NCBI GenBank assembly: GCA_903995005.1 | Contig: CAJEZV010000008.1 | Coordinates: 1-44,868, forward strand | Length of the DNA stretch: 44,868 nt | DNA from: an uncultured beta proteobacterium | GTDB lineage: Bacteria > Pseudomonadota > Gammaproteobacteria > Burkholderiales > Burkholderiaceae | Reading direction: 5' to 3' | Shown: piece after piece, positions 1 to 44,868 of the stretch | Layout: each line of letters opens with the position of its first letter | Position numbering within the stretch: the stretch's first letter is position 1 | Position numbers and translations under genes: made by a program | The notes under the pieces: model-generated | Seen by the model: the letters and a program-made list of their open reading frames with translations, nothing else | Databases searched by the model: none | Told to the model about the DNA's origin: nothing

Positions 1-1607
1 CGCAATTAGTAGGACAAGACCATGTGGTTAAGGCCTTAACCCATGCCTTAGACCAAGGCCGCTTGCATCATGCATGGCTCTTTACGGGTACCCGTGGGGT
101 AGGTAAGACCACTATCGCTCGGATTATGGCTAAAGCACTCAATTGCACTGGAGCCGATGGTTTAGGCAAGATGACTTCAGAGCCCTGTGGAAAATGTCCA
201 GCTTGTATGGAAATTGATGCTGGGCGCTTTGTTGACTATATTGAAATGGATGCTGCCAGCAATCGCGGTGTTGACGATATTGCCGCTCTCCTAGAAAAAG
301 CAGCATACGCACCAAGCAATGCGCGCTACAAGGTATACATGATTGACGAGGTGCACATGCTCACCAATCATGCTTTTAATGCCATGCTCAAAACCCTAGA
401 AGAACCTCCAGAGCACGTCAAATTTATTCTCGCAACTACTGATCCGCAAAAGATCCCAGTCACCATTCTGTCTCGCTGCTTGCAGTTCAACCTCAAGCAA
501 ATGCCAATACCGCTCATCGTTGAGCATTTAGAAAAAGTACTTGCAGCAGAAAAAGTGGAATATGAAGTCAATGCACTAAGAGTGTTAGCTAAAGCAGCTC
601 AAGGCTCCATGCGCGATGCTTTATCACTCACTGATCAAGCGATTGCTTATGCCGCTGGCAAAGTTACTGAAGAATCTGTGCGTGGCATGCTCGGCACATT
701 AGATGATGCATATCTCATCCGTATTCTGGATTGCTTAATTGCAAAAGATGGTGCAAGCCTATTGTCAGTAGCAAATGAAATGGGTGAGCGCAGTATGTCT
801 TTCTCATTGGCACTCCAAGATCTATCCAGCTTGTTGCAAAAGATTGCAGTAGCGCAAATTGTCCCAGAGTCTGTATTAGATGATTGGCCAGAAGCAGGCG
901 AGATTCGTCGCTTGGCTACCCAGCTCACTAAAGAAGAAGCACAGCTCTTCTACCAAATCACGATTACCAGCCGTCCTGATCTATCGTTCGCACCAGATGA
1001 GCAAACGGGTTTTGCGATGACGCTGCTGCGCATGCTGGCATTTCGTCCAGGCAGCGGTGGAGGAGGCTCTGCCCCAGCGCCATCAACCCCAACAGCGCCA
1101 CCAGTTAATACAGTACGTCCAGCGACTGCACCAGCTCCAGCTGCTAAAACATCTTCACCCGCATCTGCGCCCGCTGCTAAATCGGCCGTACCTGTTGCTT
1201 CCGCTCCAGCCGGCAATTCAGCGCAGCGTCCTGATTGGCATGGCTTGATGCGTCAATTGCCAGTTAAAGGTTTAGTACAGCAGTTAGCATTTCAGACAGA
1301 GTTACAAGATTGGAATGATTCAGCAGCTGGTGTACGCGCAACCATCGTTACACCAATGCCACAGTTGGCTTCTGAAGCCTCTGTTGCGCGCTTAGCTGAT
1401 GCACTAACTGCTCACTTTGGTAAGCCAGTCAAGATCGTGATTGAAAAAGGTGAAGTAGAGGGCAAGACAGTTGCTAAGGTCGATGCGCAGATTCATCAAG
1501 AGAAAAGAATGAATGCTGAGCAGATGATTGCAGCCGATCCCTTTATTCAGCAATTAGAAAAAGAGTTTGGTGCCAAAGTAGTCGGCGGCTCTGTTAAACC
1601 ACTCTAA
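1..1607 (+). CDS. dnaX: DNA polymerase III subunit tau/gamma (5' end cut by the window)
   Basis: Clamp-loader ATPase subunit that organises the polymerase III holoenzyme and loads the beta clamp. The frame is open from base 3 and reads QLVGQDH before the GTG at 24, which matches the conserved start region of DnaX, so the true start lies outside the window and the GTG is not the initiation codon. Numbering from codon 24: Walker A GTRGVGKTT at about 22-30, a zinc-binding cysteine group (C41, C55, C58, C61), Walker B/DExx IDEVH at about 107-111, sensor region TTDPQKIP. After about residue 345 comes a Gly/Ala/Pro-rich linker, then a C-terminal domain typical of tau. I saw no clear slippery heptamer plus hairpin, so a separate gamma form is not evident. 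It is followed by ybaB and recR, the usual replication/recombination cluster. Confidence 0.96.
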   Translation, partial: QLVGQDHVVKALTHALDQGRLHHAWLFTGTRGVGKTTIARIMAKALNCTGADGLGKMTSEPCGKCPACMEIDAGRFVDYIEMDAASNRGVDDIAALLEKAAYAPSNARYKVYMIDEVHMLTNHAFNAMLKTLEEPPEHVKFILATTDPQKIPVTILSRCLQFNLKQMPIPLIVEHLEKVLAAEKVEYEVNALRVLAKAAQGSMRDALSLTDQAIAYAAGKVTEESVRGMLGTLDDAYLIRILDCLIAKDGASLLSVANEMGERSMSFSLALQDLSSLLQKIAVAQIVPESVLDDWPEAGEIRRLATQLTKEEAQLFYQITITSRPDLSFAPDEQTGFAMTLLRMLAFRPGSGGGGSAPAPSTPTAPPVNTVRPATAPAPAAKTSSPASAPAAKSAVPVASAPAGNSAQRPDWHGLMRQLPVKGLVQQLAFQTELQDWNDSAAGVRATIVTPMPQLASEASVARLADALTAHFGKPVKIVIEKGEVEGKTVAKVDAQIHQEKRMNAEQMIAADPFIQQLEKEFGAKVVGGSVKPL

Positions 1608-1672
1608 GTCCAAACTCTTTATTAAATCAATTTAATTTTCACTCTATAAATAGCCCTTAAGGAAAAGAAGCG

Positions 1673-1996
1673 ATGATGAAAGGTGGACTTGCTGGCCTCA
1701 TGAAACAGGCTCAGCAGATGCAAGAGAAGATGAAAACTGCGCAAGCTGAATTAGCTGCGTTGGAAGTTACTGGCCAAGCTGCTGGTGGCTTAGTTAAAGT
1801 CACCATCTCTGGTAAGTACGAACTGAAGCGTGTACAAATTGATCCAGGTGCAATGGATGATCGCGAGATGCTCGAAGATTTAATCGTTACTGCTTACACA
1901 GAAGCCTTTAAGCAAGTAGAAGCCGCTAGTGCACAAATGATGTCTGGTGCAACTGCGGGCATGCCAATGCCCCCTGGCTTTAAGTTGCCGTTTTAA
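1673..1996 (+). CDS. ybaB: YbaB/EbfC family nucleoid-associated protein
   Basis: Small DNA-binding protein of 107 residues that dimerises and coats the nucleoid. It has the family layout: an N-terminal amphipathic helix rich in Gln/Met/Lys (KQAQQMQEKMK), a central beta region around VKVTISGKYELKRVQIDP, and a C-terminal helix ending in a Gly/Met/Pro-rich tail. AAGGAAAAG lies just upstream of the tandem ATG ATG at 1673/1676; either may be used. It sits 65 bases after dnaX and 23 bases before recR, the conserved arrangement in most Gram-negatives, which suggests cotranscription and a link to DNA repair or replication. Confidence 0.95.
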   Translation: MMKGGLAGLMKQAQQMQEKMKTAQAELAALEVTGQAAGGLVKVTISGKYELKRVQIDPGAMDDREMLEDLIVTAYTEAFKQVEAASAQMMSGATAGMPMPPGFKLPF

Positions 1997-2019
1997 TTCA
2001 CTAATCAGTTCATTATTTA

Positions 2020-2634
2020 ATGGCACGCATAGAAGCACCTGTTGATGCACTCGGTCGTTTGATTGAGGCATTGCGTGTGCTACCGGGAGTGGGACCTAAG
2101 TCTGCTCAGCGTATGGCTTTTTATCTATTGCAGCATGATCGTAATGGTGCCGCAGTGCTGGCCCAATCATTGGGCGAGGCAGTAGAGACGGTTGGTCACT
2201 GCGCCCGTTGCAATACATTCTCAGAAACTCAAATCTGTAGCACCTGCTCTGATGAGCGTCGTGATCCTTCCTTGCTATGCATTGTGGAGACACCTGCTGA
2301 TCAAGTGATGGTCGAGCAGACCTTAAGTTTCAAAGGCAACTACTTTGTACTCATGGGCCGTCTATCACCACTAGATGGTATGGGCCCTAATGAGATTCAT
2401 TTTGATCGCTTACTGACTCGGATTGAAAATCCTGATACCGGTGTACCGATTCGGGAAGTAGTGCTAGCAACTAACTTCACGAGTGAAGGTGAGGCCACTG
2501 CCCATTACATTGGCGAAGTTCTCAAGGCTAAAGGTATTAAGGTCACCCGTATTGCACGCGGTATTCCAGTAGGTGGTGAGCTTGAGTATGTTGATGCGGG
2601 AACCTTAGCTAGGGCGTTAATGGATCGCCGCTAG
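2020..2634 (+). CDS. recR: Recombination protein RecR
   Basis: Works with RecF and RecO to load RecA onto SSB-coated gapped DNA. The 204-residue length is standard. Visible domains in order: helix-hairpin-helix around [10 protein letters not shown] (21-30), a C4 zinc finger (C61, C64, C73, C76), a Toprim domain starting at LCIVETPAD, and a C-terminal segment with [12 protein letters not shown]. The ATG at 2020 is the only reasonable start; no strong Shine-Dalgarno is visible in the short gap after ybaB. It is the last gene of the dnaX-ybaB-recR cluster. The next 213 bases before the porin gene hold no convincing gene; a GATAAT at 2736-2741 could be a -10 box but lacks a good -35. Confidence 0.97.
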
Positions 2635-2847
2635 TTCAAAGCAAGATCAGTAGTCCAGTTGTTTTCAGGGCACACCTCAAGTGCTTATCTGTCATTCCAT
2701 TGCCATAAAGACTAGGTAAATCACTCCTTTTTGGGGATAATTTGGTCTGCACCACCCTTGGGCTTCAATCTCAAGCTGTGTTTGCCTAGTTTTTCCTATC
2801 GGCACCTTGCTATTGCATTGCACTGGCATCCCAATTAGAAATTGTGA

Positions 2848-4263
2848 ATGACCCGCAAGTTTTATCTACTCCTCCTGTTGAGCATTATTTGCACTTTCCT
2901 CGGAGCAACTGCATTCGCGCAGAAGGCGGGCTCGGGCTCGGACCAAATTGCCACTTTTGCATCACCCATTCAGGATTTTCCAACAGAGGGTGAACTCTTT
3001 GGGTTGCCAGTAAACATACACGGCCAAACTACTTACGTTAATCAGCGTTACAACAATTTCACATCTAGCTATTCTGGTCCAAATAGTTTGAATGCTCAGA
3101 ACTCGATGAGCTACACCTGGTCAGGCACTTTATTCTTTGGTGCTCGCGTGGCGCCCAATACGGATATCTACTTCAACCCAGAGGTGATCTCTGGCGTGCC
3201 TTTTTCTGGTTTAGTAGGTTTGGGCGGCTTTACCAACGGTGAAGGTAGTAAGGCTACTGGAGCACAAGCCAAGTTTTACTCTGCCAGAGCATTTGTGAGG
3301 CAAACATTTAATCAAGAGGGCGACAAAGCTGTCCTTGAGAATGAGGCTAACCAAATTACACAAACCGTTAGTAGCAATCGTGTTGTTGTGACTGCTGGAC
3401 AGTTTTCTACTTTAGATATTTTTGACGATAGTCGCTACGCTAAAGATCCACGCATTCAGTTCATGAACTGGGGCAATATGACTTACTTGGCATATGACTA
3501 TTCTGCTGACGCACGCGGCTACAGTACTGGCCTAGCGGGCGAATGGTATCTTGATAATTGGGTCTTGCGGGCCTCTCGTATGCTCGCACCGAAAAATCCC
3601 AATGGCCGTGATCTCAATTGGCAAATCTTTAATACTTATGGTGATCAAATTGAAGTTGAGCGGCAACACAATATTGCCGACCTTCCTGGCAAGGTCAGTG
3701 TGCTTGCTTACCGCAACAGAATGATTCTGGCGCGCTTTTCTGATGCAACCAATTATGTAGTTGCTAATAATGCCCAAGGTACGCAAGCGATTAATAATGT
3801 GCGCACTAATTACCAATATAAAACCGGTGTCGGTATTCATGGTGAGCAGGCCTTGACAAAAGATCTAGGGATCTATGGCCGTGCATTCACATCCGATGGC
3901 CATACTGAAACGATGTCATTCACTGAAGCAGATAACTCAATCTCGGTTGGTATGGGTATGAATGGCACAAGCTGGAAGCGTCCGAGTGACACTATTGGTA
4001 TCTCGATGATGCAAAACGGACTCTCGAGTTTTAGAAGAGGGTATTTGCAAGCTGGTGGTGTCTCTTACTTTATTGGCGACTATGCTGGTGCAGGCCAGAC
4101 AATTTCCTATCGACCAGAAAGAATTGGCGAGGTGTATTACAACACCAAGGTGATTAAGAATGTGCTCGCTGGTTTGAACTTTCAGCACATCAATAATCCT
4201 GCATATAACGCTGCCCGCGGCCCTGTAAACATCTTGTCTTTCAGGATTCATGCTGAGTTTTAA
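2848..4263 (+). CDS. OprB-family carbohydrate porin-like outer-membrane protein
   Basis: Outer-membrane beta-barrel of 471 residues. The N-terminus is a clear signal peptide: MTRKF, a hydrophobic run of Leu/Ile/Cys, then cleavage near AFAQ-KAGS. The mature part has alternating aromatic/polar strands and ends in aspartate/aromatic-rich strands with a terminal Phe (HAEF), the usual outer-membrane insertion signal. Segments such as IYFNPEV, GVPFSGLVGLGGFTNGE, DDSRYAKDPRIQFMNW and NPAYNAARGPVN are those I associate with OprB-like carbohydrate porins of Burkholderiales. Substrate cannot be read from sequence. It sits directly upstream of the metal RND operon in the same orientation but is separated from it by a predicted promoter and stem-loop, so cotranscription is uncertain; it might serve as an accessory pore for the same stress response. 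Confidence 0.8.
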   Translation: MTRKFYLLLLLSIICTFLGATAFAQKAGSGSDQIATFASPIQDFPTEGELFGLPVNIHGQTTYVNQRYNNFTSSYSGPNSLNAQNSMSYTWSGTLFFGARVAPNTDIYFNPEVISGVPFSGLVGLGGFTNGEGSKATGAQAKFYSARAFVRQTFNQEGDKAVLENEANQITQTVSSNRVVVTAGQFSTLDIFDDSRYAKDPRIQFMNWGNMTYLAYDYSADARGYSTGLAGEWYLDNWVLRASRMLAPKNPNGRDLNWQIFNTYGDQIEVERQHNIADLPGKVSVLAYRNRMILARFSDATNYVVANNAQGTQAINNVRTNYQYKTGVGIHGEQALTKDLGIYGRAFTSDGHTETMSFTEADNSISVGMGMNGTSWKRPSDTIGISMMQNGLSSFRRGYLQAGGVSYFIGDYAGAGQTISYRPERIGEVYYNTKVIKNVLAGLNFQHINNPAYNAARGPVNILSFRIHAEF

Positions 4264-4350
4264 GCGTTCTGTTGTCCCAGCTTTTAATTATTTTCTTTAG
4301 AATCAATAAGATAGCCATTCCTAATTATTAGACTTTTGGCTTTTGTCACC

Positions 4351-4356
4351 TATAAT
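4351..4356 (+). promoter_or_regulatory. Predicted sigma-70 -10 box for the RND efflux operon
   Basis: A perfect TATAAT lies 95 bases upstream of the TTG start of the outer-membrane efflux gene. The -35 region at the right distance is poor (TTAGAC at 4328-4333), so the promoter might need an activator. Transcription would begin near 4363, at the foot of the stem-loop described next. Confidence 0.45.
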
Positions 4357-4363
4357 CTCTAAA

Positions 4364-4411
4364 AGCCCCCTGAAATGGGTATTTCTAGGATCTAAATCTG
4401 CATCAGGGGCT
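4364..4411 (+). promoter_or_regulatory. 5'-leader stem-loop before the RND efflux operon
   Basis: AGCCCCCTGA (4364-4373) pairs with TCAGGGGCT (4403-4411) with a single bulged C, enclosing a loop of 29 bases. No T-run follows, so it is not a simple intrinsic terminator. It lies between the predicted transcription start and the TTG start at 4451. It could stabilise the 5' end, or be part of a cis-regulatory leader. I do not recognise it as a known riboswitch class. Confidence 0.5.
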
Positions 4412-4450
4412 ATAAAAACAGCATTTATATTGATTTAGAGGTAGCCGCAT

Positions 4451-5968
4451 TTGTTGATTTACGGCATACGCAAGAGAGATGTAGCAAATTTACTCAAAAG
4501 CATTGCACCATATGCAATGGCGACTTTTGCGATTTCCGCTTTTGCACAAGCTCCTGGTCCTAATGCTCCTGCGAGTGTCACTGTGCAATCTGGTGACTCC
4601 TCCTTAACAGCGCCGCCATCCATTGGCGCGCAACTCAGTAGCCAAGACCCAAGTTCAAAAGCAGCAGAATTATTTGCCCCGGTTACCAAAGCGAATACAC
4701 CCAAGATTTATACCAAACCGATTTCATCCGGACCAACCGAGATGGATCTGCGTCAATTGTGGAGTGAGTTAAAACTGAATAACCCACAATTGTCTTCATT
4801 GCGTGAGTCCTATTTATCTGCCAAGGCAACCGTGCCGCAGATTGCTGCACCAGCGAATCCACAAGTTGGATTGGTGTGGTCAGGTATGCCAGTCAATTCA
4901 CCATTTGCCTTAGGTGGTGCAAATGCACCATCAGCTGCTAATCCTAATGGCATCAGTAGTAATAACGCTATTTCGGTAGCACAACCATTTCAGTTTCCTG
5001 GAAAGAAGAGTTTGGCAGCGGATATTGCGAATACCAATGCAGAAGCGCTCCTGGCAAGCTCTGAATCTACTTATTTGCAATTGGGCGCACAACTCTCAAC
5101 CCTTTACTACAACGCGCTAGCAGCTCAAAAGCAGCTTCAGGTTCTGAAAGAGTCTGTCATGCGCCTAGAGATGGTGAAGAATGTTGCTAAAGCACGCTAC
5201 GCCAATAATGCAGCAGCTTATGTTGAATACCTCAACGCACAAGTGGCGCAAAGTGCAGCTCAGGCCGATCAGTTCAATGTTGAGCGCCAATTACAAGTTG
5301 CACTCAACAACATCAATACCTTAGTAGGCCGTCACTCCCGCGAGAAATTAGTTCTTCGTGGTGATGTGCGTCGCGCCATGAGTAGTGTGCCCACTTTAGT
5401 GGAGTTAGAAGACTATGCAGAATCGAGTCATCCCGCTTTAAAAAGTTCAGCCCTACAACTCGATGCTGCACGTAAGGGTGTTGACTTGGCCAAAAAAGCA
5501 TATCTCCCAGACTTTCAGGTGATTGGTTCTTCTTACACTCCGCGTGGACCTTTTTCTGCTAACAATGGTGCGATGTTTTATCAGTTCGAATTAGATCTCA
5601 TCATTCCGCTGTATTTCTTTACCAAAGAAAAGTATGGGGTAGAGCAGGCGCAACGTAATCAAGCGGCCGCTGAGGCTGGCAATATCTCTAATCGTCAGCA
5701 AATTGTATTGGCCGTCAATACAGCCTATGCCGCCTATGAGCAGGCTAAGAGCCAAACCCAATTCTTAAAAGACCGCCAAGTGCCACAGGCGGATGCTGCC
5801 TATAAGGTGGGCCTGACCCAGTACTCGAATAATGGTCAAGGATTTAATGATTTATTGACTGCGCAAACTCAATTGCGTAACTTAGAGATTGCATTGGCGC
5901 AAGCAGAGAGTAATCTATTGCAAGCGCAAGCAGTATTAATGGTTTCTGCGGGCAAAGAGCCTTTTTAA
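4451..5968 (+). CDS. TolC/CzcC-type outer-membrane efflux protein
   Basis: Outer-membrane channel of a tripartite heavy-metal RND pump. The protein is 505 residues with an N-terminal hydrophobic segment and cleavage-like site at ISAFAQA-PG, then two repeats typical of the OEP family: long coiled-coil alpha-barrel segments (for example the Ala/Gln-rich stretch around YLNAQVAQSAAQADQ and the C-terminal LRNLEIALAQAESN) alternating with barrel strands. NPQLSSLRESYLSAKA near residue 113 is the common first OEP helix. No lipobox is seen. The start is TTG at 4451 (a second TTG follows at 4454) with GAGGTA about eight bases upstream; no ATG gives a full signal peptide. It is followed after nine bases by the adaptor and then the permease gene, giving CBA order. 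Confidence 0.9.
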   Translation: MLIYGIRKRDVANLLKSIAPYAMATFAISAFAQAPGPNAPASVTVQSGDSSLTAPPSIGAQLSSQDPSSKAAELFAPVTKANTPKIYTKPISSGPTEMDLRQLWSELKLNNPQLSSLRESYLSAKATVPQIAAPANPQVGLVWSGMPVNSPFALGGANAPSAANPNGISSNNAISVAQPFQFPGKKSLAADIANTNAEALLASSESTYLQLGAQLSTLYYNALAAQKQLQVLKESVMRLEMVKNVAKARYANNAAAYVEYLNAQVAQSAAQADQFNVERQLQVALNNINTLVGRHSREKLVLRGDVRRAMSSVPTLVELEDYAESSHPALKSSALQLDAARKGVDLAKKAYLPDFQVIGSSYTPRGPFSANNGAMFYQFELDLIIPLYFFTKEKYGVEQAQRNQAAAEAGNISNRQQIVLAVNTAYAAYEQAKSQTQFLKDRQVPQADAAYKVGLTQYSNNGQGFNDLLTAQTQLRNLEIALAQAESNLLQAQAVLMVSAGKEPF

Positions 5969-5977
5969 GGAGTAGTT

Positions 5978-7249
5978 TTGATTGATAAATTGATTGCGTT
6001 TTTAAAAGGTTTACCTGAGAAGGTAAAGCCGCATTTGCACAAAGGTGTGCACGATGGCGCACATCATGCAAAAGTTGCTGCTACTGGCTTGGCTGGTTTG
6101 TATTGGAATCTATCTCCAACAAATCGTTATCGCGTTCGTTTAGCTGCTTTTGCTTTTGCAATTCTATCGATTGGTATTGTGCTTGGTCGCGTGACTAACG
6201 TGAATCGCGTCGTTAAAATTGAGAGCTCTAGCAAGGGATTGAAGGTTGAGGCTACCGGTATTTTGGAGTTACAACTCCCTGGCGTAAAACTCAATCCTGA
6301 GATCTATGTATTTCAGACTGCAGAAAAAGTGCAGGTGCCAGTCAATATTAAAGTGCCAGGACGTCTAGCTTTTAATGCTGAAAAATCAAAAGTACTTTCA
6401 GCACGTGCTCCAGGTAGGGTTGAGCGTATTTATGCCTTTGATGGCGCGCAAGTGGATGTCGGTTCACCAGTGGTAGAGCTTTATAGTCCCGAATTTATTT
6501 CTGCCCAACAGGAGTATTTGCTCTCTTCTAAAACCGCCCAGGTTTTAGAGGGCAGTAAAACCATGAGTGACTTACTGGGGGATGCCCGTATTACTCAGCA
6601 AGCTGCTGCTAACCGCATGAGAAACCTAGGTGCGGGAGATGGGGATATCAAGAGTATTGAAGCTACTGGAAAGACAACGGCTAATTTGGTGATGCGTTCA
6701 CCACTGAAGGGTGTTGTAGTAAAGCGCAATGTAGAGCCTGGTTCAACGCTAAGCTCCGGTGATGTTATTGCCACACTGGCTGATCCTAAGCAACTCTGGT
6801 TCTTGGGTAACGTATTTGAGCAAGATTTCAGAATGATTAAGCAGGGTCAGAAGATGATCTTGCGTCTTGAGGCATATCCTGAGAAAGAATTCATTGCTTA
6901 TGCCAATTACATTGCACCAACCATTGACCCACAAACTCGGGCCTTATTAATTCGTGCAGATGTAGAAAACACCGATGATTTGCTACGCCCCGACATGTAT
7001 GCCTCTGCATTGCTGACAACAGGTAATGCAGATGCAGTAGTAGTTCCTCAGTCAGCCATTGTCCGTATTCGTGAGAATCGTTTTGCGATTATTAAAGTAG
7101 GTGAAGAGACTTTCCGTCGCGTACCCGTAAAAGGGTATGACCTTAATAGTAAGTCCTTTGCAATTACCGAGGGTGTCGAACCCGGATGGAAGGTTTTAGC
7201 AGAAGGCGCTGTTTTGTTAAACGACCGCTTCGCCAAGCAGGAGGATTAA
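5978..7249 (+). CDS. CzcB/CusB-type periplasmic adaptor of the RND pump
   Basis: Membrane-fusion subunit that links the inner-membrane permease to the outer-membrane channel. The 423-residue protein has a cytoplasmic N-terminal stretch of about 50 residues, one transmembrane helix (about 54-70, AAFAFAILSIGIVLG), then a barrel-sandwich half motif APGRVERIYAFDGAQVDVGSPV followed by the family signature ELYSPEFISAQQEYL. The second half motif MRSPLKGVVVKRNVEPGSTLSSGDV and the beta-barrel and membrane-proximal domains follow. There is no His-rich metal-binding insert of the kind seen in classical CzcB, and no Met-rich cluster as in CusB, so metal specificity is not evident. The start is TTG at 5978 with AAGGAG at 5968-5973; the gene ends one base before the permease start codon, implying tight translational coupling. 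Confidence 0.92.
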   Translation: MIDKLIAFLKGLPEKVKPHLHKGVHDGAHHAKVAATGLAGLYWNLSPTNRYRVRLAAFAFAILSIGIVLGRVTNVNRVVKIESSSKGLKVEATGILELQLPGVKLNPEIYVFQTAEKVQVPVNIKVPGRLAFNAEKSKVLSARAPGRVERIYAFDGAQVDVGSPVVELYSPEFISAQQEYLLSSKTAQVLEGSKTMSDLLGDARITQQAAANRMRNLGAGDGDIKSIEATGKTTANLVMRSPLKGVVVKRNVEPGSTLSSGDVIATLADPKQLWFLGNVFEQDFRMIKQGQKMILRLEAYPEKEFIAYANYIAPTIDPQTRALLIRADVENTDDLLRPDMYASALLTTGNADAVVVPQSAIVRIRENRFAIIKVGEETFRRVPVKGYDLNSKSFAITEGVEPGWKVLAEGAVLLNDRFAKQED

Positions 7250-10200
7250 TTGAGCGTTTTCACCTCCTTCATTCGAGGGGTAATCGAGAAGCGGGTATTG
7301 GTTATCTTCGCTTCCATCGTATTGCTTGGATTAGGCATGCTCAGCTTGAGCAAATTGCCAATTCAGCCATATCCAGGTGTTGCGCCATTAACAATCCAAG
7401 CTATTTCACAGTGGCCTGGAAGAAGTACTACCGAGGTTGAGCAGCAAGTTACCATTCCTGTTGAAAACGCATTGGCTGGTATTCCAGGTCTGCAAGCCTT
7501 TCGCTCTGTATCGCTATTTGGCTTATCTGTAGTCACACTCAAATTTAATGACACTACAGATCCATTCAAGGCACGCCAAACTTTTTTAGCAAATTTAGCG
7601 AACGTCAGCTTTCCGCCGGGTGTGACTTCAAGCATTAGCCCTGACTCAGATGCAACCGGCGAGATCATGCGTTACGAGGTACGTTCTGATTACGCCACTT
7701 CAACACTATTAAAGACACTGCAGAACTATGAGATCTATAAAGAGCTCAAGCAAACACCCGGTGTAGCTGATGTTTCTTCATTTGGCGGCAAGGTGCGGCA
7801 ATATCAGGTGATCGTCAGCCCCGAAAGTCTTCAGGCTAAAAGCGTTTCTGTTAATCAATTAATCTTGGCGCTTACGAATGCCAACAGCAACGCCGGTGGT
7901 GGTCTATTGCCTAGCGGTGAACAACAGTTTGTAGTTCGCGGGGTAGGTCTCCTAAAAAATATTGCGGATATTAAAGAAGTAGTTATCACCATCAATAATG
8001 GTGTACCGATTCGTATTGGTGATGTAGCGAGAGTAGATATTGGTAACGCGCCACGTTTAGGAATGTTCCAGTTCAATCACAATCCAGACTCTGTTGAGGG
8101 GATCGTTTACTTACGCCGCGGTGAGAATGCTACCGAAGTATTGGCACGTGTTCGTAATACTGTTGACAACATCAACAAACACGTACTGCCACCAGGTATT
8201 GAGGTAAAGCCGTTCTACGATCGTCAGGTTCTGCTAGATATCACGATTGGTACGGTTAAGCATACCTTGTTCTTTGGTATTTCTTTAGTACTGGCAGTCT
8301 TATTCTTTTTCTTGGGTAATATTCGGGCGGCTGCCGTAGTTGCTGCTGTTATTCCGCTGGCTTTGTGTGTGTCTTTTATTCAGATGCATTTATGGAGTGT
8401 GCCAGCCAACTTAATTTCCCTGGGCGCAATTGACTTTGGGGTGATCGTCGACTCCGCGGTGATTCTGACAGAGAACGTCATGCGCCATTTAGAGGAGGGC
8501 GGTAAGCGTCTCAACCAAAGCATCATTATGGCGACCAGTGAAGTACAGCGTGCCATGATTTATTCAACCGGCATCATTATTGTTGCCTACTCCCCATTGT
8601 TCTTTATGGGTGGCGTCGAGGGCATCATCTTCAAGCCGATGGCCTTCACCATGGGCTTTGCTTTGATTGCAGCAATGATTTTGAGTTTAACTTTCTTGCC
8701 GGCAATGATTTCTTTGGTGTTTGGTGAGAACTTGCATCACAAACCACCATCATTCATTACCAAAATTCTCGAGAGTTATAAGCCTTTGCTGAGAAAATGG
8801 ATGGATCGTCCATTAACAGTATTTTCAGTAGCGGTGTTTGTGCTTGGATTAACCCTATTAAGTATGACTCGCCTGGGTACTGCCTTCCTGCCAACCCTTG
8901 AAGAGAACAATATTTGGTTACGCGTTACCTTGCCAAACACAGTAGATCTGGATTATTCAGTGAAGGTTGCCAATCAACTTCGCGAAACTTTCTTAAAGCA
9001 ACCTGAGATTGATAAGGTCGCAGCACAGATTGGCCGCCCTGATGATGGCACTGACTCTACTGGTGTTTTCAACCAGGAATATGGACTGTATTTGAAGAGC
9101 CCCGATAAGATGCCCGCCGGCTCTTCGAAGAAAGACCTCATTGCGCACTTAGAAAACGAACTCAATAAGATTCCGGGTATTACTTATAGCTTCTCGCAAT
9201 ACATTCAAGATAACGTCAATGAGGCCTTATCTGGCGTTAAGGGTGAGAACTCAGTCAAGATTTATGGCACCGATCTTGAGGTCTTAGATCAAAAAGCACA
9301 TGAAGTGATTGATCAACTGAAAAAGGTACGTGGCGTAGCGGATGAGGGCATCTTAAAAGAGCTCGGTCAGCCAACCCTCAATATTCAGATCGATCGTGAG
9401 CGTGCAGCTCGTTACAACATTAACGTGAATGATATTCAGACTGTAGTTGCTAATGCGATCGGTGGCGCAGCGGTAACCAATTTATTGGAAGATGAAAAGA
9501 CCTTTGGTATTGCGATTCGTTTAAATGAAGGCAGTCGTAATGATGTGGCAGATATTGGCCATTTATTAGTGGAGTCTCCAGACGGTATCAAGATCCCGCT
9601 CTCCATGGTTGCTACTGTTAAATTAATCGATGGACCATTCTTTATCTATCGCGAAGCAGGCAAGCGCTATATCGCGATCAAATTTAGCGTGCGTAATCGT
9701 GACTTAGGTAGCGCTGTTGAAGATGCGCAGTATTTAGTAGAGCAAAACATCACCTTGCCGCCAAACTATTCCATTAGCTGGGATGGACAGTTCAATCAAA
9801 TGAAGCAGGCGCAAAAGAAACTGATGTTGATTGTGCCTTTAGCCTTGCTAGGTATCTTCTTGTTGCTCGTGAGTGCCTTTGGTAACTTCCACGATGCCTT
9901 TATTGTGATGATCAATGTGCCATTTGCAGCCATTGGTGGCGTTCTTGCTTTGCATCTTGCTGGTGAGACGCTGAGCATCTCAGCATTCTTTGGATTCTTA
10001 TCGCTCTTTGGCATTGCCATTCAGGATGGTGTGATCTTGATCTCCTTTATTAATAAGACGGCGGCAACTGAACATGGCCAGATGAAGGACATCATGGTGG
10101 AGGGCGCCTCTTTGCGTGTACGTCCGGTTCTGATGACTGCAGCGCTCTCAGGTTTAGGCCTTTTGCCAGCCGCTTTATCGCACTCGATTGGTTCTGAAGC

Positions 10201-10327
10201 ACAGCGTCCGCTAGCTTTGGTGATTGTCGGTGGCATGGTGACAACTACTATATTGACGCTTTTAGTCTTACCAGTAATCTATGGCTGGTTCAGAGGACGT
10301 GCATTAACACCGGCAAGTAATATTTAA
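7250..10327 (+). CDS. CzcA/CusA-family heavy-metal efflux RND permease
   Basis: Inner-membrane proton-driven pump component, 1025 residues, within the normal range of the family. TM1 is at about residues 15-31, followed by the periplasmic porter domain, a block of helices, a second large periplasmic domain, and a final block of helices ending at about 1015. In TM4 (about 390-410) the segment reads AIDFGVIVDSAVILTENVMRHLEE; the DFG-x-IVD pattern is the form associated with CzcA-like divalent-cation exporters, rather than the AIGAMVD form of the copper/silver pump CusA. This supports Zn/Co/Cd/Ni-type substrates, but by inference only. The TTG start at 7250 follows the adaptor's TAA directly, with CAGGAGG at 7239-7245. 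Only 22 bases separate its end from surE and no terminator is seen, so surE may be co-expressed. Confidence 0.94.
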   Translation: MSVFTSFIRGVIEKRVLVIFASIVLLGLGMLSLSKLPIQPYPGVAPLTIQAISQWPGRSTTEVEQQVTIPVENALAGIPGLQAFRSVSLFGLSVVTLKFNDTTDPFKARQTFLANLANVSFPPGVTSSISPDSDATGEIMRYEVRSDYATSTLLKTLQNYEIYKELKQTPGVADVSSFGGKVRQYQVIVSPESLQAKSVSVNQLILALTNANSNAGGGLLPSGEQQFVVRGVGLLKNIADIKEVVITINNGVPIRIGDVARVDIGNAPRLGMFQFNHNPDSVEGIVYLRRGENATEVLARVRNTVDNINKHVLPPGIEVKPFYDRQVLLDITIGTVKHTLFFGISLVLAVLFFFLGNIRAAAVVAAVIPLALCVSFIQMHLWSVPANLISLGAIDFGVIVDSAVILTENVMRHLEEGGKRLNQSIIMATSEVQRAMIYSTGIIIVAYSPLFFMGGVEGIIFKPMAFTMGFALIAAMILSLTFLPAMISLVFGENLHHKPPSFITKILESYKPLLRKWMDRPLTVFSVAVFVLGLTLLSMTRLGTAFLPTLEENNIWLRVTLPNTVDLDYSVKVANQLRETFLKQPEIDKVAAQIGRPDDGTDSTGVFNQEYGLYLKSPDKMPAGSSKKDLIAHLENELNKIPGITYSFSQYIQDNVNEALSGVKGENSVKIYGTDLEVLDQKAHEVIDQLKKVRGVADEGILKELGQPTLNIQIDRERAARYNINVNDIQTVVANAIGGAAVTNLLEDEKTFGIAIRLNEGSRNDVADIGHLLVESPDGIKIPLSMVATVKLIDGPFFIYREAGKRYIAIKFSVRNRDLGSAVEDAQYLVEQNITLPPNYSISWDGQFNQMKQAQKKLMLIVPLALLGIFLLLVSAFGNFHDAFIVMINVPFAAIGGVLALHLAGETLSISAFFGFLSLFGIAIQDGVILISFINKTAATEHGQMKDIMVEGASLRVRPVLMTAALSGLGLLPAALSHSIGSEAQRPLALVIVGGMVTTTILTLLVLPVIYGWFRGRALTPASNI

Positions 10328-10349
10328 GTTAAGAAAGCATTGAATAGTC

Positions 10350-11138
10350 ATGAGTGAACGTCAACCCCATATCTTGGTTTCTAACGATGATGGCTATCTC
10401 GCTCCTGGCTTACTTGCCCTGGTCAATGCTGTGCGTCCATTGGGCCGCATTACGGTGATTGCGCCTGAGCAAAATCATAGCGGGGCATCAAACTCCTTAA
10501 CCTTATCTAGACCGCTTTCGATTCACCGTGTAGCCGGTGGCGAGCGTGATGGATTTTTCTTTATTAATGGCACGCCCACAGATTGCGTACACGTGGCGAT
10601 GACTGGTTTCTTAGATGAAAAGCCTGACTTGGTGATTTCTGGTATTAACCAGGGCGAGAACATGGGTGAGGATGTGCTCTATTCCGGCACAGTGGCCGCA
10701 GCGATTGAAGGAGTGATGTTTGGTGTTCCTGGCATTGCTTTCTCACAAATTGATCGCGGCTGGAACCGCATTGATGATGCCGCTAAAGCTGCACATGATG
10801 TGGTTGCACAAATGTTGATTTCAGCACTCGCTAGAACAGAAGGCACAGCGACATTGCTCAACGTTAATATCCCAAACCGTCCTTATGCAGATTTGTATCG
10901 CTGGCGTGTAACGCGCTTGGGCAATCGCCATCACTCACAGCCGGTGGTAGTACAAGATAGTCCGCGTGGCGATAAGATTTATTGGATTGGTGCTGCAGGA
11001 CACGTTAAAGATAATTCAGATGGTACGGATTTCCATGCAATTGATGAGGGTTGTATTTCGATTACTCCGATGCAATTGGATTTAAGTCATCATGCACGCT
11101 TAGCAGCAATGCGCTCTAGTGGTTGGGATCGCGGTTGA
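10350..11138 (+). CDS. surE: 5'/3'-nucleotidase SurE
   Basis: Divalent-metal-dependent survival-protein phosphatase acting on nucleoside monophosphates and short polyphosphates. The 262 residues begin with the diagnostic [14 protein letters not shown] (metal-binding Asp-Asp) and include [24 protein letters not shown] and [23 protein letters not shown], all core SurE motifs. It opens the surE-pcm-nlpD-exonuclease-rlmD run; its TGA overlaps the following pcm start. Linked in other proteobacteria to stationary-phase survival together with pcm, nlpD and rpoS. Confidence 0.97.
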
Positions 11139-11791
11139 AGGCTCCCACCGAAAGATTCGCGGCCTATCGTCAAGCGCTAGCAGCCAAAGTGCATGCTGGC
11201 GGTGTGAAGCACGGTAAAACTTTAGAAGCCATTGCCACCGTTCCGCGCCATGCATTTATTGATGCTGGTTTGCATGCGCAAGCTTATGAAGATACAGCGC
11301 TTCCGATTGGCCAAGAGCAAACGATTTCTAAACCATCAGTAGTGGCTCGCATGATTGAGTTATTACATAAGCCCAGGCACAAGCTTGGGAAAGTTCTGGA
11401 GATTGGAACGGGTTGCGGTTACCAAGCAGCAGTACTCAGTCTGCTAGCCGATGAGGTCTATTCAATAGAGCGTATGCGACCATTGCATGACATGGCCAGA
11501 GCGAAGCTGCGCCCATTTCGGATTAATAATCTGCGCTTGATCTACGGTGATGGCATCTTGGGTTTGCCCCAAGCCGCACCCTTTGACGGAATCATCTTAG
11601 CGGCAGCGGGTTTAGGTATCCCGGACGCCTTATTAGACCAATTGGCTATTGGAGGGCGCTTGGTTGCCCCGGTCGCCAAAAATGAAAAAGAGCAGCAGCT
11701 CATCATGGTTGAAAGAATGAGCTCCCAGCGCTACCAAAGAACTGTCCTAGACGAGGTCTTTTTTGTACCCTTACAATCAGGGGTAATATGA
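11135..11791 (+). CDS. pcm: Protein-L-isoaspartate O-methyltransferase
   Basis: SAM-dependent enzyme that repairs isoaspartyl damage in proteins. Motif I is [15 protein letters not shown]; upstream is the substrate region with [32 protein letters not shown], typical of PCMT, and downstream [31 protein letters not shown]. Two starts are possible, both TTG: 11123 (222 residues) or 11135, where TTGA overlaps the surE stop codon. I prefer 11135 because this overlap is the usual coupling geometry and the downstream nlpD uses the same arrangement (ATGA). Neither has a strong ribosome binding site. Confidence 0.95.
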
Positions 11792-12573
11792 AATCTCAGC
11801 CGAATTCAAGACCTACTATGCCTAAAAGTTTTCTCATTGCAATGATGTCTGCAACTCTGGCGCTGACTATCGGTTGTACTACACCTCGTACTAAACCTGC
11901 TAGCGTCACAGATCGCTCTGGCGGGACTATTGCTAATGAGCCAACGCCTCCGGGGTACTACCGAGTTAAAAGAGGGGATACTTTAGCGCGCATTGCCCTT
12001 GATCATGGTCAGGCTCCACGGGATGTAGCGCAGTGGAATAAAACAGAAAATCCAAATTTCAATCCCAATGTGATTGAGATAGGTGATTTGATTTTAATTA
12101 AGCCGCCAGCAAGTGCTAAAGCCGCTAAGTCAGTTGATAAAAAATCTATTGCAAGTAGCGATAAGGCAGATGCTCCAGCTCCCGAATCAGTCAAACCAGA
12201 AGTGGTAGCGGAGCCTGGCATTCGTTTGTCATGGCCTGCCAAAGGCAAGGTCACTGGTGAATTTAACGAAACCAATAAAGGTATTGATATTGCTGGTAAG
12301 GTTGGCGAGCCGGTATTAGCAGCTTCGGATGGCAAAGTGGTTTACGCTGGCAATAGTTTGCGTGGTTACGGTAATTTAGTCATCGTGAAGCATGACAACA
12401 CTTATCTCACTGCTTATGCGCACAACAGCAAGCTTTTGGTTAAAGAGGGCGATAGTGTGCGTAAGGGTCAAAAGATTGCTGAGATGGGTGACACTGATAC
12501 CAATTCCCCTAAGCTCCATTTTGAATTGCGCGTCAACGGTAAGCCAGTCAATCCAACACCGTATCTGCAGTAA
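11788..12573 (+). CDS. nlpD: NlpD-like lipoprotein with LysM and degenerate M23 (LytM) domain
   Basis: Outer-membrane lipoprotein expected to activate a cell-wall amidase during septum splitting. 261 residues: lipoprotein signal with lipobox ending at C30 (LTIGC), one LysM peptidoglycan-binding domain (about 57-104, [14 protein letters not shown]...), a Lys/Ala/Ser-rich linker, then a LytM domain (about 146-258). Of the zinc-binding residues of active M23 peptidases, the first motif reads NKGIDIAG (His absent) and the last reads KLHFELR (one His of HxH absent), so it should be catalytically dead, as in E. coli NlpD. ATGA overlaps the pcm stop; an internal ATG at 11818 would also give a full lipoprotein signal. 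In many relatives the next gene is rpoS; here it is an exonuclease gene. Confidence 0.92.
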
Positions 12574-12590
12574 CGGTTCGGCAAGAGCGT

Positions 12591-13412
12591 ATGGCCACCG
12601 TTCTCGTATTTGATATTGAAACTATTCCTGATGTAGCGGGGATAAGGCGCCTGGAAGAGTATCCAGATTCCATGAGCGATGCCGAAGTAGCGGCTAAAGC
12701 CATGGCTGAGAGAGCGGCCAAAACGGGCAGTGAGTTTCTGCCACTTTTCTTGCAAAAAATTGTGGTCATTTCTTGTGTCATTCGTAGAACGACCAAAGAA
12801 GGCGCGCCACAAATTAAGGTGGGTACCTTAGGTACGCCGCAAGATGACGAGAAGGTATTGATTCAGGCCTTCTTCGATCTCATTGAGAAGTACACCCCCC
12901 AATTGGTTTCTTGGAACGGTAGCGGCTTTGATCTACCCGTACTGCATTACCGTGCGCTGGCCAATCATATTCAAGCACCACGCTACTGGGAGATGGGTGA
13001 GAGCCAAGAGGCTGATAGTCGTGACTTTAAATGGAATAACTACATTAGTCGTTATCACATGCGTCATCTCGACATGATGGATCTTCTGGCCAAATTCAAT
13101 GGCAGAGCCAATGCACCTCTTGATGGCTTAGCAAAGCTCTGCGGCTTTCCAGGCAAGATGGGTATGGATGGTAGTCAAGTATGGCCTGCATATCAGGATG
13201 GCAAGATTGATGACATTCGTCGCTATTGTGAGACCGATGTTGTGAATACTTATCTCATGTATTGCCGCTTTCAATTGCTGCGTGGTGGCTTCTCTTTAGA
13301 TGAATACAAGGAAGAAATTGACTTTGTAAAAGCCTATTTAGATAAAGAGGCTAAAGAGCCTCATGGTAGCCAGTGGCAAGAATATCTCCAAGGTTTTGCA
13401 CCGGATGCGTAG
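12591..13412 (+). CDS. PolB-like 3'-5' exonuclease (RNase H-like fold)
   Basis: Predicted stand-alone nuclease of the family resembling the 3'-5' exonuclease domain of B-family polymerases. Exo I motif FDIETIPD supplies D8 and E10; Exo II is VSWNGSGFDLPVL (residues about 105-117); Exo III is RRYCETDVVNTYLMY with Tyr and Asp in the usual spacing. No polymerase domain is attached; 273 residues is normal for this family. It sits 17 bases after nlpD and overlaps rlmD by eight bases (ATGCGTAG), so it is translationally coupled to an rRNA methyltransferase. Substrate (DNA or RNA) is not settled by the sequence. Its position is where rpoS would be expected in related genomes. Confidence 0.87.
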   Translation: MATVLVFDIETIPDVAGIRRLEEYPDSMSDAEVAAKAMAERAAKTGSEFLPLFLQKIVVISCVIRRTTKEGAPQIKVGTLGTPQDDEKVLIQAFFDLIEKYTPQLVSWNGSGFDLPVLHYRALANHIQAPRYWEMGESQEADSRDFKWNNYISRYHMRHLDMMDLLAKFNGRANAPLDGLAKLCGFPGKMGMDGSQVWPAYQDGKIDDIRRYCETDVVNTYLMYCRFQLLRGGFSLDEYKEEIDFVKAYLDKEAKEPHGSQWQEYLQGFAPDA

Positions 13413-14841
13413 AGGCGATAAGCCAGTCAATATTGAAGTGACTGCGCCAGTAAGAGTTGAAGCCCTCGATTTAGATGCCCAAGGCATTGCTCGCTTGGCG
13501 CCAAACGAAGCAGAACTGATTCAAGGCCAAAGCGGCAAAGTCATTTTTATTCAGGGGGCATTGCCTACTGAGTTGGTCACTTACACCGTTACCAGTGATA
13601 AAGCCCGTTTTAGTAAAGCTAAAGTACGACAGATCCTCAAGCCTGCAGTATTCAGGGCAGATCCCAAGTGCGCAGCCTTTGGCGTCTGTGGCGGCTGCAC
13701 CATGCAGCACCTAGATATCCGTGCCCAGGTGGCAATGAAACAGCGTGTTCTCGAAGATGATCTGCAGCATATTGCTAAGACTAAGCCACAAGAAATTTTG
13801 CGACCGATGGGCGGCCCCACCTGGGAATATCGTCACCGTGCACGCTTAAGTGCGGTAAACCGCTCGATTAAAAAAGGCACAGTACTCATTGGCTTTCATG
13901 AAGGCAAGAGTAGTTATGTGGCCGATATGCTTGCCTGCGAGATTTTGCCCAAGCATGTATCTGATTTATTGCCAGAGTTGCGTAAATTGGTTATGGGTTT
14001 ATCTATCGTAGATCGTATGCCGCAAATAGAGATTGCAGTAGGCGAGCCAGAAGAACCCTTTTCTGAGGATCCCAAGAAAGCAAAACCCGTAACGGCATTG
14101 GTCTTTCGTATTCTGAATCCATTAACTGCAGATGATGAACAACTATTACGTCAATTCGCAGATCAACATCAGGTCTGGATCTGGCTGCAGCCCAAAGGGA
14201 TTGAGACCGTAGTCCCGTTTTACCCAGAGACCGGCAAGCTTTGCTACCGCCTTCCTGAATTTGAAATCGAGATGCCCTTTAAGCCAGCGGATTTCACGCA
14301 AGTCAATCATATGATGAATCGCGCGCTTGTGAGCAGGGCGATTCGTTTGTTAGAGGTCAAAAAATCTGATCGCGTACTCGATTTATTTTGTGGACTTGGT
14401 AACTTCACCTTGCCACTTGCTAGAAAAGCAAACGAAGTGTTGGGCATAGAAGGTTTGGAAACCTTAACGACCCGCGCAAAAGAAAATGCCATACATAACA
14501 ATTTAGCTAATAAAGCTAGTTTCATGAGAAGTGATTTATTTGAAGTCACTCCTGAAACGATTGCATCTTGGGGTAAAGCAGAGCGCTGGCTCATGGACCC
14601 TCCGCGTGAAGGTGCAATGGAAATCTGTAAATCGCTTGCAGACTTGCATACGCACAATAGTGATCTGCTTCCAGAGCGTATTGTGTATGTCTCTTGTAAT
14701 CCCAAGACTTTGGCTAGAGATGTCGAGATTTTGTGCCATCACGCTGGCTACTCACTGAGTAGCGCTGGGATCGTGAACATGTTCCCGCACACCTCCCATG
14801 TGGAATCAATGGCCGTTTTTGACCGTCCAAAGCTACTCTAA
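13405..14841 (+). CDS. rlmD: 23S rRNA (uracil-1939-C5)-methyltransferase RlmD
   Basis: SAM- and Fe-S-dependent methyltransferase acting on 23S rRNA. I start it at the ATG at 13405, overlapping the exonuclease stop by eight bases; a GTG at 13363 would add 14 residues without support. An N-terminal TRAM-like beta-barrel (about 8-75) leads to an iron-sulphur cluster motif with C89, C95 and C98 (CGGC) and a fourth Cys in LACEIL. The methyltransferase domain shows VLDLFCGLGNFTLPLA, DPPREGA and the catalytic Cys in YVSCNPKTLARD. The protein ends MAVFDRP, as is common in the family. Confidence 0.96.
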   Translation: MRRGDKPVNIEVTAPVRVEALDLDAQGIARLAPNEAELIQGQSGKVIFIQGALPTELVTYTVTSDKARFSKAKVRQILKPAVFRADPKCAAFGVCGGCTMQHLDIRAQVAMKQRVLEDDLQHIAKTKPQEILRPMGGPTWEYRHRARLSAVNRSIKKGTVLIGFHEGKSSYVADMLACEILPKHVSDLLPELRKLVMGLSIVDRMPQIEIAVGEPEEPFSEDPKKAKPVTALVFRILNPLTADDEQLLRQFADQHQVWIWLQPKGIETVVPFYPETGKLCYRLPEFEIEMPFKPADFTQVNHMMNRALVSRAIRLLEVKKSDRVLDLFCGLGNFTLPLARKANEVLGIEGLETLTTRAKENAIHNNLANKASFMRSDLFEVTPETIASWGKAERWLMDPPREGAMEICKSLADLHTHNSDLLPERIVYVSCNPKTLARDVEILCHHAGYSLSSAGIVNMFPHTSHVESMAVFDRPKLL

Positions 14842-15003
14842 TTTCCTGATTTAGAACCTTTTCCCAGATTCTTGGCGCCAATTTAGTGCATGAGGCTAAA
14901 TCCCGGTGCAGTGATGATTCTTGCCAGCTTTTTGGAGGGGTAGATTGAAGTTGTGCAGCAATAGATAGCTGTTAACCATGTCATCAAACACTGGGAGTGT
15001 GTC

Positions 15004-15084
15004 ATGAGAGGCTCAGATAGCTTTGCGATCATATTCATTTTGATAGCACTATCGTATGCGGTGAGCATGTTTGTAGCGAACTAA
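15004..15084 (+). CDS. Possible 26-residue single-pass membrane peptide
   Basis: This sits in the 327-base gap between rlmD and the Bax-inhibitor gene (14842-15168), which otherwise contains only the terminator at its right end. ATG at 15004 is preceded by GGGAGTG at a suitable distance and opens MRGSDSFAIIFILIALSYAV followed by SMFVAN and TAA. A short polar start, one hydrophobic helix of about 17 residues and a short tail fit a small inner-membrane peptide. I find no good promoter. Composition alone cannot separate this from a chance ORF; conservation in related genomes would decide. Confidence 0.35.
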   Translation: MRGSDSFAIIFILIALSYAVSMFVAN

Positions 15085-15112
15085 TCGTTCACAGACAAAA
15101 AGCTACGCAATG

Positions 15113-15135
15113 AAAAAGGCGCCCGCAGGCGCCTT
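15113..15135 (-). terminator. Intrinsic terminator of the Bax-inhibitor gene
   Basis: Perfect 8-bp stem AAGGCGCC (15116-15123) / GGCGCCTT (15128-15135) with a CGCA loop. Read on the minus strand the stem runs into TTTTT, so it terminates transcription coming from the gene at 15169-15870. On the plus strand there is no T-run. Confidence 0.85.
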
Positions 15136-15168
15136 AGAGAACATCACACTAAAAAGTTCTTAGTCTTC

Positions 15169-15870
15169 TTACTCTTTATTGCCACCCACAATACCCAAGA
15201 GAGCGAGTAGGTTGGTAAATACGTTGTAGACATCCAAGTAAATCGCTAAAGTAGCCATGATATAGTTTGTCTCGCCGCCATTGATAACGCGTTGTACGTC
15301 AACCAGGATGAAGGCAGAGAAGATTGCAATAGCTAAGACCATTACAGTCAACATCAAAGCGGGTAGCTGCAACCAGATATTGGCCAGCGAAGCAACGATC
15401 AGAAGTAGAACACCAACCATCAGCCATTTGCCCATGCCTGCAAAATCACTTTTGCTCACAGTAGCGATAGTCGCCATCACCGCGAAGATAGCTGCTGTGC
15501 CACCAAAGGACAACATGATTAGGGTTGCACCATTGCTGTAGCTATTGAGCGTAAAGCCTACTAAACGGGACATCATGATGCCCATGAAGAAGGTGAAGCC
15601 TAACAAGAGCAGAACGCCCACACCAGTCTCTTTGTTCTTTTCAATTGCCCAGAAGAAGCCAAAGGCAACTGCCATAAAGACGATGAAGCCGATAAATGGA
15701 CTTCCACCAAAGAGGTCAAGACCCATCGCAACACCAAGCCAGGCACCAATCACTGTTGGAACCATGGATAGGGCTAAGAGGGCATAGGTATTGCGTAGTA
15801 CGCGGTTACGTACCTGAATAGTGCTAATTGAGCCGGTTTGGCCAAAGCCGTAAGAGTTGAGATCACTCAT
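15169..15870 (-). CDS. Bax inhibitor-1/YccA family integral membrane protein
   Basis: Inner-membrane protein of 233 residues with about seven hydrophobic helices (first near NTYALLALSMVPTVIGAWLG, last near the C-terminus), the layout of the BI-1/TMBIM family, some of which are pH-sensitive calcium leak channels or FtsH-associated proteins. The start is the ATG at 15870, preceded by GAAGGAG on the minus strand; a longer frame beginning at 15936 would add 22 residues without family support. Transcribed alone on the minus strand, with a predicted promoter upstream and a strong terminator downstream. Molecular role in this organism is unknown. Confidence 0.92.
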   Translation of the reverse strand: MSDLNSYGFGQTGSISTIQVRNRVLRNTYALLALSMVPTVIGAWLGVAMGLDLFGGSPFIGFIVFMAVAFGFFWAIEKNKETGVGVLLLLGFTFFMGIMMSRLVGFTLNSYSNGATLIMLSFGGTAAIFAVMATIATVSKSDFAGMGKWLMVGVLLLIVASLANIWLQLPALMLTVMVLAIAIFSAFILVDVQRVINGGETNYIMATLAIYLDVYNVFTNLLALLGIVGGNKE

Positions 15871-15925
15871 ATTGACTCCTTCTTTCAAAGTAATTACATG
15901 AGCCCATGGAGGGCTGTTGACAGTA

Positions 15926-15952
15926 AGTATAGACAAAATGCCCCAATTTCAA
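15926..15952 (-). promoter_or_regulatory. Candidate promoter of the Bax-inhibitor gene
   Basis: On the minus strand TTGAAA (15952-15947) and TATACT (15931-15926) are separated by 15 bases, slightly short of the optimum, about 55 bases upstream of the ATG at 15870. Confidence 0.4.
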
Positions 15953-16047
15953 GCCCCCTAATAAAAGACCTACAAAGTCAGGGCTTATGCCCTGTAAATT
16001 CAAGGGCTTAGCCCTACAGACATAGGGGTAAATACGGTCAGGCAATG

Positions 16048-16053
16048 TATAAT
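16048..16053 (+). promoter_or_regulatory. Candidate -10 box of ndk
   Basis: Perfect TATAAT, preceded directly by TG but not in the exact extended -10 spacing; no clear -35 at 17 bases. Transcription would start near 16060, giving a leader of roughly 80 bases that begins with the hairpin at 16063-16106. Confidence 0.5.
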
Positions 16054-16062
16054 TTGGGGGTC

Positions 16063-16106
16063 GCTGAAGCGGGGTGGCTGTTTAAGCCATTTAGACCCCA
16101 TTCAGC
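16063..16106 (+). promoter_or_regulatory. Compact stem-loop in the ndk leader
   Basis: Nested pairing: GCTGAA (16063-16068) with TTCAGC (16101-16106); GGGGT (16071-16075) with ACCCC (16095-16099); GGCT (16076-16079) with AGCC (16085-16088) around a GTTTA loop. An alternative pairing GGGGTC (16057-16062) / GACCCC (16094-16099) competes for the same right arm. No T-run follows, so not a simple terminator. It ends 32 bases before the ndk ATG and leaves the ribosome site free. Confidence 0.55.
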
Positions 16107-16138
16107 AAATATCTTTGAATTTACTATTGGAGTCTTGC

Positions 16139-16564
16139 ATGGCAATTGAACGCACCCTTTCTATTATCAAACCTGATGCTGTCGCTAAAAACGTCATCGG
16201 CAAAATTTATGACCGTTTTGAATCTGCTGGTTTGAAGATTGTTGCTTCCAGAATGGCGCACCTCTCACAAGTTGAGGCTGAGCAGTTCTACGGCGTTCAC
16301 AAGGATCGTCCTTTCTTCAAAGATTTGGTGAACTTCATGATTTCTGGTCCTGTCATGATTCAAGTATTGCAAGGCGAAGGCGCGATTGCTAAGAATCGTG
16401 ATTTGATGGGCGCTACCGATCCTAAGAAGGCAGAGAAAGGCACAATCCGTGCTGATTTTGCTGACAGTATTGATGCAAATGCTGTTCATGGTTCTGATGC
16501 TCCTGAAACAGCTGCTGTGGAAGTTGCCTTCTTCTTCCCTGGCATGAATGTTTTTAATCGCTAA
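16139..16564 (+). CDS. ndk: Nucleoside diphosphate kinase
   Basis: Transfers the terminal phosphate of ATP to other nucleoside diphosphates. The ATG at 16139 is chosen because it gives the canonical [15 protein letters not shown] and follows TTGGAGTC at normal spacing; an upstream in-frame ATG at 16115 would add eight unsupported residues. 141 residues, the usual length. Active-site His117 lies in [15 protein letters not shown] (11-13) and the nucleotide-binding loop residues are intact. First gene of the ndk-rlmN-ispG-hisS housekeeping run. A 7-bp inverted repeat GCTAATC/GATTAGC overlaps its stop (16560-16584) without a T-run. Confidence 0.98.
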
Positions 16565-16606
16565 TCACTGATTAATCGATTAGCTATTTATTCATAAGTA
16601 GGCGTA

Positions 16607-17794
16607 TTGACCTCCCCGCGCGTAAATCTCTTAGATTTTGACGCTGACCAAATGGCAGCGTATGTCGCGGGGTTGAATGAAAAGCCCTTTAGGGCAAAGC
16701 AGCTCATGCAGTGGATACACCAACGGGGTATATCCGACATCAATGACATGAGTGATTTAGCAAAAAGCTTTAGAGCAACATTGCTAGATAAAGCAGAAGT
16801 ACTCTCCCTTCCCATCATTAAAGATGAACACGCTGCAGACGGCACACGTAAGTGGCTATTGGATGTGGGCGCTGGTAACGCAGTTGAGTCTGTGTTTATT
16901 CCTGAAGATGATCGAGGTACCTTGTGTATCTCTTCTCAAGCAGGATGCGCAGTCAATTGCCGCTTTTGCTCTACAGGCCATCAAGGCTTCTCGCGCAATC
17001 TCACTTCCGGTGAAATCATTGGACAACTCTGGTTTGCAGAGCATCTATTGCGCAATGATCCAGAAGCTGTCCGCAGAATTGAAAAATATCCAACCCCGGG
17101 CTGGGAGCACACTGGTCGCGTCATCTCGAATGTGGTCATGATGGGAATGGGCGAGCCCTTACTCAACTATGACAATGTAGTCTCAGCATTGCGTTTAATG
17201 CTGGATGACAGAGCCTATGGTTTATCGCGTCGACGTGTCACCGTTTCTACATCGGGTGTAGTGCCAATGATTGATCGACTCGCACAAGATTGTCCAGTTG
17301 CGTTGGCAGTGTCATTGCATGCGCCCAACGATCAGTTGCGTGATCAGCTGGTGCCGCTGAATCAAAAGTACCCATTACATGAATTACTCGATGCCTGTGA
17401 GCGTTACTTGCCATTTGCGCCAAGAGACTTCCTCACTTTTGAATACTGCATGCTCGATGGCGTGAACGATTCCGACATTCAAGCAAAAGAATTGGTGCGC
17501 TTACTGAAGAACATTAAGTGCAAAGTTAACCTGATTCCATTTAATCCGTTTCCGGAGTCTGGCCTAAAGCGCTCGTCAGCCCAGCGGGTAAACGCTTTTG
17601 CTAGCATTCTCTTGGATGCGGGCATGGTGGCGACTGTGCGCAAGACTCGTGGTGATGATATTGCTGCTGCCTGTGGGCAGTTAGCAGGTGATGTTGTTGA
17701 TCGCACTCGAGTGCGTGAACGTGCAGTACACGATGCAGACATCATTACAGAATCACAAGAGCAGCCAATCGAATGGCTCAAAAAGTTAAATTAA
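16607..17794 (+). CDS. rlmN: Dual-specificity RNA methyltransferase RlmN
   Basis: Radical-SAM enzyme that methylates C2 of adenosine 2503 in 23S rRNA and A37 of some tRNAs. 395 residues starting at TTG 16607 ([12 protein letters not shown]), with AGTAGG a few bases upstream. The radical-SAM cluster is CxxxCxxC at C114, C118 and C121 ([12 protein letters not shown]). [13 protein letters not shown] and [18 protein letters not shown] are further RlmN signatures, and a C-terminal Cys lies in DIAAACGQL, matching the second catalytic cysteine. The C-terminal tail after the core is longer than in E. coli. In many betaproteobacteria pilF/pilW and rodZ follow; here ispG follows after 13 bases. Confidence 0.97.
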
Positions 17795-17807
17795 GGACTA
17801 GATCCCT

Positions 17808-19073
17808 ATGAGCTCTAATAATTCATCAAAACTCTTGCTAGGACCATCCCCTAAGCGCTTAACCCGTCAAGCAACTATTGCCTGGAAAAGTAACATCATT
17901 ACCGTAGGTGGTGACGCCCCCGTTCGCGTGCAATCCATGACTAATACCGATACGGCAGATGCAGTTGGTACGGCGATACAGATTAAAGAGTTGGCACGCG
18001 CTGGTTCCGAGATGGTGCGGATTACTGTCAATACACCAGAAGCCGCAGCAGCTGTTCCCTATATTCGTGAACAACTAGACAAGATGGATATCTTGGTGCC
18101 ATTGATTGGTGACTTTCATTACAACGGCCATACCTTATTAAACGATTTCCCTGACTGCGCTAAAGCACTCTCGAAGTACCGTATTAATCCTGGCAATGTG
18201 GGCAAGGGCGCTAAGCGTGATCCACAGTTTGCACAAATGATTGAAGCAGCTTGCAAATACGACAAGCCAATTCGCATTGGCGTGAACTGGGGCAGTTTGG
18301 ATCAAGATCTATTGGCATCCATTATGGATAGCAATGCCGCTTTAGCAGACCCGAAGACTGCACAAGAGGTCATGATCGAGGCTTTGATTCAGTCAGCATT
18401 ACAGTCAGCAGAAAAAGCGGTTGAGCTGGGTATGAACCCTAATCAAATTTTGTTGTCTTGCAAAGTCAGTAATGTGCAGGATTTAGTTGCTGTCTATCGT
18501 GATCTATCGAATCGCTCTGACTATCCACTGCACTTAGGTTTGACCGAAGCGGGTATGGGTAGCAAAGGTATTGTGTCTTCTACTGCAGCAATGGGTATTT
18601 TGTTGCAAGAAGGAATTGGCGATACGATTCGGGTTTCCTTAACGCCTGATCCAGGCGCTCCTCGTGAGAATGAGGTGATTGTTGCCCAAGAGATTTTACA
18701 AACCATGGGCTTGCGTAACTTCACGCCCATGGTGATTGCGTGTCCTGGCTGTGGTAGAACTACCAGCACCACTTTCCAAGAGTTAGCTGCTGATATTCAA
18801 TCGTATCTGCGCCAACAAATGCCTATTTGGAAGAAAACTCACCCAGGTGTTGAGAATATGAATGTGGCTGTGATGGGTTGTATTGTGAATGGCCCAGGCG
18901 AGAGCAAGCATGCCAATATTGGGATTTCTTTACCAGGGACGGGGGAGACACCAGCAGCCCCGGTATTTGTGGATGGCGTTAAAGTAAAAACATTGCGTGG
19001 TGAAAATATTGCGCAAGATTTTCAGGTCATCGTGGATGAATACGTGAAGCAGAATTACGCAGCAAAAGCCTAA
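17808..19073 (+). CDS. ispG: 4-hydroxy-3-methylbut-2-enyl diphosphate synthase (flavodoxin)
   Basis: Fe-S enzyme converting methylerythritol cyclodiphosphate to HMBPP in the non-mevalonate isoprenoid pathway. 421 residues with the TIM-barrel start [26 protein letters not shown], and the 4Fe-4S ligands in [10 protein letters not shown] and [17 protein letters not shown] lies upstream of ATG 17808. In relatives the gene follows pilF and rodZ; both are missing here, so it is directly behind rlmN and probably in one transcript with it and hisS. Confidence 0.97.
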
Positions 19074-19103
19074 TAGATCTAAATTAGTAGAACAAGAATA
19101 AAA

Positions 19104-20423
19104 ATGACTGATCAAACTAGTAAAACTAAAGCCCAAAAAATTAATGGCGTACGCGGCATGAATGATTTGCTGCCAGCCGATGCTGCGCAGTGGGCTCATC
19201 TTGATCATGTCCTGCGTGATTTAACACGTGCTTATGGTTATGAGTTCTTACGAACACCGATTGTTGAAGCAACGGCAGTATTTCAGCGTGGTATTGGGGA
19301 AGTGACCGATATTGTTGAAAAAGAAATGTATTCCTTTGAGGATCGTTTAAATGGTGAGCAACTCACTTTGCGTCCCGAAGGCACCGCTGCATTAGTGCGT
19401 TCTGTGATTGAAAATAATTTGCTATACGAAGGACCTAAGCGTCTTTGGTATACCGGCCCAATGTTTCGTCATGAGCGCCCACAGCGTGGCCGCTATCGCC
19501 AGTTCCACCAGTTTGGTGTTGAAGCTTTAGGTTTTGCTGGTCCTGATATCGATGCAGAAATCATTCTCATGGGACAACGTCTTTGGGATGAGCTGGGTCT
19601 CAAAGGTGTGCATTTGGAGATTAACTCTCTAGGGCAGGCTAATGAGCGTGCAGAGCATCGCGCTGCGCTGGTAACTTACTTTGAGAAAAATAAGTCACAA
19701 CTAGATGAAGACTCACAGCGTCGTCTGATGAGTAATCCTTTGCGTATTTTGGATTCTAAAAATCCAGAGATGCAGGCGTTGATTGAGGGTGCACCAAAGT
19801 TATTGGATTTCTTGGGCGAAGAATCTCTTGCACATTTCAACGCAGTTCAGGCGTTAATCAAAGCCAACAATATTCCTTGCAAGATTAATCCGCGCCTAGT
19901 ACGTGGCTTGGATTATTACAACCTCACTGTATTTGAGTGGGTCACAGATGAGTTGGGCGCGCAAGGTACGATTGCCGGCGGCGGTCGTTATGATCCACTC
20001 ATTGAGCGCATGGGTGGTAAGGCTGCTCCTGCGTGTGGTTGGGCAATGGGAATGGAGCGTGTTTTAGAACTCATGAAAGTCTCTGGATCGTTGCCAGAGG
20101 CGCAATCCCAATGCGATATCTTTGTCTTACATCAAGGTGGTGAAACGTTAACTGCTGCCATGATCATTTCCGAGCGCCTCCGTAGTGCTGGTATTGATAC
20201 CATTCTTTTCTGTCCACCAGATGGCCAATCAGCCAGCTTTAAGTCACAAATGAAGAAGGCCGATGCTAGTGGAGCAGCTTTTGCAGTCATTATTGGCCCA
20301 GACGAATTAGCCAAGAATGAGGCTCAGATCAAAGACTTGCGTGCTAGCGGCGAGCAAAAGGCCGTTCCTCTCGATGGGGTACTAGAGGCCGTAATTGATG
20401 CCTTGGTGGGCGCCTCCGAATAG
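19104..20423 (+). CDS. hisS: Histidine--tRNA ligase
   Basis: Class II aminoacyl-tRNA synthetase, 439 residues. Motif 1 region at [10 protein letters not shown]; motif 2 at [24 protein letters not shown]; HisA motif [15 protein letters not shown]; motif 3 [29 protein letters not shown]; then a C-terminal anticodon-binding domain from about residue 340. It lies 30 bases after ispG. The window also encodes hisZ, a paralogue of the catalytic domain, at 27600-28760. Confidence 0.98.
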
Positions 20424-20483
20424 AATGAGTCTATTGATTGCATTTAATAGCAATAAAACCCTTATTAATTAGCTTGGATTCAC

Positions 20484-21143
20484 ATGCCTTTAGATCTAGA
20501 AGAACAAGAACAGTTAGACCAATTTAAAGCATTTTGGCAAAAGTACCGTAATTTGATTACTGGTGTTCTGACAGTTGTCTTGTTTACCTATGCTGCATAT
20601 AGTGGTTATGGATGGTGGCGCAATAACCAAGCTTTGGAAGCTTCCAAGCTTTACGAAACGATGGTGAGTGCTATTGCCAAGGGCGACAAGGAGCAGACCT
20701 TACGTGCTGCTGATGATTTGCAAAAAGACTTTGCTCGCACACCCTATGCAGCGATGTCGAGTTTGATTGCTGCACGGATTGCATCTGATGCGGGTGATAG
20801 TGCAAAAGCGCTTGATTACTTACGTTGGGCTGCAAAGAATGCATCGAATGATGGTTACTTAGCTTTAGGAAAATTACGCCTAGTAGCTCAGCTTATTGAG
20901 CAGGGTAGTGAAAAAGATTTCGCTGAAGCTGATCAAATTCTTAAGGAAAGTCCAATTACTGGCTTTGAAGCTTTGTGGCTAGAGCGACGTGGCGACTGGT
21001 ATTTGGCGCAGAAGAAAAATGCTGATGCTAAAAAAAGCTACGAAGATGCATGGAAAAAATTAGACCAAGCTAAAGAATTCCCAGAAGAAGCGCGCCGCCT
21101 CTTGAGGGTGAAGCTCGATGCCGTTGGAGGAGTGGCTAAGTGA
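20484..21143 (+). CDS. yfgM: YfgM-like tetratricopeptide membrane protein
   Basis: Single-pass inner-membrane protein with a periplasmic TPR-like domain; in E. coli YfgM is an ancillary subunit of the SecYEG translocon with PpiD. 219 residues: acidic N-terminus (LDLEEQEQLDQFKAFWQKY), one helix at about 24-44, then helical repeats rich in Ala/Leu/Lys with AKKSYEDAWKKLDQA near the end. The position between hisS and bamB is conserved across proteobacteria and supports the call. TGATG/GTGATG overlap couples it to bamB. Confidence 0.9.
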   Translation: MPLDLEEQEQLDQFKAFWQKYRNLITGVLTVVLFTYAAYSGYGWWRNNQALEASKLYETMVSAIAKGDKEQTLRAADDLQKDFARTPYAAMSSLIAARIASDAGDSAKALDYLRWAAKNASNDGYLALGKLRLVAQLIEQGSEKDFAEADQILKESPITGFEALWLERRGDWYLAQKKNADAKKSYEDAWKKLDQAKEFPEEARRLLRVKLDAVGGVAK

Positions 21144-22309
21144 TGACTGTAAAGATCAACGCTATGAAACGTCTACTAAGACTTGCTAGCACCACTATCC
21201 TTGTGGGTGTAGTCGCGACAGCATTGATTGCGTGTTCTGGCAGTTCTCGCGTCCGCAAGCCTTCTGAGTTAGCGGTGGTGACCAATCAGTTTGATATGCA
21301 ACAGGTATGGTCAACAAGCGTTGGCTCTTCTGAAGGCTTTAATTTTCATCCAATAGTGGCTGGTGATGCAGTGTATGCAGCTTCACATCGCGGTAACTTG
21401 GCAAAGATTGATTTGGCTACTGGTAATAAGGTTTGGGAGGCTTCTGTTCCGGAGCGCTTATCAATTGGTCCCGGATCTGATGGTCGTACCACGGTTGCTG
21501 TGAGTACCCGTGGCACCGTCTATGCTTATGACGATGCTGGCAAGCAGATTTGGAAAGTCAGTGTTAGTAGTGAAGTCTTGAGCGAGCCTATTGTTGCTGG
21601 TGGAGTGGTGATTGTGCGAGCGCTCGATAATCGTTTTATTGGTTTGGATGCGCAAACGGGTGTACGCAAGTGGATTTATCAGCGTCAACAATCCGCTTTG
21701 TCGCTACGCGTTGGTTACGGCATGCTGGCAATTGGCAATGAAGTGATTGTGACCGGCTTTGCTGGTGGACGCTTTGGCATGATTGCAATCGCGAATGGTG
21801 GTTTAGTTTGGGAAACCCCTGTGTCGTTTCCAAAAGGCTTCTCGGAAATCGAGCGCTTAAATGATGTGACTGCTAAACCTAGTATGGAGGGTGACATTAT
21901 TTGTGCAGTCTCTTACCAGGGTCGCATTGGCTGTGGTCAGGCACGTACCGGAAACCTCTTATGGTTTAAAGATTACTCAAGCTATACCGGCACCTCTCAA
22001 AGTACTGAGATGGTTTTCTCGGCTAATGAAAAATCCCATGTGACTGCATTTGCTACTAAAGACGGTACACAAGTTTGGGAAAATACCCAGCTCACATTCC
22101 GTGATTTAGGTGAGTCCTTGGCAGTTGGTAAAGTTCTACTCATGGGTGATGCACAGGGTTATGTGCATGCACTCGCACAGGCGAATGGCGAGATGGTTGC
22201 GCGTATTCGTCACGACAGCAATCCAATCTCTGCCGCACCAATTGCAGTGGGCGGACTCATCTTGATTCAATCTCAGGGTGGAAAAATCACGGCGTATAGT
22301 CCCAAATGA
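21140..22309 (+). CDS. bamB: Outer-membrane protein assembly factor BamB
   Basis: Lipoprotein subunit of the BAM complex that inserts beta-barrel proteins. Signal sequence with lipobox LIAC, lipidated Cys at about residue 32, then an eight-bladed PQQ-like beta-propeller: repeats such as [46 protein letters not shown] and [15 protein letters not shown] are visible. Start may be GTG 21140 or ATG 21143 (the latter giving TGATG with the yfgM stop); GGAGGAG at 21126-21132 serves both. Its own stop overlaps the ATG of der (ATGA). Confidence 0.96.
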
Positions 22310-23670
22310 ATCCAGTCATCACTATTGTCGGCCGCCCCAATGTGGGGAAGTCGACACTTTTTAACCGTCTAACACGTTCGCGCGATGCCTTAGTAGCGGA
22401 TTTTTCAGGGCTCACAAGGGATCGCCACTATGGCAAAGGCCGTATCGGTGAACGCGCATTTATTTGTGTCGACACCGGTGGCTTTGAGCCTGTTGCCAAG
22501 ACCGGCATTGTTGCTGAGATGGCAAAGCAGACTAAGCAAGCTGTAGCTGAATCTGACATTGTGATCTTCTTGGTAGATGGTCGCCTGGGTATGGCACCAC
22601 AAGACCGTGTCATCGCAGACTTCTTACGTAAGACCGGTCGTCCAATCATTCTGGCGGTTAATAAAACCGAAGGTATGCAGGCCGGTGTTGTGACTGCAGA
22701 CTTTCATGAGCTTGGCTTAGGTGAGCCATTTCCAATCTCTTCTGCCCATGGCGATGGTGTTCGCGGATTAATCGATGACGCCTTAGATTCTTTGGGTATT
22801 GCTGAGCCAGATGAAGAGGAATTGGCAAACGATCCAAATCGCCCAATGAAGATTGCGGTAGTAGGTCGACCAAACGTTGGTAAATCCACTTTGATTAATA
22901 AGTTGATCGGTGAAGAGCGGGTGATTGCATTTGATATGCCTGGGACAACTCGTGATGCGATTGAAGTGCCTTTTGAGCGCAATGGCAAACCTTATATATT
23001 GGTTGATACAGCTGGCCTTCGCCGTCGTGGCAAAGTATTTGAGGCAATTGAAAAGTTCTCAGTGGTTAAAACATTGCAAGCGATTGCAGACTGTAATGTG
23101 GTGATTCTGATGCTCGATGCACAGCAAGATATTTCAGAGCAAGATGCGCATATTGCAGGATTTATCGTTGAAGCAGGTCGTGCACTGGTCGTTGCTGTGA
23201 ATAAATGGGATGGTATTGACTCCTACGTTAAAGAACGCGCGCGTTTAGAGATCGCGCAGAAATTACGTTTCTTAGATTTTGCAAACGTACATCCGATCTC
23301 GGCGAAAAAAGGTACGGGCCTCAAAGAGTTGTTTAAGGATGTGGACGCTGCCTATGCAGCCGCAATGGCCAAATTGCCAACCCCACGTTTGACTCGCATC
23401 TTGCAAGAAGCTATTGAGCATCAACAACCCAAACGGGTTGGTATGGGTCGTCCGAAATTACGTTATGCACACCAAGGAGGCATGAATCCCCCAATCGTGG
23501 TTATTCATGGAACATCATTGAGTGGCGTAACCGATAGTTATAAGCGTTACCTTGAAGGGCGCTTTAGGGATGTATTCAAGCTGCGGGGAACCCCCTTAAG
23601 GATTCAGATGAACACAGCTAAAAACCCCTATGTGGATGCGGATAAAGGTAAAAAAGGTAAAAAGCGCTAA
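22306..23670 (+). CDS. der: Ribosome biogenesis GTPase Der (EngA)
   Basis: Essential 50S-assembly GTPase with two tandem G domains and a C-terminal KH-like domain, 454 residues. G1 of the first domain is [12 protein letters not shown] (residues 8-19), with G3 DTGG and G4 NKTE; the second domain repeats [12 protein letters not shown] near residue 187 with DTAG and NKWD. The C-terminal end is Lys-rich. Coupled to bamB by a four-base overlap. Confidence 0.98.
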
Positions 23671-23688
23671 ATTTGGACTTGATTTTTT

Positions 23689-23694
23689 TATAAT
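23689..23694 (+). promoter_or_regulatory. Possible -10 box for hfq
   Basis: TATAAT in an AT-rich stretch just after der, 99 bases upstream of hfq; no recognisable -35 at proper spacing. The leader between it and hfq is AT-rich without strong structure. Confidence 0.3.
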
Positions 23695-23792
23695 TAAGCT
23701 CAATATAGAAGGCTCGGTAAGGTTAATTCGTAAAAGTAATATTTCATTAAAAAAGCAAGACTCCCTAATTAAAAAAACCAATAAGGAGCAGT

Positions 23793-24032
23793 ATGAACAA
23801 CAAAATTCAACTACTTCAGGATCCATTTCTCAATGCCCTGCGTAAAGAGCACATTCCTGTGTCGATCTATCTCGTCAATGGCATTAAGTTACAGGGCAAT
23901 ATTGAATCCTTTGATCAATATGTTGTACTACTACGCAACACAGTTACACAGATGGTTTACAAACATGCAATCTCGACGATCGTTCCTGCTCGTGCGATTG
24001 ATTTCCGCATAGAAGAAGCTAGCCCTGTATAA
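23793..24032 (+). CDS. hfq: RNA chaperone Hfq
   Basis: Hexameric Sm-like RNA chaperone for small-RNA regulation. 79 residues: Sm1 [25 protein letters not shown] and Sm2 [11 protein letters not shown], with Gln8, Phe (Q-x-x-F), and the KH motif (YKHAIST) intact. AAGGAG precedes the ATG. The C-terminal tail after the Sm core is short, ten or so residues, so the long disordered tail of enteric Hfq is missing. The 3' end probably overlaps the real start of hflX (see that entry). Confidence 0.98.
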
Positions 24033-25266
24033 AACTGGAGTAGATGCGGCGCGCGCCGTCCTCGTTGGTGTTGATACGGGGCGCGAAGATTTTGCAGACA
24101 GCATGGCCGAACTCAGTCTGTTGGCTGATAGTGCTGGTTCAATACCTACAGCTAGTGTGATTGCCCGCAAAGGCAGAACTGATCCTGCTTTATTTATTGG
24201 ATCCGGTAAAGCCAATGAACTTAAGCGTGTTATGGACGAACAGAACGCAGAGCTAGCGATCTTTAATCATCCACTTTCTCCAACACAGCAACGCAACCTA
24301 GAGCGTCATCTCGATCATCATGTGATGGATCGCACAGGTTTAATTTTGGATATCTTTAGTCAAAGAGCGCAAAGTCATATTGGTAAGACGCAAGTTGAGT
24401 TAGCGCATGTGCGTTATCGCATGTCTCGTTTAGTGCGCGCTTGGAGCCACTTAGAGCGTCAACGAGGTGGTATTGGTGTGCGTGGTGGACCAGGCGAAAC
24501 TCAGATGGAGTTGGATCGCCGCATGCTAGCAACAAAAGCAAAGCGTTTAGAAAATGAACTCGAGAAGCTCCAGCGTCAACAAAGAACCCAGAGGAGGGCG
24601 CGCAATCGTAAAGATGTCTTTTCGGTATCTTTGGTGGGATATACCAATGCTGGCAAGTCGACTTTATTTAATGCCCTTACAAAAGCAGGGACTTATGCAG
24701 CCGACCAGCTTTTTGCTACCTTAGATACCACCTCCAGAAAGGTGCATTTGGAGGGGGTGGGCTCTATTGTAGTTTCGGATACCGTCGGATTTATCCGAGA
24801 TTTGCCTCACCAGCTAGTCGAGGCCTTTAGGGCTACTTTGGATGAAACCATCCATGCCGACCTGATTTTGCATGTAATTGATGCCTGTAGCCCAGTTGCC
24901 AGGGAGCAAAAGGCTGAAGTTGAGGCGGTTTTGGAGGAAATTGGGGCTGATGAGATTCCCAGGATTGAGGTAATGAACAAGATAGACCAGATGCCCCAAA
25001 CCTTTGCCCGTGGAGCGGTTTTAGAGCGGGATGGCTTAGGCTTTCCAAGTCAGGTTTTCCTATCGGCCAGGACGGGCGTGGGTCTTGATTTACTCCGCTC
25101 GGCCCTGGCTGAATGCTCTCAAATGACTGATAGAATAAGGGTCGAACACAACCGTGCCAAGAAGCAATTGGCCCCGGATGAGTTTTTAGAACCATTACCC
25201 GAACGACCAGAAACTTCTGAATTTAATTCGATTCCAAACCGAGGCTACTTTTCAAATGATGCGTAA
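24025..25266 (+). CDS. hflX: GTPase HflX (start codon non-standard or upstream of first ATG)
   Basis: Ribosome-associated GTPase that splits stalled 70S ribosomes. The G domain has [25 protein letters not shown] and NKID; the N-terminal HflX domain includes [24 protein letters not shown] and [10 protein letters not shown], and a coiled segment with [13 protein letters not shown] follows. The first ATG is at 24103, yet the 26 codons before it in frame encode [17 protein letters not shown], which aligns with the conserved first strand and helix of HflX. That region has no ATG, GTG or TTG; the only near-standard start is CTG at 24025, inside the last codons of hfq, and an in-frame TAG lies at 24010. 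I therefore extend to 24025 but the exact start is unresolved. If 24103 is used the protein loses its first structural element. Confidence 0.85.
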
Positions 25267-26713
25267 ATTTCTAGGCCTCTTTTCGGTCAATGATCCAGGT
25301 TGGGGCAACAGTCACAACAGCGGATCTAAAGATGCTAAAGATGGGCAGGGCGGCGATCAAGCTCCAAAAGTAGAGCCAGATACCAATAAGCCAACTGAAA
25401 CTCCACCAACAAATTCGCCCAATAAGCCATCTGGTCCTCCGGATTTGGACGAACTCTGGCGCGATTTCAATGACAGAATTGCTGGCATATTTGGCGGCAA
25501 GAAAAGGCCAGGCGCTGGAACAAGTAAGCCAAGCAATAAGCCAGGTAGCAGTGATATTCCTCCGCCATCACAGCGCGGTGGAGGTGGGAACGGTGGCATG
25601 AGTGCGCCAAACTTTAATTTCACCAATCCATTTGGCTCCAAGGCTAGCATCCTCATTAGCGCTGCAGCCGTATTCTTCATTTGGGTTTGTAGTGGCTTTT
25701 TTATTATTCAAGAAGGCCAAGCTGGTGTCATCCTGACGTTTGGTAAATATGATTACACCGCTAAGCCAGGTATTAACTGGCGTATGCCTTGGCCAATTCA
25801 GGCGGAAGAAACAGTTAATCTTTCTGGTGTTCGTTCAGTTGAAGTTGGCCGCCCGGTATTAATTAAGGCTACCAATCAAAAAGATTCTTCTATGCTCACA
25901 GAAGATGAAAACATCATCGACGTGCGCTTTGCTGTGCAGTATCGCCTTAAAGATCCAACGGATTACCTCTTTAACAATCGTGATCCAGATGCCACAGTAG
26001 TGCAAGCTGCTGAAACTGCCGTTCGTGAAATCGTAGCGCGTAGCAAGATGGATACCGTGCTCTATGAAGGGCGTGAAAAGATTGGTATTGATTTAGCAAA
26101 CTCCATTCAGAAAATTCTCGATAGCTACAAGAGCGGTATTTACGTCACGAGTGTGACAGTGCAAAACGTTCAACCGCCTGAGCAAGTGCAGGCTGCATTT
26201 GATGATGCGGTGAAGGCTGGTCAAGATCAAGAGCGTCTTAAGAGCGAAGGTCAAGCTTATGCCAATGACATTATTCCTCGTGCTAAAGGAACTGCAGCTC
26301 GCTTGATTCAGGAGGCTGAGGGCTATAAGGCGAGGGTGGTGGCTACTGCAGAAGGTGACGCTACTCGCTTTAAACAAATTTTGGTTGAGTATTCCAAGGC
26401 GCCGCAAGTCACCCGCGATCGTATGTACATTGATAGCATGCGCGAAATGTATAACAACGTCACTAAGATTTTGGTAGACACGACTAAGAGCAATAGCCTC
26501 CTCTATTTACCCCTCGATAAGATTGTTGCTCAAGTCAGTGCTGAGAGTGCACAAGCTGCTAGCTCTCAAGTAACCCAATCTGGTACATCAACTCCAACTG
26601 GAAGCGTGACAGTAGGAGGTGCAACAGGTATCAACAATCCAGTGCAGTCAACAGGAAGCTCCGCTGATAAGCGCGATGGGCTTCGCAGTCGTGATCGGGA
26701 GTCTAGACAATGA
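25256..26713 (+). CDS. hflK: FtsH protease regulator HflK
   Basis: SPFH/prohibitin-family membrane protein that forms a large complex with HflC around FtsH. 485 residues: a long Gly/Pro/Asn/Lys-rich cytoplasmic N-terminus (about 1-115), one transmembrane helix (about 130-152, AAAVFFIWVCSGFFI), an SPFH domain starting QEGQAGVILTFGKYD, a coiled coil with AKGTAARLIQEAEGYKARVVATAEGD, and a Ser/Thr/Gly-rich tail. ATG 25256 (or 25259) overlaps the hflX stop by 8-11 bases. ATGA couples it to hflC. Confidence 0.96.
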   Translation: MMRKFLGLFSVNDPGWGNSHNSGSKDAKDGQGGDQAPKVEPDTNKPTETPPTNSPNKPSGPPDLDELWRDFNDRIAGIFGGKKRPGAGTSKPSNKPGSSDIPPPSQRGGGGNGGMSAPNFNFTNPFGSKASILISAAAVFFIWVCSGFFIIQEGQAGVILTFGKYDYTAKPGINWRMPWPIQAEETVNLSGVRSVEVGRPVLIKATNQKDSSMLTEDENIIDVRFAVQYRLKDPTDYLFNNRDPDATVVQAAETAVREIVARSKMDTVLYEGREKIGIDLANSIQKILDSYKSGIYVTSVTVQNVQPPEQVQAAFDDAVKAGQDQERLKSEGQAYANDIIPRAKGTAARLIQEAEGYKARVVATAEGDATRFKQILVEYSKAPQVTRDRMYIDSMREMYNNVTKILVDTTKSNSLLYLPLDKIVAQVSAESAQAASSQVTQSGTSTPTGSVTVGGATGINNPVQSTGSSADKRDGLRSRDRESRQ

Positions 26714-27579
26714 ACGCAAATCGCTTAATTGCTGCAGGCATTGCTTTTATTGCCTTGATGTATGTGCTGTCTTCCAGCATCTTTATTGTTGATCAACGTA
26801 AATTTGCAGTGGTGTTTTCATTTGGTCAGATCGTACGCGTCATTGAAGAGCCCGGTTTGCGTGTGAAGCTACCCGCGCCATTTGAGAGCGTGCGCTTTTT
26901 TGATCGTCGTATTTTGACCATTGATAACCCAGAAGCAGAGCGCTTTATTACTGCTGAGAAGAAGAATCTCCTAGTGGATTCTTATGTGAAATGGCGTATT
27001 GTTGATCCTCGCAAGTTCTTTATCAGCTTTAAGGGTGATGAGCGCTTAGCGCAAGATCGCCTGACACAATTGGTTCGCTCCGCTTTGAATGAAGAGTTCA
27101 CTAAGCGAACTGTCCGTGAGTTAATTTCAGATCAGCGCGAAGAGGTGATGCAAGGTATTCGTAAGAAAGTGGCTGATGATGCGTCTGATATCGGTGTGGA
27201 AATTGTGGATGTGCGTCTCAAGCGTGTTGATCTCTTAGCTGAGATTAGCGATTCTGTGTATCGCCGTATGGAAGCAGAGCGCAAACGGGTAGCCAATGAA
27301 TTGCGCTCAACCGGCGCTGCTGAGTCTGACAAGATTCGTGCAAATGCAGAGCGTCAACGCGACACGATTTTGGCCGAAGCTTATCGTGATGCACAAAAGA
27401 TTAAAGGTTCAGGGGATGCTAAGGCAACCGCTTTATATGCAGAGGCATTTGGACGTGATGCTCAGTTTGCTCAGTTCTATCAAAGCTTAGAAGCCTACCG
27501 TAGCTCTTTCAAGGATAAGAAAGACATCATGGTGGTTGAGCCTAATGGCGAGTTCTTTAAGTTCCTGCACAAAAAATAA
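26710..27579 (+). CDS. hflC: FtsH protease regulator HflC
   Basis: Partner of HflK in the FtsH-modulating complex. 289 residues: transmembrane helix at the N-terminus (AAGIAFIALMYVLSSSIFIV), SPFH domain from DQRKFAVVFSFGQIVRVIEEPGL, coiled-coil region with MEAERKRVANELRSTGAAESDKIRA, and the conserved end QSLEAYRSSF...DIMVVEPNGEFFKFL. Overlaps hflK by four bases. Confidence 0.97.
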   Translation: MNANRLIAAGIAFIALMYVLSSSIFIVDQRKFAVVFSFGQIVRVIEEPGLRVKLPAPFESVRFFDRRILTIDNPEAERFITAEKKNLLVDSYVKWRIVDPRKFFISFKGDERLAQDRLTQLVRSALNEEFTKRTVRELISDQREEVMQGIRKKVADDASDIGVEIVDVRLKRVDLLAEISDSVYRRMEAERKRVANELRSTGAAESDKIRANAERQRDTILAEAYRDAQKIKGSGDAKATALYAEAFGRDAQFAQFYQSLEAYRSSFKDKKDIMVVEPNGEFFKFLHKK

Positions 27580-27599
27580 GAAAGTAAATTCTCCAGATC

Positions 27600-30141
<2,542 letters not shown>

Positions 30142-30154
30142 TAAAAATAACTGA

Positions 30155-30182
30155 TTCAACCCATTTTTAACTTTTGTATAAG
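30155..30182 (+). promoter_or_regulatory. Candidate promoter of glcB
   Basis: TTCAAC (30155-30160), 16-base AT-rich spacer, TATAAG (30177-30182), twelve bases before the ATG. If used, the transcript would be nearly leaderless, and no strong Shine-Dalgarno is seen before the ATG. Confidence 0.35.
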
Positions 30183-30193
30183 AAATAAATAAC

Positions 30194-32410
30194 ATGACTG
30201 CACGCACTACCTGTAATAGCCTTCAAGTAGCAACACCTCTTTATCGTTTTATTGAAGACAAGGTCCTTCCAGGAACTGGCATCAAGAGCGCTGACTTTTG
30301 GAAAGGTTTTGATGAAATTGTTAAGGACTTAACACCAAAAAATGAAGCTCTACTGGCAAAGCGTGATCGCTTGCAGTTGGATTTGGATAACTGGCATAAA
30401 GCCAATCCAGGCCCAATCAAAGATATGCCTGCTTATCGTAAGTACTTGAAAGAAATTGGTTATATCGATGATGTGCCAGCCAAGATTTCGGCTACTACTC
30501 AGAATGTGGACGATGAACTTGCTCTCCAAGCCGGACCTCAGCTGGTTGTTCCCGTATTAAATGCCCGCTATGCCTTAAATGCTGCTAACGCTCGTTGGGG
30601 CTCTTTGTATGATGCTTTGTATGGTACGGACGTTATCTCTGAAGCAGATGGCGCTACCAAGGATGGTGCTTACAACCCTATTCGCGGCGCTAAGGTAGTT
30701 GCTTATGCACGTCAGTTTTTAGATGAATCCGCTCCTTTGGCTGGTGCTTTATATAGCGATGTAGTGGCATACAGCGTCGCAGATAAAAAGCTGTCCGTCA
30801 AATTAAAAGATGGTAGTACTACTGGCTTAGTGGATGAAAAGCAGTTTGTTGGTTACCAAGGTGATGCTTCTGCACCATCTTCTGTTTTGTTGCGCAATCA
30901 CGGTATTCATATTGACATCCAAATTGATAAGACTAAAACGATTGGCGCTGCTGATTTAGCGGGAGTAAATGATGTAGTCCTTGAAGCTGCGCTCTCAACG
31001 ATTTTGGACTTAGAAGATTCGGTAGCAGTTGTTGATGGTGATGACAAGGTCCTTGCCTATGAGAACTGGTTGGGCATTCTGAAGGGTACTTTGGTTGAAG
31101 AAGTGAGTAAGGGTGGTAAGACTTTTACTCGCACACTCAATCCAGATCGCAAATACACCGCAGGCATTGGCGCTGTTAACGCTAAGGATGGCGTTGTCAC
31201 ATTGCATGGCCGATCACTCCTGTTTCTGCGTAACGTTGGCCACTTGATGACTAACCCAGCGATTATTACTGGCGAAGGTAAGGAAATCTACGAGGGTATC
31301 TTAGATGCAGTAGTGACCGTGTTAATTGCCTTGTATGACATCAATCGTCCAGCGACTCAAGCGATTGGCAATACCCGTAAAGGCTCTGTCTACATTGTTA
31401 AGCCAAAAATGCACAGCGCCGAAGAAGTGGCATTTGCAAGCGAGCTCTTTGGACGCGTTGAGAAATTACTGGGCTTGCCTGAGAACACAGTCAAATTGGG
31501 CATCATGGACGAAGAACGCCGTATGAGCGTCAATATTAAAGCTGCGATTGCTGCAGCTGGGGCTCGTGTTGCCTTTATTAATACCGGATTCTTAGACCGT
31601 ACTGGCGATGAAATGCATACCGGAATGTATGGCGGTGCCATGGTTCGTAAAGGCAGAATGAAGATTGCTAAGTGGTTCGGAGCCTATGAGCGCCGTAACG
31701 TTTTGGCGGGATTAGATTGTGGCCTGCGTGGCCGTGCACAGATTGGTAAGGGCATGTGGCCTGCGCCTGATCTCATGAAAGAAATGGTTGAGCAAAAAGG
31801 CGCACATCCTCTAGCAGGAGCAAATACCGCTTGGGTGCCATCGCCTACTGCCGCTACCCTGCATGCAATGCACTATCACCAGGTTGATGTCGCAAAGATC
31901 CAAGCCGACATGGAGATATTAGATACTGCAGCTGAGTATGAGGCTTTAACTGATGAGCTCTTAACTGTGCCAATTGCACTATATCCAGATTGGACTAAAG
32001 AAGAGATTCGCGAAGCCCTCAACAATAATTGCCAAGGTATTTTGGGCTACGTGGTTCGCTGGATTGACCAGGGTGTTGGTTGCTCTAAGGTGCCTGATAT
32101 TTATAACGTCGGCTTAATGGAAGATCGTGCAACATTGCGCATTTCCAGTCAGCATATTGCCAACTGGTTGCTGCATAAATATGTCACTAAGGCGGAAGTG
32201 AATGAAGCCTTACAGCGTATGGCTACTATTGTTGATACACAAAACGCCGGCGATCCTCTTTACAAGCCAATGATGCCGAACTATCAAGATTCATATGCCT
32301 ATCAAGCTGCAAGCGATCTGATCTTTAAGGGTCTTGAGCAGCCAAACGGGTATACAGAACCATTGCTGCATGCTTGGCGTTTGAAGGTTAAGCAGGCGCA
32401 AGCAAAGTAA
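30194..32410 (+). CDS. glcB: Malate synthase G
   Basis: Condenses glyoxylate with acetyl-CoA to malate. 738 residues, typical of the long G isoform. Core motifs include [67 protein letters not shown] and [20 protein letters not shown]. No aceA (isocitrate lyase) or glcDEF genes lie nearby, so in this window it stands alone between purA and a hypothetical gene. A strong terminator follows. Confidence 0.97.
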
Positions 32411-32432
32411 TCTGACGTGAAACTCACCATAG

Positions 32433-32464
32433 AATGGATTTGTCGCAAGGCAAATCCATTTTTT
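32433..32464 (+). terminator. Intrinsic terminator of glcB
   Basis: Perfect 10-bp stem AATGGATTTG (32433-32442) / CAAATCCATT (32451-32460) with an eight-base loop, followed by a T-run ending at 32464. It ends 15 bases before the next ATG, so the next gene needs its own promoter or readthrough. Confidence 0.9.
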
Positions 32465-32479
32465 GTTTAGCGCATCCAC

Positions 32480-32971
32480 ATGTTTAGCTTTCTAAACCCG
32501 TTCTCCAAATCTCGGCAGACCTTCCCATTGCAGCTCAATGATGGTGGTAGGGAGAAGGCTGGTTTTAAGGGTGGGGCAGGTGACTGCGTGGTCAGATCCA
32601 TTGCAATTGCCGCCAAGCTGCCCTATCTGCAGGTCTATGAGGACCTCAGAAGCGCTAACCAACACTATGCCGAGCTCAAGAACGATCGCTTGGCTAGGCG
32701 TCTCAATAACAAGGGTTCTTCACCTCGTAACGGCAACCATCGCAATGTCTTTCACGATTACATCCTAGGCCTTGGATTTGAATGGGTTCCAACCATGAAG
32801 GTGGGGGCAGGCTGTCGAGTACACCTGAGGCCCAATGAACTTCCTGATGGAGCATTAATTGTGAAGGTTTCCAAGCACTTAACTGCAATAGTTGATGGAG
32901 TTATTCAAGATACACACAATCCATCCAGAGGTGGAAATCGTTGTGTTTATGGCTATTACATTAAGAAATAG
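32480..32971 (+). CDS. Hypothetical protein with papain-like cysteine-peptidase signature
   Basis: 163 residues, not assigned to a named family. GDCVVRSIAIA places a Cys (C36) at the head of a helix after Gly-Asp, a pattern seen in papain-like and C39-like folds. About 97 residues later SKHLTAIVDGVIQDTHNPSRGG offers a His (H133) at the start of a beta hairpin followed by D144 or N147, giving a possible Cys-His-Asp/Asn triad. There is no signal peptide or transmembrane helix, so it should be cytoplasmic. No obvious ribosome site precedes the ATG, and the gene begins just after the glcB terminator. A bidirectional terminator lies downstream. I recall similar short proteins scattered in phages and bacteria; the function is unknown, and it may be a transferred gene. 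Confidence 0.75.
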   Translation: MFSFLNPFSKSRQTFPLQLNDGGREKAGFKGGAGDCVVRSIAIAAKLPYLQVYEDLRSANQHYAELKNDRLARRLNNKGSSPRNGNHRNVFHDYILGLGFEWVPTMKVGAGCRVHLRPNELPDGALIVKVSKHLTAIVDGVIQDTHNPSRGGNRCVYGYYIKK

Positions 32972-33000
32972 GCTCAAAAAGACCTAAAAAGACCAATAAA

Positions 33001-33031
33001 AAAAGCCCCAGAGCAGAGCTCGAGGGCTTTT
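33001..33031. terminator. Bidirectional terminator between convergent genes
   Basis: AAAAGCCC (33001-33008) pairs with GGGCTTTT (33024-33031); an inner stem GAGC/GCTC with AGA loop sits inside. The plus strand ends in TTTT; the minus strand ends in a run of at least seven T. It serves the hypothetical gene at 32480 and the minus-strand small gene at 33082. Confidence 0.85.
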
Positions 33032-33081
33032 GCCAATAATTGGCGAAAAACAGCTAAATTTAGCGATAAATCAGCAATAAA

Positions 33082-33237
33082 TTACCAATTTCCGCTGATT
33101 TTATGACTTTTCTGTTCCATGATCTTGGCTTCTGCCCATGCTGCTGAAATCAGGGCAAAAAAGTCCCTAATTGCAAAAAAAGGTTTAGAACCAAAGCTGG
33201 AGCTTTGTGAAAAACTAACTGAGTTTGAATGTGCCAT
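33082..33237 (-). CDS. Small hypothetical protein, 51 residues
   Basis: The start ATG (33237) is preceded on the minus strand by TTAAGGAGACCTAAA, an excellent ribosome site; a longer frame from 33273 is unlikely. The protein begins MAHSNSVSFSQSSSFGSKPF, then a hydrophobic/aromatic helix around FFAIRDFFALISAAWAEAKIM, and a basic tail ending in Trp. The amphipathic helix could bind membrane or protein. It has a downstream terminator on its own strand and a 10-bp palindrome upstream, so it looks like a genuine independent small gene. No family recognised. Confidence 0.68.
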   Translation of the reverse strand: MAHSNSVSFSQSSSFGSKPFFAIRDFFALISAAWAEAKIMEQKSHKISGNW

Positions 33238-33252
33238 TTTAGGTCTCCTTAA

Positions 33253-33262
33253 GGGTATACCC
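33253..33262. promoter_or_regulatory. 10-bp palindrome upstream of the small minus-strand gene
   Basis: GGGTATACCC is a perfect palindrome 15 bases upstream of the ATG at 33237, between the ribosome site and the probable promoter region. It could be an operator half or overlap a -10 (TATACC on the minus strand). The rest of the 292-base gap to the next gene holds only the promoter listed next. Confidence 0.3.
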
Positions 33263-33443
33263 TGATGATACACCTAATCACACAAAAATGTTGCGAGGCA
33301 GCAAAAAACCTGGTTAAAGCTTCTGTGAGTGGTTTTTGAGCCTAAGTCTGCGGGTGGGTATGCGTTGTGTCAATCTTGACGAAGGCTGCCCAAATTTGCA
33401 CTTCTGAAATAAGGACACCTTTAAAGAGTGCTGAGTAGGTAAA

Positions 33444-33472
33444 TTGGCAGGTCTTTGTTGGCATCGTAAGAT
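33444..33472 (+). promoter_or_regulatory. Promoter of the dienelactone hydrolase gene
   Basis: TTGGCA (33444-33449) and TAAGAT (33467-33472) with an ideal 17-base spacer, about 58 bases before the ATG at 33530. Confidence 0.6.
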
Positions 33473-33529
33473 TGATAATGGCATGCGGCACCATTGAAAT
33501 AGAGTATTCAGAAAATACAAGGAGATCTC

Positions 33530-34213
33530 ATGATTCAATTTAAAAGACCCGATGGTTCTGCTGTGGAGGGTTATTTGGCAGAGCCTGCAGATCAAGCCAA
33601 TGCTCCAGGTGTTGTAGTTATCCAAGAGTGGTGGGGGCTGGATGATGAGGTCAAATCAGTGGCAGATCGTTTGGCTAAAGCAGGTTACCGCGCCTTAGTG
33701 CCTGACCTCTATCGCGGCAAGCTAGCACTCGAAGCGAATGAGGCTGAGCACTTGATGAATGGGTTGAACTTTGGTGACGCTGCTACCCAAGATATTCGTG
33801 GCGCAGTTCAATACTTGAAAGCAACAGGCAGCCAGAAGGTTGCTGTTACTGGATTTTGTATGGGCGGAGCTTTAACTATTCTCTCGGCGTGTAATGTTCC
33901 CGAGCTCGATGGCACAGTGGTTTGGTACGGGTATCCTCCATTGGAGTATGTTGATGCCGCAGCTATTCAGAAACCGATGATGGCTCATTGGTCAATGCAC
34001 GACGAGTTCTTTTCGATTGCAGGTGTAGTCCAGTTAGAAGAGAAATTGAAACAGGCTGGTACTAGCTATGACTTTTATCGCTACGACACTAAACACGCTT
34101 TTGCCAATCCGAAGTCGGCTGTGCGTGGCTTACCTCCTCTGGAGTACAGCGCCGAGGCTGCTAAGCTGGCCTGGGAGCGAACTATGGAGTTCTTTAAAAA
34201 GAACTTGGCTTAA
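33530..34213 (+). CDS. Dienelactone hydrolase family protein
   Basis: Cytosolic alpha/beta hydrolase of 227 residues related to carboxymethylenebutenolidase. The Cys-His-Asp triad is complete: C110 in the elbow GFCMGG, D158 in SMHDEFF and H189 in TKHAFANP; the oxyanion/activator Glu is E33 in IQEWWGL. CAAGGAGAT gives a strong ribosome site. The natural substrate is uncertain: no aromatic-catabolism genes surround it, so a housekeeping or detoxification role is as likely as chlorocatechol breakdown. Expressed from its own promoter; the next gene follows after 20 bases. Confidence 0.9.
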   Translation: MIQFKRPDGSAVEGYLAEPADQANAPGVVVIQEWWGLDDEVKSVADRLAKAGYRALVPDLYRGKLALEANEAEHLMNGLNFGDAATQDIRGAVQYLKATGSQKVAVTGFCMGGALTILSACNVPELDGTVVWYGYPPLEYVDAAAIQKPMMAHWSMHDEFFSIAGVVQLEEKLKQAGTSYDFYRYDTKHAFANPKSAVRGLPPLEYSAEAAKLAWERTMEFFKKNLA

Positions 34214-34233
34214 CTATCTCACTAGACTTCACT

Positions 34234-34731
34234 ATGCATTTGTTCTCTGAAAATCTCGCTGTAGAAATCGCCTCTTACTATCGCAATCTCGCCTTAGGGC
34301 ATGGGGTGGTACCAAAGGTATTTACCTTGGTAAATGGGGAAGGGGATCAATTTCTATTCTTTATTGATGATCTGGGAATGGAGAAGGAGGAAGAGGATCA
34401 GCTCTTGGCATACATCGTCAAAGAGCATGATGCCGTTTCCTATGCACGTGGAACGCTAGTGATTGTTGAAAAGAATCAGCAATATATCGAGTTTGCAGTT
34501 GTAGATCGTGATGATGAGGAAGCAATTGTTTGCTCCGCAGAGCTAACGCGAGATATGGATGACAAGCCCATTGCGCTTACGGAGTTTGAAAAAACCTTAG
34601 TAAAAAAGACTTCGATTGTTTTTGGAAAACTCTTTGAGCCAGTCAGCCTATCAGAAGCAAAGATAGAAGACTTTGAAAGTCTTTGGGATGAGATGAAACC
34701 CAAGATTTTGCATCGCTCCATGGGAATCTAA
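34234..34731 (+). CDS. Hypothetical acidic protein, 165 residues
   Basis: No family recognised. No signal peptide or membrane helix, many Asp/Glu (for example DDLGMEKEEEDQ and VDRDDEEAIV), and alternating strands and helices consistent with a compact alpha/beta fold. It lies 20 bases downstream of the dienelactone hydrolase gene and probably shares its transcript. Coding is supported by normal codon use and by the lack of any rival frame. A 7-bp inverted repeat follows the stop. Confidence 0.8.
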   Translation: MHLFSENLAVEIASYYRNLALGHGVVPKVFTLVNGEGDQFLFFIDDLGMEKEEEDQLLAYIVKEHDAVSYARGTLVIVEKNQQYIEFAVVDRDDEEAIVCSAELTRDMDDKPIALTEFEKTLVKKTSIVFGKLFEPVSLSEAKIEDFESLWDEMKPKILHRSMGI

Positions 34732-34733
34732 CT

Positions 34734-34753
34734 CAAGCACATGATGGTGCTTG
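34734..34753. repeat. Inverted repeat after the acidic hypothetical gene
   Basis: CAAGCAC (34734-34740) / GTGCTTG (34747-34753), loop ATGATG, starting just after the stop codon. It lacks a T-run on the plus strand. A second inverted repeat ACCCC/GGGGT lies at 34787-34802. They may end or protect transcripts of the convergent hypothetical gene and tRNA-Leu. Confidence 0.5.
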
Positions 34754-34823
34754 GTCATTATGGTGGTCTTGTAATTGGTTGATTTGACCCCATATAAGGG
34801 GTAGAAGTATTGGGGGAGGTGTT

Positions 34824-34910
34824 TGGTGCCCAGGAAGGGACTCGAACCCCCACAACCTTACGATCGCCAGCACCTGAAGCTGGTGCGTCTACCAATTTCG
34901 CCACCTGGGC
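34824..34910 (-). tRNA. tRNA-Leu (anticodon CAG)
   Basis: The minus strand reads a complete class II tRNA of 87 bases with encoded CCA. The acceptor stem is GCCCAGG (5' end at 34910) with CCTGGGC; the D-arm includes TGGTAGACGC; the anticodon stem CCAGC/GCTGG encloses TTCAGGT, giving anticodon CAG at 34876-34874; a long variable arm follows; and the T-arm is GGTTCGAGTCC. It decodes CUG. Confidence 0.97.
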
Positions 34911-34918
34911 ATGCCTCT

Positions 34919-34924
34919 ATTATA
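34919..34924 (-). promoter_or_regulatory. Probable -10 box of tRNA-Leu
   Basis: On the minus strand TATAAT lies nine bases upstream of the tRNA 5' end. A TTGGAG upstream is too close (12 bases) to be an ideal -35. Confidence 0.5.
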
Positions 34925-35067
34925 GGGGGATGGTTGCTCCAAGGGCTTTTCTAAGCCAATTTGGCTTTTTTCCTGCAGACTCAATGGTTTGATACAGTAG
35001 GCTTATTCATAACAAAAATAGATATCAATAGATATATAGCAAGGGCATGTATTGCCGAAGGAATTAA

Positions 35068-37449
35068 ATGCGTAAAGCAAAAGCCTTGGTGTCACGTGAG
35101 GCTGACCGTTTAGGAACAGTCCAAGGCCACCGAGATGGATTTGGGTTTGTAATCCCCGATGATGGTGGTGAAGATATTTTTCTCTCTGAGCGAGAGATGT
35201 CTCGTGTCATGCACGGCGATAGAGTTAATGTCAGAGTGTTGGGAACCGATCGACGTGGTCGCCCCGAAGGGCAAATTGTTGAAGTTGTGCTGCATGCAAA
35301 TAAAGTGGTCATTGGCAGATTGCTCAATGAGAATGGCGTATTGATTGTTGCGCCTGAAGATAATCGTATTGGCCATGACATCTTGATTCCGCCAAAGGGA
35401 CAAGGTCAAGCAAAATTAGGTCAAGTAGTGAGTGTTGAGATCATTGACTATCCCGATAGCTATCGCCAAGCTGTGGGCCGTGTCGTAGAGGTTCTGGGTG
35501 AGATTGACGATCCCGGTATGGAGATCGAAATCGCTGTACGGAAGTACGGCGTACCCCATGAGTTTTCAGCTGCCGCCATGAAAGAGGCTGCAGCCCTTCC
35601 AGATTCTGTGCAACAAGAAGATTTAGAAGGTCGCGTTGATTTACGCGATATCCCTTTGGTCACCATTGATGGTGCTGATGCTAGAGACTTTGATGATGCG
35701 GTGTATTGCGAGCCCATCATGTACGGTAAGACCAAAGCTTGGCGTTTAATTGTAGGCATTGCCGATGTGTCGCATTACGTTAAACCAGGTCATCCATTGG
35801 ATGATGAAGGTTTGCTGCGCGCAACTTCGGTGTATTTTCCAAGACGCGTCATTCCGATGCTTCCAGAGAAGATCTCGAATGGCCTGTGTTCCCTCAATCC
35901 AGGAGTAGACCGTCTCTGTATGGTCTGTGACTCTGTAGTAGATAACAACGGCATTGTGCTGGCTTATCAGTTCTATCCAGCAGTGATGCATTCTGCTCAG
36001 CGTTTTACTTATGACACGGTTTGGGAGATCCTATCTAATAGTAAGGGGCCTGAAGCTGTGCGATTTGCTCAGTTCAGCCCATTGCTGGGTAATCTGTACT
36101 CGCTTTATAAGATTCTCTTAGCGGCGCGTGAGAAGCGGGGTGCCATTGAGTTTGAAACCACTGAGACTCAGATCATCAGTAATGAGCTTGGCAAGATCTT
36201 GCGCATTGAGCCGCGCCTGCGCAATGATGCGCATCGCTTAATTGAAGAGTGCATGTTGACGGCAAACGTTTGTGCTGCTGATTTCATTGATAAAAATAAA
36301 CACTTAAGCCTGTACCGTGTTCACGGAGAGCCCTCTGAAGAGAAGCTGGTGACCTTACGTCAAGTACTGAGAACTTCAGGTCTTTCACTGGGTGGTGGTG
36401 AAAAACCAAAGCCCCGTGATTTTGCAAAATTGATGCGCGAGATCAAAGATCGCCCTGATGCCAATATGCTGCAGTCCGTAGTATTGCGCTCTATGCAACA
36501 AGCGATGTATCAGCCAGACAATGAAGGCCACTTTGGCTTAGCTTATCCAGCGTACTCGCATTTCACAAGCCCAATTCGCAGGTATCCAGATCTACTGACG
36601 CATCGTGTCATTAAGTCGATTCTGCAGAAAAAGCCATACGCTCCTGTATTGCCAGCTACTGTTCCGCTCAATCTCACGCTGCCGCGCAAGGGTAAAGGGC
36701 GTGAGAATGCAGTCAATGCCAAGAAATCCCATAGTGATGCTAAAGCCGGTGCTGCTAAAGGCGCTAAAACACCAAAAGGTGCAAACGCTGCTTTGCCAAT
36801 CTGGGGTCAATTAGGTGTTCACTGCTCTTCCAATGAGCGCCGTGCAGATGAGGCATCACGTGATGTTGAAGCATGGCTTAAGTGCTATTACATGCGCGAC
36901 CATTTGGGTCAAGAATATGCGGGCACAGTAACCAGCGTTGCTAACTTTGGATTATTTATTCAGCTTGAGAACCTCTTTGTTGAAGGCATGGTTCACGTGA
37001 CTGAGTTAGGTGGCGATTACTTCCAGTATGACGAGGCTCGTCAAGAACTACGAGGAGAGAGAACCGGGATTCGTTATCGCTTAGGGGATCGTTTGCATGT
37101 TCTCGTCAGCCGTGTTGATCTAGATGCCCGCAAGATTGAATTTAGTCTTGTGAAGTCGATGGGCGCAGAAGCTGGCGGTGTCTCTAGTCGTCGTCAACTG
37201 CTCTTGGCTACGGATACTGGTAGGCCTAATAAGAAGGCAGCCCCCAAGAAGAGCCGTCCTGCAAGTAGGGTTCCACAAAAGCCTAGCGGAATCAATGTGA
37301 ATGCTGCTAAGTCTGCAGGTAATTTGAATGCCAACCAATCCAAGAGCAAAGCGGGTCGCAAGAATGGCAAATCGAAACCTGGAAGATCTGTTGGTAAACC
37401 AGCTGGTAGCAAGCCACCGGTGCGAAGCACCAATGCTCGCCGTAAATAA
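35068..37449 (+). CDS. rnr: Ribonuclease R (lacks the N-terminal winged-helix domain)
   Basis: Processive 3'-5' exoribonuclease that degrades structured RNA. 793 residues. It begins almost directly with the cold-shock domain (GTVQGHRDGFGFVIPDDGGEDIFL), then the second CSD, the RNB catalytic domain with DGADARDFDDAVYC, then an S1 domain (about 613-690, EYAGTVTSVANFGLFIQL) and a long Lys/Ala/Asn-rich basic tail. A Lys/Gly/Ala-rich insert lies at about 530-575. The ATG at 35068 has AAGGAA upstream and a TAA lies in frame immediately before it, so the missing N-terminal helix-turn-helix region of other RNase R proteins is not hidden upstream. Followed by rlmB after 15 bases. Confidence 0.95.
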   Translation: MRKAKALVSREADRLGTVQGHRDGFGFVIPDDGGEDIFLSEREMSRVMHGDRVNVRVLGTDRRGRPEGQIVEVVLHANKVVIGRLLNENGVLIVAPEDNRIGHDILIPPKGQGQAKLGQVVSVEIIDYPDSYRQAVGRVVEVLGEIDDPGMEIEIAVRKYGVPHEFSAAAMKEAAALPDSVQQEDLEGRVDLRDIPLVTIDGADARDFDDAVYCEPIMYGKTKAWRLIVGIADVSHYVKPGHPLDDEGLLRATSVYFPRRVIPMLPEKISNGLCSLNPGVDRLCMVCDSVVDNNGIVLAYQFYPAVMHSAQRFTYDTVWEILSNSKGPEAVRFAQFSPLLGNLYSLYKILLAAREKRGAIEFETTETQIISNELGKILRIEPRLRNDAHRLIEECMLTANVCAADFIDKNKHLSLYRVHGEPSEEKLVTLRQVLRTSGLSLGGGEKPKPRDFAKLMREIKDRPDANMLQSVVLRSMQQAMYQPDNEGHFGLAYPAYSHFTSPIRRYPDLLTHRVIKSILQKKPYAPVLPATVPLNLTLPRKGKGRENAVNAKKSHSDAKAGAAKGAKTPKGANAALPIWGQLGVHCSSNERRADEASRDVEAWLKCYYMRDHLGQEYAGTVTSVANFGLFIQLENLFVEGMVHVTELGGDYFQYDEARQELRGERTGIRYRLGDRLHVLVSRVDLDARKIEFSLVKSMGAEAGGVSSRRQLLLATDTGRPNKKAAPKKSRPASRVPQKPSGINVNAAKSAGNLNANQSKSKAGRKNGKSKPGRSVGKPAGSKPPVRSTNARRK

Positions 37450-37464
37450 AGAGTAAATAAAACA

Positions 37465-38232
37465 ATGAAACAAATATTAGTTGGCTTTCATGCGGTTCAA
37501 GCGCGCTTACGCGTTGATCCTGATAGCTTGAAAGCGGTTTACTTTGACCCCAGTCGTCGCGATAGACGAATGGGTGATTTTTTAAAGCAAGCTGAAGAGA
37601 TCTTGGGTGAACGATTGCATGCGGCTGATGCGGAGCGTTTGCATAAACTGACTGGCCATGATCGTCATCAAGGTGTTGTTGCCTTGGCTGAAAAAATGAC
37701 TGTAGCGCGCACTATCACTGAAGTGGTGGAAGATGCTGAGAGTGCTCAGAAGAAACCATTATTCCTAGTGTTGGATGGTGTGACTGATCCACACAACTTC
37801 GGCGCCTGCTTACGGGTTGCAGATGGTGCAGGGGTTGATGCAGTAGTCATTCCAAAAGATCGTTCGGCATCTATTAATGCAACCGTCAGCAAGGTATCGA
37901 GCGGCGCATCTGAAGTCATGCCCGTGATTACAGTAACTAACCTTGTACGTAGCATGAAAGAGATGCAAGAGGCTGGTGTCTGGCTAGTGGGCACTGATGA
38001 TGAAGCTGAAAAGTCAATCTATGATCTTGACCTTACGGGTCCGATCGCAATAGTGATGGGCGCTGAGGGTGAGGGCATGCGTCGTCTTACCCGTGAAACC
38101 TGTGATGAGCTTGTACGCATCCCAATGCAAGGTGTAGTGTCAAGTTTGAATGTGTCTGTAGCAAGTGGCGTATGCTTGTATGAGGCATTAAGACAGCGCC
38201 TAGCGAAAGCAACTAATAAAGCTGCCAAGTAA
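37465..38232 (+). CDS. rlmB: 23S rRNA (guanosine-2251-2'-O)-methyltransferase RlmB
   Basis: SPOUT-family (TrmH/SpoU) methyltransferase, 255 residues. An N-terminal L30e-like substrate domain (about 1-75) precedes the SPOUT core. The three SpoU motifs are present: [35 protein letters not shown], and [22 protein letters not shown]. The rnr-rlmB pairing is widespread in proteobacteria, linking RNA decay and rRNA maturation. Confidence 0.96.
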
Positions 38233-38251
38233 GTTACCTGAAAGGCTTTAT

Positions 38252-38437
38252 ATGAAATGCAATATTGGTCACACTGACCGTGTTCTCCGCATGACCGTTG
38301 GCGTTACCCTGATCGGTTTAGCAGTATTTGGGATTACTGGACCTTGGGCCTGGATTGGCATCATTCCGTTAGCAACCGGCATGCTTGGTAATTGCCCCGC
38401 TTATGGCTTACTTGGCATTGATACCGCCAATAAGTAA
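38252..38437 (+). CDS. DUF2892 (YgaP-type) small inner-membrane protein
   Basis: 61 residues. The conserved beginning MKCNIGHTDRVLRMTVG leads into two hydrophobic helices separated by GPWAW, and the end GNCPAYGLLGIDT is diagnostic of the DUF2892 family, which in E. coli is fused to a rhodanese domain in YgaP. Here the rhodanese part is absent. A GAAAGG site precedes the ATG. Convergent with tal, 22 bases between the stops. Function unknown. Confidence 0.88.
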   Translation: MKCNIGHTDRVLRMTVGVTLIGLAVFGITGPWAWIGIIPLATGMLGNCPAYGLLGIDTANK

Positions 38438-38459
38438 AACAAAGCAGCTATTAGAGGTC

Positions 38460-39425
38460 TTACTTAGCGAGTAAGGCTTCTAGTTTTTCTGTATCAATAC
38501 AGAAATTACGAATACCCTCAGCTAATTTCTCGGTTGCCATTGCATCATTATTGAGTTGTAGACGGAAACTAGACTCATCTAGCTTCAGTGGGGACAGTTT
38601 TTCTGCATGAGCACTAGCTGCATCTAACTTTTTACTCACGGGTGCAGTGCTACTTTGCAGTTCTGCCAAAAGTTCTGGGCTGATTGTGAGTAAGTCACAG
38701 CCTGCAAGTTCCAAGATTTGGCTGGTATTACGAAAGCTCGCACCCATAATCTCTGTAGTGATGCCAAAGTGTTTGTAGTAAGTAAATATTTTCTTCACGG
38801 AAGTCACGCCAGGGTCGTTAGCACCACCATGGCTAGCATCGTTCCAATTGGCTCCCAGCTTAGTCTTATTCCAGTCGGTAATGCGTCCCACAAACGGGGA
38901 GATCAACTTTGCATTTGCTGCGCCACAAGCTGCAGCCTGTACTAAAGAGAAGAGCAGAGTCATATTGCAATGAATGCCAGCCGCCTCTAGTTCTTTTGCA
39001 GCAGCAATACCTTCCCAGGTGCCAGCAAGCTTAATCAAGATCCGCGTGCGATCAATACCATGTGACTCATATAAGGAAATAATGTGTTTAGCCTTGGTAA
39101 CCGTTGCCTTGGTATCAAAAGAGAGACGAGCATCGACTTCAGTAGAAACACGTCCTGGAACAATTTTCAGAATCTCTAAACCAAACGCCACTAAGATATA
39201 GTCAACCAAGTCGGTGGGGTTCATCCCAGGATGCGCATCTTTTACTGACTGCACCAGGGCCTGGTAATTACTCTGCTGAGCTGCCTTGAGAATGAGTGAT
39301 GGATTGGTTGTCGCATCCTGCGGCTGAAATGCCTGCATGCGCTCAAAGTCACCCGTATCGGCAACGACTGTTGTGAGCTTTTTGAGTTGCTCTAGTTGGC
39401 TTAAGGCTGAAGAGGTGCTATTCAT
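38460..39425 (-). CDS. tal: Transaldolase
   Basis: Transfers dihydroxyacetone units between sugar phosphates in the non-oxidative pentose-phosphate pathway. 321 residues, the typical TalB-like length. The Schiff-base lysine is K132 in [25 protein letters not shown] near the N-terminus, [22 protein letters not shown] and PFVGRITDW are further signatures. It is divergent from rpiA across a 105-base gap that contains the palindrome ATCATATGAT; no clear promoter could be chosen there. Confidence 0.97.
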
Positions 39426-39530
39426 GGCTAGATTGGTCTAAATAAAGGTTCTGCTTGAGTGGATGTCTTGTGATTATCATATGATAGATGTATTGACTAC
39501 TCTGTTCCAGTAAAGGCGTTTGGCAGGCTT

Positions 39531-40241
39531 ATGAACCAAGATCAACTTAAACAAATGGTAGGTGAGGCGGCGCGCGATGAAGTCTTAAAGCTGCCGGCAG
39601 GACAAATTTTAGGTGTTGGTACAGGCTCAACTGCTAACTGCTTTATCGATGCATTGGCTGCACATAAAGATCATTTTGCAGGAACGGTATCGAGTTCTAA
39701 CGCAACAACAGAGCGTTTGCTTAAGCACGGCTTTCGGGTTTTAGATCCCAATGATGTAGCCATCTTGCCTGCCTATGTCGATGGTGCCGATGAAATCGAT
39801 CCAGCAGGGCATATGATTAAAGGTGGTGGTGGGGCGCTTACGCGAGAAAAAATTATTGCCTCCATGGCTAAGCAATTTATTTGCATTTGTGATTCCTCTA
39901 AGCAAGTGCCAGTACTGGGTAACTTTGTACTTCCAGTAGAAATCATTCCCTTAGCAAAAGGTGTGGTCAGTAGAGAGCTGGAGAAATTCGGTGGTAAGGT
40001 CACTCTACGCTTGGCTAAAAGCACGCGAGTAGATTTAAATCAAACCCCAAGTGAACCGTTCGTTACCGATAACGGAGGGTGGATATTGGATGTCGCAGGC
40101 TTAAAGATTGCAGATCCAATCAAGATGGAAGCGCAAATCAATCAGATTGCTGGCGTGATCACAGTAGGCTTATTTGCAAAAGAGAAGGCCAACATCTTAT
40201 TAGTCAGTAACGCCTCTGGCGTTAGCCGCATATCACTCTAG
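39531..40241 (+). CDS. rpiA: Ribose-5-phosphate isomerase A
   Basis: Interconverts ribose-5-phosphate and ribulose-5-phosphate. 236 residues with GVGTGSTANCFIDAL, DGADEIDPAGHMIKGGGGALTREKI and SSKQVPVLG. It is divergent from tal, so the two genes of the same pathway may share control. Transcription may end at the hairpin at 40261-40287, which on this strand is followed only by GTTTG. Confidence 0.97.
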   Translation: MNQDQLKQMVGEAARDEVLKLPAGQILGVGTGSTANCFIDALAAHKDHFAGTVSSSNATTERLLKHGFRVLDPNDVAILPAYVDGADEIDPAGHMIKGGGGALTREKIIASMAKQFICICDSSKQVPVLGNFVLPVEIIPLAKGVVSRELEKFGGKVTLRLAKSTRVDLNQTPSEPFVTDNGGWILDVAGLKIADPIKMEAQINQIAGVITVGLFAKEKANILLVSNASGVSRISL

Positions 40242-40256
40242 TTAGAAAAAGGAAAT

Positions 40257-40287
40257 AAAAAACCCGACGGGGCTTCCCCATCGGGTT
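40257..40287 (-). terminator. Strong intrinsic terminator, minus strand
   Basis: AACCCGA (40261-40267) pairs with TCGGGTT (40281-40287), with an inner GGGG/CCCC stem and CTT loop. On the minus strand the stem runs into a T-run (40262-40257 plus more T after one A). It ends the small RNA described next, and weakly rpiA on the plus strand. Confidence 0.85.
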
Positions 40288-40414
40288 GTTTGCCATGGAT
40301 TGCATGGCGCAGGCGCTCGGAAGAGATTTAGTTCCTTAGCCTATGAGCATATAGATACGCTCATTTCTGAGTGGCTTTCGCCAATGTAGTGGGACACAAA
40401 ATCTGTCTCACCAC
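40257..40414 (-). ncRNA. Candidate structured small RNA, about 158 nt, class unknown
   Basis: In the 270-base gap between rpiA and yggX, the minus strand has an almost ideal promoter (next entry), then a row of hairpins, then a strong terminator, with no ORF worth calling. Hairpins in 5' to 3' order: GTGG-GACA-type stem at 40414-40389; TGGC-GAAA-GCCA with GNRA tetraloop at 40383-40372; ATGAGC/GCTCAT at 40364-40343; GGAA/TTCC around 40337-40319; GCCATG/CATGGC at 40308-40292; terminator at 40287-40261. The predicted start coincides with the base of the first stem. Hfq is encoded in the window, so an Hfq-binding trans-acting RNA is possible. I do not recognise 6S, SRP, tmRNA or RNase P features. 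Confidence 0.6.
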
Positions 40415-40420
40415 GATTAC

Positions 40421-40449
40421 ATCCTATGCCTGCCATTTCAGAGTGTCAA
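40421..40449 (-). promoter_or_regulatory. Promoter of the candidate small RNA
   Basis: On the minus strand a consensus -35 TTGACA (40449-40444), an exact 17-base spacer, and TAGGAT (40426-40421). It lies downstream of the yggX stop and points away from any coding gene. Start predicted at about 40414. Confidence 0.7.
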
Positions 40450-40511
40450 CAGCTGGAAACCAGTTTTAAAAATTTATTTATGCTGTCCCGCAGCAAGTTA
40501 GGTGAGGCTAT

Positions 40512-40784
40512 TTATTCAGCTGGTGGAACGTAGCCTTGCGCCATATCTGCGCCACCTTCAAAGAAGTATTTTTCAACTTGCTTCAGAAGGTACTGGCGAG
40601 CACGGGGGTCCGCCATATTGAGGCGGTTTTCATTAATCAACATAGTTTGATGCTTTAACCATGCAGCCCAAGCTTCTTTAGATACTTGATTCCAAATCTT
40701 TTTTCCAAGCTCACCAGGAAGCGGAGCGAAATCCATTCCTTCGGACTCTTTGTTGAGCTTGATACATTGAACCATGCGTGCCAT
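40512..40784 (-). CDS. yggX: Probable Fe(2+)-trafficking protein YggX
   Basis: Small protein implicated in protecting iron-sulphur clusters and intracellular iron handling. 90 residues, the family's usual length, with the conserved start MARMVQC (Cys7), [15 protein letters not shown], the block [30 protein letters not shown] and a C-terminal GYVPP. It follows argA on the minus strand after 22 bases, probably in one transcript. Confidence 0.96.
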
Positions 40785-40806
40785 CTGTAATGCCTTTCTT
40801 AAATCT

Positions 40807-42171
40807 TTATAGATCTTTAGTTAAAACCATGGACTTACGGTCCCAGTTATAAATTTGTTTTCTTTCTTCAGGCAAGTCGTCAACCGTAGCCCGCTTAAAG
40901 CCGCGCTTTAAGAACCAATGCTCGGTCCTTGTAGTGAGAACAAATAATTTTTTGATACCTTCTTGCTTGGCGCGCATTTCAACACGTTTGAGGAGACGCT
41001 CACCGTCGCCTGATCCTTGGACGTCTGGATCAACCGCAAGGCATGCAAGCTCGCCAACGCCATTTGGGAATGGGAAGAGGGCAGCACAGCCGAAGAGAAC
41101 GCGGTCATGCTCAATCACTGAGAAGCGCTGAATATCGCGCTCAATCACATCTTGTCCACGGGCAGCTAAGATACCTTCGTCTTCTAGTGGCATCGTCAAC
41201 TGCAAAATACCGCCCACATCATCCTGATTGGCTTCACGCAAGTTTTCAATATCGGAAGAGGCGAGCATCATGCCAATACCGTCATGGGTAAATAGCTCTT
41301 CTAATAAAGCACCATCTTGATTGCATGGCAAGAAGTGAACACGGCTAACACCTGCTCTGATGGCTCTACCAGAGATATTGAGAAGACTCTTCATGCCCAG
41401 ATCTAGCTCTTTATTCTCTGTAATATAGTCTTGCAACTGAGGCAAAGATAATTCTGTAATCAGATCACCTTCAGCATCGTGTAGACCTGCATAAGGGCTC
41501 AAGAAGATCAACTTATCAGCCTTCAGGGCAGCGGCAGTGGAAGCAGCCACATCTTCATAGGCGAGATTAAATGCCTGTCCGGTAGGTGAGAAGCCTAGAG
41601 GCGAGAGCAAGACAATCTTGTTGCTATCCAAAGACTGCGTAATAGAGGTGGAGTCCACCTTACGCACTAAACCGGTGTGGATGTAATCGGTGCCTTCAAC
41701 AACGCCGACTGGCATCGCGGTTATAAAGTTTCCGGAGATCACAGAGATGCGTGATCCTGCCATTGGAGTGTTTGGTAAACCACGGCTAAAGGCGGCCTCA
41801 ATATCAAGACGCAATTCACCAGCAGCTTCTTTGACGCACTCGAGGGCAGCGGCATCGGTAATCCGATAGCTGTGCATTGCACTCTTACCAAATTTACTTT
41901 TGATCTTGCGTAAGGTGAGCTGCTCTTCAATCTGCGGACGAATACCGTGTACCAAAACAATGCGCATACCCATAGCATGCAACATCGCAATATCCTCAAT
42001 CAGATTCTCAAGACCAATTTCCTGGACGAGCTCACCAGCAAAGGCGATAACAAAGGTCTTTTCACGGAAGCTATGAATGTAAGGCGCAACATCGCGCAAC
42101 CACCCTACAAAGGGGAAGTTGGAGGTAGATTCTTCGGCGTTTGAGGCCTGGTTCGGTGCATTTGTTGGCAT
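40807..42171 (-). CDS. argA: Amino-acid N-acetyltransferase (N-acetylglutamate synthase)
   Basis: First step of arginine synthesis, acetylating glutamate. 454 residues with an N-terminal amino-acid-kinase-like domain (about 30-275: [44 protein letters not shown]) and a C-terminal GNAT domain (about 305-450: [38 protein letters not shown]). The kinase-like domain usually carries the arginine feedback site. Start ATG at 42171 is only 17 bases from the start of hrpA on the opposite strand. Confidence 0.97.
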
Positions 42172-42188
42172 AGTGAGAAAATTATAGG

Positions 42189-43883
42189 GTGCAAGAGCCT
42201 ATAAACCAACAAAAACCCAAAGCAATGCCAAAGCCTGTGCCTGCTTCCAACACCTCACGCAGGCTGGAGATCCGCTTTCCGGAAGAATTACCAGTTTCTG
42301 GCCAACGGCAAATCATCAAGGATGCCTTGCAAACCCACCAGGTGGTGATTGTTTGCGGAGAGACGGGTTCGGGTAAGACCACTCAGCTGCCTAAGATCTG
42401 TTTGGACCTCGGTAGAGGCACAATCAACGGCGGTAAGTTGATTGGCCATACCCAACCTCGCCGAATAGCAGCTACTGCCACAGCCAAGAGAATTGCCCAA
42501 GAGCTAGGCTCCCCCATTGGCCAAGATGTTGGCTATCAAGTTCGCTTCGCAGATAAGACAAGCAATACCGCTTCGATCAAATTGATGACCGATGGCATCT
42601 TATTGGCAGAGACACAGCGCGACCCTCAGCTCAAAGCCTATGACACGCTCATCATTGACGAGGCGCACGAGCGTAGCTTGAATATTGATTTTCTCCTGGG
42701 CTATCTCAGACAACTGCTTCCAAAAAGACCCGACCTCAAACTGATCATTACTTCAGCCACGATTGATGCCCAACGTTTTGCGGAGCACTTTGCAATCAAT
42801 GGCAAAGTGGCGCCAGTGATTGAGGTTAGTGGACGACTCTTTCCAGTTGAACAGCGGTATTCACCACTAGAGCCCGATGCTAAGCCGGATGGCAAAAAGG
42901 AATCTAAAGTAGCAAAAGAAATTCCCGATGCCGTCGCAGAAGAAATCGCCAATGTTTGGTGTGAGGGTGCATCAGGCGCCGGAGACGTATTGGTATTTTT
43001 GCCTGGAGAGCGCGAGATTCGGGATTGCGCAGAAGCGCTTCGCAAGGATCATGTGCTACAACAACGCTTTCATCCAGAAATTCTCAGTCTGTTTGCGCGC
43101 CAATCAGTGGCGGAGCAAGAAAGAGTCTTTAGTTCAGGCAACGGCCGTCGCATCATTCTGACAACCAACGTGGCTGAGACTTCCCTTACCGTTCCCAATA
43201 TTCGCTATGTGATCGATAGTGGATTAGCAAGAGTCAAACGCTACTCTTATCGCAATAAGGTAGAGCAACTTCAGATTGAAGCGATTTCCCAAGCGGCCGC
43301 TAACCAAAGAGCGGGGCGTTGCGGCCGGGTATCTGATGGTATTTGTATTCGTCTGTATAGCGAACTTGATTATCAAAGCCGCCCTAAATTTACCGACCCA
43401 GAAATTCTGCGTAGCTCATTGGCGGCAGTGTTATTGCGTATGAGTTCACTGTATTTACCCAAGATTCAACATTTTCCGTTCATTGATAAGCCCTTGGGCA
43501 GAGCAATAACTGACGGTATGCAACTGCTGGATGAGTTGGGGGCAATTGAGTTTGATGAATCAGATGCCGCCGATGGCAAAGACATTAACAATAGCTTTAA
43601 GCTCACAGCCATTGGTAAGCAGTTAGCAGACTTACCACTAGATCCCCGAATTGGCAGGATGCTATTGGCGGCAAAAGAGCAGAATGCCTTAAAAGAGGTC
43701 ACGATCATTGCTTCGGCTTTGGCTACGCAAGATCCACGTGAGCGACCCATGGATCAGGGGGCTGCAGCTGACCAAGCGCATCTGCAATTTGCCGATGAGC
43801 GCTCTGAGTTCCTGAGTTTTGTAAAGCTTTGGGATTGGTATCAAGATGCCTTGCAACATAAACACAGCAATCGCCAATTATAA
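42189..43883 (+). CDS. hrpA: DEAH-box RNA helicase HrpA, N-terminal part ending at an in-frame TAA
   Basis: ATP-dependent RNA helicase; in E. coli HrpA resolves ribosome collisions. The 564 codons hold the full helicase core: Walker A GETGSGKTT (57-65), DEAH box 158-161 in DEAHERSLN, SATID, TNVAETSLTVPNIRYVIDSG, QRAGRCGRV, then the winged-helix/ratchet region. Family members run to about 1300 residues, so this ORF stops early. The TAA at 43881-43883 follows NRQL, and the same frame continues with HrpA-like sequence (next entry). Start is GTG 42189 or ATG 42225; the 17-base gap to argA leaves little promoter space, and an AT-rich ATTATA at 42181-42186 close to the GTG favours the ATG. Confidence 0.9.
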   Translation: MQEPINQQKPKAMPKPVPASNTSRRLEIRFPEELPVSGQRQIIKDALQTHQVVIVCGETGSGKTTQLPKICLDLGRGTINGGKLIGHTQPRRIAATATAKRIAQELGSPIGQDVGYQVRFADKTSNTASIKLMTDGILLAETQRDPQLKAYDTLIIDEAHERSLNIDFLLGYLRQLLPKRPDLKLIITSATIDAQRFAEHFAINGKVAPVIEVSGRLFPVEQRYSPLEPDAKPDGKKESKVAKEIPDAVAEEIANVWCEGASGAGDVLVFLPGEREIRDCAEALRKDHVLQQRFHPEILSLFARQSVAEQERVFSSGNGRRIILTTNVAETSLTVPNIRYVIDSGLARVKRYSYRNKVEQLQIEAISQAAANQRAGRCGRVSDGICIRLYSELDYQSRPKFTDPEILRSSLAAVLLRMSSLYLPKIQHFPFIDKPLGRAITDGMQLLDELGAIEFDESDAADGKDINNSFKLTAIGKQLADLPLDPRIGRMLLAAKEQNALKEVTIIASALATQDPRERPMDQGAAADQAHLQFADERSEFLSFVKLWDWYQDALQHKHSNRQL

Positions 43884-44868
43884 AATTTATGCAGAAGTAA
43901 ATTCTTATCACCACGTCGCTTGCGAGAGTGGCGTGACGTTCATGGTCAACTGCATACGATGCTGGGTGAAAAGGGCTGGAGAGAAAATGGACTTGCTGCG
44001 ACCTATGAACAAGTCCATTTATCACTCTTAACCGGTTTACTGGGATATGTTGCCAAAAAAGAAGAGGATGAAAAGTCGCAAGATCGCAATAGCAAGACTG
44101 GCGGCTATGTCGGTGCTCGTGGGATTCGACCATTTATTTGGCCAGGCTCAACGATTGGCAAAAAAGCTGGCGCTTGGATTCTGGCGGGGGAGTTGCAAGA
44201 AACCAATCGCATGTATGCGCGGACGATTGCCAAGATTGAGCCGCAGTGGGTTGAGAAAGTGGCAGCTCATCGTCTGATCAAATCCTTAAGCGATCCATTT
44301 TGGGATAACCCTCAGGGCGAGGTCTTGGCGTTTGAGCGTGGCACCTTATATGGTTTACCCATCTATCACGGTCGACGAGTACGTTATGAGCCTCATAACC
44401 CAGAAGAAGCAAGAGAGTTGTTCATTAGCCAAGCCTTAGTTCAGGAAGAAATGTTTGGGCGCATGGAAACACCAGCCCTCTATCGCGAAACTGAGGCAGA
44501 TGCCAAGAAAAAATACCCTGGTTTGTTTGGTTTTTTCTGGCACAACTGTCGCCTGATTAAAGAAATCGAGGCGCTGGAGCATCGTTCACGTCGTCCTGAC
44601 GTACTGGTCGACGATGATTTGCTGTTTGCTTTCTATGAATCACGTATTCCAAAAGAAGTTTGTAATCGCGAAGGCTTGATGGCATGGTTTAAGAAAGAGC
44701 CAGACCTAGATAGCCAGTTAAGACTGGAAAAAGCTGACCTCATGCGCCATGAGGCTGCTGGTATTACGGTTGATCGTTACCCCAAGAAGATGATGGTGGG
44801 TGGCGCTGAGCTTAGCCTGACTTATCACTTTGAACCTGGTAGCCCTAAAGATGGCGTGACTCTAGTAG
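43884..44868 (+). pseudogene. hrpA: HrpA C-terminal part, same frame after the stop (3' end outside the window)
   Basis: Directly after the TAA the frame of hrpA stays open for 328 codons to the last base. It encodes NLCRSKFLSPRRLREWRDVHGQLHT-type sequence, GGYVGARGIRPFIWPGS, ILAGELQETNRMYARTIAKIEPQW and LFAFYESRIPKEV, which are recognisable middle and C-terminal HrpA segments (OB-fold and DUF3418 region). So hrpA is split by one nonsense codon with no frame change. In-frame re-start codons are TTG 43920 and ATG 43959, neither with a good ribosome site. It may be a real nonsense mutation, a base-call error, or a functional split or readthrough gene. Confidence 0.85.

Follow-up and report, generated by a model that had tools for sequence, protein, structure and literature searches.

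The RNA predicted on the minus strand between rpiA and yggX, in a 44,868-nucleotide stretch of DNA from an uncultured beta proteobacterium (hereafter the window), is HRC-28-1, a motif already published, and genome comparison suggests here that it has a promoter to itself and forms a separate gene instead of the tail of the yggX messenger beside it. We regard it as probable that HRC-28-1 is a freestanding gene with a sigma-70 type promoter and a terminator of its own, which moves as one unit and likely yields a folded RNA acting in trans; the gene reading draws on sequence and comparison, from which we also infer transcription itself. A motif so far listed as perhaps belonging to a 3' UTR would thereby become a candidate small-RNA gene that is directly testable.

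Identity of the RNA

The neighbours of the RNA in the window are yggX (40512..40784, minus strand; Fe2+ trafficking protein, PF04362, Pfam 1.1e-42), which lies upstream on the same strand and is presumably the gene called PRK05408 elsewhere, and rpiA (39531..40241, plus strand; ribose-5-phosphate isomerase A, Pfam 3.2e-53), which is convergent. According to the passages on the motif in Brewer et al. (2021, RNA Biology, PMC8632094), HRC-28-1 has 33 examples, mostly from Polynucleobacter, with a PRK05408 gene upstream, rpiA downstream in the opposite orientation, and six stems, the final one being an intrinsic terminator; it is possibly a 3'-UTR element (section 23). The RNA analysed here occurs in Polynucleobacter (the five hits of the models in other genera were considered false), has yggX upstream and a convergent rpiA in the window and in 97 of 107 full-length copies, and consists of five hairpins plus a terminator. 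By this published description, that is, by genus, both neighbours and six stems, the window RNA is HRC-28-1. The promoter, the relocated copies and the covariation counts are added here; no promoter is named in the passages of PMC8632094 on this motif.

With Rfam 15 at the gathering score, tRNA alone matched in the whole window, and a search of 40200-40520 with E values up to 10 gave three chance-like matches (best E, 0.64). The covariance model of 6S RNA (RF00013) had no match at the window RNA, in contrast to its matches in 15/15 same-genus relatives (14 over the cut-off; none in G000, an 80% complete assembly), and 6S is sited apart from the HRC-28-1 RNA in all eight relatives having both. 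These results agree with the earlier note, made from the letters of the window, which could match the RNA neither to 6S, SRP, tmRNA and RNase P nor to any common riboswitch; its term "unassigned", however, gives way to HRC-28-1, described in the motif survey named above, though no Rfam 15 family matches. Polynucleobacter-1 (RF01718), a structured RNA motif from Burkholderiales and fresh water in the relevant passage of Weinberg et al. (2010, PMC2864571), is a different RNA: its covariance model matched neither at the place of the RNA nor in G000, and among 13 genus genomes it matched one (G007), on another contig than the HRC-28-1 copy of that genome. Literature searches by name yielded no account of HRC-28-1 beyond PMC8632094, and searches on the freshwater genus Polynucleobacter yielded, among the matches listed (the best 20 of 58 in one search), no paper with a title pointing to small-RNA work beside the motif surveys PMC8632094 and PMC2864571.

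Promoter, terminator and covarying fold

TTGACA, a 17-nt spacer and TAGGAT, which the earlier note had read on the minus strand, are present at 40449-40421. The -35 box (TTGACA, 40444..40449) and the -10 box (TAGGAT, 40421..40426) make up the best of the four promoter-like sites that were detected, with 10/12 matches. Throughout the 107 full-length copies (107 genomes), TTGAC-N16/17-TA[GA][GC]AT stands directly 5' of the RNA at a constant distance, with TTGAC kept in every copy, the -10 box reading TAGGAT in 97, TAGCAT in 6 and TAAGAT in 4, and a spacer of 17 nt in 88, as in the window, and of 16 nt in 19. Taken alone, the scans for promoters and terminators lie within chance (4 promoter-like sites against a mean of 4.6 in shuffles; 4 terminator-like sites against 3.2), whereas the conservation of the promoter in 107/107 copies lies beyond it. 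Among the 88 copies with the 17-nt spacer, mean pairwise identity was 0.90 in the -35 box, a value partly built in because these copies were picked by TTGAC in register, and 0.96 in the -10 box, as compared with 0.50 in the spacer and 0.33-0.38 in the DNA upstream of the promoter.

Assuming the usual spacing from the -10 box, transcription would start near 40414, on the first paired base of hairpin 1 as the earlier note had predicted, and the HRC-28-1 transcript would comprise about 158 nt (40257..40414, minus strand). It would end at an intrinsic terminator likewise read beforehand, a 12-pair stem at 40261..40287 on the minus strand with T's running to 40257, and no coding gene lies downstream on this strand before the convergent rpiA, again as had been stated. 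The T-run measures 7 in 13/107 copies, 6 in 78/107 and less in 16/107. The reverse of the terminator, just past the rpiA stop, may also serve rpiA.

The covariance model R1, built on an alignment of 24 copies (A1), matched 40420-40257 with 173.3 bits, the window sequence being one of the 24 from which it was built. The predicted fold of the same segment had an energy of -67.2 kcal/mol, including the contribution of the terminator, against a shuffle mean of -41.9 (z, -5.19; 0/200 shuffles as good). The consecutive hairpins of the earlier note, including the TGGC-GAAA-GCCA hairpin and the GCCATG/CATGGC stem, are present as described, all on the minus strand. Hairpin 1 (40386..40414) bears the tip CAG-N5-GTG, found in 102/107 copies, and hairpin 2 (TGGC-GAAA-GCCA, 40372..40383) bears a GNRA tetraloop, found by pattern in 98/107 copies and by eye in three more, six being without it. 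Hairpin 3 (40343..40364) is a variable covarying stem with the loop TCTA, in which 8/9 pairs change on both sides; hairpin 4 (40311..40342) consists of two stacked helices with an internal loop; and hairpin 5 (40292..40308) is the GCCATG/CATGGC stem. Hairpins 1, 4 and 5 were obtained by folding, RNAalifold and covariation, and hairpin 2 by folding and covariation. Hairpin 2 is swapped for a different hairpin in three copies (L025, L063 and L147) and absent from another (L146).

RNAalifold on A1 gave 47 pairs, 18 of them with double changes. When 100 of the 107 copies were aligned to the model (A2; hairpin 4 counted as two helices), 34/47 pairs had changed on both sides and 98.3% of cells were paired, as against 7-16 pairs and 32-42% in slid-partner controls; this alignment leans to the model. 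In a sequence-only alignment of 97 distinct copies (97 of 98, one identical sequence being dropped), 98.4% of cells were paired (simulated mean, 76.7; sd, 2.6; maximum, 83.2), 28 pairs showed double changes (mean, 12.1; maximum, 18) and 296 cells did so (mean, 76; maximum, 166), values reached in none of 300 simulations along the tree, although such tests favour the structure somewhat since it was derived from 24 of the tested sequences. Moreover, compensatory double changes on single branches numbered 48, against a mean of 1.8 (maximum, 13) for random re-pairing. A strict, background-corrected test of individual pairs gave only one pair at E<0.05; for this and the tree simulations, nine copies (L092-L100) were set aside. 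Unpaired runs of at least 5 nt conserved at 90% were absent among the 100 copies, though shorter or lineage-specific seeds may exist. The copies gave no support for a conserved small ORF: their longest ORFs are 11-60 aa in length, and no start or frame is common to the 16 that were compared.

Distribution and relocated copies

As far as searched, the RNA appears confined to part of Polynucleobacter. BLASTN on 61 genomes (its own, 36 of the same genus and 24 from other families of the order) located the RNA stretch in its own genome and in 24/36 relatives from the genus; beyond the genus it gave a match of 30 bp (L026), rejected by eye because it looks coding and has no synteny. In 151 genus genomes, R1 found copies in 102 under stricter filters by which some weak matches were lost, and the 49 without a match (35 of 117 among good-quality genomes) suggest that the RNA is dispensable. 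Six further copies were found beyond the 102, and dropping one that is truncated at its 5' side (L024) gives the 107 full-length copies; ten duplicate loci of genomes already counted had likewise been dropped before counting. Each genome has one copy, save for overlapping echoes of R1 on the opposite strand (24-26 bits, six genomes), which were rejected as lying in the same spacer and overlapping the RNA itself.

Beyond the genus, R1 gave 36 matches in a family sample of 299 genomes; 33 fall inside Polynucleobacter, and the remaining three, all weak, belong to genus g44 (L089-L091) and were judged by eye to be terminators, one of them over a tRNA-like stretch. A broader model, R2, matched eight genus genomes, including this one, and two others among 399 genomes of the order; by eye, the latter two (L216 and L217) resemble gene 3' ends, of flagellin and gapA, with a terminator, and were rejected. 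In 24 genus genomes where R1 had found nothing, R2 matched weakly at four places (L218-L221; 20-24 bits), none of which was accepted: L219 is the yggX-rpiA gap of genome G111, and L220 lies in coding-looking DNA. At L218 (1440-1620; 24 bits), promoter-like and terminator-like sequences are seen by eye, possibly belonging to another small RNA. Among named genome records the core pattern was found in 53, all of Polynucleobacter or metagenome-assembled genomes labelled Burkholderiaceae or beta-proteobacterium, and among viral contigs in none. The RNA is retained in the record named P. necessarius PPGSP2, presumably an endosymbiont of ciliates.

The yggX-rpiA locus holds 97 of the 107 copies, all 3' of yggX on the same strand. 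The other ten are at three further loci, where promoter and RNA again stand together. Eight lie downstream of a same-strand PIN-domain gene and face a convergent cyclase-like gene, with an extra intervening ORF in one case (L097) and only a short remnant match to the cyclase-like gene in another (L099); seven copies at this locus have the GNRA loop although the stem of hairpin 2 is longer, and hairpin 3 does not keep its TCTA loop there. The ninth (L094) is located between azlD and a LysR-like gene and is followed by a convergent gene, and the tenth (L145) is located beside a cupin-like gene, LysR and cupin being named by eye. In both, the gene upstream of the promoter is divergent, so that no recognised gene there has the RNA as its 3' UTR; L145 does have an ORF of 54 aa and uncertain standing, on the same strand, in between. 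In the L145 copy hairpins 2 and 3 are kept, but the terminator hairpin differs and its T-run is just 3 long. Seven genomes having a relocated copy contain yggX and rpiA adjacent to each other without the RNA, and an eighth (L062) showed no rpiA next to its yggX, the check covering the relocated-copy genomes other than G148 and G120. The relocated copies serve as natural controls separating the RNA from yggX and rpiA.

In six genomes with the RNA elsewhere (L059-L061 and L064-L066), the rpiA beside yggX shares only 57-63% identity with that of the window, against 92-96% for yggX, as though an rpiA replacement had taken place; in deep branches of the genus without the RNA, rpiA is also about 54-67% identical to that of the window. 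A close relative (G111, locus L068; yggX, 93%; rpiA, 91%) contains only a short terminator in the gap, an apparent loss of the RNA. In a genome with a relocated copy (G011, locus L087), yggX looks broken, being recovered as two overlapping pieces and containing a stop.

Rival readings and mode of action

The RNA might instead be a structured 3' UTR or a terminator-linked stability element of the yggX mRNA, made without transcription of its own, which we consider unlikely. The possibility of a 3'-UTR element is raised in the passages on the motif in PMC8632094, and it suits the 97 copies trailing yggX, in which the -35 box lies 13-81 nt from the yggX stop (at most 17 nt in 32/97). Given such short gaps and, in the window, a minus strand on which the scan placed no terminator-like site from yggX up to the promoter, read-through from yggX is indeed likely at this locus, and eight of the ten relocated copies again lie behind a same-strand gene, that of the PIN domain. 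The conservation of the promoter in every full-length copy, next to upstream DNA that is not conserved, nevertheless argues against the 3'-UTR reading, as do the ten copies away from yggX, of which two have an upstream gene pointing the other way, and the seven genomes in which the RNA is relocated and the yggX-rpiA gap is empty of it. Very improbable is a role mainly as a bidirectional terminator between convergent genes; it would be consistent with a terminator hairpin next to the rpiA stop, at a distance of 1-33 nt in the 97 copies of this locus, and with the convergent gene that also follows at the PIN locus and in L094, but the five further covarying hairpins and the conserved promoter would be superfluous for it.

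With respect to mechanism, the main rival is an antisense sRNA that depends on Hfq and pairs with mRNAs via loops or linkers, a reading which we hold to be possible, though well short of probable. Like trans-acting sRNAs of this type, HRC-28-1 has its own putative promoter, an intrinsic terminator with a T-run and Hfq encoded in the genome; Hfq was found in 25/26 genomes, including all 16 genus genomes searched, nine of which carry the RNA. Hfq sRNAs tend to need about 7 U, however, and the T-run here is mostly 6, reaching 7 in only 13/107 copies; the long conserved unpaired run is also absent, none of at least 5 nt being conserved at 90%. Scarcely credible is a diverged 6S RNA or CsrA-sponge RNA. 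6S RNA is freestanding, of similar length and equipped with its own promoter, CsrB/RsmZ-type protein-sequestering RNAs are freestanding with several hairpins, and the length and promoter of HRC-28-1 fit such RNAs generally. Against this stand the absence of an RF00013 match here with the 6S of the genus at another place, and the search for CsrA/RsmA, which found it in none of 26 genomes (control positive in E. coli, B. subtilis and T. maritima).

Collectively, conservation, covariation and relocation of the whole unit support what the earlier note had proposed, namely a small-RNA gene that stands by itself and comprises a promoter, five hairpins and a terminator. In such a gene, the sigma-70 type promoter would drive a structured RNA, about 158 nt long, and an intrinsic terminator belonging to the gene would end it, the three parts being kept as a single unit that sits elsewhere in some genomes, and at the yggX locus read-through from yggX may add to the supply of the RNA. 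Since no unpaired run of 5 nt is conserved, the RNA probably works by way of its fold, perhaps together with a protein. Presumably, it would act in trans through the fixed tips CAG-N5-GTG and the GNRA loop, by protein binding or short loop contacts rather than by a long antisense seed; partner and mode of action are guesses. More specifically, and rather doubtfully, HRC-28-1 might be a relocatable regulatory RNA with transcription of its own, in which a protein recognises the conserved fold instead of a seed, in a manner distinct from that of CsrA sponges, ProQ-bound RNAs and 6S; if true, small-genome freshwater bacteria would have a protein-binding sRNA of a new kind. ProQ was found in 0/16 genus genomes and in 2/10 others. 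The hfq gene of this genome lies within the window itself, at 23814-23999.
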